Positions 1 to 64,000 of a stretch of 64,000 nt of DNA are shown here, one piece after another; the stretch's first letter is position 1; each line of letters begins with the position of its first letter. The translations under genes and the position numbers were made by a program. The notes under the pieces are model-generated. The model was not told the origin of the DNA. It did no database searches and saw only the letters and a list, made by a program, of their open reading frames with translations. Origin of the DNA: Pseudomonas sihuiensis (GTDB lineage: Bacteria > Pseudomonadota > Gammaproteobacteria > Pseudomonadales > Pseudomonadaceae); the NCBI RefSeq assembly GCF_900106015.1, contig NZ_LT629797.1:124001-188000 (forward strand), given 5' to 3'.

Positions 1-2
1 GG

Positions 3-1676
3 CCATCGCAGGTGGTGGTCGGCAGTTTACTGGTTTTGCCCGTCGCGCAGGTGCAGGCATCCGGTTATCACTTTGGTTCGCAATCGGTGGCGGCGCAGGG
101 TACGGCGCATGCAAACGGTGCCGAGGCGGCCGATCCTTCGACCATTTTCTACAACCCGGCTGGGTTGGCGCGGCTCAAGGGCACCCAGGTGACCTCGGGT
201 CTGACCATCTTGCTGCCGGACGGCGACTATGAGGACAAGGGAAGCCGCGATGTATTCGGCAATCCTGTATCGGGTGATGCCGGCGAGTTCCTGCCCGATG
301 CTGCCGCGGCACCCAATTTCTACTTCTCCCGCCAGATCAACGATCAGGTGACGATCGGCCTGGGCATCTTCACCCCGTTCGGTGCCAAGCTCGATTACAA
401 GGAGGACTGGGCCGGGCGCTATGGCATCCAGTCAGCCAGCCTGGAGACGGTGACCTTCAACCCGAGCATTGCCTTTCGCTTCAACGAACACCACAGCATC
501 GGCTTCGGCGTTTCGGCGCAGTACATCAAATCGGTGCAGCGCGGGGCGGCGGATGTCAAAGGCGCGTCGCAGCAGTTGGCTGGGCAGTTTGTCGATGCGA
601 ACTACGACAGCACCCGCAATGCAGCGGACCCCATTCTAGGGCCTATCGTGGGGGGCATCGCCGGGGTGCCGGTACCGGAGGAAATCACTTCTTGCGGCGG
701 CGTCGCGGATAGAGACGGCTTCGTCGACTGCGTCGCGAGCAACTTCGCCGACAACGTTCAGGGTGACGGCTACTTCCGGGTCAAGGGCGATGACTGGGGT
801 TTTGGCTGGAATATCGGCTACATGTGGGAACCCACCGAGTCGACGCGCTTCGGGGTGTCCTATCGCTCCAACATCAAGCACACCCTGGAAGGTGAGAGCA
901 AATGGAGTTTTGCCGATGTGCAAGGGGGCGTTCCCTCCCCGGATACGTCGCTGGCAGGTGGATCCACGATCCCCATCTTCAAGATCTATGTCCCTCCGAC
1001 CGACGCCCTGCAGGAACTGTTCGATCAAGGTAACTGGGTCAATCCGGGCGATTTCGCTGCCACCCGCCTACACCCCAACTCCAAGGCCAAGACAGCAATC
1101 GATACCCCGGAGATGCTCTCATTCAACGCCTTCCATCAGCTCAACGACAAGGTGGCATTGATGGCGGACCTTACCTTCACCCGCCACTCTCGGCTTGACG
1201 AGGTACGTATCGGCATCGATCAGGTTGCCGGTTATCCCTACTTCAACGGCGTGACCGAGGGCGATCTCAGCGTCAAGCAGGACTGGAAGGACACCTACAA
1301 GATTTCCCTGGGCATGAACTACCAATACAGCGACGACCTCTTGTTGCGCACCGGGGTGGCGTACGACAAGTCACCCGTCAATTCGACCCAGTTGCGTCAT
1401 CCGGCGTTTCCCGATGCCGATCGCTACTGGCTGTCCTTCGGTGCCAACTACAAGGTGACCCGTGATACCTCGCTGGACTTCGCCTACAGCTACGTGCAGT
1501 TCTCCAGCAGCAAGATGGACTACCAGGACGGCTGCTCGCCGGCCGGCTGGGTGCCAGGTGACGGCGGTCTGTATCAGGACAGCGGCGTGCGCTGCACCGG
1601 CAACGGCGGCAATTACACCGGTGAGTACAACACCCACATCCACTTCATCGGCCTGGCGTTGAACCATACCTTCTGA
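3..1676 (+). CDS. FadL/OmpP1-family outer-membrane transport protein, 5' end cut by the window
   Basis: Outer-membrane beta-barrel of the FadL family, which takes up long-chain fatty acids or other hydrophobic compounds. The reading frame is open to the left window edge, so the true start and the first part of the signal peptide lie outside; the visible hydrophobic stretch ends near VQA-SG, a likely signal peptidase site. The hallmark NPAG motif sits about 50 residues in (FYNPAG), preceded by the AAQGTA segment typical of the family's plug. The protein ends in an aromatic residue (NHTF), as barrel proteins do for BAM recognition. About 554 visible residues, somewhat longer than E. coli FadL; a loop near residues 205-245 has two cysteines. 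The substrate cannot be told from sequence alone. Confidence 0.85.
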   Translation, partial: PSQVVVGSLLVLPVAQVQASGYHFGSQSVAAQGTAHANGAEAADPSTIFYNPAGLARLKGTQVTSGLTILLPDGDYEDKGSRDVFGNPVSGDAGEFLPDAAAAPNFYFSRQINDQVTIGLGIFTPFGAKLDYKEDWAGRYGIQSASLETVTFNPSIAFRFNEHHSIGFGVSAQYIKSVQRGAADVKGASQQLAGQFVDANYDSTRNAADPILGPIVGGIAGVPVPEEITSCGGVADRDGFVDCVASNFADNVQGDGYFRVKGDDWGFGWNIGYMWEPTESTRFGVSYRSNIKHTLEGESKWSFADVQGGVPSPDTSLAGGSTIPIFKIYVPPTDALQELFDQGNWVNPGDFAATRLHPNSKAKTAIDTPEMLSFNAFHQLNDKVALMADLTFTRHSRLDEVRIGIDQVAGYPYFNGVTEGDLSVKQDWKDTYKISLGMNYQYSDDLLLRTGVAYDKSPVNSTQLRHPAFPDADRYWLSFGANYKVTRDTSLDFAYSYVQFSSSKMDYQDGCSPAGWVPGDGGLYQDSGVRCTGNGGNYTGEYNTHIHFIGLALNHTF

Positions 1677-1689
1677 TCCATCTGAGCGA

Positions 1690-1722
1690 CGAACGGGGGT
1701 GGTAGAATCCCGCCCCCGTTCG
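1690..1722 (+). terminator. Hairpin after the FadL-like gene
   Basis: Ten-base perfect inverted arms (CGAACGGGGG and CCCCCGTTCG) lie 14 bases after the porin stop codon. There is no T-run after it, so it is a weak or Rho-assisted terminator at best. A TAGAAT hexamer in the loop could also serve as a -10 element for tapT, which starts 15 bases further on. Confidence 0.4.
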
Positions 1723-1736
1723 CTGCTGCTCCCGCC

Positions 1737-2459
1737 ATGACCCATCCCGCCCCCCATGCCGTTGCCCGTTTGCGCGCAGAGCGCCTGGCGCGCAGCGTCA
1801 AACCCTTCATCGCCCGTGGCTCACGCGCCGAGCGCTGCCCTCACTGCCGCGTGCAGCCGACGCATTGCCTGTGCGCCTGGCGCCCGCGCGTGGAGGCGAA
1901 TGCCGGCATGTGCCTGGTGATGCATGACATCGAGGCGTTGAAGCCGAGCAACACCGGCTGGCTGATCGCCGACGTGGTGCCTGAAACCCACGCCTTCGGC
2001 TGGACACGCACTGCGGTCGAGCCGGCGCTGCTGGCGCTGCTGGCCGATCCGCAATGGCAGCCTTATCTGGTCTTTCCCGGCGAATATGTGGCGCCGCAGC
2101 GCGTGGTGGAGGAGGTGCGGCTCGCGCCCGGCAAGCGGCCGCTGTTCGTGCTGCTCGATGCCACCTGGACCGAGGCGCGCAAGATGTTTCGCAAGAGCCC
2201 CTATCTGGATGCGCTGCCGGTGCTCAGCCTGACGCCTGCGCAGCTGTCACGCTATCGCCTGCGTCGCTCCACCCGTGGCGAGCACCTGTGCACCGCCGAA
2301 GTGGCTGCCATGTGCCTGGAACTGGCGGGCGACCTGCGCGCCGGTGAGGCGCTGGACGATTATCTCGACGCGTTCAGCCAGCACTACCTGGCTGCCAAGC
2401 GGCGTCTGCCGCTGGATCTCAACGACGCCCTGCATCAGCGTTTGCAATCGTACCGCTGA
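1737..2459 (+). CDS. tapT: DTW-domain tRNA-uridine aminocarboxypropyltransferase (TapT family)
   Basis: Predicted to transfer the 3-amino-3-carboxypropyl group of S-adenosylmethionine to a uridine of tRNA (acp3U), as shown for E. coli TapT (YfiP). Visible signatures: a zinc-type cysteine cluster at residues 34, 37, 44 and 46; the D-x-T-W motif at residues 141-144 (DATWTEARKM); and the conserved segment RRSTRGEHLCTAE around 176-188. The length of 240 residues is normal for the family. Its 3' end overlaps the convergent EamA gene by 41 bases. Function is by family; the modified position in this organism is inferred. Confidence 0.85.
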   Translation: MTHPAPHAVARLRAERLARSVKPFIARGSRAERCPHCRVQPTHCLCAWRPRVEANAGMCLVMHDIEALKPSNTGWLIADVVPETHAFGWTRTAVEPALLALLADPQWQPYLVFPGEYVAPQRVVEEVRLAPGKRPLFVLLDATWTEARKMFRKSPYLDALPVLSLTPAQLSRYRLRRSTRGEHLCTAEVAAMCLELAGDLRAGEALDDYLDAFSQHYLAAKRRLPLDLNDALHQRLQSYR

Positions 2460-3345
2460 GCTGGCCTGGCAAGGGCTTGGGCCACAACTGAGCCAGCAGC
2501 ATGCCGCCGAACATCAGCGCGCAGCCCAGGTAACCGCGCAGCGCCAGCACTTCGCCCAGCAGCAGGGCGCCAGCGATGGCGGCGAACACCGCCTCCAGCG
2601 AGAGGATGATCGCCGCGTGCGAGGCGATGGCGTGCTGCTGCGCCACCACCTGCAGGGTGAAGCCGACCGCTACGCCGAACAGGCCGCCGTAGAGAATGGC
2701 CGGTGCGGCCTGGAAAATGCCGTTCAGCGTCGCGGTTTCGAAAATGCCTGCCAGCAGCAGGCTGATCACCGCGCAGGTGGCGAACTGGATGAAGGCCAGG
2801 CGCAGCGGGTCGTGGCGGCTGGCGAAGAACCCCACCAGCAACACGTGAATACCCCAGACGAAGGCGCCGGCCAGTTGCAGCCAGTCGCCCGAGGCCACGG
2901 TAAAGCCTTCGCCGACGCTGAGCAGGAACATGCCGATCACCGCCAGGCTGGCGCCCAGCCAGATGCCGGCGCTGCTGCGCTGGCCGATCAGCAGGCCAAG
3001 AATCGGCACCACGATCACGTACAGCCCGGTGATGAAGCCGGAGTTGGTCACCGTGGTGAACAGCAGGCCGACCTGCTGCAGGTTGATCCCCAGAGACAGT
3101 GCCAGACCCATGACCACGCCGCCGGCCAGCAGGTTGCGGTTCAACGGTGCGGCAGCACGCTGCTGGCGACGTTGCAGTAAAGCCAGCACCGGCAGCAGCG
3201 CCAGGCAGGCGAGGGCGAAGCGCAGGCCGGTGTAAAGGAAGGGGCCAATGCTGTCCATGCCCAGGCGCTGGGCGACGAAGGCGCTGCCCCAGATCATCGC
3301 GGTAATCAGCATCAACAGGTCGGCGCGCAGGGCTTGGCTTCGCAT
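2419..3345 (-). CDS. EamA/DMT-family inner-membrane transporter
   Basis: Ten-helix drug/metabolite transporter with the internal duplication of two EamA domains (about residues 8-140 and 150-285). Motifs include MIWGSAFVAQRLGMD at the first helix and the EAVFAAIAGALLLGE signature in the second repeat. I place the start at the ATG at 3345 (MRSQALRADLL); the open frame extends 22 codons further but that part is not hydrophobic and does not resemble the family. 308 residues is usual. Members export amino acids or small metabolites; the substrate is unknown. It converges on tapT and its C-terminus overlaps that gene. Confidence 0.8.
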   Translation of the reverse strand: MRSQALRADLLMLITAMIWGSAFVAQRLGMDSIGPFLYTGLRFALACLALLPVLALLQRRQQRAAAPLNRNLLAGGVVMGLALSLGINLQQVGLLFTTVTNSGFITGLYVIVVPILGLLIGQRSSAGIWLGASLAVIGMFLLSVGEGFTVASGDWLQLAGAFVWGIHVLLVGFFASRHDPLRLAFIQFATCAVISLLLAGIFETATLNGIFQAAPAILYGGLFGVAVGFTLQVVAQQHAIASHAAIILSLEAVFAAIAGALLLGEVLALRGYLGCALMFGGMLLAQLWPKPLPGQLSGTIANADAGRR

Positions 3346-3549
3346 GGAAGTATCTCGGCGGGAAAAGCAGCGCATGCTGCCGCAAAGCGCGAAGCTTGAC
3401 CACCCCGTCACAGCTCGGCATGCTGAGCCCCGCCGTCGGTCCGAGTGGGGAGTCTGTGATGCTCAATGAGCAGGCTTGAGCGGGTCGTCAGGCGAAAAGC
3501 ACTGCCATACTCACCTCAGTGCCACTTATAACAAGAACAGGATCTGCCA

Positions 3550-4200
3550 ATGGCCGCCTACGAAATCCTGATTGCCGACGACCATCCGCTGTTTCGCAGC
3601 GCGCTACAACAAGCATTGACCCTGGGCTTGGGACCTGAAGTGCGTCTGGTAGAAGCTGCCAGCATCGCCGAGCTTGAAGGCCACCTGGCCGCCAAGAGTG
3701 ATTGGGACCTGGTCCTGCTCGATCTCAACATGCCCGGTGCCTATGGTTTCTCCGGCCTCGTGCTGCTGCGCGGGCAGTACCCGCAGATTCCTGTGGTGAT
3801 GATCTCCGCTCAGGAAGAGGCGTCCGTGGTCAACCGCTCCCGTGAGTTCGGCGCCAGTGGCTTCATCCCCAAATCCAGCCCGCTGGAAACCTTGCAGCAA
3901 GCGGTGCGACATGTACTCGATGGTGACACCTGGTGGCCACCGTTGGCCGAGGAGGGGGCGCCGGTTTCCGCCGAGGCCAAGGCGGCCAGTGCCGGCCTGG
4001 CCAGCCTGACACCGCAGCAGTTTCGTGTGTTGACCATGGTCTGCGAAGGGCTGTTGAACAAGCAGATTGCCTACGAGTTGAGCGTCTCCGAGGCGACGGT
4101 CAAGGCGCATGTGACGGCGATTTTCCGCAAGCTGGGCGTGCGCACCCGCACCCAGGCGGCGTTGCTGTTGCAGCAGATGGAATCGATCCCCGCGCAGTGA
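3550..4200 (+). CDS. erdR: LuxR-type response regulator, ErdR-like
   Basis: Two-component response regulator with an N-terminal receiver domain (acidic pair D10/D11, phospho-acceptor D58 in LLDLNMP, conserved lysine in PKSS near 109) and a C-terminal LuxR helix-turn-helix (about 150-210, NKQIAYELSVSEATVKAHV). It closely resembles, from memory, the Pseudomonas regulator ErdR, which controls ethanol oxidation and acetyl-CoA synthetase genes and lies next to dgkA in P. aeruginosa, as here. No histidine kinase gene is adjacent, which also fits ErdR. The start ATG is preceded by an AGGA-type ribosome site. 216 residues. Confidence 0.8.
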   Translation: MAAYEILIADDHPLFRSALQQALTLGLGPEVRLVEAASIAELEGHLAAKSDWDLVLLDLNMPGAYGFSGLVLLRGQYPQIPVVMISAQEEASVVNRSREFGASGFIPKSSPLETLQQAVRHVLDGDTWWPPLAEEGAPVSAEAKAASAGLASLTPQQFRVLTMVCEGLLNKQIAYELSVSEATVKAHVTAIFRKLGVRTRTQAALLLQQMESIPAQ

Positions 4201-4206
4201 GCTGCG

Positions 4207-4310
4207 CTGCGTTGAAAGCAAGCTCGGCTTGCTCATTTGCAGCCAGTAAACTGCGCAGCCTCACTTGCTCTCGCCTTGTATCCCTCTAGCTCGCGATCTC
4301 GTAGATAGGT
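4207..4310. repeat. Imperfect palindromic repeat between erdR and dgkA
   Basis: Begins GCTGCGTTGAAAGCAAGC and ends near CTCTAGCTCGCGATCTCG. The opening matches the opening of the element at 6581, and the tail (CTCTAGCTCGCGA) recurs just after that element near 6731. It seems to be a diverged member of the long hairpin family described at 6581, 18375, 32357 and 44299. No coding capacity is evident. Confidence 0.5.
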
Positions 4311-4364
4311 TCTCGCGCAGCGGATGCAGTAAGCTGCGCGCCTCTTCCAGTAGGGGTGAGGCGC

Positions 4365-4730
4365 ATGTCGCCATTCAAGGGCCAAACCGGCCTGAAACGT
4401 ATCCTCAATGCCGCCAGCTATTCGCTCGATGGCCTGCGCGCTGCGTTCTTCGGCGAGGCAGCCTTTCGCCAGCTGGTGTTGCTCAATCTGGTGCTGATTC
4501 CATCGGCTTTCCTGCTCGACGTCAGTCGTGGCGAGCGCGCGTTGATGGTGGCCGTGTGTCTGCTGGCACTGATCGTCGAGCTGCTCAATTCGGCCATCGA
4601 GGCAGCCATCGATCGCATTTCCCTGGAGCGCCACCCGCTGTCGAAGAACGCCAAGGACATGGGCAGCGCCGCGCAGTTCGTCGCGTTGGGCATGATCGCC
4701 TCGGTGTGGGCAATCATCCTCTTGAACTGA
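4365..4730 (+). CDS. dgkA: Diacylglycerol kinase
   Basis: Small integral-membrane kinase that phosphorylates diacylglycerol to phosphatidic acid, recycling the lipid left by periplasmic glucan and lipid A modification. It has three predicted membrane helices and the family signature ELLNSAIEAAIDR followed by SKNAKDMGSAAQ. I choose the ATG at 4365 (MSPFKG), which has an AGGGG-type ribosome site at proper distance; a GTG three codons earlier is in frame. 121 residues matches the family (about 120). It follows erdR after a palindromic repeat and converges on finR, leaving only 3 bases between the stops. Confidence 0.95.
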   Translation: MSPFKGQTGLKRILNAASYSLDGLRAAFFGEAAFRQLVLLNLVLIPSAFLLDVSRGERALMVAVCLLALIVELLNSAIEAAIDRISLERHPLSKNAKDMGSAAQFVALGMIASVWAIILLN

Positions 4731-4733
4731 CGC

Positions 4734-5660
4734 TCAGATGATCGGTGGTAGGACGATCTGATCGCTGCGACTGACTCCGGCCGTCAGTGCGCGACACTGT
4801 TCGAGAAACTCGCGCATCGCTGCTGTCTGGTACTTCTGCTTGTGCCAGATGAAGTAGAACTGCCGGCGCAGGTCCAGTTCCGGAGTTTCCACCGGCATCA
4901 GGCTGCCGCGACGAAAGGCATCGCGCAGCGCCAGGCGTGAGATGCAGCCGATGCCCAGGCCGGATTCCACGGCGCGCTTGATCGCCTCGGTGTGTTCCAG
5001 CTCCAGGCGGATATTCAGGTTGCGCGGGTGATGACGCATGGCTTGGTCGAAGGTCAGCCGCGTGCCCGAGCCCTGTTCACGCAGAATCCAGGCTTCATGC
5101 GTCAGCTCTTCCAGGCTGGCACTGCCGCGCTGGGCCAGTGGGTGTTGTGGCGCGCAGAACACCACCAGTTCGTCCTCGACCCAGGGCTGCACCTCGATAT
5201 CCGGGTGCTGGCAGTCGCCTTCGATCAAGCCCAGGTCCAGCTCGTAGTGAGCTATCTGTTGCACCACATGAGCGGTGTTATGCACCTGTAGCTTCACCCG
5301 GCATTCGGGGTGGTGCTGCATGAAACTGCCAATCAGCAGGGTGGCCAGATAGTTGCCCACGGTCAGGGTGGCACCGACGTGCAGTGAGCCATAACCGCTC
5401 TTGCCACCCAGCAGGCGTTCGATTTCGCGCGCCTGGTCGATCAGGGCCACGGCCTCGGGCAGTAGCTGTCGGCCCAGGGCATTGAGCGCCAGACGCTTGC
5501 CGGCGCGATCGAACAGCTGGCAGTCGGATTGGCGTTCCAGTTCGGTCAGCGAAGTGCTGGTCGCAGACTGCGACAATGCGAGCGATTGCGCGGCGCGCGA
5601 GACGCTTTCATGCTGCGCCACGGCGACGAATACCTGAAGTTGTCTGAGAGTAAATCGCAT
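4734..5660 (-). CDS. finR: LysR-family regulator of fpr (FinR)
   Basis: LysR-type regulator of 308 residues: N-terminal winged helix-turn-helix (residues 1-60, SVSRAAQSLALSQSATSTSLTELE) and a substrate-binding domain (about 90-295). It lies divergently beside a ferredoxin-NADP+ reductase gene. In Pseudomonas the regulator at this position is FinR, which activates fpr under superoxide or iron limitation. The identification rests on family plus arrangement. A short inverted repeat in the shared upstream region is a candidate operator. Confidence 0.85.
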   Translation of the reverse strand: MRFTLRQLQVFVAVAQHESVSRAAQSLALSQSATSTSLTELERQSDCQLFDRAGKRLALNALGRQLLPEAVALIDQAREIERLLGGKSGYGSLHVGATLTVGNYLATLLIGSFMQHHPECRVKLQVHNTAHVVQQIAHYELDLGLIEGDCQHPDIEVQPWVEDELVVFCAPQHPLAQRGSASLEELTHEAWILREQGSGTRLTFDQAMRHHPRNLNIRLELEHTEAIKRAVESGLGIGCISRLALRDAFRRGSLMPVETPELDLRRQFYFIWHKQKYQTAAMREFLEQCRALTAGVSRSDQIVLPPII

Positions 5661-5663
5661 ATC

Positions 5664-5685
5664 GATATAACCGATAACCTATATC
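5664..5685. promoter_or_regulatory. Candidate FinR operator in the finR/fpr intergenic region
   Basis: GATATA and TATATC form perfect 6-base inverted arms separated by 10 bases, containing the T-N11-A geometry of LysR-type sites. It lies 3 bases upstream of the finR start, and about 90 bases upstream of fpr. Binding by FinR is inferred from position. Confidence 0.45.
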
Positions 5686-5773
5686 TTGATAATCCACTTA
5701 ACAGATATTGTTGCCGCGAATAGAATGCCGCGCAATCGCGCCTTTGGCGCTGAAGTTCTTCGAGGAAATCATC

Positions 5774-6553
5774 ATGAGCAATATGAACGTCGAGCGCGTG
5801 CTCAGCGTCCACCACTGGAACGATACGCTGTTCAGCTTCAAGTGCACCCGTGATCCGGGCCTGCGCTTCGAGAATGGTCAGTTCGTGATGATCGGTCTGC
5901 AGCAGGACAATGGCCGCCCGCTGATGCGCGCCTACTCCATCGCCAGCCCGAACTGGGAAGAGCATCTGGAATTCTTCAGCATCAAGGTGCCGGACGGTCC
6001 GCTGACCTCGCAGCTGCAGCACCTGAAGGAAGGCGACGAGATCATCATCAGCAAGAAGCCCACCGGCACGCTGGTGCTCGATGATCTCAACCCCGGCAAG
6101 CACCTCTATCTGCTCAGCACCGGCACCGGTCTGGCACCGTTCATGAGCGTGATCCAGGACCCGGAAACCTACGAGCGCTTCGAGAAGGTGATCCTGGTTC
6201 ACGGCGTGCGCTACGTGAACGAAGTGGCCTACCGCGAGTTCATCACTGAGCACCTGCCGCAGAACGAATTCTTCGGTGATGCCCTGAAGGACAAGCTGAT
6301 CTACTACCCGACCGTGACCCGCGAGCCATTCGAGAACCAGGGCCGTCTGACCGACCTGATGCGCAGCGGCAAACTGTTCGCCGATATCGGCCTGCCGCCG
6401 ATCAACCCGCAGGACGACCGCGCCATGATCTGTGGCAGCCCGAGCATGCTCGACGAAACCAGCGAAGTGCTCGACAGCTTCGGTCTTAAGATCTCCCCGC
6501 GCATGCGTGAGCCGGGGGATTACCTGATCGAGCGTGCCTTCGTCGAGAAGTAA
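5774..6553 (+). CDS. fpr: Ferredoxin--NADP+ reductase
   Basis: FAD enzyme moving electrons between NADPH and ferredoxin or flavodoxin; in Pseudomonas it supports Fe-S cluster repair and oxidative-stress defence. It shows the FAD-binding R-x-Y-S motif at residues 52-55 (RAYSIASP), the NADP-binding GTGLAPFMS at about 117-125, and a C-terminal ERAFVEK of the bacterial Fpr class. The start at 5774 (MSNMNVERVL) matches the family; an upstream in-frame ATG extension is unlikely. 259 residues. It is divergent from finR, its probable activator, and followed by a repeat and a strong terminator. Confidence 0.95.
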   Translation: MSNMNVERVLSVHHWNDTLFSFKCTRDPGLRFENGQFVMIGLQQDNGRPLMRAYSIASPNWEEHLEFFSIKVPDGPLTSQLQHLKEGDEIIISKKPTGTLVLDDLNPGKHLYLLSTGTGLAPFMSVIQDPETYERFEKVILVHGVRYVNEVAYREFITEHLPQNEFFGDALKDKLIYYPTVTREPFENQGRLTDLMRSGKLFADIGLPPINPQDDRAMICGSPSMLDETSEVLDSFGLKISPRMREPGDYLIERAFVEK

Positions 6554-6580
6554 GCCGTCGATCTGCTGCGCGTCGGCCCT

Positions 6581-6730
6581 GCTGCGTTAAAAACAGGCTC
6601 GGCAGGCCGCTTGCGGCCAACGCACTTTAGTGCGGCCCCGTAGGGGCGAGCGAAGCGAGTCATGCTCATGTGCTACAGCACACTCCGCTTTCTCGCCTGT
6701 TTTTGTGGGGCCGCCATCGGTATTGCATGA
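6581..6730. repeat. Long palindromic element, copy A
   Basis: About 150 bases opening with GCTGCGTTAAAAACAGGC and closing with CGCCTGTTTTTGTGGGG followed by CCGCCATCGGTATTGCA. The same closing block occurs in the elements at 18375 (reverse strand) and 44299, and the opening block in 44299. This copy lacks the outer CTAGCAGGC ends seen in those two. The arms can pair into a long hairpin. The 316-base gap between fpr and ppiA holds this element, a terminator and a REP pair, and no gene. Confidence 0.6.
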
Positions 6731-6753
6731 CTCTAGCTCGCGAGATCGAATGA

Positions 6754-6777
6754 AAAGCCGCCCAATTGGGCGGCTTT
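6754..6777 (+). terminator. Terminator hairpin after fpr
   Basis: A perfect 24-base palindrome (arms AAAGCCGCCCAA and TTGGGCGGCTTT) with A/T-rich flanks that can work in both directions, ending transcription from fpr and possibly from ppiA. Confidence 0.7.
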
Positions 6778-6793
6778 GTCGTTCGTGGGGCTC

Positions 6794-6855
6794 GTAGCCC
6801 GGATGCAATCCGGGGAGGGCGTATAGCAATCTCCCTGATTGCATCCGGGCTACGG
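6794..6855. repeat. REP-type inverted pair (GTAGCCCGGATGC family)
   Basis: Two copies of GTAGCCCGGATGCAATC in inverted orientation separated by about 28 bases. The same unit recurs at 21994, 40306, 52006, 54754 and, as a half unit, at 60931. It lies just downstream of ppiA. Confidence 0.8.
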
Positions 6856-6869
6856 GTTACATCGGTGTC

Positions 6870-7424
6870 TTAAAGACGCTTGGCGTCGATGATCAGCACT
6901 GGCTCGCGCGGTACGTTCTGGTGCATGCCGCGGTTGCCGGTGGGGACCTGGGCGATCTTGTCCACCACGTCCATGCCACGGGTCACCTTGCCGAACACTG
7001 CGTAACCGAAGTCGCGCGAGCCGTGGTCGAGGAAGGCGTTGTCCTTGTGGTTGATGAAGAACTGGCTGGTGGCCGAATCGCGTACCTGCGTGCGAGCCAT
7101 GGCCAGGGTGCCACGGACGTTGTGCAGGCCATTGTCGGCCTCGTTCTTGATCGGTGCGTCGGTGTCCTTCTGGCGCATGTCGGCATCGAAACCGCCGCCC
7201 TGGACCATGAAACCTGGAATTACCCGATGGAACTGGGTACCGGCATAGAAGCCACTGTCGACGTACTTGAGGAAGTTCTGCGTGCTGATCGGCGCCTTGT
7301 CGGCGGCCAGTTCGATTTCCACTTCGCCGAGGCTGGTGGTCAGCAACACCTTGGGGTTTTCCGCGGCGAGCAGACTGGTCGACAGCAGCAGGGCGCCGGT
7401 GGCGAGAACGAGTTGCTTGAGCAT
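6870..7424 (-). CDS. ppiA: Periplasmic cyclophilin-type peptidyl-prolyl cis-trans isomerase
   Basis: Cyclophilin that catalyses proline cis-trans isomerisation during folding of exported proteins. Residues 1-21 form a signal peptide (hydrophobic core, then LLAAENPK). The cyclophilin core shows [20 protein letters not shown], and [10 protein letters not shown], the last two carrying active-site residues. 184 residues, close to E. coli PpiA. It follows the alpha/beta hydrolase gene after a 5-base gap, so the two are probably cotranscribed. Confidence 0.93.
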
Positions 7425-7429
7425 GATGG

Positions 7430-8227
7430 TCAGTTTTCCTTGTTGGCAGTCTCGCCGAGAAAGGCGAGCAGGGCGTTATTAAAGCGTTCCGGTTGATCCA
7501 GTGGTGTGGCATGGCGCGAATTTTCGATCACCAGCAGGCGCGCGTTGGGCATTTCTGCCACGTACTCGCGCTTGCGTTCAACAGGCGTGTAGTCGTGGTC
7601 GGCGCTGATCACCAGGGTAGGACAGGTGATGCGATCGAGGCGTTCCCGCACGCCCCAGCCGATGATCGCGTCGAGGCTGGCGAGGTAGGCACGCTTGTCG
7701 TTCTGCGGCCAGCGTTCTTCGATCTTGCGCCGCAATTCGGCCTGCTCGGGCTTGGGGAACAGCAACTTGCCCAGCGCCTTGGCGATGGTATCCAGGCTGA
7801 GCAGGCGCGACAGCGTCCAGCGCTTGCCAATTTCCAGCCAGTCCCGCGCACTCTTGGCCTTCACCTCCGGGCCGCTGTTGACGATGGTCAGGCTGCGCAA
7901 CAGCTCGGGGCGGTCGACGCCAAGCTGGAAGCCGATCATGCCGCCCATGGAGATGCCCACCAGATGCACCGGGGGCAGTTGCAGGTGTTCGATCAGGGCG
8001 GCGACATCCTCGGCGAAGTCGGCGATGCGATAAGCCTCGCGTGGTTTGTCCGAGCGGCCATGGCCGCGCACGTCCAGTGCCAGAACCCGGTAATGCTGGG
8101 CGAGCACGGGAATCTGGTATTCCCAGTCGCGCGTGCTCGAACCCAGGCCATGCACCAGCAGCAGCGGCGCGCCGTGGCCATAGTCCTCGTAATGCAGCTG
8201 GCAGCCGTCGTTGTCGAAGTAGGGCAT
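7430..8227 (-). CDS. Alpha/beta-fold hydrolase
   Basis: Serine hydrolase of the alpha/beta fold. Visible elements: HG oxyanion motif (LLLVHGLGS, about 22-30), nucleophile elbow GISMGG with Ser93, an acidic residue in ISADHDYT and a catalytic histidine in ENSRHATP near the C-terminus. I start at the ATG at 8227 (MPYFDNDGC); the frame extends 20 codons upstream without family resemblance. 265 residues. It sits between a LysR gene (11-base gap) and ppiA (5-base gap) on one strand. The relatives are esterases and lactone or chlorinated-compound hydrolases; the substrate is not predictable. Confidence 0.8.
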
Positions 8228-8237
8228 GGCGGGGCTC

Positions 8238-9164
8238 TCAGTTGGTCGACTGTGGTGCGGCGAAGGGCGCGTCCAGAGGGGCGGCATCGAAGTTCTTGAT
8301 CAGCTCAATGAGAATCTGCGTGGCCGGGCCGAGCACGCGTTCCTTGTTGCTGTAGAGAAAGAAGCGCGGTTTGCGGATAGCACCCTGAGTCAGGGGCAGA
8401 GGTTTCAGCAGACCATCCTGCAGTTCACGGACGATCAGATGGCGCGGCAGCCAGGCGAAGCCCAGGCCGCTGCTGACGAAGGTGCGTGCGGTCGGCAGGC
8501 TACCTACCGTCCAGCGCTGCTCCGCGCCGAGCCAGCCGGCGTCGCGCGGCTGCAGTCGGCCACTGTCGCGGGTGACCACCTGCATCTGGCCTTCCAGATC
8601 CTGGAAGCTCAGCTCACGTTGCAGGCGGTGCAGTGGGTGTTCCGGGTTGGCGACGGCGACGAATTCCACTTCACCCAGTTCGATGCCGAGGTGGCCAGTG
8701 ATGTTCAGCGCGCTGATGGCCAAGTCGGCGGTGCCTTCGAGCAGCACTTCCTCGACCCCGGACAGCACCTCCTCACGCAGGCGCACACGGCAGCCGCGGC
8801 TCTGCGGCATGAAGGCGGTCAGGGCGCGGACGAGGTTGGCGGTGGGGTAGGCGGCATCCACCACCAGGCGCACCTCGGCTTCCCAGCCCTGTTCCATGTG
8901 GTGAGCCAGATCTTCCAGCTGGCTGGCCTGCTTGACCAGTTGCCGCGAGCGGCGCAGCAGCACGTCGCCTGCCTCGGTGAGCACGGCTTTGCGCCCGTCG
9001 ATGCGCAGCAGCGGTACGCCGAGCTGTTCCTGCATGCGCGCCACGGTATAGCTGACCGAGGATTGCGAGCGGTGCAGTACGTCGGCAGCCTGGGCGAAAC
9101 CGCCCTGATCCACCACGGCCTGCAGCGTGCGCCATTGATCCAGGGTTACACGAGGAGCTTTCAT
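8238..9164 (-). CDS. LysR-family transcriptional regulator
   Basis: N-terminal helix-turn-helix (residues 5-65, GGFAQAADVLHRSQSSVSYTVARMQ) and a LysR effector domain. I use the ATG at 9164 (MKAPRVTLDQW), since the preceding 15 codons do not look like the family. 308 residues. It is the first gene of a minus-strand run with the hydrolase and ppiA. A small exported protein gene and azoR lie divergently; in P. aeruginosa a LysR gene also adjoins azoR1 (from memory), so control of azoR is a reasonable guess but is not shown. Confidence 0.85.
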   Translation of the reverse strand: MKAPRVTLDQWRTLQAVVDQGGFAQAADVLHRSQSSVSYTVARMQEQLGVPLLRIDGRKAVLTEAGDVLLRRSRQLVKQASQLEDLAHHMEQGWEAEVRLVVDAAYPTANLVRALTAFMPQSRGCRVRLREEVLSGVEEVLLEGTADLAISALNITGHLGIELGEVEFVAVANPEHPLHRLQRELSFQDLEGQMQVVTRDSGRLQPRDAGWLGAEQRWTVGSLPTARTFVSSGLGFAWLPRHLIVRELQDGLLKPLPLTQGAIRKPRFFLYSNKERVLGPATQILIELIKNFDAAPLDAPFAAPQSTN

Positions 9165-9241
9165 CACATCATCCTGCTTGAGTCGGCTGTTATCGCCGAC
9201 GATCTCCACCTACACTGGCGATCCCATGTTGGAGAGCACCG

Positions 9242-9556
9242 ATGAAAAAAATAATCTGCTTGCTGTTCGCCTTTCTACCGCTGGCCGCCCATGCCTATCC
9301 CATCGAGGTGGAAAAACAGTTCAACGGCGCCGAGGTCTCCGCGACCACTCAGGAAATCGACCACAACATGGCGGCGCTGATGCTCTACAACTATGGCCAG
9401 AGCGAGGCTGAGTGCAGTGCGGTGTTCCGCAATGGCCCCGAAGCGCCACGTACCCGGCGTACCGTGTTGGCGCCTGGCGCCAGCAACAACATGACGGTCA
9501 AGTTCACCCGTAGCGTGATTCGCCTGCGGATCAACCTGACCTGCAACCTGAAGTGA
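9242..9556 (+). CDS. Small exported protein of unknown function
   Basis: 104 residues with a clear signal peptide (MKKIICLLFAFLPLAAHA, cleavage near residue 18), so the mature protein of about 85 residues is periplasmic. Two cysteines (ECSAVF and LTCNLK) could form one disulfide. Homologues in Pseudomonas are sometimes labelled 3-phosphoglycerate kinase, a clear misannotation since the protein has none of that enzyme's features. The repeated basic and beta-prone pattern (RTRRTVLAPGASNNMTVKF) suggests a small beta-sandwich. It stands alone between a divergent LysR gene and azoR. Confidence 0.7.
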   Translation: MKKIICLLFAFLPLAAHAYPIEVEKQFNGAEVSATTQEIDHNMAALMLYNYGQSEAECSAVFRNGPEAPRTRRTVLAPGASNNMTVKFTRSVIRLRINLTCNLK

Positions 9557-9691
9557 TGAAAGCCTAGATGCGATGGCTCGATAAATCAATTTAGTCGATA
9601 TATGTAAGCGGATATTTGCGCTTTTTAATCGAAAGTCGTATCTCTACTCTGTGTTCCATCGACTCGTAACCACCTCGATGGAGCCTCAGAC

Positions 9692-10291
9692 ATGTCCCGT
9701 ATTCTCGTAATCGAAAGCAGCGCCCGCCAGCAAGGTTCGGTCTCCCGCGAACTGGCCCAGCAATTCATCGCCAACTGGCAGGCTGCGCACCCGGCTGATC
9801 AGGTCCAAGTGCGTGATCTGGCGGCCGAGCCGGTACCGCATCTCGACGCCACGCTGCTGGGTGGCTGGATGACTCCGAGCGAGCAGCAGAACGATGCCGA
9901 GAAGGCTGCCCTGGCCCGCTCCAATCAACTCACCGATGAGTTGCTGGCTGCCGATGTGCTGGTGCTGGCTGCGCCGATGTACAACTTTGCCATCCCCAGT
10001 ACCCTCAAGGCCTGGCTGGATCACGTGCTGCGCGCCGGCGTCACCTTCAAGTACACCGAAACCGGCCCTCAGGGCCTGCTGACCGGCAAGCGTGCCTTCG
10101 TGCTCACCGCACGTGGTGGTATCTACGCCGGTAGCGCGCTGGATCATCAGGAGCCCTACCTGCGCCAGGCACTGGCCTTCATCGGTATCCATGACGTGCA
10201 GTTCATCCATGCCGAAGGCCTGAACCTGGGCGCCGAGTTCAGCGAAAAAGGCCTGGCCAAGGCCAAGGCCAAGCTGGCTGAAGTGGCCTGA
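9692..10291 (+). CDS. azoR: FMN-dependent NADH-azoreductase / quinone reductase
   Basis: Flavodoxin-fold enzyme reducing quinones and azo bonds with NAD(P)H, usually as a thiol- or quinone-stress defence. Features: N-terminal phosphate-binding loop ESSARQQGSVSREL (residues 8-21), the FMN contact PMYNFAIPSTLKAWLDHV (about 94-111) and GGIYAG near residue 145. 199 residues is typical. The upstream 130 bases are AT-rich with no gene. A terminator follows. Confidence 0.92.
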   Translation: MSRILVIESSARQQGSVSRELAQQFIANWQAAHPADQVQVRDLAAEPVPHLDATLLGGWMTPSEQQNDAEKAALARSNQLTDELLAADVLVLAAPMYNFAIPSTLKAWLDHVLRAGVTFKYTETGPQGLLTGKRAFVLTARGGIYAGSALDHQEPYLRQALAFIGIHDVQFIHAEGLNLGAEFSEKGLAKAKAKLAEVA

Positions 10292-10334
10292 TGCCGATCC
10301 GACTCTCCTGAGCGCCCGCTAGTGGGCGTGCTAT

Positions 10335-10370
10335 GCCGGTCGCTTCATGATGAAGTGGCCGGTTTTTTTA
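10335..10370 (+). terminator. Rho-independent terminator after azoR
   Basis: Stem GCCGG/CGCTTCA pairing with TGAAG/GCCGG, followed by seven T. It lies 45 bases after the azoR stop codon. Confidence 0.85.
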
Positions 10371-10454
10371 TCTGGCTGGACAGCGGGGCCCGGCGCATGG
10401 ATTGTCCGGCGCAGGCGAACGCGCTAAGGTCGCCGCCTTCCTTGGGAGGTGGCT

Positions 10455-11327
10455 GTGCGATATCTGCTGATAGTGACCCTGCTGTGGGCGTTTTCCTTCA
10501 GCCTGATCGGTGAGTACCTGGCCGGTCGGGTCGACAGCTATTTTGCGGTGCTGACGCGCATCGTCATTGCCGGCTTGCTGTTCGTGCCGCTGACCCGCTG
10601 GCGCGGTCATGCTCCGGCGTTCGTGCGCGGCATGCTGCTGATCGGCGCCCTGCAGTTCGGCATCACCTACGTGTGCCTGTACCTGAGCTTCTCGGTGCTC
10701 ACGGTGCCGGAGGTGCTGCTGTTCACCATCCTCACGCCGCTGCATGTGACGCTGATCGAGGATGCCCTCAATCGCCGATTCAACCCCTGGGCACTACTGG
10801 CTGCGCTGGTGGCGGTGCTGGGCGCCGGGATCATCCGCTACGACGGTATCAGCAGCGGTTTTTTGCTCGGTTTCCTGTTGTTGCAGGTGGCCAACTTCAC
10901 CTTCGCCGCCGGGCAGGTGCTGTACAAGCATCTGCTGCTCAAACACCCCTCCACCGAGCCGCAATACAAGCGTTTTGGTTTTTTCTACCTGGGCGCGCTG
11001 CTGATCGCGCTGCCGGCCTTCCTGCTGCTGGGCAACGGCGAGCGACTGCCGAACACCGCATTGCAGTGGAGCGTGCTGGTGTGGCTTGGTGTGCTGGCGT
11101 CCGGATTGGGGCTGTACTGGTGGAATAAAGGCGCCAGCCTGGTCGATGGTGGCACCCTGGCGGTGATGAACAATGCACTGGTGCCTGCCGGCTTGCTGGT
11201 CAATCTGCTGTTCTGGAATCACGACGCTGACCTGTTGCGCCTGGCCCTGGGCGGTGTGGTGATTGCCGCTTCGCTACCGCTGGTCAATCTGGGGCGCACG
11301 CGTCGTACGCCTGCCGAGGTGCACTGA
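10455..11327 (+). CDS. EamA-family transporter
   Basis: Ten-helix drug/metabolite transporter of the carboxylate/amino acid/amine class, similar to E. coli YijE. It has two EamA repeats (about 3-130 and 140-280). The GTG at 10455 is favoured because GGAGG lies 5 bases upstream; a GTG two codons earlier overlaps that site. 290 residues. Its TGA stop overlaps the ATG of rarD by one base, so the two exporters are translated together. Confidence 0.8.
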   Translation: MRYLLIVTLLWAFSFSLIGEYLAGRVDSYFAVLTRIVIAGLLFVPLTRWRGHAPAFVRGMLLIGALQFGITYVCLYLSFSVLTVPEVLLFTILTPLHVTLIEDALNRRFNPWALLAALVAVLGAGIIRYDGISSGFLLGFLLLQVANFTFAAGQVLYKHLLLKHPSTEPQYKRFGFFYLGALLIALPAFLLLGNGERLPNTALQWSVLVWLGVLASGLGLYWWNKGASLVDGGTLAVMNNALVPAGLLVNLLFWNHDADLLRLALGGVVIAASLPLVNLGRTRRTPAEVH

Positions 11328-12232
11328 TGCAACTGTCCGGGCGGGGTGTGGCCTTATCGGTTGGCGCGTCGATGCTGTTTGCCGTGTTGCCTGGCTACGT
11401 GCAGTGGCTGACGCCGCTCGATGGCGTGCAGATATTCGCTCAGCGCGTGCTCTGGTCTATTCCCCTGGTCTTGCTGCTGGTGCTGCTGGCGCGGCAGACC
11501 AGCTTGCTGCGCGAGACCTTCGTGCGTCTGCGTCGCGAGCCGCTGTTGCTGGCCGCCTGCCCGCTGGCAGCGGCGCTGATCGGCGTGCAGTGGGGGCTGT
11601 TTCTCTGGGCTCCATTGGCCGGGCACATGCTGGAAGTGTCCATGGGCTACTTCCTGCTGCCGTTGGCCATGGTGCTGACCGGCCGACTGTTCTACGGCGA
11701 GCGCCTGCGCCCGCTGCAGCAGTTGGCGGTGACCTGCGCCATGCTCGGCGTGCTGCACGAGTTGTGGCGTACCCAGGCGTTTTCCTGGCTGACGCTGATC
11801 ACCGCGCTGGGTTACCCGCCTTATTTCATGCTGCGCCGCTGGATGCGCCTGGATGCGTTGTCCGGTTTCGTGCTGGAGATGCTGGTGCTGGCACCGTTGG
11901 CGATCTGGCTGATCATCGCGTACGGGCCGGTGGGGGCGTTCAGCGATCGTCCCCTGCTGTGGCTGCTGGTACCGGTGATGGCGTTGATCGGCACCCTGGC
12001 GTTCGCCGCTTACATGGCATCGAGCCGGTTGTTGCCCTTGGGGCTGTTCGGCATTCTCAGTTACGTCGAGCCGGTTCTGTTGTTCGTCGTGGCGCTGCTG
12101 GTGCTGGGCGAGCGCTTCGACAGCGGGCAATGGCTGACCTATCTACCGATCTGGGGAGCTGTGCTGCTGGTCGGCTGGGACAGCGCTCGGCTGCTGCGCA
12201 AGCAGCAGCGCGAGAGCATCAGGCCACGTTGA
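11327..12232 (+). CDS. rarD: RarD-type EamA transporter
   Basis: Inner-membrane transporter of the RarD subfamily: N-terminal GVALSVGASMLFAVLPGYVQWL, QRVLWSIPLV and the GERL segment are family features. Ten predicted helices and 301 residues. RarD proteins are linked by name to chloramphenicol resistance in older work, but the transport substrate is unknown. Start ATG overlaps the stop of the preceding transporter (TGATG), which implies coupled translation. Its end overlaps the convergent RibD-like gene by 14 bases. Confidence 0.85.
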   Translation: MQLSGRGVALSVGASMLFAVLPGYVQWLTPLDGVQIFAQRVLWSIPLVLLLVLLARQTSLLRETFVRLRREPLLLAACPLAAALIGVQWGLFLWAPLAGHMLEVSMGYFLLPLAMVLTGRLFYGERLRPLQQLAVTCAMLGVLHELWRTQAFSWLTLITALGYPPYFMLRRWMRLDALSGFVLEMLVLAPLAIWLIIAYGPVGAFSDRPLLWLLVPVMALIGTLAFAAYMASSRLLPLGLFGILSYVEPVLLFVVALLVLGERFDSGQWLTYLPIWGAVLLVGWDSARLLRKQQRESIRPR

Positions 12233-12797
12233 TACGCGGCGCGGGGATCTGCGTCCGCACATTGGCCTGCTTCTGCACCCGATAATGTACCTGCAGGGTG
12301 CCACTGTTGAAGCGGCGTTGGTCGCTCAGGGTCAGGCTGCGTTCCATGCCCGTGGCCAGCAGTGGGATACCGGCGCCGAGCAGGTGCGGCACCAGGTTGA
12401 TCACCACCTCGTCGATCAGCCCGGCGGTGTAGCAGTTACCCGCCAGCAGGCTGCCACCGACCAGCCAGATACGCTGGAAGCCGGCTTCGTTCAATGCCGC
12501 CACGGCTTGAGCAGGCGTACAGTGGGTTAGCTGGATTTCGTCTGCGGCGCGCGGCAGGGCGAGGCGAGTCAGCACCACGCAGGGTTTGCCGGGGTAGGGC
12601 CATGGGCCGCCGCGCTTGAGGAGGGCCTCGTAAGTGCCTCGGCCCATCAACAGTGCGTTGATGCCGGAGTAGAAGTACTGAAAGGCATATTCTTCATCGG
12701 CCTGGCGTAGCGAGTCGAACCAGTCGATGCGACCATCGGGGCGAGCGATATAGCCATCGAGGCTCGAAGTGACGTGATAGATCAGTGACGGGTTCAT
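12219..12797 (-). CDS. Dihydrofolate reductase-like (RibD C-terminal domain) protein
   Basis: Belongs to the RibD_C/DHFR-like reductases (B. subtilis YyaP/YwjB type): N-terminal SLIYHVTSSLDGYIARPDG, central LLMGRGTYEALL, and a nucleotide-binding WLVGGSLLAGNCYTAGLIDE. These use NADPH, but cellular substrates are mostly unknown. Two adjacent ATGs exist at 12800 and 12797; the second has better spacing from a GAGG ribosome site. 192 residues. It stands alone and converges on rarD. Confidence 0.8.
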   Translation of the reverse strand: MNPSLIYHVTSSLDGYIARPDGRIDWFDSLRQADEEYAFQYFYSGINALLMGRGTYEALLKRGGPWPYPGKPCVVLTRLALPRAADEIQLTHCTPAQAVAALNEAGFQRIWLVGGSLLAGNCYTAGLIDEVVINLVPHLLGAGIPLLATGMERSLTLSDQRRFNSGTLQVHYRVQKQANVRTQIPAPRINVA

Positions 12798-12896
12798 CAT
12801 TGCACCTCGGGCAGGCCATCTGAAAATTAGAGTGGCGCCGCCGAGACAAGTTCGTCGTGCGCCGTACCGCTTGTCGGATGGCTGCGCGATAGTCTC

Positions 12897-13301
12897 TCAG
12901 TCGAGAACGTTACGCAGAATTTCGTAGACGATCCCGGTCGCGATGGCGACCAGCACCACGTCACGGCCGATCTGCTTCCATTCGTAGCCCTCGTAATAGG
13001 GCAGGCGCGAGATCAGGCGGCTGTCGAAGTTCTTGGCGATACCCGGTGGCAGCGGCTTGCCGCGGGCCAGGTTCTTGGCAATGCCCGGTGGCAGAGAGGA
13101 GGTCGGGCCGATCAATTGGCGATTGTCGCCGAGGATGATGCGCACCCTTCCAACATCCACGGTCGGGCCGCGCAGATCGATCTGGACGCCATCATGCTGG
13201 CCCGGTTTGCCTTTGCCAGGAGGCGGGTTGGCAAGCACTGGCGATGCGGCCAACAGGACGCACAGGCCGATACTGAGAGTGGTCTGGGGTTTGATGGGCA
13301 T
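12897..13301 (-). CDS. CigR-like (RcnB-fold) exported protein
   Basis: 134 residues with a signal peptide (MPIKPQTTLSIGLCVLLAASPVLA in two parts: basic start and hydrophobic core, cleavage after ALA). The mature part is glycine/proline-rich, then carries two copies of PPGIAKN about ten residues apart, an LPYYEGYEWKQIGRDVVLV segment and a C-terminal hydrophobic helix. This architecture is that of the anti-virulence regulator CigR family; in Pseudomonas the role is unknown. The open frame extends 56 codons upstream, but the signal peptide fixes the start at 13301. Confidence 0.75.
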   Translation of the reverse strand: MPIKPQTTLSIGLCVLLAASPVLANPPPGKGKPGQHDGVQIDLRGPTVDVGRVRIILGDNRQLIGPTSSLPPGIAKNLARGKPLPPGIAKNFDSRLISRLPYYEGYEWKQIGRDVVLVAIATGIVYEILRNVLD

Positions 13302-13501
13302 GGGGCAGCGCTCTTCGGCTAGTGATACAGATTTGATATCCGGCGAGCGTTCCCGGTTCCGGCCCGCTCCTGCCGCATAGCGACTCCAGACAGCCGTCCG
13401 TCGTCGCCTGAATGCGAGTTTTATGCAAAGAAATTCGGCCCCGACGGCGGAAACCGTTAGGCTATGCATCGTTTTGTCGATTTCTTTGAGGTAGTGCCCC
13501 C

Positions 13502-14827
<1,326 letters not shown>

Positions 14828-14836
14828 GTAGGCTGT

Positions 14837-14883
14837 TGTGGGAGGCGCTTTAGCGGCGAGTCGCGGCTGAAGCCCCTCCCACA
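14837..14883. repeat. REP element (TGTGGGAGG family)
   Basis: Arms TGTGGGAGG and CCTCCCACA enclose related inner arms (GCTTTAGC / GCTGAAGC). Located between the helicase stop and the convergent ABC exporter stop, where a hairpin could end both transcripts. The same family is at 60976. Confidence 0.75.
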
Positions 14884-14886
14884 GTT

Positions 14887-16722
14887 TCACTCCACCCCGA
14901 CAAAACCGCCGGTCTGGTGCTGCCACAGGCGTGCATACAGACCGCCGTGGGCGATCAGCTCGGCGTGGGTGCCGGTTTCGATGACCTGCCCCTGGTCTAT
15001 CACCACCAGCCGATCCATCCGTGCGATGGTCGACAGGCGGTGGGCGATGGCGATCACCGTCTTGCCTTCCATCAGGCTGTCCAGGCTTTCCTGAATGGCC
15101 GCCTCCACTTCCGAGTCCAGTGCCGAGGTGGCTTCGTCCAGCACCAGAATCGGCGCGTCCTTGAGCAGCACGCGGGCGATGGCAATGCGCTGACGCTGAC
15201 CACCGGACAGCTTCACGCCGCGTTCACCGACCTGAGCATCCATGCCGCGTCCGCCCTGGCTGTCATCGAGGGTGGGGATGAAGGCATCGGCGCGGGCCTT
15301 GCGTACTGCTTGCCAGAGCTCGTCGTCGCTGGCATCGGGTTTGCCGTAGCGCAGGTTTTCACGGATCGAACGGTGCAGCAGGGCGGTGTCCTGGGTCACC
15401 ACGCCGATGTTGGCGCGCAGGCTTTCCTGAGTCACCGTGGCGATGTCCTGATCGTCGATCAGGATGCGTCCGCTTTCCAGGTCGTACAGGCGCAGCAGCA
15501 GGTTGACCAGGGTCGACTTGCCGGCGCCGGAGGGGCCGACCAGGCCGATTTTCTCGCCGGGTGCAATGGCGATGTCCAGGCCGCTGATCACGCCGCCCTT
15601 CTTGCCGTAGTGGAAGTGGATGTCCTCGAAACGCACGCCGCCCTGCGTCACCTGCAGCGGTTTGGCATCTGCGTGGTCGAGCACCAGGCGTGGTTGAACG
15701 ATGCTCTGCATACCGTCCTGCACGGTGCCGACGTTCTCGAAGATGCCGTTGACCACCCACATGATCCATTCGGCCATGTTGTTGATGCGGATCACCAAGC
15801 CCAGCGCCAGGGCGATGGCGCCGGTAGTGATCAGCGACTGGCTCCACAGCCACAGGGCCAGGGCACCGGTGCCGACGATCAGTACGCCGTTCAGGCAGGT
15901 GATGAGAAAATCCAGCGCAGTGATGGTGCGTGACTGCAGGCGGAACTTGTCGAGCAGATCCTGCATGGCTTCGCGGGCGTAGCTTTCCTCTTCCTGCGAG
16001 TGGGCGAACAGCTTGAGCGTGGCGATGTTGCTGTAACCATCGACCACGCGCCCCATGACCTTCGAGCGCGCCGAGGACGCGGCGGCCGAGCGCGCCTTGA
16101 TGCGCGGCACGAAGTACCAGAGCGCCGCGCTGTAGCCGACTATCCACAACGACAGCGGTACCACCAGGCGCAGATCGGCGGCGGCGAACAGGTACAGCGC
16201 GCTGCCGGCATAGACCACCACATGCCACAGCGCGTCGATCACCTGCATAGCCGAGTCACGCAGCGAGGGGCCGGTCTGCATCACGCGCTGGGCGATGCGC
16301 CCGGCGAAGTCGTTCTGGAAGAAGCTCAGGCTTTGCTTGAGTACGTAGCGGTGGTTCTGCCAGCGAATCAGGTTGGTCAGGCCCGGATTGACTGCCTGGT
16401 GCGTGAGCAGGTTGTGCAGGCCGAACACCACGGGGCGGATGATCAGCGCCACCAGCAGCATCCACAGCAGCTCGTTCTGGTGCTCGCTGAAGAAACTGCT
16501 GGCATCCGTGCTGGCCTGGGCCATGTCGATCAACTGGCCGAGGAAGCTGAACAGCGCGACCTCGATCAGGGCGGCGAAGAAGCCGATGATCAGCACCGCC
16601 AGCATCAGCGGCCACACCTGTTTCAGGTAGTGGCCGTAGAAGCACAGCATACCGGTTGGCGGGGCGACGTCGGGGCTTGGTTTGAAGACGTCGATCAGGG
16701 ATTCGAAGCGGCGAAACAGCAT
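14887..16722 (-). CDS. ABC exporter, fused permease and ATPase
   Basis: Half-transporter of the MsbA/multidrug exporter type: six membrane helices in the first ~340 residues, then an ATPase with Walker A GPSGAGKST (about residue 400), signature LSGGQRQR, Walker B LVLDEAT and an H-loop histidine (IAHRLST). It should work as a homodimer in the inner membrane. 611 residues is normal. No accessory protein gene is adjacent, so the substrate (drug, lipid or peptide) is unknown. It is 46 bases downstream of the YdjM-like gene on the same strand. Confidence 0.9.
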   Translation of the reverse strand: MLFRRFESLIDVFKPSPDVAPPTGMLCFYGHYLKQVWPLMLAVLIIGFFAALIEVALFSFLGQLIDMAQASTDASSFFSEHQNELLWMLLVALIIRPVVFGLHNLLTHQAVNPGLTNLIRWQNHRYVLKQSLSFFQNDFAGRIAQRVMQTGPSLRDSAMQVIDALWHVVVYAGSALYLFAAADLRLVVPLSLWIVGYSAALWYFVPRIKARSAAASSARSKVMGRVVDGYSNIATLKLFAHSQEEESYAREAMQDLLDKFRLQSRTITALDFLITCLNGVLIVGTGALALWLWSQSLITTGAIALALGLVIRINNMAEWIMWVVNGIFENVGTVQDGMQSIVQPRLVLDHADAKPLQVTQGGVRFEDIHFHYGKKGGVISGLDIAIAPGEKIGLVGPSGAGKSTLVNLLLRLYDLESGRILIDDQDIATVTQESLRANIGVVTQDTALLHRSIRENLRYGKPDASDDELWQAVRKARADAFIPTLDDSQGGRGMDAQVGERGVKLSGGQRQRIAIARVLLKDAPILVLDEATSALDSEVEAAIQESLDSLMEGKTVIAIAHRLSTIARMDRLVVIDQGQVIETGTHAELIAHGGLYARLWQHQTGGFVGVE

Positions 16723-16768
16723 TGCAGGCGTCCTGCCTCAATAGGAGTGGACGCCGATAGTAACGCTG

Positions 16769-17833
16769 TCAGTGCGAGCGAGTCTCAGTTAAAAGCGGTT
16801 TCTGCAACTCGCCGGCCCAGGCCAGCAGTGGAATCTCCAGCTGCGGTTGCCAGATGCGCTTGAACAGCAGGGCCAGATGTTCGGCTTCGCCGCGGTCGAA
16901 GGGCAGGCGGTCGATGCGCTCGTGCACCTGCCATTGGCCGTCCTGCAGGTGGGCGAAGTCGAAGCGGAAGGGATGAAAACCGGTCATGCCCAGACGCAGA
17001 TCGGTGACGATCAAACGCTCACCCACCTGGTCGTAGCGCAGCACGCCGCCGGTGAACCACTCCAGCCGCTGGTGCATGGGCGAGTCCGTCAGTTGCTCGC
17101 GCAGGTGCGTGCCGCGCGGCAGGCGTTGCAGTTGCGGCGGCTTATCATCGAACCAGCCGACCAGGGCTTCGTGGTAGTCCTCGCCATCGAGCACGATGAC
17201 GCGCCACAGCAGGGTGTTGAGTGGCGTCGGCGTAGTGAACAGCTGTTCGGCCTGGATGCCCTGGCGCGCCAGCTCGCGTTCCACGCGCTGCTCGGCCATG
17301 AATTTGCCGGCCAGGCTGAAACCGATGTACAGCGTCGATACGGCCAGCGCCACGGCCGGTACGCGCCAACTCTGCTCGCGCAGGCCGGTGAACAGGCTGA
17401 TCACCACCGCTGCGATCAGCGGCACGGTATACATCGGGTCGATGATGAACAGGCTGGACCAGGCCGTGGGTGTCGGCATCAGCGGCCAGAACAGCTGGGT
17501 ACCGTAGCTGGTGAAGGCATCCAGCAAGGGATGGGTGATCAGCACCAGCCACAGCGTCAGCAGCAGGCGATTGGCCGAGTAACCGGGGTGAGGGCGAAAG
17601 CGCCTGGCCAGCCAGGTCAGCAGCAGGGCAAAGCCGCTGAGGACGAACAGCGAGTGGCTGAAACCGCGATGGTAGGTCATGTTGGCCACGGCATCGCCGT
17701 ATTCCATGACCACGTCCAGATCGGGAACGGTGGCGAGCATCGCGCCGTAGAGCAGCGCCTTGCGCCCTTGCCAGCGACCGAGCAATGCGCCCTGGATGCT
17801 GGCGCCGAGTACCGCCTGGGTTATGGAGTCCAT
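16769..17833 (-). CDS. YdjM-type membrane protein (predicted metal-dependent hydrolase)
   Basis: Inner-membrane protein of the LexA-regulated YdjM/DUF457 family. The N-terminal part has conserved residues in MDSITQAVLGA, ATVPDLDVV, HRGFSHSLF and LITHPLLDAFTSYGTQLFWP, whose histidines and aspartates are the basis of the predicted metal site. About five helices in the first 190 residues; residues 190-354 are soluble and less conserved. Enzymatic activity is not established for the family. It is probably transcribed before the ABC exporter gene. Confidence 0.8.
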   Translation of the reverse strand: MDSITQAVLGASIQGALLGRWQGRKALLYGAMLATVPDLDVVMEYGDAVANMTYHRGFSHSLFVLSGFALLLTWLARRFRPHPGYSANRLLLTLWLVLITHPLLDAFTSYGTQLFWPLMPTPTAWSSLFIIDPMYTVPLIAAVVISLFTGLREQSWRVPAVALAVSTLYIGFSLAGKFMAEQRVERELARQGIQAEQLFTTPTPLNTLLWRVIVLDGEDYHEALVGWFDDKPPQLQRLPRGTHLREQLTDSPMHQRLEWFTGGVLRYDQVGERLIVTDLRLGMTGFHPFRFDFAHLQDGQWQVHERIDRLPFDRGEAEHLALLFKRIWQPQLEIPLLAWAGELQKPLLTETRSH

Positions 17834-17964
17834 CGAGTGCTTCCGAAAAAAGACAGGCCGCTACGTTAGCCGAGGTGCTGAGCGAATGCCGTGGGGAAAT
17901 TTCAAGCAAAGATTACAGCTGCGGCGGGTATTCTGATGCCCATGCCTTTCAAGAAATCATGGCC

Positions 17965-18378
17965 ATGCTGATCGTCTCCAACAGTGTTCACCTTCCCGAT
18001 GATGAAATCGAACTGACCGCCATCCGCGCCCAGGGCGCCGGTGGGCAGAACGTCAACAAGGTGTCCAGCGCCGTGCACCTGCGTTTCGACAGCCAGGCTT
18101 CGTCGTTGCCGCCCTTTTACAAGGAGCGCCTGCTGACGCTTGCCGACAGCCGTATCACCGCCGACGGGGTGGTGATCATCAAGGCGCAGCAGTACCGCAC
18201 TCAGGAGCAGAATCGCGCCGACGCCCTCGAGCGTCTTGCCGAGTTGATCCGCAGCGCCGGCAAGGTGGAAAAGAAACGCCGTCCGACCAAACCGACCCTC
18301 GGCTCGAAAAAGCGCCGTCTGGACGGCAAGAACAAGCGAGGGGTGATCAAGGCGGGGCGGGGCAAGGTGGATTTCTAG
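17965..18378 (+). CDS. arfB: Alternative ribosome-rescue factor / peptidyl-tRNA hydrolase ArfB
   Basis: Class-I release-factor-like protein that frees ribosomes stalled on broken mRNA. The catalytic GGQ is in RAQGAGGQNVNK, about 25 residues in, and the C-terminal basic tail (KKRRPTKPTLGSKKRRLDGKNK, in parts) enters the mRNA channel. 137 residues, like E. coli ArfB (YaeJ). I use the ATG at 17965 by alignment with ArfB; another ATG lies two codons upstream. The TAG stop is part of the CTAG that borders the palindromic element at 18375. Confidence 0.92.
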   Translation: MLIVSNSVHLPDDEIELTAIRAQGAGGQNVNKVSSAVHLRFDSQASSLPPFYKERLLTLADSRITADGVVIIKAQQYRTQEQNRADALERLAELIRSAGKVEKKRRPTKPTLGSKKRRLDGKNKRGVIKAGRGKVDF

Positions 18379-18552
18379 CAGGCCGTTGAAAAACGTCGGC
18401 GAGGCAGGCAAGACAATACCGATGGCGGCCCCGCAAAAACGGCCGAAAAAGGCACTGGGCCCGCACTCGGGTTTACGAGTTGTAAATGAGCATTTTGAGG
18501 CCGTTTTTAACGCAGTATTGCCAACGCAGGTAGTTTTTCAATGGCCTGCTAG
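18375..18552. repeat. Long palindromic element, copy B, flanked by CTAG
   Basis: 178 bases from CTAGCAGGCCGTTGAAAAAC to GTTTTTCAATGGCCTGCTAG (reverse-complementary ends). Its reverse complement aligns along its whole length with the element at 44299, including the block GGGGCCGCCATCGGTATTG. Both ends carry CTAG, consistent with a 4-base target duplication of a MITE-like element without a transposase. The left CTAG contains the arfB stop, the right CTAG the mgsA stop (read on the minus strand). The hairpin may also end both transcripts. Confidence 0.8.
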
Positions 18553-19013
18553 CCGCGTGCCGCCAGGTACGCCTGATAGTCAGGAATACGGTATTCGTGC
18601 TGCTGCTCCAGCAGGCTGCTGCTGAGCATGTAGTCGGCGCTGCTCTCGTTACAGGCTACCGGGATGTTCCACACCGCCGCCACACGCAGCAGGGCCTTGA
18701 TGTCCGGGTCGTGTGGCTGTGGCTCGAAGGGGTCCCAGAAGAACACCAGCATGTCCACGCGCTGTTCGGCGATGCGCGCGCCGATCTGCTGGTCGCCGCC
18801 CAGCGGGCCGCTGATCATGCTTTCCACCGGCAAATCCAGACGCTTGCTCAGAAGCAGGCCGGTGGTGCCAGTGGCCACCAGTTCATGGCGAGCCAGCTTG
18901 TCGCGCTGACGCTCGCACCAGTCCAGCAGGAAGCCTTTGCAGTGGTCGTGCGCCACCAGGGCGATGCGCTTGCGCGCCGGCAATTGGGCATGGGTGAAGC
19001 TGATACGGCTCAT
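18549..19013 (-). CDS. mgsA: Methylglyoxal synthase
   Basis: Converts dihydroxyacetone phosphate to methylglyoxal and phosphate, a bypass that relieves sugar-phosphate build-up. Strongly like E. coli MgsA: RKRIALVAHDHCK, ATGTTGLLLSKR, SGPLGGDQQIGA (with catalytic Asp), FFWDPFEPQPHDPD (catalytic Asp/His) and WNIPVACN. 154 residues. ATG at 19013 has AGGAGG 6 bases upstream, 13 bases after the gap stop codon, so it is very likely cotranscribed with gap. The stop codon lies inside the CTAG edge of the palindromic element. Confidence 0.95.
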   Translation of the reverse strand: MSRISFTHAQLPARKRIALVAHDHCKGFLLDWCERQRDKLARHELVATGTTGLLLSKRLDLPVESMISGPLGGDQQIGARIAEQRVDMLVFFWDPFEPQPHDPDIKALLRVAAVWNIPVACNESSADYMLSSSLLEQQHEYRIPDYQAYLAARG

Positions 19014-19026
19014 CAAGCCTCCTCGT

Positions 19027-20028
19027 TCAGTGCAGGCGGGCCAGGACCAGGCAGTTGTCCAGCATGCGGTTGGAGAAGCCCCACTCGTTGTCATACCAGG
19101 CCATGACCTTGAGCAGCTTGCCGCTGACCTTGGTGTGGTTGGCATCGAAGATCGATGACAACGGGTTGTGGTTGAAGTCGCAGGACACCAGCGGCAGCGC
19201 GTTGTAGCCCAGCACCGGGGATTTCTCGCTGGCGGCCTTGAACAGGGCGTTGACTTCCTCGGCAGTGGTCTCGCGCTTCACCTGCAGAGTCAGGTCGACC
19301 AGCGACACATTGATCACCGGCACCCGCACGGCCATGCCGGTGAGCTTGCCGGCCAGTTCCGGCAGTACCAGGCCGACCGCTTCGGCGGCACCGGTCTTGG
19401 TCGGGATCATCGACTGGGTCGCCGAACGCGCACGGTACAAATCGCTGTGGTAAACGTCGGACAGGTTCTGGTCGTTGGTATAGGCGTGAATGGTGGTCAT
19501 CAGGCCCTGTTCGATGCCCAGTTCGCGATGCAGCACCTGCGCCACCGGTGCCAGGCAGTTGGTGGTGCAGGAGGCGTTGGAAATGATCTGCATGTCAGGT
19601 GTCAGCACCTGCTCGTTGACGCCATACACCACGGTGGCGTCGGCACCCTTGGCAGGTGCGGAGATCAGCACCTTGCGTGCGCCGGCCGCGAGGTGCGCGG
19701 CGGCCTTGTCACGTTCGGTGAACAGCCCGGTGCATTCCAGCACCACATCGACCTGATGAGTTTTCCAGGGCAGCTCGGCCGGATTGCGAATGGCGCTGAC
19801 GGCGATGCGGTCACCCTTGATCCACAGGCTTTCGCCGTCCACTTTAACTTCTTCAGGGAAATGGCCGTGGACGCTGTCATATTGCAGCAGGTGGGCATTG
19901 ATCGCGCTGTCGCCCAGATCGTTGATCGCCACGACCTGCAGGTGCTGGCGATAATTCTGGGTATAGAGTGCGCGTAGCACGTTGCGACCGATACGGCCGA
20001 AGCCATTGATGGCGATGCGTAGTGTCAT
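19027..20028 (-). CDS. gap: Glyceraldehyde-3-phosphate dehydrogenase, type I
   Basis: Oxidises glyceraldehyde-3-phosphate to 1,3-bisphosphoglycerate in the lower Entner-Doudoroff/glycolytic route. It has the NAD-binding GFGRIGRN (9-16), the acidic residue in AINDL (aspartate favouring NAD over NADP), and the catalytic Cys154 in [12 protein letters not shown]. 333 residues. It is divergent from edd with a 130-base shared control region holding a HexR-type site, the arrangement known for gap-1/edd in P. putida and P. aeruginosa. mgsA follows at once. Confidence 0.96.
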
Positions 20029-20049
20029 GGTGAGGGTCTCGTCAATTTG

Positions 20050-20064
20050 TTGTTGTAATTACAA
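20050..20064. promoter_or_regulatory. Predicted HexR operator between gap and edd
   Basis: TTGT-N7-ACAA, matching the pattern TTGT-N7/8-ACAA reported for HexR in P. putida (from memory). The core TTGTAATTACAA (20053-20064) is also a perfect palindrome. It is 22 bases upstream of the gap start. HexR represses until 2-keto-3-deoxy-6-phosphogluconate, made by Edd, binds it. Confidence 0.75.
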
Positions 20065-20111
20065 GATTATTCCCATTGCTCTAGAAATCAAGCCCGTTGA
20101 GTGGCAGTATT

Positions 20112-20127
20112 TTGTTGTAAATACGAA
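20112..20127. promoter_or_regulatory. Possible second, degenerate HexR site near edd
   Basis: TTGT-N7-ACGA, one mismatch from the HexR pattern, about 32 bases before the edd start. It would place a repressor site on each divergent promoter. Confidence 0.4.
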
Positions 20128-20158
20128 CAGACGCTAGAAGCTAGCCTGGAGATTTCCC

Positions 20159-21982
20159 ATGCATCCCCGCGTTGTTGAAGTTACCGAACGTCTTGTCGAG
20201 CGCAGCCGCGCCACGCGCCAGCGCTACCTTGAGATGATCCGTGCGGCCGCCAGTGAGGGGCCGCAACGTGGCAAGCTGCAGTGTGCCAACTTCGCTCACG
20301 GCGTCGCCGGTTGCAGCGGTCATGACAAGCAGACCCTGCGCCTGATGGAGGCGGCCAACGTGGCCATCGTGTCTGCCTACAACGACATGTTGTCGGCCCA
20401 TCAGCCCTACGAAACCTTTCCCGAACAGATCAAGCAGGCCCTTCGCGAGTTGGGCTCGGTGGGGCAGTTCGCCGGTGGCGTGCCGGCCATGTGCGATGGC
20501 GTCACGCAGGGTGAGCCGGGCATGGAGCTGGGCATTGCCAGTCGTGAGGTGATCGCGATGTCCACCGCCGTGGCGCTGTCGCACAACATGTTCGACGCCG
20601 CTCTTTATCTGGGAGTGTGCGACAAGATCGTGCCGGGGCTGGTGATGGGCGCGCTGCGTTTTGGTCATCTGCCATCCATGTTCGTGCCGGCAGGGCCAAT
20701 GACCTCGGGGCTGTCCAACAAGGAGAAAGCCGATGTGCGCCAGCGTTATGCCGAGGGCAAGGCGACCCGAGACGAGCTGCTGGCTGCGGAAATGGCTGCT
20801 TACCACGGGCCAGGTACCTGCACCTTCTATGGCACCGCCAATACCAACCAGTTGCTGATGGAGGTGATGGGCCTGCACCTGCCGGGCGCTTCCTTCATCA
20901 ATCCGGGCACGCCGCTGCGTGATGCGCTGACCCGTGAGGCCGCGCAGCAGGTCACGCGCCTGACCAGGCAGAGTGGCCAGTTCATGCCTATCGGCGAGAT
21001 CGTCGACGAGCGTTGTCTGGTCAACTCCATCGTCGCTCTGCACGCCACCGGTGGCTCCACCAACCACACCCTGCACATGCCGGCCATCGCTCGCGCCGCC
21101 GGCATTTTGCTGACCTGGCAGGACATGGCCGACCTGTCCGAAGTGGTGCCGACCCTGGCGCACGTCTACCCCAACGGCAAGGCTGACATCAATCACTTCC
21201 AGGCCGCAGGCGGCATGGCCTTCCTGATTCGCGAGCTGCTCGACGCCGGGTTGCTACATGAAGAGGTCAACACCGTGGCCGGCCGCGGCCTGTCGCGCTA
21301 CACCCGTGAGCCCTTCCTCGAGGACGGCAAGCTGGTCTGGCGCGACGGTCCGACCGAAAGTCTCGAGGAAAGCGTGCTGCGCCCCGTGGCGCGGCCGTTC
21401 TCGGCAGAAGGCGGCCTGCGCCTGATGCAGGGCAATCTCGGCCGTGGGGTGATGAAGGTGTCTGCGGTGGCGCCCGAGCATCAGGTGGTGGAAGCGCCGG
21501 CGCTGGTGTTCGAGGATCAGCTGGATCTGGTCGAAGCCTTCAAGGCCGGCAAGCTGGAGCGCGATTTCGTCGCTGTGGTGCGTTTCCAGGGGCCGCGCTG
21601 CAATGGCATGCCGGAGCTGCACAAGATGACGCCTTACCTGGGCGTGCTGCAGGATCGCGGTTTCAAGGTGGCACTGGTCACCGACGGGCGCATGTCCGGT
21701 GCCTCGGGCAAGATCCCGGCAGCCATTCATGTGTGCCCGGAGGCTTTCGATGGCGGGCCGCTGGCGCGGGTGCGTGACGGCGATCTGATACGTCTCGATG
21801 GTACGACGGGGGAATTGCTGCTGCAGATCGACGAGGCCGAATTCGCAGCGCGCGAGCCGGTCGCGCGGCCTGCGCAGGCAATTGGTTGTGGGCGCGAGCT
21901 GTTCGCCTTCATGCGCCACAACTTTAGTTCGGCCGAGCAGGGCGCCAGTGCCTTTACCGAGAGTCTCGAGTCGCTGGTCTGA
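20159..21982 (+). CDS. edd: 6-Phosphogluconate dehydratase
   Basis: First dedicated enzyme of the Entner-Doudoroff pathway, giving 2-keto-3-deoxy-6-phosphogluconate. IlvD/Edd-family dehydratase with Fe-S cluster cysteines, seen in [20 protein letters not shown] (cysteine-containing region about 41-60) and [13 protein letters not shown] (about 155-167), and the C-terminal [16 protein letters not shown]. 607 residues. In P. aeruginosa glk and the gltR/gtrS regulators follow edd; here edd is followed by repeats and the unrelated rdgC. Start ATG at 20159. Confidence 0.96.
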
Positions 21983-21993
21983 GGTTGACACAG

Positions 21994-22053
21994 GTGGCCC
22001 GGATGAAATCCGGGAATCGCTGGCGCAATGGTCCCGGATTGCATCCAGGCTAC
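21994..22053. repeat. REP-type inverted pair after edd
   Basis: Diverged GTGGCCCGGATGAAATCC and its inverted partner ending GCATCCAGGCTAC; same family as at 6794. It starts 11 bases after the edd stop. Confidence 0.75.
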
Positions 22054-22147
22054 TCTCCAGGCGCCGATCAGGCTTGATGCATTGGATTAGGCGGGTTGCC
22101 CCGCCTACCAAGATACCTGTCCGGCAATGTCTGCAAGGTCGCTTTTC

Positions 22148-22218
22148 GTAGGAGCCCCGCCTCGGGGCGAAGCTTTTCAGGCGCCCCACCCAGATTCGCG
22201 GCGGGGCGCCGCTCCTAC
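22148..22218. repeat. REP element (GTAGGAGC family)
   Basis: Arms GTAGGAGC and GCTCCTAC enclose inner GC-rich arms (CCTCGGGGCG / GGCGGGGCGCC). Other members are at 34288 and 52135. It lies just downstream of rdgC on the side of its stop codon. Confidence 0.75.
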
Positions 22219-22244
22219 AGACCTAAGTCCTGCTTTTGACCGTT

Positions 22245-23165
22245 TCAGATGCCCTGCGGAATCTCCTCGCCGCCAAGTGCGGTGAACAGTTCCGGCAGAA
22301 ACTCCACCAGGGTCATCATCATCAGGATGAAGCTGGCGTCCTGCTGGGCCAGGGCGTCGTCACCACCGTCCTGTTCGGCCTGCTCCTGCAGCACGTCTTC
22401 GAAGCGCAGGCGCTTGATGGTCAGCTTGTCATCCAGCACGAACGACAGCTTGTCCTGCCAGGCCAGCGACAGTTGGGTGACCTGCTTACCGGTGGACAGG
22501 TGCAGCTGGATTTCCTCGCTGGTCAGATCCTGACGCTTGCAGCGCACCACGCCGCCATCCTCGTGGGTGTCACGCAGCTCGCACTCGTCGAGGACGAAGA
22601 AGCCTTCGGCAGCGCTCTGGTTCTTCAACCAGTCGGTGAGGGTGGCGGTCGGCGCGATCTTCACCGACAGCGGGCGCACCGGCAGCGAGCCGATGGCTTC
22701 ACGCAGGGTTGAGAGCAGGTCTTCGGCCTTCTTGGCGCTGGCGCTGTCGACCAGGATCAGGCCGTGTTTCGGCGCGATGGCGGCGAAGGTGCCGGATTTG
22801 CGGATGAAGGCGCGTGGCAGGAACGCCTGGACGATCTCATCTTTGATCTGGTCGCGCTCTTTCTTGTACACCTTGCGCATCTGCGTGTTTTCGATTTCGT
22901 CGACCTTCTCTTTCAGTGCGTCGCGCACCACCGAACCCGGCAGGATGCGCTCTTCCTTGCGTGCGCCGATCAGCAGGAAATCACCGCTGACATGCACCAG
23001 CGGAGCATCGGCGCCTTTGCCGAAGGGGGCGGTGAAACCGTAGGTGGTCAGCTCCTGGCTGGCGCAGGGACGTGCCGGCTTGCTGGCCAGTGCGGTCTCC
23101 AGTGCTTCGGCGTCGAAAGGGATGTCCTGGGTGAGGCGGTAGACCAGCAGGTTACGAAACCACAT
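22245..23165 (-). CDS. rdgC: Recombination-associated protein RdgC
   Basis: Ring-shaped nucleoid protein that binds double-stranded DNA and restrains RecA. Family signatures: start [17 protein letters not shown], the [20 protein letters not shown] segment in two parts, and C-terminal [19 protein letters not shown] start at 23165 rather than at the ATG six codons upstream because the MWF(R/K)NL start is conserved. 306 residues is standard. Location beside tRNA genes and an FKBP gene matches P. aeruginosa gene order as I recall it. Confidence 0.95.
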
Positions 23166-23419
23166 GAGCGGGTGATTCTCCATTGATGATGAGGTCGCAG
23201 GTTGGCGCCGTCCTTGGGCTCTCCCATTCGGGAAAGCCGGCGCGCAGCGACGGATGAAGGTGGCGGGCCATCAACAGGATCATGATCGCTCCGCCGGCAC
23301 AGAGCGCGCATTATTCTCCGCTGGCGTGCTCAGGCCAACCCTGACAACGAGTCGCTGAGGAAATTCGCTGGCATCGCCTAAGTTCTTGCTGCGGCGATAA
23401 AATTTTTTGCGAAGAGGGC

Positions 23420-23448
23420 TTGCCAAGGTCAGGATCGCTCTCTAGAAT
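23420..23448 (+). promoter_or_regulatory. Sigma-70 promoter of the tRNA-Val/tRNA-Asp unit
   Basis: TTGCCA (-35) and TAGAAT (-10) with 17-base spacing, followed by a GC-only discriminator GCGCCCC, the hallmark of stringently controlled stable-RNA promoters. The tRNA-Val starts 22 bases after the -10 box. The rest of the 304-base gap after rdgC (23166-23419) shows nothing I can name. Confidence 0.8.
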
Positions 23449-23469
23449 GCGCCCCACTTCGAGAGTGAA

Positions 23470-23545
23470 GGGTGATTAGCTCAGCCGGGAGAGCATCTGC
23501 CTTACAAGCAGAGGGTCGGCGGTTCGATCCCGTCATCACCCACCA
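23470..23545 (+). tRNA. tRNA-Val (anticodon TAC)
   Basis: 76 bases with encoded CCA. Acceptor arms GGGTGAT/ATCACCC, D-loop GCTCAGCCGGGAGAGC, anticodon loop CTTACAA reading GUA/GUG codons, and T-arm GGTTCGATCC. Confidence 0.97.
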
Positions 23546-23560
23546 ATCTCGCAGTTACGC

Positions 23561-23637
23561 GCAGCGGTAGTTCAGTCGGTTAGAATACCGGCCTGTCACG
23601 CCGGGGGTCGCGGGTTCGAGTCCCGTCCGCTGCGCCA
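23561..23637 (+). tRNA. tRNA-Asp (anticodon GTC)
   Basis: 77 bases with encoded CCA. Acceptor arms GCAGCGG/CCGCTGC, D-arm AGTTCAGTCGGTTAGAAT, anticodon loop CTGTCAC, and T-arm GGGTTCGAGTCCC. It is 15 bases after tRNA-Val, so both derive from one transcript. Confidence 0.97.
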
Positions 23638-23824
23638 TTCTTCTCCTCGCTTCATCCCCTCCTGTGACAACTCTTCGGCATACGCTGAAATCTTCGAAAA
23701 AATCCTTTGTCCGCTTGAACTTATGCGCATTGCTCGGCTCCTATGCCGTAGCCAGTGATTGCGGCGTACTGCTAAGCTCGCGCTTTCACTCGACGGCCTT
23801 CGGGCGCATCTACAAGGAACAAGC

Positions 23825-24541
23825 ATGAAACAGCATCGTTTGGCGGCAGCGGTTGCCCTGGTGGGCCTGGTGCTTGCCGGTTGCGATTCGCAAACCAGCG
23901 AAGTCGAACTCAAGAGCCCGGCGCAGAAAGCCTCCTACGGCATTGGCCTGAACATGGGTCGTAGTCTGTCCGAGGAAGGCATGGATGACCTGGATTCCAA
24001 GGCCGTCGCTCAGGGTATCGAGGACGCGCTGGCGAAGAAGGAGCCGCGCATCAAGGACGAAGACATGATCGAGGCTTTCTCCTTCCTGCAGAACCGTGCT
24101 GAAGAGCGCATGACTGCGCTGAACAAGGAAGCCGCTGAAGCCGGCAAGAAATTCCTTGAAGAGAACGGCAAGCGCGAAGGCGTGGTCACCACCGCTTCTG
24201 GCCTGCAGTACGAAGTGATCAAGAAAACCGACGGCGAACAGCCGAAGGAAAGCGACGTAGTGACCGTTCACTACGAAGGCAAACTGACCGATGGCAGCGT
24301 ATTCGACAGCTCCGTCGCTCGCGGTAGCCCCATCGATCTGCCGGTTGGCGGCGTGATCCCGGGTTGGGTCGAAGGCCTGCAACTGATGCACGTCGGTGAG
24401 AAGTACAAGCTGTACATCCCCAGCGAGCTGGCTTACGGCGAGCAGAGCCCATCCCCAGCCATTCCGGCCAATTCGGTACTGGTGTTCGATCTGGAACTGA
24501 TCGGCATCAAGGATCAGGCAGCCGAGCCGACCGAGCAGTAA
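23825..24541 (+). CDS. FKBP-type peptidyl-prolyl isomerase, lipoprotein
   Basis: FkpA/Mip-like isomerase. Lipobox LAGC at residues 17-20 with Asp at +2 (CD), which in the usual Lol rule favours inner-membrane retention, although this rule differs in Pseudomonas. Residues 30-120 form the helical dimerisation domain and 130-225 the FKBP domain (VHYEGKLTDGSVFDSS, VIPGWVEGLQLM, YIPSELAYG). 238 residues. The frame extends 22 codons upstream but the lipoprotein signal fixes 23825. A terminator follows. Confidence 0.92.
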   Translation: MKQHRLAAAVALVGLVLAGCDSQTSEVELKSPAQKASYGIGLNMGRSLSEEGMDDLDSKAVAQGIEDALAKKEPRIKDEDMIEAFSFLQNRAEERMTALNKEAAEAGKKFLEENGKREGVVTTASGLQYEVIKKTDGEQPKESDVVTVHYEGKLTDGSVFDSSVARGSPIDLPVGGVIPGWVEGLQLMHVGEKYKLYIPSELAYGEQSPSPAIPANSVLVFDLELIGIKDQAAEPTEQ

Positions 24542-24557
24542 CACTCGGTACCTGTTT

Positions 24558-24590
24558 ACAACGCCCCGTCTTGACGGGGCGTTGTCGTTT
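24558..24590 (+). terminator. Rho-independent terminator after the FKBP gene
   Basis: Perfect 13-base arms (ACAACGCCCCGTC and GACGGGGCGTTGT) with a 2-base loop, then CGTTT. The 335-base stretch to the next gene also holds a GCCCC/GGGGC hairpin near 24762-24775 and the DnaA-box dyad at 24811; no gene is seen. Confidence 0.85.
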
Positions 24591-24810
24591 CTGGGGGGTG
24601 TAAGCAAGGATGTGGAGGTCAGGGTGTTACGCTTATGCACATCATGGGAAACATTCCTAACAAGTCTGAGCTACAACTGAGTCGCGCTCGTGTCAATCAG
24701 CAACTTGTTGATTTTCATGGATTTTATATGCTGTATAAAAAATATCCGATCTAAGCCCAGGCCCCATGCCACGGGGCTTTGATAAGCTTGTCGAAAGACT
24801 TTGCACAGAT

Positions 24811-24833
24811 TTATCCACAGCTTCGGTGGATAA
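24811..24833. promoter_or_regulatory. Inverted pair of DnaA-box-like sequences
   Basis: TTATCCACA, a perfect consensus DnaA box, faces GGTGGATAA (inverted TTATCCACC, one mismatch) across 5 bases. It ends 43 bases before the DUF1232 gene. It could be a DnaA-responsive control site, or simply the arms of a hairpin. Confidence 0.4.
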
Positions 24834-24876
24834 GCGAGGCAAGCCCAGATACTGCCTGGCTTGCCGAGGAGGCCGC

Positions 24877-25320
24877 ATGAAAACACCGTGGAAACTGACG
24901 CGTTACCTGCCGCTGGCTGCCCGCTTCCTGCGTGAAGGCCGGTTGCCGGAGTTGCTCCGCGCGCTGGCTGACAAGCGCACGCCACAAGGCCAACGCTTCG
25001 CCGCTCTCAAAGAGGACCTGCAACTGCTGCGTGCACTCAGTCTGGCCTGGTTCAAGGGAGAGTACAGGCAGATCAGCAGTCAGGCGCTGTTGATGGTGGT
25101 GGCTGCGCTGCTGTACTTCATTACCCCCTTCGATGCCATTCCCGACTGGCTGGTCGGCGTTGGCTTCGTCGATGACCTGGCCGTGCTGGCCTGGATAATG
25201 CGCACCTGGCATGGCGAGCTCGAAGTCTTCAGGGCTTGGCGCGACAAACAAAGCCCGGAACGTTTGGCACTCATCGAGCACCTGCCGGCAGCGGAGCGGG
25301 TCGATCCGTTGCATTCCTGA
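24877..25320 (+). CDS. YkvA-type DUF1232 membrane protein
   Basis: 147 residues; the DUF1232 core is the hydrophobic LLMVVAALLYFITPFDAIPDW with the conserved PFDxIPD motif, followed by GFVDDLAVLAWI. The first 60 residues are basic and soluble. Biochemical function of the family is unknown. Start at the ATG at 24877, with an AGGAGG-like site upstream; the longer frame from 24766 has no family match. Confidence 0.75.
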   Translation: MKTPWKLTRYLPLAARFLREGRLPELLRALADKRTPQGQRFAALKEDLQLLRALSLAWFKGEYRQISSQALLMVVAALLYFITPFDAIPDWLVGVGFVDDLAVLAWIMRTWHGELEVFRAWRDKQSPERLALIEHLPAAERVDPLHS

Positions 25321-25461
25321 TGATTTGTTGGGCCAGGGCGAGCACCGCATCTTGCTACCTTGGCAGCATGGATCACGCCCCAGGCAGCAGACGCCTGTTA
25401 AGATGGCCGCACGCAAGGAAGGGGTCGAGGCTGTCGGCCCTGCTTTCCAACGGAGAGACTC

Positions 25462-25785
25462 ATGAGTGTGCAAATCATTGCCCGTGACGGCGAGCCGGAA
25501 TACGCGGTGCTGCCCTGGGCCGATTATCAGGCCTTGTTGCAAGCCGCGGGTCGCCAGGACGTTGCCGCGGCCATTGCGCCTTCGCCAACGCCTACAGCCA
25601 ATCGCGCGCCTCTCGCGCAATTGCAAACGGTACGCGAAGCCAAGGGCCTGAGCCCGGAAGCGCTGGCTCGCAGCGTCGGCATCAGCCCTCATTATCTAGC
25701 CATGATCGAAAGTGGCGAACGTCAACCCGACGCTGCCATTCTGCGTTCGCTGGCCTGGGAACTGGGGCTGGAGGGCTGGTCTTGA
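25462..25785 (+). CDS. XRE-family helix-turn-helix protein
   Basis: 107 residues. The C-terminal half (about 52-105) is a Cro/C1-type helix-turn-helix (LQTVREAKGLSPEALARSVGISPHYLAMIESGERQPD). The N-terminal 35 residues (EPEYAVLPWADYQALLQAAG) resemble the short N-terminal segment of antitoxin-like DNA-binding proteins. No toxin is recognisable next to it. The gene overlaps the next one by 4 bases and forms a tightly packed trio with it and the Sel1 gene. Confidence 0.8.
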   Translation: MSVQIIARDGEPEYAVLPWADYQALLQAAGRQDVAAAIAPSPTPTANRAPLAQLQTVREAKGLSPEALARSVGISPHYLAMIESGERQPDAAILRSLAWELGLEGWS

Positions 25786-26147
25786 GCGTGCGTATCAGTC
25801 GCCAACACTGGCAGGCACTACTGGCGGAGCTGGACGAGGCTCGCCGTCAGCGTCATCTATTGACCTACCGCGCGCTGATCGAACGTCTCGATCTGCCCAC
25901 GCCGGCCATGCAGACGCTGACCGCTGCATTGGAGCATCTGGCGGCGCTGGATGCGCGCGCCGAACGACCGCTGCGCAGCGCTCTGGTGATCAGCCAGGGC
26001 GCCAGTCGCCTGCCACGTACCGGATTCTTCGACTGCGTGACGAGCCTGGGACGCTTCAGTGGCGCTTCCGATGGTGTGGCAGCTGCATCCTGGCACGCTG
26101 CCGAGGTGGTCAGGGTGTTCGAGTTCGACTACCCCGCCGATGTCTAG
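25782..26147 (+). CDS. Hypothetical protein overlapping the HTH gene
   Basis: 121 residues, of unknown function. The likely start is TTG at 25782 overlapping the previous stop, or GTG at 25788. It is helix-rich at the N-terminus (HWQALLAELDEARRQRHLLTYRALIERLDLP) and ends FEFDYPADV. Homologues in Pseudomonas have been named ribose-phosphate pyrophosphokinase, but none of that enzyme's motifs are present. Translation is probably coupled to the genes on either side. Confidence 0.65.
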   Translation: MSVRISRQHWQALLAELDEARRQRHLLTYRALIERLDLPTPAMQTLTAALEHLAALDARAERPLRSALVISQGASRLPRTGFFDCVTSLGRFSGASDGVAAASWHAAEVVRVFEFDYPADV

Positions 26148-26625
26148 GTTGCTCTGGCAGGTACGCGCACGCCTTGGCTACTGGCTGGCCCGGCGTCTGT
26201 TTCACTGGCCGGCGGCGCTGCGTCAGCCACGTGTGTGGCAATGGATGCAGGGTCAGTACGGGCGCATGGCCAATCTCGGCGATCACACGGCACAGAGCTT
26301 TTACGGCCATATCCTGCTGTTCAGGGGGCAGGGCCTGGGTGCGCGTGAGGAAGGGCTGAGGTTGTTGCGCCTGGCCGCCAATGGCGGTGACGGCAAGGCC
26401 GCCTATCAGTTAGGCGTGCAGGCCCTGCAGGGCGATACCCGGCAGGCGCCGGATGCCTCGCAAGCAGTAGGTTGGTGGGAAATGGCGTTGGCTGCCGGCC
26501 ATCCTCTGGCTGCCAGTCGTCTGAGCCAGCTCTATCGCGACGGTGCTCCCGGGCTGGACGCAGACCTGCAAGTCGCCGAGCGCTATGCCGCCATGGCGGA
26601 CGAGGCTACGCGCTCAGGCCGTTGA
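26140..26625 (+). CDS. Sel1-repeat protein
   Basis: 161 residues with two or three Sel1-like (TPR-type) repeats: GRMANLGDHTAQSFYGHILL, GLRLLRLAANGGDGKAAYQLG and VGWWEMALAAGHPLAASRLS. Such repeats mediate protein contacts. No signal peptide is obvious; the N-terminus is basic and aromatic (LLWQVRARLGYWLARRLF), possibly amphipathic. ATG at 26140 overlaps the previous gene by 8 bases. The end overlaps the convergent EAL gene by 12 bases. Confidence 0.75.
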   Translation: MSRLLWQVRARLGYWLARRLFHWPAALRQPRVWQWMQGQYGRMANLGDHTAQSFYGHILLFRGQGLGAREEGLRLLRLAANGGDGKAAYQLGVQALQGDTRQAPDASQAVGWWEMALAAGHPLAASRLSQLYRDGAPGLDADLQVAERYAAMADEATRSGR

Positions 26626-28368
26626 GCCTTGCAGAATATGCAGGCTGTAGCCAGGCACGGCCTTGGCCTGACGCTTGGCCTCGGAGGCCAGTTCGGCCAG
26701 GCGCGAGGCATCGAGCTGGGCGCAATCTTCCTCTTTTACGTGCACCACGCCGATAGACAGTGACAGCAGCGCATATTCCTGGCGCTGGCCGTGGCGGTTG
26801 TGGGCAATGAAGCAGCCGGCCTGAAGATGCTCATCGCGGTAAAAGCGTCGGCACTGATTCTGGAAATCCTCGATCAGCTTGCCGAGCTTTTCACGCCAGT
26901 CTGGTGAGCCGAGCACCAGCATGAAGTCGTCACCGCCGATATGCCCGACGAAGTCGCGGGCCGGATCGACCCGCTCGTTCAGGCATTGCGCCAGGCACAG
27001 CAGCACCTCGTCACCCTTGGCATAGCCATAGAGGTCGTTGAAGGGTTTGAAGCTGTCGAGATCCACGTAGCACACCGCAGCTTCGCGTTGCTGCTGCAGC
27101 AGGCGGCCAAGGCACTGCTGGATAGGTACGTTACCCGGCAGCAGCGTAAGCGGATTGGCGTGTCGGGCCTGCTGCAGCTTCTGTTCGGTGATCAGCTTGA
27201 GCACGTCGATGACCCGGCCCAGGCCCAGGTAGCGACCGTTCTGGATGATGATGAAGTCTTCCTCGATGCGCTGGCGCGCGCGACTGGTGAGCAGGCGACT
27301 GACCTTCTGCAGGGACTGTGTCAGTTCCACGGCGAGAAAGTCCTGGCTCATCAGGCGACTTATAGGTTTGCGCGCGAACAGATCGGTGGCGAAGGGCTTG
27401 AGCAGCGCTTCGGACAGCGAGTGACGGTGGACGATCCCGACCGGTTGGCGCTGCGTGTCCAGTACGGCCAGGGAGTTCAGGTTGGCCTGGGCGCGAAATA
27501 CGTCCAGCACTTCAGCGATGGCCGTGTGCTGGTCGACCGCGGGTTGGTCGTTGAGCAGGGCGCTGAGGTCATGGCTGTCCTCACTGAGGCTGACCTGATT
27601 GCTCAGGACCTGGGGCAGCAGCTGCCGGGCATCGCGTGGCGGCTTTTCCTGCGGCCTGCTGAGCAGATAGCCCTGCACCAGATCGACACCCATCTCTGCC
27701 AGTACGGCCAGCTCTTCTGGCAGTTCGATACCCTCGGCGATCACTTGAGCGCGCGAGGCTTCGGCCATCTTCAGGATCGAGCCGACGAACTCACGCTTCA
27801 CTGCATCTTGATGAATGCCATCGATGAAGTGGCGGTCGATCTTCACGTAGTCCGGGCGCAGCTCCGACCACAGGCGCAAGCTGGAGTAGCCCGCGCCGAG
27901 GTCATCCAGGGCGATGGAAAAACCCATGGCGCGGTAGTGGTGCAGGGCGTTGTCGAGCAGAGCGAAGTCTTCGGTGGGAGACTGCTCGGTGAGTTCGATC
28001 ACCACCTGGCTCGGTGGAATACCGAAAGCCTGCAGCAATTTCAGTGTACGCCCTGGTTGATGGCTGGGGTCGAGCAGCGACTCCGGCGAGACGTTGAGAA
28101 ACAGCTTGCCGTCCAGGCCCAGGGCGCTGAAGCCTCTGCAGGCGCTCTTGCGGCAAGCCATTTCCAGCTCGCTCAGGCGCCCTGCATGACGGGCGACGGC
28201 GAACAACGTCAGTGGCGAATGCAGTGGGCTGTTGGAGGGGCCACGGGTCAGGGCCTCATAGCCGAGAATGCGCTGTTCGGACAGCGAGACGATAGGTTGG
28301 AACAGGCTACTGAGGTCGCCGTGAGCGAGGATGTTGCCCAGCGCGCTCAACTGCTCGGTGACGGTCAT
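26614..28368 (-). CDS. EAL-CBS-GGDEF cyclic-di-GMP protein
   Basis: 584 residues with the order EAL (about 15-245), CBS pair (about 265-395) and GGDEF (about 410-575). The EAL part keeps EALTR, NVSPES, ELTEQ, DDLGAGYSS, KIDR, AEGIE and QGYLLSRP, so phosphodiesterase activity against cyclic-di-GMP is plausible. The cyclase motif reads GGDDF rather than GGDEF or GGEEF, so cyclase activity is uncertain; the domain may bind GTP or be regulatory. The CBS pair suggests control by an adenine nucleotide. Its place beside prc matches P. aeruginosa PA3258/PA3257, as I recall. Confidence 0.9.
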   Translation of the reverse strand: MTVTEQLSALGNILAHGDLSSLFQPIVSLSEQRILGYEALTRGPSNSPLHSPLTLFAVARHAGRLSELEMACRKSACRGFSALGLDGKLFLNVSPESLLDPSHQPGRTLKLLQAFGIPPSQVVIELTEQSPTEDFALLDNALHHYRAMGFSIALDDLGAGYSSLRLWSELRPDYVKIDRHFIDGIHQDAVKREFVGSILKMAEASRAQVIAEGIELPEELAVLAEMGVDLVQGYLLSRPQEKPPRDARQLLPQVLSNQVSLSEDSHDLSALLNDQPAVDQHTAIAEVLDVFRAQANLNSLAVLDTQRQPVGIVHRHSLSEALLKPFATDLFARKPISRLMSQDFLAVELTQSLQKVSRLLTSRARQRIEEDFIIIQNGRYLGLGRVIDVLKLITEQKLQQARHANPLTLLPGNVPIQQCLGRLLQQQREAAVCYVDLDSFKPFNDLYGYAKGDEVLLCLAQCLNERVDPARDFVGHIGGDDFMLVLGSPDWREKLGKLIEDFQNQCRRFYRDEHLQAGCFIAHNRHGQRQEYALLSLSIGVVHVKEEDCAQLDASRLAELASEAKRQAKAVPGYSLHILQGSTA

Positions 28369-28392
28369 GGTGTTCTCGATCTGCCGGAAACG

Positions 28393-28419
28393 AAAGGGCC
28401 GGTGTTTAACCGGCCCTTT
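28393..28419 (-). terminator. Hairpin between prc and the EAL-GGDEF gene
   Basis: Arms AAAGGGCCGG and CCGGCCCTTT with a 7-base loop. Placed after the prc stop in the direction of transcription and before the EAL gene start, so it probably separates the two transcripts. Confidence 0.65.
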
Positions 28420-28466
28420 ATTTCACGACAGTTCGATGACGATTTGATGACGCTCGATGAGTCGCC

Positions 28467-30548
28467 TCAATGCAGCGCCAGCGAGGGGTTCAGGCCCAGG
28501 TAGTCGAGCAGGATGCGTCCGCTCTCTGCCAGGTAGGCATCGTCTTCCGGTGTGCTCTTTTCATCGGCGACTGGCAGTGCGTCCTCGTCTTCCTTCTCCA
28601 GTTCCTTGAGCGGCTCTTCGCCCTTGGCCAGGCGGCGGTTGTTTTCCAGTGCCAGTTGCTTGGCTTCGACTTCGGCCTGGCGCGCACGGCGGGCTTGCTC
28701 GTTGAGGCTGACGGTGGTTTCTGCCATCAGCTTCTTGGCCAGGGTAAGGCGGTCGCGAGTGAAGACGAAGTCCGGGTCTTTGGCCGTGCGCTGATCGTGA
28801 CGAGCTTTCAGCTCGGTCAGGAAAGGCTTGATCGGGTCCAGTTCTGGAGTGATCGCCGGGCGAATGCTGTCCCAGGGCAGGGCCGCAGGCAGCGCGCTTT
28901 CGCCGATGTCCTTGGTGTCCATCACGTCCGGGTAGGTGATGTCGGGAATCACGCCCTGGTGCTGGGTGCTCTGGCCGGAAACGCGATAGAACTTGGCCAG
29001 GGTCAGTTTCAGTTCGCCATGGTTGAGCGGCTGAATGGTTTGCACCGTGCCCTTGCCGAAGGTCTGGCCGCCGAGAATCAGCGCGCGGTGATAATCCTGC
29101 ATGGCGCCGGCGAAAATTTCCGAGGCCGATGCGGACAGACGGTTGACCAATACGGCCAGCGGGCCGGTGTAGTAGACGCCCTTGTTCTCGTCGGCGAGCA
29201 CGTCGACACGGCCGTCGGCGTTGCGTACCAGCACGGTGGGGCCCTGTTCGATGAACAGGCTGGTCAGTTCGGTGGCTTCCTGCAGCGAGCCACCGCCGTT
29301 GTTGCGCAGGTCGATGACCACACCGTCGACCTTCTCGGCCTGCAGCTCGTCGAGCAGGCGTTTGACGTCACGGGTGGTGCTCTTGTAGTTCGGGTCGCCA
29401 GCGCGGAAGGCCTTGAAATCGAGGTAGAAGGCCGGCAGCTCGATGACGCCGAGCTTGTAGTCACGACCATCGTGCTTGAGGTCCAAGACCTTCTTCTTGG
29501 CAGCTTGCTCTTCCAGCTTGACCGCTTCGCGGGTGATGGTGACCACCTTGCTGGTCTGGTCGCTGGGCGGATTGCTGGCCGGGATCACTTCCAGGCGTAC
29601 GGTGGAACCTTTCGGGCCGCGAATCAGCTTGACCACTTCGTCCAGGCGCCAGCCGATCACGTCGACCATTTCATCATTGCCCTGGGCGACGCCGACGATC
29701 TTGTCTGCCGGTGCGATCTGCTTGCTCTTTTCGGCCGGGCCGGCAGGCACAAGGCGCACCACCTTGACGTGCTCGTTGTCGCTTTGCAGGACGGCGCCGA
29801 TGCCTTCGAGCGACAGGCTCATGTTGATGTCGAAGTTTTCCGCGTTATCCGGCGACAGATAGGTGGTGTGCGGGTCGTAGGTGGTGGCGAAGGCATTAAT
29901 GTAGGCCTGGAACACGTCCTCGCCACGGGTCTGCTTGAGGCGTGCCAGCTGGTTCTTGTAGCGCTTGGTCAGCAGCTCCTGGATGTCCTTGGTTTCCTTG
30001 CCGGCGATCTTCAGGCGCAGCACTTCGTCTTTGACACGCTTGCGCCACAGTTCATCGAGTTCAGCGCGGTCTTTGGCCCAGGGCGCTTTCTCGCGATCGA
30101 CCTGCAACTGCTCGTCGACGGTGAAGTCGATCTTGTCGACGCCCTTGCCCAGTTCCGCCAGCGCGTAGTTCAGGCGCTCTTCCATGCGGGTCAGGTGGCG
30201 GCGGTAGATGGTGAAGCCCGGCTCGAGGTCGCCACTTTTCAACAGATCATCGAATCTGCTGCGCCACTGATTGAATTCGGCGATGTCAGCGGCAGTGAAA
30301 TAGCTGCGAGATGGATCGAGCAACTTCAGGTAGTTGTCATAGATCTGAATCGAGCGTTCGTCGTTCAGCGGCGGCTTGTTGTAGTGATGGCGGCGCAGCA
30401 GCTCCACTACGTTGAGGCTGGCGATCACCTGCTCGCGATCCGGCTGCAGATAGTCCCAACTGGTCGCTGTGGTGGTCTTGGCCGCCAGCGGCAGGGCACT
30501 GAAGCCGAGTACGAGGGCGAGGGCGGTGCTTGCAAGAGATCGCTTCAT
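28467..30548 (-). CDS. prc: Periplasmic tail-specific (C-terminal processing) protease
   Basis: S41-family serine protease that trims C-termini of periplasmic proteins; in P. aeruginosa it is also called AlgO and affects alginate control through MucA. Signal peptide in the first 24 residues (MKRSLASTALALVLGFSALP then LAA). PDZ domain about 225-320 (SLSLEGIGAVLQ, VRLVPAGPAEKS); protease domain about 330-540 with catalytic serine in NRLSASASEIFAGAMQ and lysine in GGQTFGKGTVQT; C-terminal DUF3340 region to the end. 693 residues. The ATG at 30548 fits the signal peptide; upstream extensions do not. Confidence 0.94.
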   Translation of the reverse strand: MKRSLASTALALVLGFSALPLAAKTTTATSWDYLQPDREQVIASLNVVELLRRHHYNKPPLNDERSIQIYDNYLKLLDPSRSYFTAADIAEFNQWRSRFDDLLKSGDLEPGFTIYRRHLTRMEERLNYALAELGKGVDKIDFTVDEQLQVDREKAPWAKDRAELDELWRKRVKDEVLRLKIAGKETKDIQELLTKRYKNQLARLKQTRGEDVFQAYINAFATTYDPHTTYLSPDNAENFDINMSLSLEGIGAVLQSDNEHVKVVRLVPAGPAEKSKQIAPADKIVGVAQGNDEMVDVIGWRLDEVVKLIRGPKGSTVRLEVIPASNPPSDQTSKVVTITREAVKLEEQAAKKKVLDLKHDGRDYKLGVIELPAFYLDFKAFRAGDPNYKSTTRDVKRLLDELQAEKVDGVVIDLRNNGGGSLQEATELTSLFIEQGPTVLVRNADGRVDVLADENKGVYYTGPLAVLVNRLSASASEIFAGAMQDYHRALILGGQTFGKGTVQTIQPLNHGELKLTLAKFYRVSGQSTQHQGVIPDITYPDVMDTKDIGESALPAALPWDSIRPAITPELDPIKPFLTELKARHDQRTAKDPDFVFTRDRLTLAKKLMAETTVSLNEQARRARQAEVEAKQLALENNRRLAKGEEPLKELEKEDEDALPVADEKSTPEDDAYLAESGRILLDYLGLNPSLALH

Positions 30549-30676
30549 GCTGATTCGACGTAGTGGCAGTTGATAACGCATATTAGGCCGTATTTGAGGG
30601 CGCCAGGTTCCGTTGGCGCTAGGCGAAAGCCCGGCGGTATGCGCTGGGCTCGGTACACTTGCACTATGGAGGCAGC

Positions 30677-31639
30677 ATGAAGGCATTGCAAGGCGTCGAA
30701 GGGCGTGCAGAGTGGCTGGAACAACCGGCGCAGACCTGTGACGCGGGGCAGATTCGGGTCAAGGTGGCTGCCGCTGGGCTCAACCGGGCTGACCTGTTGC
30801 AGCGCGCCGGGCTTTATCCGCCGCCGCCCGGTGCGAGCCAGGCGCTGGGCCTGGAGTGCGCCGGGGTCGTTGTCGAAGTCGGCGCCGGCAGCGCCTGGCA
30901 GGTGGGGGATCGCGTCTGCTGTCTGCTCGCGGGCGGTGGCATGGCAGAAGAGGTGGTGCTCGATGCTCGCCACGCCATGCCGGTGCCAGAAGGCTTGAGC
31001 CTGGTCGAGGCCGCTGTGGTGCCCGAGGTATATGCCACCGCCTGGCTCAATCTGTTCCAGCTCGGGGCCCTGCGTCCCGGTGAGAAAGTCCTGCTGCATG
31101 CCGGCGCCAGCGGTGTCGGCTCGGCCGCCATCCAGCTGTGCAAGGCATTCGGCAGCCCTTGCTGGGTCAGCGTCGGCTCACCAGAACGCTTGGCCTACTG
31201 CGAAGCGCTCGGTGCCCAGGGCGGTGCCTTGCGCGGCGAAGACCTGCAAGCGCTGCGTGATTTCGGACCGTTCGATGTGATCCTCGATCCGGTTGGCGGG
31301 CAGTACGCGGCGCTCAACCTGGAATTGCTGGCCCGTGATGGTCGTTGGATCAATATTGGTTTGATGGGCGGACGCGAGGCCACCCTGGACCTGGCTCAGG
31401 TGCTGGGCAAGCGCGTTCAACTGATCGGCTCGACCCTGCGCAATCGCGACGACTCGTTCAAGGCCGACCTGTTGCGCGATCTGCAGCAGCAGGTCTGGCC
31501 GCTGTTTGCCGAGGGGCGGTTAAAGCCGCAACTCGAGCGCAGTTTTGCCCTCAAAGACAGTGAAGTGGCATTCGAGACACTCGCCGGTAATCAGGTTGCG
31601 GGTAAAATCGCGCTGCTTATCGATCCCAATATTGTCTGA
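30677..31639 (+). CDS. Zinc-lacking NAD(P)H:quinone oxidoreductase (PIG3-type MDR)
   Basis: Medium-chain dehydrogenase/reductase: GroES-like part (residues 1-115, AGLNRADLLQRAGLYPPPPGA) and Rossmann part with nucleotide-binding AGASGVGSAAIQLCKAFG (about 140-157). The structural and catalytic zinc cysteines of alcohol dehydrogenases are absent, as in quinone oxidoreductases. 320 residues. The ATG at 30677 has a GGAGG site 6-7 bases upstream. It is divergent from prc and followed by ahpC; a role in quinone or aldehyde detoxification is inferred from family only. Confidence 0.85.
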   Translation: MKALQGVEGRAEWLEQPAQTCDAGQIRVKVAAAGLNRADLLQRAGLYPPPPGASQALGLECAGVVVEVGAGSAWQVGDRVCCLLAGGGMAEEVVLDARHAMPVPEGLSLVEAAVVPEVYATAWLNLFQLGALRPGEKVLLHAGASGVGSAAIQLCKAFGSPCWVSVGSPERLAYCEALGAQGGALRGEDLQALRDFGPFDVILDPVGGQYAALNLELLARDGRWINIGLMGGREATLDLAQVLGKRVQLIGSTLRNRDDSFKADLLRDLQQQVWPLFAEGRLKPQLERSFALKDSEVAFETLAGNQVAGKIALLIDPNIV

Positions 31640-31651
31640 GCAAGAGCTCTA

Positions 31652-31670
31652 GCCCGCGCCTGGCGCGGGC
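31652..31670 (+). terminator. GC-rich hairpin after the quinone oxidoreductase gene
   Basis: GCCCGCGCC and GGCGCGGGC face each other across one base, 12 bases after the stop codon. The following sequence is only TTGG, so termination may be partial. Confidence 0.5.
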
Positions 31671-31680
31671 TTGGCCAACG

Positions 31681-31717
31681 ATTGGCTCATTCAATCAATA
31701 TCATGGCCGTAATCAAT
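31681..31717 (+). promoter_or_regulatory. Predicted OxyR site upstream of ahpC
   Basis: Four tetranucleotides with exact seven-base spacing: ATTG-N7-CAAT-N7-ATGG-N7-CAAT. This follows the OxyR pattern ATAG-N7-CTAT-N7-ATAG-N7-CTAT with one mismatch in each box. It ends at the expected -35 region of a promoter whose -10 box would be TAAGAT at 31740-31745, the usual placement for OxyR activation. Confidence 0.65.
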
Positions 31718-31794
31718 AAGCTTTTTTTCGTTAGGTCGCTAAGATACGTCCTGTAAATTTCAAACCCTCACAGAAACCTCAGAAGGAGTCAGAG

Positions 31795-32358
31795 ATGTCC
31801 CTCATCAACACTCAGGTACAACCGTTCAAGGCCAACGCTTTCCACGCTGGCGAGTTCGTCGAAGTTACCGAGCAGAGCCTGCAGGGCAAGTGGTCCGTGC
31901 TGATCTTCATGCCGGCTGCCTTCACCTTCAACTGCCCGACCGAAATCGAAGACGCTGCCAACAACTACGCCGAGTTCCAGAAGGCCGGTGCCGAGGTCTA
32001 CATCGTGACCACCGACACCCACTTCTCGCACAAGGTATGGCACGAAACTTCGCCGGCCGTTGGCAAGGCTCAGTTCCCGCTGATCGGCGACCCGACTCAC
32101 CAGCTGACCAACGCTTTCGGCGTACACATCGCTGAAGAAGGTCTGGCTCTGCGTGGCACCTTCGTGATCAACCCGGAAGGCGTGATCAAGACCGTTGAGA
32201 TCCACTCCAACGAAATCGCTCGCGACGTTTCCGAGACTCTGCGCAAGCTGAAGGCTGCTCAGTACACCGCCGCCAACCCGGGTCAGGTTTGCCCGGCCAA
32301 GTGGAAAGAAGGCGAAGCCACTCTGGCTCCTTCGCTGGACCTGGTTGGCAAGATCTAA
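31795..32358 (+). CDS. ahpC: Alkyl hydroperoxide reductase, peroxiredoxin subunit
   Basis: Typical 2-Cys peroxiredoxin that reduces hydrogen peroxide, organic peroxides and peroxynitrite in the cytoplasm. Peroxidatic Cys47 in FTFNCPTE and resolving Cys166 in GQVCPAKW are present. 187 residues, like E. coli AhpC. A good AGAAGGAG ribosome site precedes the ATG. AhpF, its reductase, is the next gene; a long palindrome separates the two. Confidence 0.97.
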   Translation: MSLINTQVQPFKANAFHAGEFVEVTEQSLQGKWSVLIFMPAAFTFNCPTEIEDAANNYAEFQKAGAEVYIVTTDTHFSHKVWHETSPAVGKAQFPLIGDPTHQLTNAFGVHIAEEGLALRGTFVINPEGVIKTVEIHSNEIARDVSETLRKLKAAQYTAANPGQVCPAKWKEGEATLAPSLDLVGKI

Positions 32359-32554
32359 AAACGGCTTCAGAGCTGCTGCGCTCGGCTAGGCAGCGTTGTA
32401 ATCAGGCTCGGGCTTGTCATGTACTTCAGTACACTTCGCGCCCTCGCCAGATTTACTCGCTGGCGCTCGCCCTTCGGGCCAGCCTTTGGCTGTTACTCCC
32501 GTTGGTCGTTTCGCCTTGCCTAGCCGTCGCTCGCGACGCTCTGAAATCCGTTTT
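32357..32554. repeat. Long imperfect palindrome between ahpC and ahpF
   Basis: The outer arms AAAACGGCTTCAGAGC and GCTCTGAAATCCGTTTT pair, and next to them CTCGGCTAGGCAGCG pairs with CGCCTTGCCTAGCCG. The middle has a further GTACTTCAGTAC palindrome and a GGCGCTCGCCC segment. It occupies about 200 of the 311 bases between the genes. It resembles the 6581 element in design (CATG...palindrome...CTCGCC) but shares little exact sequence. It may act as a partial terminator or as an RNA-stabilising hairpin for ahpC. Confidence 0.65.
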
Positions 32555-32669
32555 GCAATTGCTACCTGCGCTGTTTGGGCCATTACCGGCCCTTGTGGTG
32601 CCCGATGCCCGGGCGCGATCCGTCCGGGCATTTTATTGCCCGAATTTTCGTATTTGAGGAATTTCCGCC

Positions 32670-34226
32670 ATGTTGGACGCCAATCTTAAAGCCCAGTTGA
32701 AGGCCTACCTGGAGAAGGTCACCCTGCCGTTCGAGATCGTCGCGTCCCTCGATGACGGCGCGAAATCTCAGGAGCTGCTGGGCCTGCTCCAGGACATCGT
32801 CGGCCTGACCGACAAGATCACCCTGAAGACTGACGGCAGCGATGCCCGCCGTCCGTCTTTCGCCCTGAATCGTCCGGGCGAAGACACCGGCGTTGCCTTC
32901 GCCGGTATCCCCATGGGCCACGAGTTCACCTCGCTGGTGCTGGCGCTGCTGCAAGTGGGCGGTCATCCATCGAAGCTGGATTCCGACACCATCGCGCAGA
33001 TCAAGAGCATCGAAGGCAAGTTCGAGTTCGAGACCTATTTCTCGCTGTCCTGCCAGAACTGCCCGGACGTGGTCCAGGCGCTGAACCTGATGGCTGTGCT
33101 CAACCCCAATATCCGCAACGTCTCCATCGACGGTGCGCTGTTCCAGGAAGAAGTCGAGCGTCGCCAGATCATGGCTGTGCCGAGCATCTACCTGAACGGT
33201 GAGGTGTTCGCTTCCGGTCGCATGGAAGTGAAGGAAATCCTTGCCAAGATCGACACCGGCTCTGCCAACCGCGACGCCGAGAAGATGAGTGCCAAGGACG
33301 CCTTCGACGTACTGGTAGTCGGTAGTGGCCCGGCCGGTGCTTCGGCTGCCATCTACGCCGCGCGTAAAGGTATCCGTACCGCGATTGCCGCCGAGCGCTT
33401 CGGTGGTCAGGTGCTCGATACCATGGCCATCGAGAACTTCATCTCCGTCAAGGAAACCGAAGGCCCGAAACTGGTGCGCGCGCTGGAAGAACACGTCAAG
33501 GAATACGAAGTCGACGTGATGAACCTGCAGCGTGCTTCGGCTCTGGTACCGGCCAGCAGCGAAGGCGGCCTGCACGAAGTGAAGTTCGAGAACGGCGCGT
33601 CGCTCAAGGCCAAGACCGTGATCCTCTCCACCGGCGCACGCTGGCGCGAGATGGGTGTGCCCGGCGAGCAGGAATACAAGGCCAAGGGCGTGTGCTTCTG
33701 CCCGCACTGCGACGGCCCGCTGTTCAAGGGCAAGCGTGTGGCGGTGATCGGCGGCGGTAACTCCGGCGTCGAGGCAGCCATCGACCTGGCTGGCATCGTC
33801 GCCCACGTGACCCTGCTGGAGTTCGCCGACACCCTGCGTGCCGATGCCGTACTGCAGAAGAAGCTGGGCAGTCTGCCCAACGTGACCGTGATCAAGAGCG
33901 CGCAGACCACCGAGGTCAAGGGCGACGGTCAGAAGGTCAACGGCCTGGTGTACAAGGATCGCATCACCGAGGAACTGCACAGCGTCGAGCTGGAAGGCAT
34001 CTTCGTGCAGATCGGCCTGCTGCCCAACAGCGACTGGCTCAAGGGCAGCGTGGAGCTCAACCGCTTCGGCGAGATCATCGTCGATGCCAAGGGTGCGACC
34101 AATATCCCTGGCGTATTCGCGGCTGGTGACGTGACCACTGTGCCGTACAAGCAGATTGTTATCGCCATGGGCGAAGGCTCGAAGGCATCGCTGTCCGCCT
34201 TCGACCACCTGATCCGCCATAGCTGA
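32670..34226 (+). CDS. ahpF: Alkyl hydroperoxide reductase subunit F
   Basis: Flavoprotein disulfide reductase that passes electrons from NADH to AhpC. Order: duplicated thioredoxin-like N-terminal domain with redox pair Cys128/Cys131 (SCQNCPD); FAD domain from about 208 ([12 protein letters not shown]); redox pair in CPHCDGPLF near residue 350; NADH-binding [15 protein letters not shown]; and a final FAD motif [16 protein letters not shown]. 518 residues. A third cysteine (VCFCPHC) two residues before the redox pair is a small oddity. A strong terminator follows. Confidence 0.97.
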
Positions 34227-34245
34227 TCGGTTGTTGCACCAACGC

Positions 34246-34275
34246 AAAGGCCACCCCTTGGGGTGGCCTTTTCGT
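34246..34275 (+). terminator. Rho-independent terminator after ahpF
   Basis: Arms AAAGGCCACCCC and GGGGTGGCCTTTT in a near-perfect stem with a 2-base loop, 20 bases after the stop codon. Confidence 0.85.
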
Positions 34276-34287
34276 TTAAAGGAATCC

Positions 34288-34352
34288 GTAGGAGCGAGCT
34301 CTGCTCGCGAACATCGCAATCCAAGCGATTCGCGAGCAGAGCTCGCTCCCAC
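34288..34352. repeat. REP element (GTAGGAGC/GTGGGAGC family)
   Basis: GTAGGAGCGAGCTCTGCTCG and its inverted partner ending GAGCTCGCTCCCAC, with a short loop. Lies between the ahpF terminator and the convergent cupin gene. Confidence 0.75.
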
Positions 34353-34381
34353 AGTTACGCCCCATCCCTGGGGCGACGCGC

Positions 34382-35224
34382 TTAGCGCTTCAGACCGCCC
34401 AGGGTCAGCGGCATCTGGCGGTTCACATCCTTGTACAGCAGGTAGCGGAAGCGGCTCGGGCCGCCGGCGTAGCAGGCCTGCGGGCAGAAGGCGCGCAGCC
34501 ACATGAAGTCGCCGGCTTCCACTTCGACCCAGTCCTGGTTCAGGCGGTACACCGCCTTGCCTTCGAGTACGTACAGGCCGTGTTCCATGACGTGGGTTTC
34601 GGCGAAGGGGATCACGCCGCCCGGCTCGAAGTTGACGATGTTGACGTGCATGTCATGGCGCATGTCGCTGATCTCGACGAAGCGCGTGGTGCTCCAGCGG
34701 CCTTCGGTACCCGGCATGACGATCGGCTCGATGTCCTGCTCGTTGGTGACGAAGGCTTCCGGGTAGGGCACGCCTTCGACCGGCTGGTAGGCCTTGCGCA
34801 GCCAGTGGAAGCGCACGGCCTGGCTGCCGTTGTTGCGCAGCGACCAATCGCTCTGCGGCGGGATGAAGGCGTAGCTGCCCGGACGCATGGCGTGCTGGGT
34901 GCCGTTGAGGGTCAGGCTGAATTCGCCTTCGACGACGAAGATCACGCCTTCGGCGGTGGCGTCGAGCTCAGGCTTGTTGCTGCCGCCGTTCGGGCCGACT
35001 TCGACGATGTACTGCGAGAAGGTTTCGGCGAAGCCGGTCAGCGGGCGGGCGATGACCCACATGCGCATGTTGTCCCAGAACGGCAGGTGGCTGGTGACGA
35101 TGTCACGCATCACGCCTTTGGGGATCACGGCATAGGCTTCGGTGAACATGGCGCGGTCGGTCAGCAGTTGATCCTGACCTGGGTGACCGCCATGCGGTGC
35201 GTAGTAGTAGGGCGATTTGCTCAT
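34382..35224 (-). CDS. allE: (S)-Ureidoglycine aminohydrolase-like bicupin (AllE family)
   Basis: Bicupin of the AllE/YlbA family, which releases ammonia from (S)-ureidoglycine during allantoin breakdown. Two cupin domains are visible: about 60-150 (AEGVIFVVEGEFSLTLNG, PGSYAFIPP) and about 185-275 (FAETHVMEHGLYVLEGKAVYRLN in parts, GDFMWLRAFCPQACYAGG), the latter holding the metal site. Start ATG at 35224 (MSKSPYYYAPHGG) matches the family; 280 residues, slightly longer than E. coli AllE (261). No other allantoin genes are near, so the role here is inferred from similarity. Confidence 0.8.
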   Translation of the reverse strand: MSKSPYYYAPHGGHPGQDQLLTDRAMFTEAYAVIPKGVMRDIVTSHLPFWDNMRMWVIARPLTGFAETFSQYIVEVGPNGGSNKPELDATAEGVIFVVEGEFSLTLNGTQHAMRPGSYAFIPPQSDWSLRNNGSQAVRFHWLRKAYQPVEGVPYPEAFVTNEQDIEPIVMPGTEGRWSTTRFVEISDMRHDMHVNIVNFEPGGVIPFAETHVMEHGLYVLEGKAVYRLNQDWVEVEAGDFMWLRAFCPQACYAGGPSRFRYLLYKDVNRQMPLTLGGLKR

Positions 35225-35367
35225 CGAGAGGTTGCCTCGGCGGGTGAATGGCACGGGGTTCGATCCCCGAGCGGAAACTTGGCTCCCATGCACTATAGGA
35301 ATTCGCGGCTGGATTCGGAAATTAAATAGTAGAATGCCTGTCAGTGGCTTTCATGATGGGTGGCGAC

Positions 35368-36237
35368 ATGCTCGATCCGGTGCTGTTACGCAGTTTTCTC
35401 GCCGTGGTGCAGACCGGTGGTTTCACCCGCGCGGCTGCCAGCCTGCACCTGACCCAGTCCACCGTCAGCCAGCAGGTGCGGCGCCTGGAGGAGCAGCTCG
35501 GTGCCGAGCTGCTCGACCGTAGTGGCCGCTACGTGGTGACCACCACCGAGGGCGAACGCCTGCTCGGTTACGCCAACCGCATCGTCGCACTGATGGACGA
35601 AGCCATGCTGGCGCTGGGGCAAAGTGCGGTGGAGGGCGAGGTGCGCCTCGGCGTGCCGGACGATTTCGCCGCCAACAGCCTGACGCCTTATCTGGCCGAT
35701 TTTGCCGACGCGCATCCGGGCATTCGCCTGGAGATCACCAGTGGTCTGAGTCATGACGTGTGGCGCGCGTTCAATGCCGGCGAGCTGGATCTGGCGTTGA
35801 TCAAGCAACGCGCCGGCAGCGCCAAGGGCCTGGCCAGCTGGGCCGAGCCGCTGGCCTGGCTCGACAGTCGTGCGCGACCGGTGCTGGCGCGCAATCCGGT
35901 GCCGCTGGCGGTGTTTCCGCCCAACGGCCTGTATCGCCTGGAGATGACCCATGCGCTGGATGCCATGGGCAAACCCTGGCGCATCGCTTATGTCAGCAGC
36001 AGCCTGCCCGGCGTCAGCGCCGCAGCCGAGGGCGGCCTGGGCCTGACTCTGCTGCCGCGCCGGTTGATCACCAGCGAGCATCGCGAGCTGGGCGAGGCCG
36101 AAGGCTTCGCACCGGTAGCGCCGGTCGAGGTGGCGCTGCATGCGCGCAACCAGCTGCCCGGTTACGCGCGCGAATTGGCGGCAGCGCTGATCGAGGCTTG
36201 CGAAGGCATCATGAGCCCTGCGCTTAGCTCCAGCTGA
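35368..36237 (+). CDS. LysR-family transcriptional regulator
   Basis: N-terminal helix-turn-helix (GGFTRAAASLHLTQSTVSQQVRRLEEQL) and effector domain. I favour the ATG at 35368 (MLDPVLLRSF) with GGTGG upstream; ATG at 35353 and GTG at 35344 are in frame. 289 residues. Divergent from the allE-like gene across 143 bases, so that gene is a natural target. It overlaps the convergent HAD gene by 14 bases. Confidence 0.85.
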   Translation: MLDPVLLRSFLAVVQTGGFTRAAASLHLTQSTVSQQVRRLEEQLGAELLDRSGRYVVTTTEGERLLGYANRIVALMDEAMLALGQSAVEGEVRLGVPDDFAANSLTPYLADFADAHPGIRLEITSGLSHDVWRAFNAGELDLALIKQRAGSAKGLASWAEPLAWLDSRARPVLARNPVPLAVFPPNGLYRLEMTHALDAMGKPWRIAYVSSSLPGVSAAAEGGLGLTLLPRRLITSEHRELGEAEGFAPVAPVEVALHARNQLPGYARELAAALIEACEGIMSPALSSS

Positions 36238-36877
36238 GGATCGGCCAGCCGGCTTGTTCGGCGTGGGCGCGCAGGGTCGGGTCGGGGTTGACGGTGAACG
36301 GCTTGTCCACCAGTTGCAGCAGCGGCAGATCGTTGCGCGAGTCGGAATAGAAGCTGGCGCCGGCCAGGCTTTCGTCCTGTTCGATCAACCAGCTCTCGAG
36401 GCGAATCACTTTGCCCTCGCGGTAGGTCAGCACGCCCTGGGTGCGCCCGCTGTAGAAGCCGTGCTGCAGCTCCAGATCGATGGCCAAGACCTCGTCGATA
36501 CCGAAGCGCTCGGCGATGGCGCTGACCAGGAAATGCGCCGAGGCGGAGATCACCAGCAGGCGGTCGCCAGCGGCGCGGTGCGCGGCCAGGGTGCGGCTGG
36601 CGTCGCTGTAGAAGATCGGTTCGATCACGTCCTCGACGAAGGGCTCGACCACATGGGCGACCTCCTCGGGCGTGCGGCCAACCAGCGGCGACAGGGTGAA
36701 GGCCATGTAGTCCTCCATGGCCAGGGTACCGGCGGCGTACTGACGCATCAGCTCCTGCTCGTGGGCGAGGAAGGAGTCGCCGTCGGCCCAGCCGATCTTC
36801 ACCATTTCCTGTGTCCACAGGCTGGCGCAGTCGCCGTGGATCAGGGTTTCGTCGAGATCGAAAATCGCCAGGGCCAT
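36224..36877 (-). CDS. HAD-IB family phosphatase, last gene of an ABC-importer operon
   Basis: Haloacid-dehalogenase phosphatase of the phosphoserine-phosphatase-like IB class: motif I DLDETLIHGD (nucleophile Asp and general acid Asp), motif II SAS (about 108-110), motif III lysine in YREGKVIR, and motif IV YSDSRNDLPLL. 217 residues; no signal peptide, so cytoplasmic. The ATG shares a base with the stop of the ABC ATPase gene (TGATG), so translation is coupled. Together with the phosphatase-superfamily gene at 39480 it suggests that an imported phosphorylated compound is cleaved inside the cell; the substrate is unknown. Confidence 0.85.
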   Translation of the reverse strand: MALAIFDLDETLIHGDCASLWTQEMVKIGWADGDSFLAHEQELMRQYAAGTLAMEDYMAFTLSPLVGRTPEEVAHVVEPFVEDVIEPIFYSDASRTLAAHRAAGDRLLVISASAHFLVSAIAERFGIDEVLAIDLELQHGFYSGRTQGVLTYREGKVIRLESWLIEQDESLAGASFYSDSRNDLPLLQLVDKPFTVNPDPTLRAHAEQAGWPILSWS

Positions 36878-37863
36878 CACGCCACCTCCCGGATTGCATC
36901 GGCGCCAATGGCCAGGCTGACGCTTTGGCCGTCGTGGTGCAGGTCGGCGGCGGAGCGGTTGAGCACATCCACCAGCAGCTCCACGCCGCGCGCTTCGACG
37001 CGGTAGCGGATCACGTTGCCGAGCAGGCTATGGCTGCGAATCTGCGCCTCGATGCCGCCGTCGGTGAAGTGAATGGCCTCCGGGCGAATCGCCACGCGGC
37101 TGCCGATCTGTTGGCCGAGCAGGCGGCTGGCAGCCTCGGCATCGAGCAGATTGTAGTTGCCGATAAAACCGGCGGCGAAGGCATCGGCCGGTGCGGTGTA
37201 GAGGGTTTCGGCGTCGCCGCTCTGGACGATCTGCCCGCCGTTCATCAGCACGATGCGGTCGGACAAGACCAGCGCCTCTTCCTGGTCGTGGGTGACGAAG
37301 ATGGTGGTCAGGCCCAGCTCGCGCTGGATAGCGCGGATCTGCTCGCGCAGGTGTTTGCGGATGCGCGCATCCAGCGCCGACAGCGGCTCATCGAGCAGCA
37401 GCAGGCGCGGGCGGGTGACCAGCGAGCGGGCCAGGGCCACGCGCTGGCACTGGCCGCCGGAGAGCTGCTGCGGGTAGCGGTCGGCGTAGTCGCTGAGCTC
37501 CACCAGTTCCAGCACCTCGGCGACGCGCTTGCTGGCCTCGGCGGCTGGGACTTTCTGCATGCGCAGGCCGAAGGCGACGTTCTGTTGCACGGTCATATTG
37601 GGGAACAGCGCATAGCTCTGGAACACCATGCCGATGCCGCGCTTTTGCGGCGCAACGGGTACCAGGTCCTCGCCGCCCAGCAGGATCTGCCCGCCGTCGA
37701 CTGCGGTCAGGCCGGCGATGCAGCGCAGCAGGGTGGACTTGCCGCAGCCGGACGGGCCGAGCAGGGTGATGAACTGACCCTGGCCGATCTCGATATTGAT
37801 GTCGGTGAAGATGGGCGTTGCGCCGTAGCTTTTATGCAGGCCGCGGATATTCAGGTAACTCAT
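36877..37863 (-). CDS. ABC importer ATPase (phosphonate/iron/polyamine-type)
   Basis: 328 residues: Walker A LGPSGCGKST (about 36-45), Q-loop FQSYALFPN, signature LSGGQCQRVALARSL, Walker B LLLLDEPLSALD, H-loop VTHDQEEAL, and a C-terminal regulatory TOBE-like domain after 235. This is the PotA/FbpC/PhnT class that powers type I importers. It overlaps the permease gene before it by 4 bases and touches the HAD gene after it. Assignment to 2-aminoethylphosphonate or related compounds rests on class similarity and on the enzymes in the operon. Confidence 0.9.
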   Translation of the reverse strand: MSYLNIRGLHKSYGATPIFTDINIEIGQGQFITLLGPSGCGKSTLLRCIAGLTAVDGGQILLGGEDLVPVAPQKRGIGMVFQSYALFPNMTVQQNVAFGLRMQKVPAAEASKRVAEVLELVELSDYADRYPQQLSGGQCQRVALARSLVTRPRLLLLDEPLSALDARIRKHLREQIRAIQRELGLTTIFVTHDQEEALVLSDRIVLMNGGQIVQSGDAETLYTAPADAFAAGFIGNYNLLDAEAASRLLGQQIGSRVAIRPEAIHFTDGGIEAQIRSHSLLGNVIRYRVEARGVELLVDVLNRSAADLHHDGQSVSLAIGADAIREVA

Positions 37864-38654
37864 GATTTGTCCTTGTTCAGACGGTTGGCTGCCCAGGTCA
37901 TCAGCAGCACGAACATGAAATAGGAGATCACCAGGGCGCTGGTGAAGTGGCCGCTGTCGTTACGCATGTTGTACAGGTACACCTGCAGCGTCTCGTAGCG
38001 GCTGCCCACCAGCAGGTTGGCGAAGACGAATTCGCCGAACAGGAAGCTGAAGGACAGGAACACCGAAACCATCAAACCCTTGCGCAGATTCGGCAGCACC
38101 ACCATGAAGGCCGCGCGCCAGGTGCTGGCGCCGAGCAGGTGGGCGGCGTCCATCAGGTCGCGCAGGTTGATCGCCTGCAAATTGTTGGTGATGGCCCGGT
38201 ACATGAAGGGCAGGGCGATGGTGAAGTAGCAGCCGATCAGTATCCATGGCGTACCGAGGATCGGCAGCGGGCCGGATGCGAACAGCTGCATCAGGCCCAC
38301 CGAGGACACCACCGGCGGAATGGCGAACGGCAGCAGGATCAGCACGTTCATCACGCCGTCGAGCTTGGGGAAGTGGTAGTTGACCACGAACAGCAGCGGC
38401 AGGATCAGCAGCAGTGCCAGCGCCAGGGCGCCGAAGCAGACCAGCAGCGAGCGGCCGAAGGCGGCGAGAAAGCGTGCATCGCTCCACAGCGCCACGTACC
38501 ACTTGAAGGTGAAACCGCTGGGCAGGATGGTCGCCGACCAACTGGTGGACAGCGAATAGACCAGGGTGCCGAGCAGCGGCAGCAGCAGGATCAGAAACAG
38601 CAGGTAGACCACCAGTTGGTGGAACAGCGGCGAGCGTTTTTCAGCGGGTGACAT
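37860..38654 (-). CDS. ABC importer permease
   Basis: 264 residues, about six membrane helices, with the EAA-type loop near the C-terminus (DLMDAAHLLGASTWRAAFMVVLPNLRKGL) that contacts the ATPase. It overlaps the partner permease by 14 bases and the ATPase gene by 4 bases, implying strict co-translation. PotC/FbpB/PhnV-type. Confidence 0.9.
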   Translation of the reverse strand: MSPAEKRSPLFHQLVVYLLFLILLLPLLGTLVYSLSTSWSATILPSGFTFKWYVALWSDARFLAAFGRSLLVCFGALALALLLILPLLFVVNYHFPKLDGVMNVLILLPFAIPPVVSSVGLMQLFASGPLPILGTPWILIGCYFTIALPFMYRAITNNLQAINLRDLMDAAHLLGASTWRAAFMVVLPNLRKGLMVSVFLSFSFLFGEFVFANLLVGSRYETLQVYLYNMRNDSGHFTSALVISYFMFVLLMTWAANRLNKDKS

Positions 38655-39483
38655 GGTAGCTCCGGCGCAGCAGCCATTGGTGGACGATGGTGATCAGGGT
38701 CATCAGGCCGACCAGCACCATGGCCAGCGCGCTGGCCATGTTCGGGTCGAGGAAGATGTCGCCGGAAACCATCGCCGCGATACGGATCGGCAGGATGTTG
38801 AAGTTGCCAGTGGTCAGCGCATACACCGTGGCATAGGCGCCCAGGGCGTTGGCCAGGAGGATGACGAAGGTACCGAGCAGCGCCGGGGTCAGCACCGGCA
38901 GGCCGATATACCGCCAGAACTGCCAGGTGCTGGCGCCGAGCAGTTCGGCCGACTCGCGCCAGTCTTCGCGTAGGGCGTCGAAGGCCGGATAGAGCAGCAA
39001 TACGCCGAGGGGAATCTGGAAGTAGGTGTAAAGGACGATCAGGCCGGTCTTGGAGTAGAGGTTGAAGTCCTCGATCACCCCCATCTGCTTGAGCAGGATG
39101 GTCAGCGCGCCGTTGAAGCCGAGCAGGATGATGAAGGCAAAGGCCAGCGGCACCCCGGAGAAATTGCTGGTCATGTTGGAGAAGGCCATGACGAAATCGC
39201 GCAGGCGGCTGCTGACCTGGCGCAGCGAATAGCTGCCGATGATGGCGATGACGATGCCGAACAGGCTCGACCAGAAGGCCACCTCCAGGCTGTGGCGCAT
39301 GGCCTGGCGGTAGAACGCCGAGGAGAAGGCCTGCTGGAAGTTGCCCAGGCCCCAGCCTTCGGCGGTGTTCAGGCTGTTGCTCGCCACCCAGGCCAACGGT
39401 GCGATCTGGAAGGCGAAGAAGAACAGGGCGAAGGGTACCAGGCACAGCAGTGCCCAGCCCTTGCTGGAAATGGTGGACTTCAT
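38641..39483 (-). CDS. ABC importer permease
   Basis: 280 residues, about six helices, EAA loop DALREDWRESAELLGASTWQFWRYIGLPVL. I use the ATG at 39483 (MKSTISSKGWALL), which overlaps the stop of the phosphohydrolase gene by 4 bases (ATGA). PotB/PhnU-type partner of the other permease. Confidence 0.9.
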   Translation of the reverse strand: MKSTISSKGWALLCLVPFALFFFAFQIAPLAWVASNSLNTAEGWGLGNFQQAFSSAFYRQAMRHSLEVAFWSSLFGIVIAIIGSYSLRQVSSRLRDFVMAFSNMTSNFSGVPLAFAFIILLGFNGALTILLKQMGVIEDFNLYSKTGLIVLYTYFQIPLGVLLLYPAFDALREDWRESAELLGASTWQFWRYIGLPVLTPALLGTFVILLANALGAYATVYALTTGNFNILPIRIAAMVSGDIFLDPNMASALAMVLVGLMTLITIVHQWLLRRSYHVTR

Positions 39484-40286
39484 GCAAGCAGCTCCCTGCA
39501 CCAGGGTTTGTCGTGGGCCGCGCCGAGTAGCTGGCAGATGGTGCCGCACAGCTCGGTCTGTTGTGGGCGGGCTGCAGGATCGAGGCTGAACGCGCTGCCG
39601 AGAACGATCAGCGGCACTTCGCGCTCTTCCGGCAGCACGCCGTTATGGCTGCGGTCGTTGTTCATGCCGTGGTCGGCGGTCACCAGGATCTGGTAACCGG
39701 CGTCGAGCCAGGTCTGGATGTATTCGGCCAGCAGCACGTCGGCCATGCGCGCGGCGTTGCGGTACTGCGAACTGTCGAGACCGTGCTTATGGCCGGCGTC
39801 GTCGATGTTCATCGGGTGCACCAGCAGCAGGTTGGGGCTGTGACGCTGGCGCAGGCTGTCGGCATCGGCGAACAGGTGCGAATCCGGGTAGTGGTCGGCG
39901 TAATAGAAGTGGCCGTGCTGGATCGGTAGCGACGGTTCAAAGGTGTGACGGTCGCGGGAAGCCTGGAAGGGGGCGCGGTTATACAGCTCGCTGACCCAGT
40001 GATAGGCCGCGGCGGCGGTGCTCAGGCCGGCGTCACGGGCGTAGTGGAAGATGCTGCGCTGATTCGACAGGCGCACCACATCGTTATTGACGATGCCGCT
40101 GTCGATGGGCGCCACGCCGGTGAGGATGCATTCGTAGAGCGGGCGGGACAGTGCCGGCAGTGCGCAATCGAGCTTGTACAGCGCGGCGCGCCCGGCCTGG
40201 CAGTAAGCCAACAGGTGGCCCAGCGCATGCTGGGCCACCTGATAGCTCAGGCCATCCAGTACCACCAGGATGACGTTGTGCTTCAT
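39480..40286 (-). CDS. Alkaline-phosphatase-superfamily phosphohydrolase in the importer operon
   Basis: 268 residues of the nucleotide pyrophosphatase/phosphodiesterase fold. Metal-site motifs: VVLDGLS at the N-terminus, PALSRPLYECILTG (probable nucleophile region with serine where many relatives have threonine), NIDDAGHKHG, and VTADHGMNND. There is no signal peptide, so it acts in the cytoplasm, unlike most alkaline phosphatases. It is set between the substrate-binding protein gene and the permeases, overlapping the first permease. Relatives include phosphonoacetate hydrolase and phosphodiesterases; the true substrate is unknown. Confidence 0.8.
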   Translation of the reverse strand: MKHNVILVVLDGLSYQVAQHALGHLLAYCQAGRAALYKLDCALPALSRPLYECILTGVAPIDSGIVNNDVVRLSNQRSIFHYARDAGLSTAAAAYHWVSELYNRAPFQASRDRHTFEPSLPIQHGHFYYADHYPDSHLFADADSLRQRHSPNLLLVHPMNIDDAGHKHGLDSSQYRNAARMADVLLAEYIQTWLDAGYQILVTADHGMNNDRSHNGVLPEEREVPLIVLGSAFSLDPAARPQQTELCGTICQLLGAAHDKPWCRELLA

Positions 40287-40305
40287 GGATTTCTCTCGTT
40301 CGGTC

Positions 40306-40365
40306 GTAGCCCGGATGCAATCCGGGGGCGTACTTGGCGATTGCCCCGGATTTCATCCGGGCTAC
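40306..40365. repeat. REP-type inverted pair inside the ABC operon
   Basis: GTAGCCCGGATGCAATCC facing GGATTTCATCCGGGCTAC. It lies in the 102 bases between the binding-protein gene and the phosphohydrolase gene. Such a hairpin is well placed to leave the binding-protein message more abundant than the rest. Confidence 0.8.
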
Positions 40366-40388
40366 GGATCAATGGTGTCGCGGCCGCA

Positions 40389-41447
40389 TCAATTCATATT
40401 GATGATCACGTGCTCCTGCCACAGGCGCGGCAGGGCCTTGGAGGTGGCCTCCCAGGCAGCGGCATCCTTGATCGGCTGGACCTTGGCGTACTGCTCTTGC
40501 GGCAGCAGCTTGGCCTGCACCTCGGCCGGCAGCTCGATGTGCTCGGCGCGGATCGGGCGGGCGTTGCCCTTGGCCAGGTTGATCTGCCCGGCGTCGCTCA
40601 AGATGTATTCGCGGGTCAGCTTGGCGGCGTTGGGGTTCTTCGCCCATTTGTTGATGATGGTGCTGTAGCCGGAGATCACCGAACCGTCGGACGGGATCAG
40701 CACCTCGAAGCGCTCGGGGTCGATCTGGTCGCGGTAGGACAGGCCGTTGAAGTCCCAGACGATGCCGACTTCCACTTCGCCCTTCTCCAGGGTCTGGATG
40801 GTCGGGTTGGCCAGCGACAGGCGACGCTGCTTGGCCAGTTCGCCATAGAAATCCAGCGCCGGTTGCACGTTGCTCTCGTTGCCGCCCATGGCGATGGCAG
40901 CGGCCAGTACGCCGTTCACGGCTTGCGCAGCGGTGCTCACGTCACCGGCAGAGACCTTGTAGGTGCCGGTCTTGAGGTCGGCCCAGGAGCGCGGAATGTC
41001 CTTGACCAGTTGCTTGTTGACGATGAAGGCGATGGAGCCGGTGTAGGCCAGCATCCAGTGACCGTCCTGGTCCTTGGCCCAATCCGGAATCTGCGCCCAG
41101 GTGCTCGGTTTGTACGGCTGGGTCACGCCTTGCTGTACGGCGATGGGGCCGAAGGCGGCGCCGACGTCACCGATATCGGCGGTGGCGTTTTCCTTTTCGG
41201 CGGCGAACTTGGCGATTTCCTGCGCCGAGCTCATGTCGGTGTCCTGATGCTTGAGACCGTAGAGGCGCGCCAGGTCCGCCCAGGTGTCTTTCCAGTTGGC
41301 CCAGCTGTCGGGCATACCCACGCTATTCACCGCGCCCTCGGCGCGTGCAGCCTGTTCCAGTGCCTGCAAGTCGGTGCCTTCGGCCATGGCGGAGGTCGCC
41401 AGGGCGATGGCCGAACCCATCAGTGAAGCCAGCAGCAGTTGTTTCAT
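40389..41447 (-). CDS. Periplasmic substrate-binding protein of the ABC importer
   Basis: 352 residues with a signal peptide (cleavage after AMA, residue 22). Type-II binding-protein fold of the iron/polyamine/2-aminoethylphosphonate class: WADLKTGTYKVSAGD, VGIVWDFNGLSYRDQ and ISGYSTIINKWAKNPNAA are typical elements. It is the first gene of the operon and has its own likely operator 26 bases upstream of the start. It could bind a phosphonate or a phosphodiester; the ligand is not predictable from residues I can see. Confidence 0.87.
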   Translation of the reverse strand: MKQLLLASLMGSAIALATSAMAEGTDLQALEQAARAEGAVNSVGMPDSWANWKDTWADLARLYGLKHQDTDMSSAQEIAKFAAEKENATADIGDVGAAFGPIAVQQGVTQPYKPSTWAQIPDWAKDQDGHWMLAYTGSIAFIVNKQLVKDIPRSWADLKTGTYKVSAGDVSTAAQAVNGVLAAAIAMGGNESNVQPALDFYGELAKQRRLSLANPTIQTLEKGEVEVGIVWDFNGLSYRDQIDPERFEVLIPSDGSVISGYSTIINKWAKNPNAAKLTREYILSDAGQINLAKGNARPIRAEHIELPAEVQAKLLPQEQYAKVQPIKDAAAWEATSKALPRLWQEHVIINMN

Positions 41448-41472
41448 TGGAAACTCCTTTGCAGTGAGAGTG

Positions 41473-41484
41473 TTGGTCTAGATC
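41473..41484. promoter_or_regulatory. Predicted GntR/UTRA operator upstream of the binding-protein gene
   Basis: TTGGTCTAGATCA at 41473-41485: one mismatch from TGGTCTAGACCA, the palindrome bound by HutC-class GntR regulators such as NagR/DasR and close to PhnF sites. It sits 26 bases before the binding-protein start. The remaining 316 bases of this intergenic region contain the second operator below, a CAGTC-N5-GACTG dyad at 41672-41686, and no gene. Confidence 0.6.
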
Positions 41485-41736
41485 AGCAATACCCGAGCCA
41501 ATCTAAGCGCCTTCGATGACAGTTTTATGTCCGGCCACGGCTGGCAGATGTCTAGGTGCAGCGGGCCGGTGCGCTTCACAAGCGTAGACCATGGATAAGT
41601 GGCTGATTTGCTGGGCTGTGAGTAAGCATGGCGGTGGCATGCGGCGTGCTTGCAGCATGGCTGTCATCTATCAGTCATCTAGACTGCCTAGGCTTGTAAC
41701 CCGTCTGAGCAAGTGACTTTTGCCCTGTCATGGGGC

Positions 41737-41748
41737 TGGACTAGTCCA
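41737..41748. promoter_or_regulatory. Predicted GntR/UTRA operator upstream of its own gene
   Basis: TGGACTAGTCCA, a perfect 12-base palindrome with the same TGG...CCA ends as the site at 41473. It lies 15 bases before the regulator's ATG, suggesting autorepression. Confidence 0.6.
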
Positions 41749-41763
41749 AAAGGGGAAATTTTG

Positions 41764-42480
41764 ATGCGCGAAGAAGCGCCACGGGCCGTCACCATCATCT
41801 GCCGCGCGTTGCAGGAGCAGATCGACCGGGGCCTGTTGCCCTCCGGCAGCAAGTTGCCGGCCGAGCGCAAGCTCAGTGAGTTGTTCGATACCACGCGCAT
41901 CACCCTGCGTGAGGCGCTCGGCCAGTTGGAGGCGCAGGGGCTGGTCTATCGCGAGGAGCGTCGTGGCTGGTTCGTTTCGCCGCAACGGGTGGCCTACAAC
42001 CCTCTGGTACGTACCCACTTCCACGCCATGGTCGCCGAGCAGGGGCGGGTACCGGCTACCGAGGTCCTGAGTGCGCGCTTGATGCCGGCCTCCGCGCAGA
42101 TCTGTCAGGTGCTGGAGCTGCCGGCGCTGTCGAGCGTCTATCAGGTGTGCCGCGCGCGGCGCATCGACGGGCGCCTGGTGCTATATGTCGAGCACTACCT
42201 GAATCCGGCCTACTTCCCCGGCATTCTCGAGTTCGACCTGACTCGCTCGCTGACCGACCTGTATGCCAGCGAGTACGGCATCCACTACGGTCGCGTGCGC
42301 TTCGACATGGTACCCACCGCGCTGCACGCCGAAGCCGCGGCCAGCCTCAAGGTGGCACCGGGCAGCCCGGCGCTGCGCATCACCCGGGTCAACCGCGATC
42401 AGCACGGGCGCATCATCGACTGCGACCTGGAGTTCTGGCGCCACGACGCCATTCACGTCAGCGTCGAAGTCCCCGAGTAG
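41764..42480 (+). CDS. GntR-family regulator with UTRA ligand domain (HutC class)
   Basis: 238 residues: winged helix-turn-helix (about 8-70, LPAERKLSELFDTTRITLREALGQLEAQG) and UTRA ligand-binding domain (about 90-235). It faces the ABC/phosphohydrolase operon and is its probable regulator, with the imported compound or its product as effector. PhnR and PhnF, which control phosphonate uptake, belong to this class. The ATG at 41764 has a GGGGA site; an upstream extension from 41713 lacks family features. Its stop codon is the TAG of a TAGGGTGCGC repeat. Confidence 0.85.
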   Translation: MREEAPRAVTIICRALQEQIDRGLLPSGSKLPAERKLSELFDTTRITLREALGQLEAQGLVYREERRGWFVSPQRVAYNPLVRTHFHAMVAEQGRVPATEVLSARLMPASAQICQVLELPALSSVYQVCRARRIDGRLVLYVEHYLNPAYFPGILEFDLTRSLTDLYASEYGIHYGRVRFDMVPTALHAEAAASLKVAPGSPALRITRVNRDQHGRIIDCDLEFWRHDAIHVSVEVPE

Positions 42481-42567
42481 GGTGCGCTGCGCGCACTGAG
42501 GTCGCCGGCAGACTGTGAATCGCCAGTGCGCAAGGACTACGGAGAGGCGATGCGCACGGCGCACCCT
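42478..42567. repeat. Inverted repeat (TAGGGTGCGC family)
   Basis: TAGGGTGCGCTGCGCGCAC at one end and GCGCACGGCGCACCCT at the other. Related arms occur near 48652-48672 and 61039-61060. The rest of the 187-base gap to the YciI gene shows nothing else. Confidence 0.6.
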
Positions 42568-42667
42568 GCCGTTCGTCGGCTTCTGTGATGTTTTTGCGGC
42601 CAATGTCGAAATGTGCTCGCCGCGTTCGACTATCCAGTACCCACCCGCCAAGGAACTGGAGTGCGTC

Positions 42668-43042
42668 ATGAAATACCTCTGCCTCGTCTACGCCAACGAA
42701 CAGGAGCTGCACAGCTCCCCCGACAGCCCGCATGACAGCGAGTGCTTCGCCTACGCCAATGCAGTACAGGAGAGCGGGCGCATGCTCGCTGCCGAGGCGC
42801 TGCAGTCGGTGCAGACCGCCACCACCGTGCGCATGCGCGGCGGCAAGCTGGCGATCACCGACGGCCCCTTCGCCGAAACCAAGGAGCAACTGGCCGGCTT
42901 CTATCTGGTGGAGGCGCGCGACCTCAACGAGGCGATCCAGCTCGCCGGACACATTCCCGCTGCCCGTGTCGGCTGCGTGGAGGTGCGTCCGGTGCGTGAG
43001 CTGGATATCCAGCCGGCGCAGCTGCAGGCCGGCCAGCACTGA
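42668..43042 (+). CDS. YciI-like (DGPF domain) protein
   Basis: 124 residues of the YCII/DGPF ferredoxin-like fold; the signature DGPFAETKEQLAGFYLVEARD is complete and the start MKYLCLVYANEQEL is typical. Members often sit with ECF sigma factors or with small enzymes; here it heads a three-gene group with DUF899 and SnoaL-like genes. Biochemical role unknown. Confidence 0.85.
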   Translation: MKYLCLVYANEQELHSSPDSPHDSECFAYANAVQESGRMLAAEALQSVQTATTVRMRGGKLAITDGPFAETKEQLAGFYLVEARDLNEAIQLAGHIPAARVGCVEVRPVRELDIQPAQLQAGQH

Positions 43043-43075
43043 GCCGGCAAGGCTCGATCAACCGGGAGAACCGCT

Positions 43076-43858
43076 ATGGATCGCCGCTATATCCCCGAAG
43101 TCGCCACGCGTGAGCAATGGCTGGCAGCGCGCAAGGCGCTGCTCGAGCAGGAAAAGGCGCTGACCCGTCAACGTGACGCGCTCAACCGCGCCCGCCGTGC
43201 CCTGCCCATGGTGCTGGTGGAAGAGGATTACCGCTTCGACGGCCCGCAGGGCGAAGTCGGTCTGGAGGCGCTGTTCCACGAGCGCAGCCAGCTGATCGTC
43301 TACCACTTCATGTACCACATGGATCGCGGCGAGGGCTGCGACGGCTGTTCCTGTCTGGTGGACAACATCGGCCACCAGTCCCACCTGCATGCTCGCGACA
43401 CCAATCTGGTGCTGGTCTCGCGCGCGCCCTTGGCCGATCTCGAGGCCTTCAAGCGGCGCATGGGTTGGACCCTGCCCTGGTACAGCTCCTACGGCAGCCG
43501 CTTCAACTACGACTACCACGCCACCACCGACGAGCAGGTCGCGCCGGTCGAATACAACTACCGCGACAAGGACGAACTGCAGCGCCTGGGCCTGACCTAT
43601 CACATCCAGGGCGAGCAGCCCGGTGTCAGCGTGTTCCTGCGTGACGGCGGGCGGATCTACCACACCTATTCCTGTTATGGCCGAGGGCTGGAAATGCTGA
43701 TGAGCAGTTTCCATTTCCTCGACTTCACGCCTTTTGGCCGCGGCGAGGGTTGGGATGGTATGCCCGATCTGGACGGCAAGGGGCTCAACTGGACGCGCCT
43801 GCACGACGAGTACGAACAGACCGCGCCCACCCACGACTGCTGCGGCCACAAGGCCTGA
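43076..43858 (+). CDS. DUF899 thioredoxin-like protein
   Basis: 260 residues. The family has a thioredoxin-like fold; here GCDGCSCLVDNIGH (about 86-99) is the cysteine-bearing motif and VFLRDGGRIYHTYSCYGRG and FHFLDFTPFGRGE are conserved blocks. C-terminal THDCCGHKA could bind metal. Function is unknown; a redox role is only suggested. It follows the YciI gene after 33 bases and precedes the SnoaL-like gene by 21 bases. Confidence 0.85.
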   Translation: MDRRYIPEVATREQWLAARKALLEQEKALTRQRDALNRARRALPMVLVEEDYRFDGPQGEVGLEALFHERSQLIVYHFMYHMDRGEGCDGCSCLVDNIGHQSHLHARDTNLVLVSRAPLADLEAFKRRMGWTLPWYSSYGSRFNYDYHATTDEQVAPVEYNYRDKDELQRLGLTYHIQGEQPGVSVFLRDGGRIYHTYSCYGRGLEMLMSSFHFLDFTPFGRGEGWDGMPDLDGKGLNWTRLHDEYEQTAPTHDCCGHKA

Positions 43859-43879
43859 ACCTCGGTGAAGGAGAACGAC

Positions 43880-44302
43880 ATGAGTCAGCACGAACTGCAA
43901 GATGCCCTTAACGACTGGACCGAAGCCTGCCGCAGCAAGGACGTGGCGCGCATCATGAGTCACTACGTCGAGGACGTGGTGTCCTACGATGCCATCGGCC
44001 CGTTGCGTTTTCAGGGGCGCCCGGCGTACCAGGCGCATTGGCAGGCCTGTATGGAGATGTGCAGTGGCCCGGGGATGTTCGAACCGCACGAGCCGACCTT
44101 CACCGCCAGCGGCGATCTGGGCGTGACCCATTACCTGCTGCATTGCGGCGGCAGCAATGAAAAGGGCGAGCTGGAGACCTGCTGGATGCGCGTGACCCAG
44201 TGCCTGCGCCGCCAGGGCGGCCGCTGGCTGATCTTCCACGAGCATTTCTCTGCGCCGAGTGACATGGAAAGCGGCAAGGCGCTGTTCGATCTGCAGCCCT
44301 AG
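43880..44302 (+). CDS. SnoaL/NTF2-like small protein
   Basis: 140 residues with the cone-shaped NTF2 fold signature (LNDWTEACRSKDVARIMSHYVEDVVSYD, FQGRPAYQAHW, GRWLIFHEHFSAP), similar to YybH-type ketosteroid-isomerase-like proteins. The ATG at 43880 is preceded by GAAGGAG; a GTG five codons upstream is less likely. The TAG stop lies in the CTAG border of the palindromic element at 44299. Confidence 0.8.
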   Translation: MSQHELQDALNDWTEACRSKDVARIMSHYVEDVVSYDAIGPLRFQGRPAYQAHWQACMEMCSGPGMFEPHEPTFTASGDLGVTHYLLHCGGSNEKGELETCWMRVTQCLRRQGGRWLIFHEHFSAPSDMESGKALFDLQP

Positions 44303-44492
44303 CAGGCTGTTGAAAAACTACCTGCGTTGCCATTGCTGCGTTAAAAACAGACTGGAGCGCCAGCCCGGTCGAAATACTCATTTACAACACGTAAAGTCGA
44401 GCGCGACCCCGGCCGTTTTTCGCCTGTTTTTGTGGGGCCGCCATCGGTATTGCACTGGCTTGCCTCGCCTACGTTTTTCAACGGCCTGCTAG
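44299..44492. repeat. Long palindromic element, copy C, flanked by CTAG
   Basis: 194 bases bounded by CTAG, with inverted ends AGCAGGCTGTTGAAAAAC and GTTTTTCAACGGCCTGCT. It is collinear with the reverse complement of the 18375 element (shared inner blocks TGCGTTAAAAAC, CTCATTTACAAC, GGGGCCGCCATCGGTATTG). The left CTAG carries the stop codon of the SnoaL-like gene. Confidence 0.8.
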
Positions 44493-44535
44493 CGAGCGGG
44501 GACTGCGCGATGGTCTGGTGCGTACCAGACCATCC

Positions 44536-45486
44536 TTAGCGCGCGACCAGTTCCAGCATGCGTTGCGCTTGCTGGCGTACGGCCTCACGCAACTCGACCG
44601 GCTGTTCGATGGTGAAGTCGAAGGACAGGCGTAGCAGTAGGCGAGCGAACCAGGTCGGGCTGTCGGTGCTGGTGGTCAGGCGCACGCTATTGCCTTCGGG
44701 CATCAGCAGACCGGCGTTGTGCCCGAGTTCGGCGATGGCACCGGCGAGGTCGGTGTGCAGCTGGATACTCACCGGGTAGGCTCGTGGCAGGGTGGCGATG
44801 CTGGTATTGAGGTGGGCGGCGGCATCGAAGGCTTCCGGCCGCTCGAAGTGGCTCTCCAGGGCGCGTACTTCGCGCAGCCGATCCAGACGGAAGGAACGCA
44901 CCGCCTGGCGTAGGTGGCAGTAGCCGCTCATGTACCAGAAGCCCTGGCGGAACACCAAACCGTAGGGATCGACCTCGCGCTCGCTGCATTGGCCCTGATC
45001 GCTGCAATAGCTCACCCGCACCTGACGGCGCGCCTCGGCGGCGGCGGCGAGTTCGGCTAGCAGTTGCTGGTCGCCATTGGCGCGGCTGCGCGGCAGATCC
45101 AGAATGGCGCTCTGGCTCAGGGCGCGCACCCGCTGCTGCAGCCCCTTGGGCATTACCCGCTCCAGCTTGGCGCGGGCACTGGCCACCGCCACGGCGGTTT
45201 CTGCCAGGCCCAGATTGGCCGTCGCCAGCAGGCCCAGCGCCACCGCCTGAGCTTCCTCAGCCGTGAACATCAAGGGCGGCAGCTTGAAACCGGCCACCAG
45301 GCGGTAACCACCGTGCCGGCCGCGCTCGCTGGTCACCGGAATTCCCAGGTCCTCCAGGTGGCGGATGTAACGGCGCAGGGTGCGGCCGTCCACCTCGAGG
45401 CGCTCGGCCAGTTCGCGGCCGCTGAGCTGGCCATGACTTTGCAGCAGCTCCAACAGGGCGAGCACGCGGGTGGTGGGGCTGTTCAT
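44536..45486 (-). CDS. YafY-type WYL-domain regulator
   Basis: 316 residues: N-terminal DeoR/HTH_11 domain (residues 5-60, GRELAERLEVDGRTLRRYIRHLE), a middle helical part, and WYL domain (about 140-215, FWYMSGYCHLRQAVRSFRLDRL). WYL proteins sense small ligands or nucleic acids; some act in defence islands, but nothing here suggests one. Divergent from the GST gene over 191 bases, which is its probable target along with the upstream YciI-DUF899 group. Confidence 0.88.
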   Translation of the reverse strand: MNSPTTRVLALLELLQSHGQLSGRELAERLEVDGRTLRRYIRHLEDLGIPVTSERGRHGGYRLVAGFKLPPLMFTAEEAQAVALGLLATANLGLAETAVAVASARAKLERVMPKGLQQRVRALSQSAILDLPRSRANGDQQLLAELAAAAEARRQVRVSYCSDQGQCSEREVDPYGLVFRQGFWYMSGYCHLRQAVRSFRLDRLREVRALESHFERPEAFDAAAHLNTSIATLPRAYPVSIQLHTDLAGAIAELGHNAGLLMPEGNSVRLTTSTDSPTWFARLLLRLSFDFTIEQPVELREAVRQQAQRMLELVAR

Positions 45487-45677
45487 GGGAATCGCAGGCT
45501 CCGTAGTGCGGCGCTGTGCGCACCGGTCAAACCGCTAACTGTCTTGCTGCGCGCGCACTCAACAAAAACAGCGGTAGGCGATTTTATTAGGGCGGAATAT
45601 AGCCTAATTGGCTCTTAGTCTGGAGGTAGGTCGACGCTAAAGGCGTGTCGGCCACCAGCAGACAAGGAGCACCCCTT

Positions 45678-46388
45678 ATGCAACCGATACTGTTCTACGG
45701 CGTTCCGCAAGGCTGTTCGTTCGGCTCGATCGTAGCCCTCGAGTGGCTCGGCCAACCTTATCGCCTGTGCCGGGTCGAGATGCTCGAGCAACCCTGGGAC
45801 CCGCTTTTCGAGCGGATCAACCCGCTCTATCAGACGCCCACGCTGCTGCTGGAGAACGGCGAGTTCCTGAGCGAGAGCCTGGCCATTCTCCTGAACCTGG
45901 CGGCGCGGTCGGTGGAGACGCCGCTGGGACCACGCCAGGGCAGCGACGAATTCGATGCACTCAGCCAGATGCTGTCCTACCTGGTGAGCGACTTTTTCTC
46001 CGCCTTCAACCCGCTGTGGCTGGCTTATGAAAAGGCTGAGCTGGACGAGCCGCAGCGCGAGCTGTTGCGCAGCCTCGGCGCAGAACAGGTGAAGGCGGGC
46101 TGTCGTTATCTCGATCGGTTGCTCAGCGAGCGTGACTGGCTGCTGGGTCAGCGACGCAGTCTGGCGGACGCCTACCTGAGCGGTGTCGGCCGCTGGGTCG
46201 ACTACCACCAGTTGTTCGATCTGCGACACGACTACCCGCATCTGGCCCGCCACCTGGCGCGGCTCGCCAACGATCCAGCGGCGCGTTTCGCTCATGCGAT
46301 CGAGCAGGGCATGACGGTTGAGGGCGCTGGCGGCTTCCTCGGCCATGTGGGCTTCCAACAACTGCGCGAAGGGTTGTGCGCAGCCTGA
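45678..46388 (+). CDS. Glutathione S-transferase-like protein
   Basis: 236 residues: N-terminal thioredoxin-like domain (ILFYGVPQGCSFGSIVALEWLG, INPLYQTPTLLLENGEFLSES with the conserved Pro and Glu-Ser for glutathione) and C-terminal helical domain. Start ATG at 45678 preceded by AAGGAG. The next gene, a VOC enzyme, begins 20 bases downstream, so both probably form one unit for handling electrophiles. Confidence 0.85.
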   Translation: MQPILFYGVPQGCSFGSIVALEWLGQPYRLCRVEMLEQPWDPLFERINPLYQTPTLLLENGEFLSESLAILLNLAARSVETPLGPRQGSDEFDALSQMLSYLVSDFFSAFNPLWLAYEKAELDEPQRELLRSLGAEQVKAGCRYLDRLLSERDWLLGQRRSLADAYLSGVGRWVDYHQLFDLRHDYPHLARHLARLANDPAARFAHAIEQGMTVEGAGGFLGHVGFQQLREGLCAA

Positions 46389-46408
46389 AAACCTATGGTG
46401 AGGTTTCG

Positions 46409-46792
46409 ATGATCGACCATCTTTGTATCACCGTGGCCAACTTTCGCCGCAGTCGCGCCTGGTATCAGGCGGCCCTGGCGCCTTTGGGCTACGAGCTGAA
46501 ATACGACGGCGAGCATGGCGCGGGGTTGGCCGCCGGCTTCGGTCCGCAGGCCGAGGAGCAGGCCGTGCTTTACCTGCTCAGTGCCGTCCCCGGGCGTGGT
46601 CAGTGCGAGCCGCTGGCGCATTTTTGCCTGCGTGTCGACAGCCAGGCGACAGTGCAGGCCTTTCATGCCGCGGCGCTGCAGGCCGGTGGCGAAGACAATG
46701 GCCGGCCCGGCCTGCGCGAAGAATATGGCTACTACGCCGCCTTCGTGCTTGACCCCGATGGCTACAACGTCGAGGTGGCCTGTTACGTCTGA
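46409..46792 (+). CDS. VOC-family (glyoxalase/dioxygenase-fold) protein
   Basis: 127 residues: MIDHLCITVANFRRSRAWY at the N-terminus gives the first metal-ligand histidine, and FVLDPDGYNVEVACY at the end the conserved acidic ligand. Family members include lyases, isomerases and resistance proteins; the substrate is unknown. Follows the GST gene closely. Start ATG at 46409; the longer frame from 46376 overlaps the GST end. Confidence 0.83.
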   Translation: MIDHLCITVANFRRSRAWYQAALAPLGYELKYDGEHGAGLAAGFGPQAEEQAVLYLLSAVPGRGQCEPLAHFCLRVDSQATVQAFHAAALQAGGEDNGRPGLREEYGYYAAFVLDPDGYNVEVACYV

Positions 46793-46799
46793 ACCTTCG

Positions 46800-47336
46800 T
46801 CACTGCTGGCCCAGCGCCGCGCAGGAAGGCTCGTAGCGCTGCTGGCAGGCGCTCTGGTACAGGCGCTGGGCCTGGTCAGGGTCGCGTGGTACGCCGCCTT
46901 CACCGCGACGGTAGAGGTTGCCCAGTACATGTTGCGCCATCGGGTTGCCCGCAGCGGCTGACTGGTTGAGGTACTTGAGCATGTCGCGCTGGTTGGCGAA
47001 CTCAGGGGCGTCGCGGCCGGTGTAGAGGTAGGCCAGGCTCACTGCAGCCATGGCATGACCCTTGTCGGCGGCCTGCTTCCACCAGTACTCGGCCTGCTTG
47101 AGGTTCTTCTCCGGCTGGCCGACGAAGTAGCTGCTGCCGAGCTGGAACTGGCTTTCCAGATCACCACGCTGGGCCTGCTGGCGCAGTTGGTCCTGTTCGG
47201 TCTGGGTGATGGGCTGTTCCACCTGCGGCTGTTTTTCCGGCGCGCTGGAGTCAGGTTCACGCCCGGCGCAGCCCACCAGCAACGCGAGGGCGAGCAGGGC
47301 AGTGGTAGCGTGACGCAGGTTGATCGGGCTGGGCAT
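46800..47336 (-). CDS. Sel1-repeat lipoprotein
   Basis: 178 residues. Lipobox LLVGC at about residues 19-23 (ALALLVGCAG), then a Glu/Gln-rich linker and three Sel1 repeats (LESQFQLGSSYFVGQPEKN, AEYWWKQAADKGHAMAAVSL, LKYLNQSAAAGNPMAQHVLG). Envelope-anchored scaffold by family; no partner is evident. Converges on the VOC gene with 7 bases between. Confidence 0.83.
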   Translation of the reverse strand: MPSPINLRHATTALLALALLVGCAGREPDSSAPEKQPQVEQPITQTEQDQLRQQAQRGDLESQFQLGSSYFVGQPEKNLKQAEYWWKQAADKGHAMAAVSLAYLYTGRDAPEFANQRDMLKYLNQSAAAGNPMAQHVLGNLYRRGEGGVPRDPDQAQRLYQSACQQRYEPSCAALGQQ

Positions 47337-47490
47337 GGCAGAAACTCCGTAGGCGGGAAACAGGGCAAGTCGCTATTAGGCTGACCCTGGACACCATAGT
47401 TCGCCGTCGTTGATCAGTCTGTCGCGGTGCGACTTCACACTCGCGTCATGAACTGCAATCCTGAGCGCTGATTTCGCTTACGAGGCAGTC

Positions 47491-48618
47491 ATGAAGATCA
47501 GTGCGGATTTCGACAGTGGCAACATCCAGGTCGTCGACGCCAGCGACCCGCAGCGCGTAATGCTGGCCATGCGGCCGGACCTCAACAGCCACCATTTCCA
47601 GTGGTTTCACTTTCAGGCCGATGGTCTGCAACCTGGCCAGGGTTATGGCTTCTGCCTGACCAATGCCGGGCAGTCGGCCTACAACCGCGCCTGGGACGGT
47701 TACCAGGCCGTGGCCAGCTACGATCAGCAGGACTGGTTTCGCGTGCCCACCCGTTATGAGGACGGGCAACTGCACTTCGACTTGCAGGCCGAGCACGAGC
47801 GCGTCTGGTTCGCTTATTTCGAGCCTTACCCGCGGGCGCGGCATGAACGCCTGATCGCCAACGCGCTGGAGCGCGGCGCTGAACTGGTGGCCAGCGGTAG
47901 AAGCCTGGAAGGTCGCGATATCCAGCTACTGCGCATTGGCGGTCAGGCTGCCGCGCCGCGCAAGCTGTGGATCATCGCCCAGCAGCATCCGGGCGAGCAC
48001 ATGGCCGAGTGGTTCATGGAGGGGCTGATCGAGCGTTTGCAGAATCCGCAGGATGCCGAGATCGCCGCGCTGTTGGCCGAGGCAGAGTTCTATCTGGTGC
48101 CGAACATGAACCCGGACGGTGCCTATCGCGGTCATCTGCGCACCAACCATGCCGGGCAGGATCTCAATCGCGCCTGGCAGTCGGCCAGTTCCGAGCGCAG
48201 CCCCGAGGTGCTGTTCGTGTTGCAGCATATGCAGCGTATCGGCGTCGACCTGTTCCTCGATATTCACGGCGACGAGGAAATCCCTCACGTATTCACCGCA
48301 GGCTGTGAGGGCAATCCGGGCTACACCCCGCGTCTGGCTGCGCTGGAAGAAGACTTCCGCAGCCGTCTGGTGGGCATCGGCGCCGAGTTCCAGACCCGTT
48401 TCGGCTACCCGCGCGACGAACCCGGCCAGGCCAACCTGACCCTGGCCTGCAATGCCGTCGGCCAGGCCTTCGACTGCCTGTCGTTCACCATCGAGATGCC
48501 GTTCAAGGACCACGACGACAACCCGCAGCCGCGCACCGGCTGGAATGGCGCACGCTCGCAGAGGCTGGGGCAGGATGTGTTGACCGTGCTGGCGCAGATG
48601 GTCGGGCGCTTGCGCTGA
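47491..48618 (+). CDS. M14-family zinc carboxypeptidase (cytosolic type)
   Basis: 375 residues. An N-terminal beta domain (about 1-120, as in cytosolic carboxypeptidases) precedes the peptidase domain. Zinc ligands: His and Glu in QQHPGEHMAEWF (about 165-176) and His in FLDIHGDEE; the catalytic glutamate is in FTIEMPF. Further signature NMNPDGAYRGHLRTNHAGQDLNRAW in parts. No signal peptide. Relatives remove C-terminal residues or gamma-glutamyl chains; the substrate is unknown here. Confidence 0.9.
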   Translation: MKISADFDSGNIQVVDASDPQRVMLAMRPDLNSHHFQWFHFQADGLQPGQGYGFCLTNAGQSAYNRAWDGYQAVASYDQQDWFRVPTRYEDGQLHFDLQAEHERVWFAYFEPYPRARHERLIANALERGAELVASGRSLEGRDIQLLRIGGQAAAPRKLWIIAQQHPGEHMAEWFMEGLIERLQNPQDAEIAALLAEAEFYLVPNMNPDGAYRGHLRTNHAGQDLNRAWQSASSERSPEVLFVLQHMQRIGVDLFLDIHGDEEIPHVFTAGCEGNPGYTPRLAALEEDFRSRLVGIGAEFQTRFGYPRDEPGQANLTLACNAVGQAFDCLSFTIEMPFKDHDDNPQPRTGWNGARSQRLGQDVLTVLAQMVGRLR

Positions 48619-48710
48619 AACTGGGCGTGCCGGCTGATGGCGTCTAAGCCGGTGCGCACGGCGCACCCTACGGGTTAACGTCGCGCAGGGTGCGTCAAAG
48701 TTGGCAGGCA

Positions 48711-48735
48711 AAAAAAGCCCGTCACGAGGACGGGC
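48711..48735 (-). terminator. Rho-independent terminator of the OprD-like porin gene
   Basis: Read on the minus strand: GCCCGTC and GACGGGC stem, then a run of six T. It starts 54 bases after the porin stop codon. Confidence 0.88.
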
Positions 48736-48788
48736 ATAAAGTGCCGTTAACACACAGGAGTCAATAGGACGCAGTGATGCGTCCGGTA

Positions 48789-50048
48789 TTACAGAATCGA
48801 CAGCGGGTAGTTGATGATCAGACGGTTCTCGTGCAGATCCTGGCCAACGTCACGGCGGACGTCGGAGTTACGCCAGCGAATGTTCAGGTTCTTCAGGGTG
48901 CCTTCCTGAATGGTGTAGGCCAGTTCGGTTTCACGACTCCACTCTTCGGCATCGGTACGGCCGCCGGTGTGGATATTGGAGCCGCTGGTGTAGCGGTTCA
49001 TCAGGGTCAGGCCCGGGATGCCGAGGCCGGCGAAGTTGTAGTCATGACGCAGCTGCCAGGAACGTTCCTCGGGGCTGTCGAAAGCAGACAGGAAACCGTC
49101 GTTGACCAGGGTGCCGCCACTGGCGCCGTCGATACGCAGGAATTTGGTATCACCGCTCAGTCGCTGGTAGGTGACCTGGAAGGTGTTGTTGCCCCTCTTG
49201 GCCGACAGCGCACCCTGATAGACCTTGTTGTCCAGGTCGCCGGCCTTGGCCGCGCCTTCGTCCTTGCCGTTGAAGTAGCCAAGGTTGGCACCCAGAACCC
49301 AGTCACCGACCGGTTGGCTGTGGGTCAGTTGCACGTAGCTCTGCTGATAGACGTCTTCCAGGCGTGCGTGCCAGACGCCGACCATGGTGTTGTTGCCGTT
49401 GAAACGGTACTCACCACCGCCGAAGTTGAAGTCATCGCCTTCTACACCGTTGAACGTCATGTCTTCACGGCTGGCATCGTGACGCTGGCTGTTCTTCCAG
49501 AACTGGCCGCCGTACAGGGTCAGGCCATCGATCTCGCTGGAAGTCAGCTGGGCACCCTGAAAGGTTTGCGGCAGCGAACGACCGTCGTCAGCGCGCAGGA
49601 TCGGCAGCACGGCGAACCACTCGCCGACCTTCAGTTCGGTCTTGGAAATCTTGGCCTTGGCAGCTACGGCAGTACGGCCGAACTGGTCGGCGGCCTGGCC
49701 GTCGTCGTGGATCGGCATCAGTTGGGTGTTGGCAGCGCCGCGATTGCCGTCCAGCTTGATGCTGTACAGACCGAGCACGTCCAGGCCAAAGCCGACGGTG
49801 CCTTCGGTGAAACCGGAGCGCGCATCGAGAATGAAGTTCTGCGTCCAGCCTTCGGCCTGGCCCTGGCGCTCGCCACGGATCACGGGGTCGGTGCCGTTCA
49901 GGTAGTTGCGGTTGAAGTAATAGTTGCGCAGGCCGAGGGTGACCTTGGCGTCTTCGACGAAGCCGGCAGCGTGCGTGGTGGTCGGCATAACCAGGGCCAG
50001 AGCCGTGCTGCCGAGCAGGGCCAATGGAATGATGTTGCGTGCGGTCAT
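48789..50048 (-). CDS. OprD-family outer-membrane porin
   Basis: 419 residues. Signal peptide to about residue 28 (LVMPTTTHAAGF), then the OprD start GFVEDAKVTLGLRNYYFNRNYL and blocks GFTEGTVGFGLDVLGLYSIKLDG (in parts), GEWFAVLPILRADDGRSLPQTF and LRHDYNFAGLGIPGLTLMNRY. OprD porins pass carboxylates and basic amino acids; the specific substrate is not clear. The ATG at 50048 is preferred over the frame extension. No transporter gene is adjacent to suggest a pathway, though the next gene is a CHMI-type tautomerase. Confidence 0.9.
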   Translation of the reverse strand: MTARNIIPLALLGSTALALVMPTTTHAAGFVEDAKVTLGLRNYYFNRNYLNGTDPVIRGERQGQAEGWTQNFILDARSGFTEGTVGFGLDVLGLYSIKLDGNRGAANTQLMPIHDDGQAADQFGRTAVAAKAKISKTELKVGEWFAVLPILRADDGRSLPQTFQGAQLTSSEIDGLTLYGGQFWKNSQRHDASREDMTFNGVEGDDFNFGGGEYRFNGNNTMVGVWHARLEDVYQQSYVQLTHSQPVGDWVLGANLGYFNGKDEGAAKAGDLDNKVYQGALSAKRGNNTFQVTYQRLSGDTKFLRIDGASGGTLVNDGFLSAFDSPEERSWQLRHDYNFAGLGIPGLTLMNRYTSGSNIHTGGRTDAEEWSRETELAYTIQEGTLKNLNIRWRNSDVRRDVGQDLHENRLIINYPLSIL

Positions 50049-50531
50049 TGTTGTTGTGCTCCCAGTTTTTGAACGAACCATCCCCTGCTGGTCTGCATCA
50101 GGACCTGCATGATGGGAATGTTGTGTTTGCCCCGTAGAGGGCGATAGCCCGGCCGAACGCGGCCGGTCATTGCTGGTGGCTGACGTCAGCCTCCGGCGAA
50201 TCCGGTTCTATGGCGTGTGGCGGCGATGGATGCCGAGCAGGCGAGGGGCTGCTGCTCTGAGGGAGAGGCAAGGATAGTCATGTCATGGCCCTGATTCTTG
50301 TTGTTATCGTTGTCATATGTCGTCATACAACTTGTCGGATTATCGACAGCCTTTTTATCGCTTGTCAACGCATTGCTAGACGAAAGTCTGAGTAGGTTTT
50401 CCCCATTTAGCGGCGCTATTGGCGATGTGGCGGGCTTGCGGGGCGGTTCTGCGCAGAGCGGGTAAACCAGCTGGTATCGAACTTGTTGTGTGATAACGTA
50501 TGACAAATTCACTTACATCAAGGGTTTACCC
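50049..50531. promoter_or_regulatory. Porin/tautomerase intergenic region with shared TATGACAA motifs
   Basis: 483 bases without a gene. Around 50310-50330 the sequence GTTGTCATATG-TCGTCATACAAC has GTTGT/ACAAC ends and TCATA repeats; near 50498-50510 GTATGACAA recurs before the tautomerase gene. These could be sites of one regulator acting on both divergent genes. Nothing else recognisable. Confidence 0.35.
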
Positions 50532-50885
50532 ATGCCGCATTGCCTGATCGAAGCCGCTCGCGAGCTGAGTGAGCTGATCGCGCCGCAGGAGTTGGTGCAA
50601 CTGGTGCATGACCAGGCGGCTGACACGGGACTGTTCCAGCCCGGCGAGGTCAAGGTGCGCCTGAGCCTGTACGAGCACCACTGCGTGGGTGGCGAGCCGG
50701 GGGTGTTCGTGCACCTGATCTTCTACGTGCTGGCCGGGCGCAGCGATGACGACAAGCGGGCGCTGTCGCGCGGTGTCGTGCGTGCACTGGTCGAGCGTCT
50801 GCCGCAGGTGCCGGCGATCTCTCTGGACGTGCGCGACATCCGCCGCGAGGTGTTCAGCAACAGACGCAACTGCCTGGACGATTAA
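50532..50885 (+). CDS. hpaF: 5-Carboxymethyl-2-hydroxymuconate delta-isomerase-like tautomerase
   Basis: 117 residues of the CHMI family: the catalytic proline directly follows the initiator Met ([14 protein letters not shown]), and residues [26 protein letters not shown] and LDVRDI match the fold. In the homoprotocatechuate (4-hydroxyphenylacetate) pathway this enzyme isomerises 5-carboxymethyl-2-hydroxymuconate. No other hpa genes are present in the window, so the pathway assignment is uncertain. Its stop overlaps the convergent soxR gene by 4 bases. Confidence 0.75.
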
Positions 50886-51340
50886 TCCATCTCCAGCAAA
50901 CGCGCCCCGGCGCCCTGTTCGCCGAGTTCGTCCCTGGGGTTGCGCAGTGGGCAGTCCTGCATCGACAGGCAACCGCAACCGATGCAGCCGGTGAGCTGGT
51001 CGCGTAGCCGCGTCAGCTGCTCGATGCGCGCATCCAGATCGCGCTGCCATTGCGCCGACAGTTGTTGCCAGTCCGCTGCCGTCGGCATGTGATCGCAGGG
51101 CAGTGTGCTCAGTGCCACACCGATATCGGCCAGAGGAATACCCAGGCGCTGTGCCACCTTGATGATCGCCACGCGGCGCAGCACATCACGCCGATAACGC
51201 CGCTGATTGCCGGCATTGCGCTGGCTGTGGATCAGCCCCTTGGTCTCGTAGAAATGCAGCGTGGAAACCGCCACGCCACTGCGCTCGGCTACCTGGCCGA
51301 CACTCAGCGGGCGTTCGTGGAAGGAGCGGTGCGTGTCCAT
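50882..51340 (-). CDS. soxR: Redox-sensitive regulator SoxR
   Basis: MerR-family activator carrying a [2Fe-2S] cluster that is oxidised by redox-cycling compounds. MerR-type HTH (residues 11-50, [21 protein letters not shown]), dimerisation helix (about 88-118), and cluster cysteines 119, 122, 124 and 130 (CIGCGC...C). 152 residues. In Pseudomonas SoxR controls efflux and monooxygenase genes rather than soxS; here its divergent partner is a flavin reductase with a near-perfect SoxR box between them. Confidence 0.96.
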
Positions 51341-51356
51341 GGAAAATTCCTGTTGA

Positions 51357-51374
51357 CCTAAAGTTAAGTTGAGG
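51357..51374 (+). promoter_or_regulatory. SoxR box
   Basis: CCTAAAGTTAAGTTGAGG agrees with the consensus CCTCAAGTTAACTTGAGG at 16 of 18 positions. It lies between soxR and the flavin reductase gene, 45 bases before the latter's start. Confidence 0.85.
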
Positions 51375-51418
51375 TTTTACCCTCGCAGGCCTTGATCGAC
51401 AACACCGAGGGTATTTCC

Positions 51419-51997
51419 ATGCAGGACCGCATCCGATTGGTACTGATTTACGGCAGCGTGCGAGAAGAGCGCTTCTGCGACCAGGTGGTGGCCTGGGCGC
51501 GTGAGCAGATCGAGCAGCGCAGCGAATTCGAGCTGAGCCTGGTCGATCCGGCCGTGATTTTTCGCCAGCCCGGCGAGGCGCAGGAGCTCGCCGAGCGCCG
51601 GCATCAATCGCTGCAGCAGTTGCTGCGCGCCGACGCATTTCTGATCGTCACCCCGGAGTACAACCACGGCTATCCGGCGGCGCTCAAGCAGTTCATCGAC
51701 GAGGTGCCGGCATCCTGGGACGCACGGCCGGTGGGGTTCGTCAGCTATGGTGGGGTGTCCGGCGGGCTGCGCGCGGTGGAGCAACTGCGTCAGGTGCTGG
51801 CGGAGTTGCATGCGATGACGGTGCGTAGCTCTGTGTGCTTCACCAATGCCTGGGAACAGTTCGATGAGCAGGGCCAGTTGAGCGAACCACGGCACGCCAA
51901 CTCGGCGTTGGCGCATACGCTGGTGCAGTTGAACTGGTGGGCACAGACGCTGCGCGCCGGGCGCGAACGGGTGCCTTACGAGCGGATCAGGGGTTAG
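51419..51997 (+). CDS. NADPH-dependent FMN/quinone reductase, probable SoxR target
   Basis: 192 residues, flavodoxin-like fold: LVLIYGSVREERFCDQ (phosphate loop), TPEYNHGYPAALKQFIDEV (FMN contact), and SYGGVSGGLRAVEQLRQ. Reduces quinones, chromate or flavins by family. Its position behind a SoxR box, divergent from soxR, makes it a likely member of the redox-cycler response; that set is known in Pseudomonas to hold oxidoreductases. Start ATG at 51419. Confidence 0.88.
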   Translation: MQDRIRLVLIYGSVREERFCDQVVAWAREQIEQRSEFELSLVDPAVIFRQPGEAQELAERRHQSLQQLLRADAFLIVTPEYNHGYPAALKQFIDEVPASWDARPVGFVSYGGVSGGLRAVEQLRQVLAELHAMTVRSSVCFTNAWEQFDEQGQLSEPRHANSALAHTLVQLNWWAQTLRAGRERVPYERIRG

Positions 51998-52005
51998 AAA
52001 CGACA

Positions 52006-52061
52006 TAGCCCGGATGCAATCCGGGAGCTTTTCAGGGCATCCGCGGATTACATCCGGGCTA
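52006..52061. repeat. REP-type inverted pair (TAGCCCGGATGC family)
   Basis: TAGCCCGGATGCAATCCGGG with the inverted partner ACATCCGGGCTA; first of three different palindromes in a row after the flavin reductase gene. Confidence 0.8.
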
Positions 52062-52075
52062 AGGAGTAGTCATCT

Positions 52076-52126
52076 GTAGGGCGGGTGAAACCCGCCAGGG
52101 CTATGTGGCGGGTTTCACCCGCCCTA
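52076..52126. repeat. GTAGGGCGGGTGAAACC palindrome
   Basis: Perfect inverted arms GTAGGGCGGGTGAAACCCGCC and partner with a 9-base loop. Second element of the cluster. Confidence 0.8.
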
Positions 52127-52134
52127 CGAACAGT

Positions 52135-52203
52135 GTAGGAGCCTCGCCCCGAGGCGAAGCTTTTGCGTCTTTCGGCGCATTCGCCGCGAGGCGCGGCTCC
52201 TAC
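52135..52203. repeat. REP element (GTAGGAGC family)
   Basis: Arms GTAGGAGCCTCG and CGCGGCTCCTAC with inner GC-rich arms; third of the cluster, ending 22 bases before the gcvT stop codon. Confidence 0.8.
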
Positions 52204-52224
52204 AGAGCAGGGCTACGTTGCTGA

Positions 52225-53349
52225 TCAGCCGCGGTAGTAGCGCTGCGGCACGAACGGGGTCTTGGCGACTTTCATCGCCACGCGCTTGCCGCGCACCACG
52301 GCCCAGACGTCGCTGTCGATGGCGGTTTGGCTGGCGTTGACGTAACCCATGGCCACCGGCGCGCCGAGGGTCGGGCCGAAGCCGCCGCTGCATACCTGGC
52401 CGATCACGGTGCCGTCGGCATCGACGATTTCCGCGCCTTCACGCACCGGTACGCGCTCCTGCGGCAGCAGGCCGACGCGCTTGCGCGCCACGCCTTTCTG
52501 CTGCTGCTCGAATACGCGCTCGGCGCCCGGGAAGTTGCCGGCGCGCTCGCCATCGGCACGACGCACCTTGGAGATGGCCCACAACAGGCTGGCTTCGATC
52601 GGCGTGGTGGCGCTGCTCATGTCGTGGCCGTACAGGCACAGGCCGGCTTCCAGGCGCAGCGAGTCGCGCGCACCCAGACCGATGGCCTCGACTTCCACTT
52701 CGGCCAGCAGGCTGCGCGCCAGGGCTTCGGCCTGGTCGACGGCGACGGAAATCTCGAAGCCGTCTTCGCCGGTGTAGCCACTGCGGCTGACGATGCACTC
52801 GCTGCCCAGCAGGCGCACGCGGGCAACCTGCATGAAGGTCATCTTGCTCACTTCAGGCGCCAGGCGGGCCAGTACGTCGACCGCTTTCGGGCCTTGCAGG
52901 GCGAGCAGGGCGCGCTCTTCGAACAGGCACTCGATCTGGCACTGCTCGCCGATGTGCTTCTTCAGATGCGCCAGGTCCTGGTCCTTGCAGGCGGCGTTGA
53001 CCACCACGTACAGCGTGTCGTCACCCAGGTTGGCGACCATCAGGTCGTCGAGGATGCCGCCCTGGGCATCGGTGAACATGGCGTAGCGCTGCATGCCCAC
53101 CGGCAGGTCGATGATGTCCACCGGCACCAGGGTTTCCAGAGCGCGCGCGGCGTTCTCGCCACGCAACAGGATCTGGCCCATGTGCGAGACGTCGAACAGG
53201 CCGGCGGCGTCGCGGGTGTGCAGGTGCTCCTTCATCACGCCCAGCGGGTACTGCACGGGCATGTCATAGCCGGCGAAAGGCACCATGCGCGCGCCGAGTT
53301 CGAGGTGCAGGGCGTGCAGCGGAGTCTTGGCGAGAGTTTCAGTGGTCAT
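52225..53349 (-). CDS. gcvT: Glycine cleavage system T protein (aminomethyltransferase)
   Basis: Transfers the aminomethyl carbon from the lipoyl arm of GcvH to tetrahydrofolate and releases ammonia. Family blocks: MVPFAGYDMPVQYP, DVSHMGQILLRG, RSGYTGEDGFEI, ARDSLRLEAGLCLYGHD and RVGLLPQERVPVREG. 374 residues. Last gene of the operon gcvH-gcvP-glyA-gcvT. It begins 70 bases after glyA; in P. aeruginosa sdaA lies between these two genes but is absent here. Confidence 0.96.
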   Translation of the reverse strand: MTTETLAKTPLHALHLELGARMVPFAGYDMPVQYPLGVMKEHLHTRDAAGLFDVSHMGQILLRGENAARALETLVPVDIIDLPVGMQRYAMFTDAQGGILDDLMVANLGDDTLYVVVNAACKDQDLAHLKKHIGEQCQIECLFEERALLALQGPKAVDVLARLAPEVSKMTFMQVARVRLLGSECIVSRSGYTGEDGFEISVAVDQAEALARSLLAEVEVEAIGLGARDSLRLEAGLCLYGHDMSSATTPIEASLLWAISKVRRADGERAGNFPGAERVFEQQQKGVARKRVGLLPQERVPVREGAEIVDADGTVIGQVCSGGFGPTLGAPVAMGYVNASQTAIDSDVWAVVRGKRVAMKVAKTPFVPQRYYRG

Positions 53350-53419
53350 GTCGATTTCCTGTTGGGTGCGTCGCGCGCACCGGGTTGGGGCCGCCGTGCG
53401 GCCCGTGGTCAGTCGGGTA

Positions 53420-54673
<1,254 letters not shown>

Positions 54674-54753
54674 GGTGAGGCCCTCTTTATCGTTTTTCTC
54701 GGGATGAAGTCAGCCCGCCCCGGTAAGGGGAGCCGAAAGGAATCGGGGTGGAT

Positions 54754-54811
54754 GTAGCCCGGATGCAATCCGGGGAAGCTGTTGAAAGCTCCCGGATTGC
54801 ATCCGGGCTAC
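54754..54811. repeat. REP-type inverted pair between gcvP and glyA
   Basis: GTAGCCCGGATGCAATCC and inverted GGATTGCATCCGGGCTAC, in the 148 bases between two genes of the gcv operon. It may protect the upstream gcvH-gcvP message or reduce read-through into glyA. Confidence 0.8.
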
Positions 54812-54821
54812 GGGTTGGCGC

Positions 54822-57674
<2,853 letters not shown>

Positions 57675-57683
57675 GGCGGTCAC

Positions 57684-58067
57684 TCAGGCGTCGGCGTTGG
57701 CGTTCAACAGACGATCATAGCCGGCCTTGTCCAGCAGGTCGGCCAGCACGGCGTTGTCGGCCAGGCGCATACGGAAGAACCAGGCCTTGTCCAGCGGCGA
57801 CTCGTTGACCAGTTCCGGGCTGCCTTCCAGGTCGGCGTTGATTTCTACGATCTCGCCGTCCAGCGGCATTACGATGTTGCTGGCGGCCTTCACCGACTCC
57901 AGTACGGCCACTTCCTCGCCCTGGGCGTAGGACTTGGCTTCCGGCAGTTGCACATACACCACGTCGCCGAGCGCGTCCTGGGCGTAATGGGTGATGCCGA
58001 CGGTAACCAGACCATCGTTGTCCAGACGCAGCCATTCGTGATCGGCGGTGAAACGCAACTCGCTCAT
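57684..58067 (-). CDS. gcvH: Glycine cleavage system H protein
   Basis: Lipoyl carrier that shuttles the aminomethyl group between GcvP, GcvT and lipoamide dehydrogenase. 127 residues; the lipoylated lysine is Lys60 in AVLESVKAAS, with GITHYAQDALGDVVYV before it. First gene of the operon, with a sigma-54 promoter about 62 bases upstream. Confidence 0.97.
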   Translation of the reverse strand: MSELRFTADHEWLRLDNDGLVTVGITHYAQDALGDVVYVQLPEAKSYAQGEEVAVLESVKAASNIVMPLDGEIVEINADLEGSPELVNESPLDKAWFFRMRLADNAVLADLLDKAGYDRLLNANADA

Positions 58068-58128
58068 GTCAAATCCTCAGGGGTAATGGTGTCCGCTTCT
58101 AGGTGGCGGGCAGGTTACGGGAGCATTT

Positions 58129-58143
58129 GCAATGCCGGTGCCA
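58129..58143 (-). promoter_or_regulatory. Sigma-54 (-24/-12) promoter of the gcv operon
   Basis: On the minus strand TGGCAC-N5-TTGC, exactly the RpoN consensus with correct spacing. Transcription would start near 58117, 50 bases before gcvH. It fits with a GcsR-type bacterial enhancer-binding protein encoded close by at 59143. Confidence 0.88.
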
Positions 58144-58206
58144 ATGTATAAATAGTCAATAAAATCAGTTACTTAACTATATTTATGGTGGTTGTATACA
58201 GTCCTC

Positions 58207-58224
58207 TGGAACGATATCGCTACG
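58207..58224. promoter_or_regulatory. Predicted GcsR site, promoter-proximal
   Basis: TGGAACG-N4-CGCTACG, an inverted repeat agreeing with the TGTAACG-N4-CGTTCCG pattern reported for GcsR (from memory) at 11 of 14 positions; spacer ATAT. About 65 bases upstream of the -24 element, right for an enhancer. Confidence 0.6.
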
Positions 58225-58306
58225 AATCCTGGCGTCGCAAATGGAAAAGTCGAAGTCGCACCAGACACGGCGCGGCTTTCGCCCGATTGTTGCTTAATCG
58301 TTACGG

Positions 58307-58324
58307 TGTAATGATATCGATACG
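58307..58324. promoter_or_regulatory. Predicted GcsR site, distal
   Basis: TGTAATG-N4-CGATACG, 11 of 14 matches to the same pattern and the same ATAT spacer, exactly 100 bases from the proximal site. A further right half (CGTTACG) at 58299-58305 may belong to a third, weaker site. This 331-base gene-free region is shared with sodC, whose start is 75 bases from this site. Confidence 0.55.
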
Positions 58325-58398
58325 TCATCTGGCTGGAACCGCTCAAGGGCATTGGGGTCGGTAACTGGGAGGCTTATAAACAAGGAGATAGACCGACC

Positions 58399-58950
58399 AT
58401 GAGACCCCTGATCCCCCTGGCATTCGCACTGCTCGGCGCCACCAGCCTGCAGGCTAGCGAGACGGTCACCGTGACCCTCGAACAGGCCACCGAAAACGGC
58501 ACAGGCGCGCCTGTCGGCACCGTGACCATCAGCCAGTCGCCCTATGGGCTGGTGTTTACTCCCGATCTTCAGGGCCTGGAGCCGGGCGCGCATGGCTTTC
58601 ACGTACACACCGAGGCCAACTGCAATGCAGCCGAAGTGGACGGCAAGCTGACACCGGCCGGCGCAGCAGGCGGCCATTGGGACCCGCAGAACGCCGGCCG
58701 TCACGGTTTCCCCTGGGAAGACGACGCCCATCTCGGCGACCTGCCGGCGTTGCTCGTCACCGAGGATGGCAGTGCCAGCCAGCCGGTGCTGGCACCGCGA
58801 CTCAAGCGTCTGGAAGACCTGCATAACCGCTCGCTGATGATTCACGCCGGCGGCGACAATCACGCCGATCATCCGCAGCCGCTGGGCGGTGGCGGGGCGC
58901 GTGTGGCCTGCGGGGTGATCAAGGTACCGACCAGCACCACGCCGATCTGA
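58399..58950 (+). CDS. sodC: Periplasmic Cu/Zn superoxide dismutase
   Basis: Dismutates superoxide in the periplasm. Signal peptide to about residue 20. Copper ligands His68 and His70 (HGFHVH), bridging His93 (GGHWDPQ), zinc ligands His102, His111 and Asp114 (HGFP, AHLGD), further copper histidine in MIHAGGDNH, and disulfide cysteines 75 and the C-terminal ACGVI. 183 residues, normal for the bacterial type. It stands between gcvH and the GcsR-type gene, on the opposite strand to both; a link to glycine metabolism is not apparent. Confidence 0.94.
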
Positions 58951-58965
58951 CTCAACGCCGAGAAC

Positions 58966-59131
58966 CGTAGGGTGGGTTAGCGGCGCCAATAGGTGAGCTC
59001 TCAGACACTGCGGTCGTGGTGCGCCGCGTAACCCACCGGGCGATCTTCCGCATTGCGCCGATGGTGGGTTACGGCGCATCGGAATCTGCGGTGTTATCAA
59101 GGCTCAAAACAGGCACCTAACCCACCCTACG
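58966..59131. repeat. Long inverted repeat after sodC
   Basis: CGTAGGGTGGGTTAG and CTAACCCACCCTACG form perfect 15-base ends 166 bases apart overall; inside, GCGTAACCCACC and GGTGGGTTACGGCGC form a second pair. It fills the gap between the convergent sodC and gcsR-type genes and could end both transcripts. Confidence 0.7.
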
Positions 59132-59142
59132 GAGCGAGTGCG

Positions 59143-60663
59143 TCAGTGCTTGCCCGGTATCCCGTACTTGCGCAGGCGTTTGGCGATGGCGGTATGCGAT
59201 GTGCCCAGGCGCGCGGCCAACTGGCGGCTGGAAGGGTGGCTGTCGTAGAGCTTTTCCAGCAGCGCCTTCTCGTACTCGTCCATGGCCTGTTCCAGGCTGG
59301 CGACTTCCCCTTCCACCTTCGGCGCCACTTCGGTGCCGGCGATATCCAGGTCGTCCATCTCTACCCAGTTGCTGTCGCAGATCGCGGCGGCGCGGAAGAT
59401 CACGTTCTGCAATTGACGCACGTTGCCCGGCCAGCGCCCGGCCAGCAGCGCAGGGAAGGTTGCCGGCGCCAGGCGGCAGGGGAGGCGCTGGATCTGCGCG
59501 CAGGCCTGGGCCATGAAATGCTGGGCAAGCAACAGGATGTCCTGGCCGCGCTCGCGCAGCGGCGGCACTTCCAGGTTGAGTACGTTGAGGCGGTAGAACA
59601 GGTCTTCGCGGAAGCTGCCTTCGGCGACCATCTTTTCCAGGTCGCGGTGAGTGGCGCTGAGGATGCGCACGTCCACCTTCACTTCGCGGTCGCCACCGAC
59701 GCGGCGGAAGCTGCCATCGCTCAAGAAACGCAGCAGCTTGGCTTGCAGATAGGGCGACATCTCGCCAATTTCGTCTAGAAACACCGTGCCCTGGTTGGCC
59801 AGCTCCAGCAGCCCCGGCTTACCGCCGCGCTGGGCGCCGGTGAAGGCGCCGGGGGCGTAGCCGAACAGCTCGCTCTCGGCCAGGTTCTCAGGCAGGGCGG
59901 CGCAGTTCAATGCCAGGAATGGTGCAGTGCGACGCACGCTGACGGTGTGGCAGGCGCGTGCCACCAGCTCCTTACCGGTGCCGGTTTCGCCGTGGATCAG
60001 CAGCGGTGCATCGAGCGATGCCACGCGCAGGGCGCGGGCCTTGAGCGCGCGAATCGGTGCCGATTCGCCGAGCAGCGAGTCGAAGCCTTCGGCATGGTCG
60101 TGATGCAGCGCGGCCAGGCGCTGGCCCATGCGACTCGGGGCGTAGAGGGTGAGCAGGCCACCGGTCAGGCGACCGTCTTCGGTGATCGGTTGGGCATCGA
60201 GCAGCAGCGGCTGACCGGCGAAATGCACCTCGCGCAGTGGCTGATGAAAACCGGCGGCGAGTAGCGATTGCTGCAACGCGTCATCGGCGAACAGCGCGGC
60301 GATGCTCAGCCCTTCGGGCGGGCGGTTGCACATGTCCACCAGCGCCGGGTTGGCCAGCAGCACGGTGGCGCGGTCGTCCACCGCCAGCACCGGGTCGGGC
60401 ATGGCCGCGAGCAGCGCATCGAGCTGCAGGCGGCGGCGCTGGCCGGGCAGAATGTCCACCACCTCGACGCTCTGCACACCGTGCACCTGCAGCAACGCGC
60501 CGCGCAGCTCCTCGAGTACGGCGGCGCTCAAGGTCGGTGCGTCGATATAAACGTTTGGCGGTACCATCTCCACCGCATCGAGGTTCAGATTACGCCCGCC
60601 AAGCAGCGCCAGGACTTCCTGGGTGATGCCGACGCGGTCGATGAAGCTGACGTGGATGCGCAT
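59143..60663 (-). CDS. gcsR: Sigma-54 activator of glycine catabolism, TyrR-like (GcsR)
   Basis: 506 residues in TyrR order: ACT domain (1-75, MRIHVSFIDRVGITQEVL), PAS domain (about 78-190), AAA+ ATPase (about 200-425) with Walker A GETGTGKE, the sigma-54-contacting GAFTGA loop, Walker B VFLDEIGE and arginine finger region, and a C-terminal Fis-like HTH (SSRQLAARLGTSHTAIAKRL). The intact GAFTGA means it can activate RpoN promoters, unlike E. coli TyrR. In P. aeruginosa the counterpart GcsR senses glycine and activates gcvH2-gcvP2-glyA2-sdaA-gcvT2. Here only sodC separates it from the target operon. Confidence 0.88.
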   Translation of the reverse strand: MRIHVSFIDRVGITQEVLALLGGRNLNLDAVEMVPPNVYIDAPTLSAAVLEELRGALLQVHGVQSVEVVDILPGQRRRLQLDALLAAMPDPVLAVDDRATVLLANPALVDMCNRPPEGLSIAALFADDALQQSLLAAGFHQPLREVHFAGQPLLLDAQPITEDGRLTGGLLTLYAPSRMGQRLAALHHDHAEGFDSLLGESAPIRALKARALRVASLDAPLLIHGETGTGKELVARACHTVSVRRTAPFLALNCAALPENLAESELFGYAPGAFTGAQRGGKPGLLELANQGTVFLDEIGEMSPYLQAKLLRFLSDGSFRRVGGDREVKVDVRILSATHRDLEKMVAEGSFREDLFYRLNVLNLEVPPLRERGQDILLLAQHFMAQACAQIQRLPCRLAPATFPALLAGRWPGNVRQLQNVIFRAAAICDSNWVEMDDLDIAGTEVAPKVEGEVASLEQAMDEYEKALLEKLYDSHPSSRQLAARLGTSHTAIAKRLRKYGIPGKH

Positions 60664-60736
60664 TGATGACGGTCGAAATGGGCGAACAGGCGGCGATTAT
60701 GCCTGCTCTGCTCGATATGAGGAAAAGGGCAACACC

Positions 60737-60934
60737 GTGAGCACAGAAAAACCGAGCCGCGCCGACTACCACCGCGAGCACCAGGCCCGCGCCGAAGCCG
60801 AGGCCCAGCGCCTGTTGGCGCGCAAGGCCGAGCTGCAGGGGCGCTGGCTGCCCTGGGTGGCGCAGGAGCTGTACCAGCTCAGCCCGCCGGAATTCGCCAA
60901 CATGGTGCGGCGCGAGTTGCAGCGCTTTTCGTAG
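60737..60934 (+). CDS. Small hypothetical protein, 65 residues
   Basis: Strongly charged, largely helical (DYHREHQARAEAEAQRLLARKAELQG), then a less charged end with LPWVAQELYQLSPPEFANMVRREL. GTG start at 60737. No family recognised; similar short proteins occur in other Pseudomonas near this place, as far as I recall. Its TAG stop lies in the first bases of a REP half unit (GTAGGCCGG). Confidence 0.55.
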   Translation: MSTEKPSRADYHREHQARAEAEAQRLLARKAELQGRWLPWVAQELYQLSPPEFANMVRRELQRFS

Positions 60935-60953
60935 GCCGGATTCAATCCGGGGA
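60931..60953. repeat. REP half unit
   Basis: GTAGGCCGGATTCAATCCGG, a single unit of the GTAGCCCGGATGC family overlapping the stop codon of the 65-residue gene. Confidence 0.65.
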
Positions 60954-60975
60954 CTGTTTGAAACATGCCAAAGCT

Positions 60976-61036
60976 GTCGCGGCTAAAGCCCCTCCCACAA
61001 GTCTCCCGCATCTGTGGGAGGGGCTTTAGCCGCGAC
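60976..61036. repeat. REP pair (GTGGGAGGGGC family)
   Basis: Perfect 24-base inverted arms (beginning GTCGCGGCTAAAGCCCC and ending with its complement) around a 13-base loop; the strongest palindrome of the window. It is followed by a TAGGGTGCGC-type repeat at 61039-61110 before the endA stop. Confidence 0.85.
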
Positions 61037-61121
61037 CCTTAGGGTGCGCTGCGCGCACCAGCCTTACTGCCGTTGGTGCGCACGGCCTAGGCGGCCCCGC
61101 GACACCCTACGTGAAGCCGTC

Positions 61122-61820
61122 CTACGCCCGCTTACGCGCACAGCGGCTCATATCCACCTTGCCCACATAGGGGTTGCCCCAGCCCATCACACAGGCCACC
61201 TGCTGGTTGCGCTGCTGCTCCCAGACCTTGGGCGGGTAGGCCTTGCTCCAGGCTTCGTAGAGCTGCCGGTCCTGTTTCGACAGGCGCAGCTTGTAGCGGT
61301 CGGACATGTAGAAATAGGTGCGCGCGATCATCCCGCGGATGGCCGGGCGCGGCATCACCTTGCGCGCCTTGAAGTCCACCACCGTCTCGCAACGGCCATA
61401 TTGATGCGGCTTCTGCGGCAGCCAGGCGAAGCTGTAGTTGCTGCGATCACCATTCACCTCGCCGATGCTCGGCACCAGGTTGTGCAGGTCGGCCTCGGCT
61501 TTGCGGAACTGCATATCGTTGGCTGCGCAGTTCTTGCGACCGCCTTTCTGCCAGCACTGGCGCTGATGGCCGATCACCCAGGCCGGGACAATATGTTCCC
61601 ACTCGATGCGCTGGGCGCGATTGGCGTTTTTGCGTGGCGTGTAACCACAGGAGCGCAGATCGACCCGATTGCCGCTGTACTTGCAGCCGCAATAGAACTC
61701 GGTGGATTGCTGCTCATACAGCGGCCAGGCCAGGCGTTTGGCCTCGGCGAAAGTGGCGGGTGCGGCGTGCAGGGAGAGGGCTGTTAAACAGCAGAGCAGG
61801 GACAGTAGACGTCGAATCAT
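61122..61820 (-). CDS. endA: Periplasmic endonuclease I
   Basis: Non-specific double-strand nuclease of the EndA/NucM family. Signal peptide (MIRRLLSLLCCLTALSLHA). Catalytic histidine and metal residues in IEWEHIVPAW (about 72-81) and ADLHNLVPSIGEVNGDRSNY; eight or so cysteines (YCGCKY, RSCGY, CW, NCAA, CETV, ACVM, RCAR) fit the disulfide-rich periplasmic type. 232 residues. The frame extends 26 codons upstream but the signal peptide defines 61820. Confidence 0.93.
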   Translation of the reverse strand: MIRRLLSLLCCLTALSLHAAPATFAEAKRLAWPLYEQQSTEFYCGCKYSGNRVDLRSCGYTPRKNANRAQRIEWEHIVPAWVIGHQRQCWQKGGRKNCAANDMQFRKAEADLHNLVPSIGEVNGDRSNYSFAWLPQKPHQYGRCETVVDFKARKVMPRPAIRGMIARTYFYMSDRYKLRLSKQDRQLYEAWSKAYPPKVWEQQRNQQVACVMGWGNPYVGKVDMSRCARKRA

Positions 61821-61896
61821 GGGGCGGCAGAGTAGCTGCCACCACCACGCTTGTGAAGCAGGAAAATTAAGGTTTTTCAAAGGGTTATATGATGGC

Positions 61897-61930
61897 AAAG
61901 CGCCCTTCTCGAAAGAGAAGAGCGCCTTTG
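61897..61930 (-). terminator. Hairpin after the symporter gene
   Basis: Arms AAAGCGCCCTTCTC and GAGAAGAGCGCCTTT around GAAA, lying just after the symporter stop codon and 77 bases before the endA start. Likely ends the symporter transcript. Confidence 0.7.
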
Positions 61931-61931
61931 C

Positions 61932-63383
61932 TCAGGCGTTGGCCGAGGCGGTGATGGCTTGCACGCTTTCGCCACGGTGACGGCTGAACTGTGGCAGCAA
62001 TGAGCCGATCAGCATACCCGCCAGGCTGATCAGCAGGCCAGCCAGTTGCGGCGGCCAGAAGTCGCTTTCCTGGTAGGTCAGCTCCAGGGCAACCCAACTC
62101 GACAGGCCAAGGATGATGGCCAGCAGCGCACCTTGTGTGGTCGCACGTTTCCAGAACAGGCCGGCGAACAGAGGCACCACGGCGGCTACCAGGGTCACCT
62201 TGTAGGCGTTGCCGACCATCTCGTAGATGCTCGCCGTCGAGTTCAGGGCGAAGATCGACGTGGCGATTGTCATCGCCACCACGCTCACGCGCATGGCCAG
62301 GAGGAACTGGCGGTCACTCATCACTGGCACGAAGTTCTTCAGGATGTTCTCGGTGAAGGTCACCGACGGTGCCAGCAGGGTGCCAGAGGCAGTGGACATG
62401 ATCGCCGACAGCAGCGCACCGAAGAACATCACCTGGGCGAACAGCGGCGTGCGCTCCATGATCAGGTGCGGCAGGATCATCTGCGCGTCCTCGGCCAGCC
62501 ACTTCTGCACCATCGCCGGGTCGATCAGCGAGGCCGCGTAGGTGAGGAAGATCGGCAGCATGCAAAACGACAGGTAAAACACCGCGCCTGCCATCGAGGC
62601 GCGCGCGGCGATGTTCTCGGTCTTGGCCGACATCACGCGGGCGTACACGTCCTGCTGCGGAATGGAACCGAGCATCAGTGTCACCGCCGCCGCGATGAAG
62701 GCGACGATATCCCGTGGCTCGAAGGCATGCATGAAGGTGAACTTGCCCTCGGCCGCTGCGTGGCTGATCACCACGTCGGCGCCGCCGGCCATGTCACCAA
62801 TCAGCCAGGTCAGATAGCACAGGCCAGCGACGATGATGATCATCTGCATGAAGTCGGTCAGCGCTACCGACCACATGCCACCGAACAGGGTATACAGCAG
62901 CACGATGGCAGTGCCGATCAGCATGCCCTGGGTGGTGGTGATCGAGCCATCCGAGAGCACGTTGAACACCACGCCCAGCGCTGTCAGCTGCGCGGCCACC
63001 CAGCCCAGGTAGGAGCCGATGATTACAAGGCTGGTGAGTATCTCCACCTGCGGGCCGTAGCGCTTGCGGAAGAAGTCACCGATGGTCAGCAGGTTCATGC
63101 GGTACAGCGGGCGGGCGAAAATCAGGCCCACCAACATCAGACAACCGAAGGAGCCGAACGGGTCCTCGATGATGCCGGCGAAGCCTTCCTCGATGAAGGT
63201 GGCCGGGATACCCAGCACCGCTTCTGAGCCGAACCAGGTGGCGAACACCATGGCTGCAACCAGGGGGAAGGACATGCTCCTGCCGCCGGCGGCGAAATCC
63301 TTGGAGTTTTTGACGCGAGTGGATGCATAGACGCCGACACCGACGGTGAACAGCAGGTAGATCGCAACAAACCAGATCAGCAT
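61932..63383 (-). CDS. Sodium:solute symporter family protein
   Basis: 483 residues with about thirteen membrane helices, as in SSSF proteins (PanF/PutP/choline-type). Conserved parts: MVFATWFGSEAVLGIPATFIEEG in parts at helix 2, LLYTLFGGMWSVALTDFMQM (the classic FGGMxAVxxTDxxQ-type signature) and GALLSAIMSTASGTLLAPS. Substrate not predictable. It stands alone; upstream there are 428 bases without a gene. Confidence 0.88.
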   Translation of the reverse strand: MLIWFVAIYLLFTVGVGVYASTRVKNSKDFAAGGRSMSFPLVAAMVFATWFGSEAVLGIPATFIEEGFAGIIEDPFGSFGCLMLVGLIFARPLYRMNLLTIGDFFRKRYGPQVEILTSLVIIGSYLGWVAAQLTALGVVFNVLSDGSITTTQGMLIGTAIVLLYTLFGGMWSVALTDFMQMIIIVAGLCYLTWLIGDMAGGADVVISHAAAEGKFTFMHAFEPRDIVAFIAAAVTLMLGSIPQQDVYARVMSAKTENIAARASMAGAVFYLSFCMLPIFLTYAASLIDPAMVQKWLAEDAQMILPHLIMERTPLFAQVMFFGALLSAIMSTASGTLLAPSVTFTENILKNFVPVMSDRQFLLAMRVSVVAMTIATSIFALNSTASIYEMVGNAYKVTLVAAVVPLFAGLFWKRATTQGALLAIILGLSSWVALELTYQESDFWPPQLAGLLISLAGMLIGSLLPQFSRHRGESVQAITASANA

Positions 63384-63811
63384 TGGATGAATACCAGTGG
63401 CTCGCCCGTCGTCCGGCGTGGGCAGTGCCCGCTAGGCCGCCTGGACAGACAGCATTATTGTTTTCATGGCGCGTCCCAGCTGGCGCGCGATCCCCCTCAG
63501 GCGCTCGCCGTGCCGGGTTCGCGGCCACCTGCCGCAACGGGCGAGCAGTCTGCCAAAGCCGTAAAATATGTCAAACAGATAAAGGCTTGTTCAGCGGAAA
63601 AAACGATAAACGATAGGCCAGCTGGGCTGGGGATGCGGTCAAATCAGGCTGTTTGGAATTTTTTGCGGATGGCTGTTGTGGATATTTTACGAATGTGCTT
63701 TGTCGTCAGCACCGATATTCGCCGCAACAGCGTCAGGCGTTGCGGGTGAGGCGGGCGAAGGGCGCTGACCAGCGCTCGCCCGCCTCACCATTTTGATGTT
63801 GCGAGGCTGGG
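63384..63811. promoter_or_regulatory. Gene-free upstream region of the symporter gene
   Basis: 428 bases with an AT-rich stretch around 63560-63720 that should hold the symporter promoter, although I cannot name -35/-10 boxes with confidence. A strong palindrome lies at 63745-63789. Confidence 0.5.
63745..63789. terminator. Strong hairpin after the MscS-like gene
   Basis: Perfect 14-base arms GGTGAGGCGGGCGA and TCGCCCGCCTCACC, with a further GCGCT/AGCGC pair in the loop. It follows the MscS stop by 22 bases. A short T-run exists only on the plus strand side (ATTTTG). Confidence 0.6.
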
Positions 63812-64000
63812 CTAGCTGAAGCGTGGCAGGCGCCCATCGCTGGCGCTCTCGGTACCCTCGGCCTGCTGCGGCAAACCGGCGACCTTGAGCACCGGCATCT
63901 TCTCACCCACCAGGCGCAGATCGCGGCGGGGCAGGGCGAAGCGCACGTCCAGCTCGCGCAGGGCATCGAGCAGTTGCAGGTTGATCTCCTGCTGAATGTC
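63812..64000 (-). CDS. MscS-type mechanosensitive channel, C-terminal fragment
   Basis: The last 62 codons of a gene that begins beyond the right edge. The residues DIQQEINLQLLDALRELDVR and FALPRRDLRLVG match the end of the MscS cytoplasmic cage domain, where E-I-N-L and the (F/I)-(A/P)-x-P-x-R region are conserved. It then has a tail of about 30 residues. Only the end can be judged; the subfamily (small MscS or large, multi-helix type) is open. Confidence 0.75.
   Translation of the reverse strand, partial: DIQQEINLQLLDALRELDVRFALPRRDLRLVGEKMPVLKVAGLPQQAEGTESASDGRLPRFS

Follow-up and report, generated by a model that had tools for sequence, protein, structure and literature searches.

A MITE between arfB and mgsA that probably split a stop tetranucleotide shared by the two convergent genes

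In the window analyzed here (the whole stretch of 64,000 nts of Pseudomonas sihuiensis DNA), a short element lies between the convergent genes arfB and mgsA, each of which ends in a CTAG that borders it. We consider it very likely, with a probability of about 0.92, that a non-autonomous MITE, moved by an ISPst12-type transposase, split a stop tetranucleotide shared by arfB and mgsA, and that the duplication kept both proteins. According to the mechanism we propose, the MITE would be mobilized in trans by an IS5-family transposase of the ISPst12 type, which would target YTAR-like tetranucleotides and duplicate 4 bp. The target here would have been a single CTAG (or TTAG) already serving as the common stop of both genes, TAR being a stop on the plus strand and YTA a stop when read on the minus strand; the duplication would then give each gene its own stop copy and change neither protein. 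TAA and TAG stops would in general be tolerated as targets because the duplicate restores them, and insertion would, it seems, be tolerated most readily at shared convergent stops, where it spares both genes together. The junction offers a clean sequence-level case of a transposon between genes overlapping by four bases, both intact, and relatives preserve empty, filled and independently refilled alleles. It is also one instance of a general habit, as YTAR sites at stop codons receive such MITEs at a much higher rate than the remaining non-coding YTAR sites.

Positions 18375-18552 of the window read as CTAG, a 170-bp element (18379..18548) and CTAG. The gene for the alternative ribosome rescue factor, arfB, occupies 17965..18378 on the plus strand (NCBIfam NF006718, E 2.3e-61; Pfam RF-1) and ends with GTG GAT TTC TAG, its TAG stop lying inside the left CTAG (18375..18378). 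On the minus strand, the methylglyoxal synthase gene mgsA (18549..19013; NCBIfam NF003559, E 2e-63; Pfam MGS) ends with CGC GGC TAG, and its stop lies in the right CTAG (18549..18552). The original prediction had described an element with inverted ends and a CTAG on each side, the left one holding the arfB stop and the right one the mgsA stop, and the arms, the coding frames and the NCBIfam matches agree with it. The left terminal inverted repeat, CAGGCCGTTGAAAAAC (18379..18394, plus strand), is identical to one end of an ISPst12-type IS, and the right repeat (18533..18548, minus strand) has one mismatch to the left one; with CTAG included, the 20-nt outer arms (18375-18394 and 18533-18552) are 95% complementary. 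Inside the element lies a further inverted pair. Its left arm, AAAAACGGCCGAAAAAGGC (18435..18453, plus strand), is an A-run followed by a GC stem and corresponds to helix 4 of the core hairpin discussed below; its right arm, GCATTTTGAGGCCGTTTTT (18490..18508, plus strand), is a GC stem followed by a T-run. Folding of 18365-18562 (198 nt) as single-stranded DNA gives -48.8 kcal/mol compared with a shuffled mean of -32.6 (z -4.7), and 0 of 200 shuffles were as low. The 170 bp allow at most 56 codons. A search of 17900-19100 with Rfam covariance models, up to E 1, gave no match in the MITE; the sole match in this region, Xoo8, lies outside the MITE and scored 12.2 bits against a cut-off of 90. 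The phage collection searched with the MITE yielded no match, and the whole-MITE query matched 3 plasmid records.

The element belongs to a family. BLAST returned 43 pieces of MITE copies in the own genome (5.48 Mb, one contig), and a 14-nt end pattern with at most 2 mismatches gave 57+67 matches, compared with 12+19 for the reversed control; the element is therefore not a product of chance. Pairing of ends produced 40 pairs, of which 3 overlapping pairings were removed, leaving 37 copies (core copies with other ends are counted neither here nor in the set of 35 used below). The left and right 4-nt flanks are identical in 16 of the 37 and agree at three or more positions in 31, and when the right flanks were shuffled, a mean of 5.2 identical pairs was obtained and none of 10,000 shuffles reached 16. 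It follows from these flank-pair statistics that the target is YTAR-like (CTAG, TTAA and CTAA; also GTAA and TTAC), not strictly CTAG, and that the four bases are a duplication outside the element, of which the left CTAG at arfB is one copy. The original prediction had counted it as a refutation if most copies lacked flanking CTAG. Taken literally this is the case, since only 8 of 37 have CTAG on both sides, but the target is the wider YTAR class, the other identical flank pairs being TTAA, CTAA, GTAA, TTAC and one TCGG. Although the inverted repeat runs unbroken into CTAG, as would be expected if CTAG were part of the repeat and nothing had been duplicated, we regard such a reading as extremely improbable: other copies have GTAA/GTAA, TTAA/TTAA, CTAA/CTAA or TTAC/TTAC, matching far above shuffles, and it is refuted by the empty sites described below, which retain one copy of the tetranucleotide.

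A second copy in the window (44299..44492, minus strand; body 44303-44488) also has CTAG on both sides, lies in the orientation opposite to the first and has the stop of a SnoaL-like gene as its left CTAG. Across the genus, 86 of 298 genomes gave a match at E 1e-10 or better. Records of P. chengduensis contain four of the own-genome sites, among them arfB-mgsA, with unchanged flanks, and P. chengduensis DSM 26382 is identical to the window over both arfB and mgsA. The element is short and multi-copy, has terminal inverted repeats and a target-site duplication, and shares its ends with an autonomous element; it thus has every tested feature of a MITE and is one. The target use and modularity of such MITEs look under-described.

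To compare the arfB-mgsA junction among relatives, the best-scoring 30 mgsA loci were read, in ten of which arfB adjoins mgsA. The site is filled in three of these ten (the own genome, G063 and G012) and empty in three, with a single CTAG in G254 and a single TTAG in G078 and G269. In all three empty sites the tetranucleotide holds the arfB TAG and the mgsA TAG or TAA together, which is the kind of empty site that had been predicted. Unrelated spacers separate the two genes in G064 (77 bp), G247 (19 bp) and G177 (73 bp). In G123, a different MITE copy is located exactly at the arfB stop, and in G180 a MITE copy ends at the stop of mgsA, next to which no arfB was found.

With the empty sites, the duplication and a matching IS, the insertion history that had been proposed is largely confirmed; taken singly, each empty site would look the same before insertion as after precise excision, and its direction of change is something we infer. 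One could therefore suppose that the filled junction is ancestral, that the single-tetranucleotide alleles are precise excisions and that the shared stops are a removal scar. Several observations lean this way or count against our main reading. Filled and empty alleles interleave: arfB is 99.3% identical between G012 (filled) and G254 (empty), both being about 92% identical to the own allele (92.2% for own versus G012). In the arfB+mgsA tree, whose forks are weak, the filled alleles do not come together. Moreover, the empty site of G254, CTAGCAGCG, is one base off the clean pre-insertion sequence CTAGCCGCG, and the change comes directly after CTAG. The inserts of the own genome and G012 differ by 3 substitutions and one 16-bp indel. 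Because these inserts are near-identical while arfB is about 8% different, the filled junction has probably also moved between lineages by recombination, or some of the empty sites are excisions.

A second shared stop in the own genome, at position 3735925 between the convergent genes of a DUF502 protein and an Lrp/AsnC-like regulator, bears on the same question. This site was sought in ten relatives, nine of which matched (all but G287); in G269 and G223 the match ends short of the site and no state was assigned. It is empty in G012 (one TTAG) and in G064 and G078 (one TTAA), both stops being contained in the four bases. The others are filled: in G254 by a CAGGC-ended MITE that lies in the opposite orientation, in G063 and G177 by a MITEPsy1-like element whose left end agrees with MITEPsy1, as given in the accessible part of its description, at 16 of 18 bases counted by eye, and in G247 by a core element whose ends are AACCTGTTC/GAGCCTTTTC-like. 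Counting the own genome and these four relatives, one tetranucleotide has thus received four different inserts, among which three kinds of ends occur. BLAST comparison of G254 with G012 at this site gave a 154-bp insert with an overlap of exactly 4 bases, and the two genomes form a reciprocal pair, G012 having an insert at arfB-mgsA but none at the second site, and G254 the reverse. Four different inserts in the same four bases need repeated insertion, not repeated excision of one, and the differing empty tetranucleotides (CTAG and TTAG at arfB-mgsA; TTAG and TTAA here) are what an ancient shared stop would show after drift. We therefore judge the excision scenario improbable and prefer insertion into a shared stop.

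The position of copies relative to stop codons was then examined genome-wide. Coding frames were called by our own codon-usage score, which was trained on this genome and also applied to the other species, and a copy was assigned to a stop if the last three bases of its left flank, or the mirror in its right flank, close a coding frame. For this count, the left end at 2356811 was re-paired and two doubtful pairings of the 37 were removed (4663480, with a wrong right end, and 1050465, which is weak), giving 35 copies. Seventeen of the 35 lie exactly on a stop codon, compared with 81 of 1004 non-coding YTAR sites (binomial p 2.8e-10); the null is restricted to YTAR sites, and not all of the 35 copies have YTAR flanks. 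This null, from 864 kb of the same genome under a stricter coding filter, is less favorable to our reading than an earlier and smaller one (40 of 614 sites in 464 kb). The excess persists when only sites close to gene ends are compared: sites at a stop versus those 1-150 nt downstream number 17:10 among the copies and 81:240 in the null (Fisher p 9e-5), and with 1-50 nt downstream the ratios are 17:4 and 81:110 (p 9e-4). All four tetranucleotides are stops at similar rates (7-11% of non-coding sites), and a preference for CTAG thus does not explain the enrichment. One of the 17 copies (1230056) is on a TGA stop, with flanks TGAA/TCAG. Pfam matches were obtained for 18 of the 19 genes at the 17 stop sites, and the remaining gene has a TGA stop and flanks that are not YTAR. 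Among 47 CAGGC-ended copies in other genomes, 20 occupy a stop codon; setting aside four that repeat own-genome sites leaves 16 of 43. Two of the 35 copies are on two convergent stops at once; the 1004 null sites, from 864 kb, include one such case (Fisher p 0.003), and shared stops of this kind seem scarce in any one genome. Nine GGTTCTGT-ended copies, all of them off stop codons and with unmatched flanks, were tallied as well, but this tally was excluded since the element boundary had been wrongly set.

About half of the MITE copies being at gene ends, the enrichment could also be adaptive, with the hairpin acting as a bidirectional terminator and inserts between convergent genes being kept for blocking read-through. 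The inner hairpin has T-runs on both strands, its stems covary strongly in 42 core sequences, and a short sibling copy has an RNA fold well below its shuffles (z -6.25). On the other hand, the inner part of the present copy has an RNA fold that improves little on its shuffles (z -0.64 and -1.35), and a simple terminator scan with a loop limit of 8 nt found no terminator within the MITE, although a long-loop stem with T-runs is visible. Tolerance alone explains the location at stops. We thus find the adaptive explanation rather unlikely, if less so than excision, and infer that tolerance plus target choice, rather than benefit, drives the enrichment.

As for the parent transposon, a 31-nt end query matched 118 plasmid records, and eight of the 60 listed were read. 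An IS-sized end pair around a transposase frame was present in five of these eight regions and absent in three. On two P. putida plasmids, an ISPst12-type IS of 1331 bp is annotated, one end of which is CAGGCCGTTGAAAAAC and which has CTAG on both sides; both records also annotate an msr(E) gene, roughly 0.4 kb away from the IS. Its transposase scored as IS5 family (NF033581, E 1.5e-78), and in the genus search six copies each, with 100% identity over the whole protein, were found in G012 and G254. The flanks in copies read are CTAG/CTAG, TTAG/TTAG and, in a copy with the transposase in two pieces, CTAG/TTAG. This IS resembles the MITE in its ends, CAGGCCGTTGAAAAA(C), with 15-16 nt shared, and in its CTAG/CTAG flanks; it differs in its size and transposase, and in the printed ends that were compared, the subterminal sequence is dissimilar past these 15-16 nt. 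The MITE therefore does not appear to have arisen from ISPst12 by simple internal deletion.

The search for a full-length parent that had been suggested along with the original prediction was accordingly successful: an IS with the same ends exists on the P. putida plasmids and in G012 and G254. In the own genome, the ISPst12-type transposase was not found, the sole hits being at 32% identity, which counts against our main reading; so the mover was lost from the genome, or came and went. It was presumably a transposase of this type that moved the arfB-mgsA copy. Three other parents were considered and dropped. In the own genome, the seven PF13751 (IS1182-like) elements differ from the MITE in ends and flanks; they are of three sequence types, with GGCC on both sides in five, GGCA/GGCA in one and GGCC/TGCC in one. 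IS701-type DDE_5 transposases (PF13546) matched in 2 of 149 genomes, the own genome not among them, and DUF4096 (PF13340) IS5-type transposases in 15 of 57 genomes, with none in the own genome. None of the 30 PF13340 loci fetched and scanned has a MITE-type end pair, and some have CTAG flanks.

The hairpin core of the MITE is found in many genomes. The loop pattern TTTACNNNNTGTAAATGAGCATTTTGA occurs in at least 120 stretches among genome records, and the core matches listed come from records labelled Pseudomonas, Stutzerimonas, Halomonadaceae, Nitrosomonas, Methylococcaceae and others, of which several are metagenome-assembled. Two metagenome-assembled contigs labelled Bacteroidaceae and Alistipes contain the core loop motif in otherwise different surroundings, which may reflect convergence, contamination or a distant relative. 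Across genomes, and also within the own genome, the same core is found with several kinds of terminal repeats; nine own-genome core copies have ends of the GGGCACCTCTAAAAAC, GGGTCTGTACGAAAAGT, GAGGGTGTCTACAAAAT and GAGCCTGCTCAGGATC types. Nested within one arm of five copies is a segment, a few tens of bases long (parts of CTCGGCT...CTCCTGCATCCATGCAGTCGT), that may be a separate small element inserting into the MITE. Forty-nine stretches passed the layout filter, and the 42 that were aligned form one long hairpin in which 95.1% of cells pair. Both sides changed in 25 of 43 pairs, and 271 double-change cells were counted, whereas shuffling gave 92.6 and sliding no more than 59. The apparent invariance of the loop is a consequence of the search pattern, which required it. 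A tree of 68 cores (28 of 96 rows without an end label were removed, and 49 matches of other layout skipped) gave 13 end-type changes, where the least possible is 6 and the shuffled mean 28.1; the tree is weak and L170 is mislabelled as CAGGC-ended, so these numbers are only indicative. Probably, then, new ends were acquired around a conserved hairpin, and this raises two questions: how a palindrome can have both of its ends replaced in concert, and whether the hairpin serves its host.

A broader and more tentative idea, which we hold possible but would not yet favor, is that shared YTAR stops are preferred docking sites for modular hairpins with a covarying core, whose terminal repeats have been exchanged several times and which can be moved by different IS5-type transposases. 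Each landing would then make two genes that overlap by four bases separate, with a hairpin between them and both proteins unchanged, and so resolve the overlap. The rule suggested by our data is that transposons with YTAR-like targets should accumulate on the stop codons of GC-rich genomes, and most of all on shared convergent stops.

A literature search by title and abstract opening gave no report of this MITE family or of a shared-stop insertion, and the core and end motif strings do not occur in the literature searched. A review of prokaryotic MITEs mentions intergenic and 3' UTR locations, and the terms 'stop codon' and 'convergent' are absent from its accessible part (PMC10969869). The repeats R178, R0 and R2 of P. 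fluorescens are, like our MITE, multi-copy and intergenic, and R0 and R2 share inverted repeats with IS elements; as described in the accessible part of that study, they are set apart by lengths of 101 bp (R178, with internal 11-bp repeats), 89 bp (R0) and 110 bp (R2), and R178 was dropped as an identity on account of its 101 bp (PMC2718517). Judging from the accessible part of its report, the nearest described case is MITEPsy1 of P. syringae pv. phaseolicola, which was trapped while transposing, duplicates CTAG or YTAA and was suggested to derive from ISPsy2, an IS5-family IS (PMC3189936). Both MITEPsy1 and the arfB-mgsA MITE are short and gene-less, with inverted repeats and a CTAG/YTAA duplication, whereas MITEPsy1 is 100 nt long and has other terminal repeats, GGAAGGTCTGAAAAAGCC (PMC3189936).
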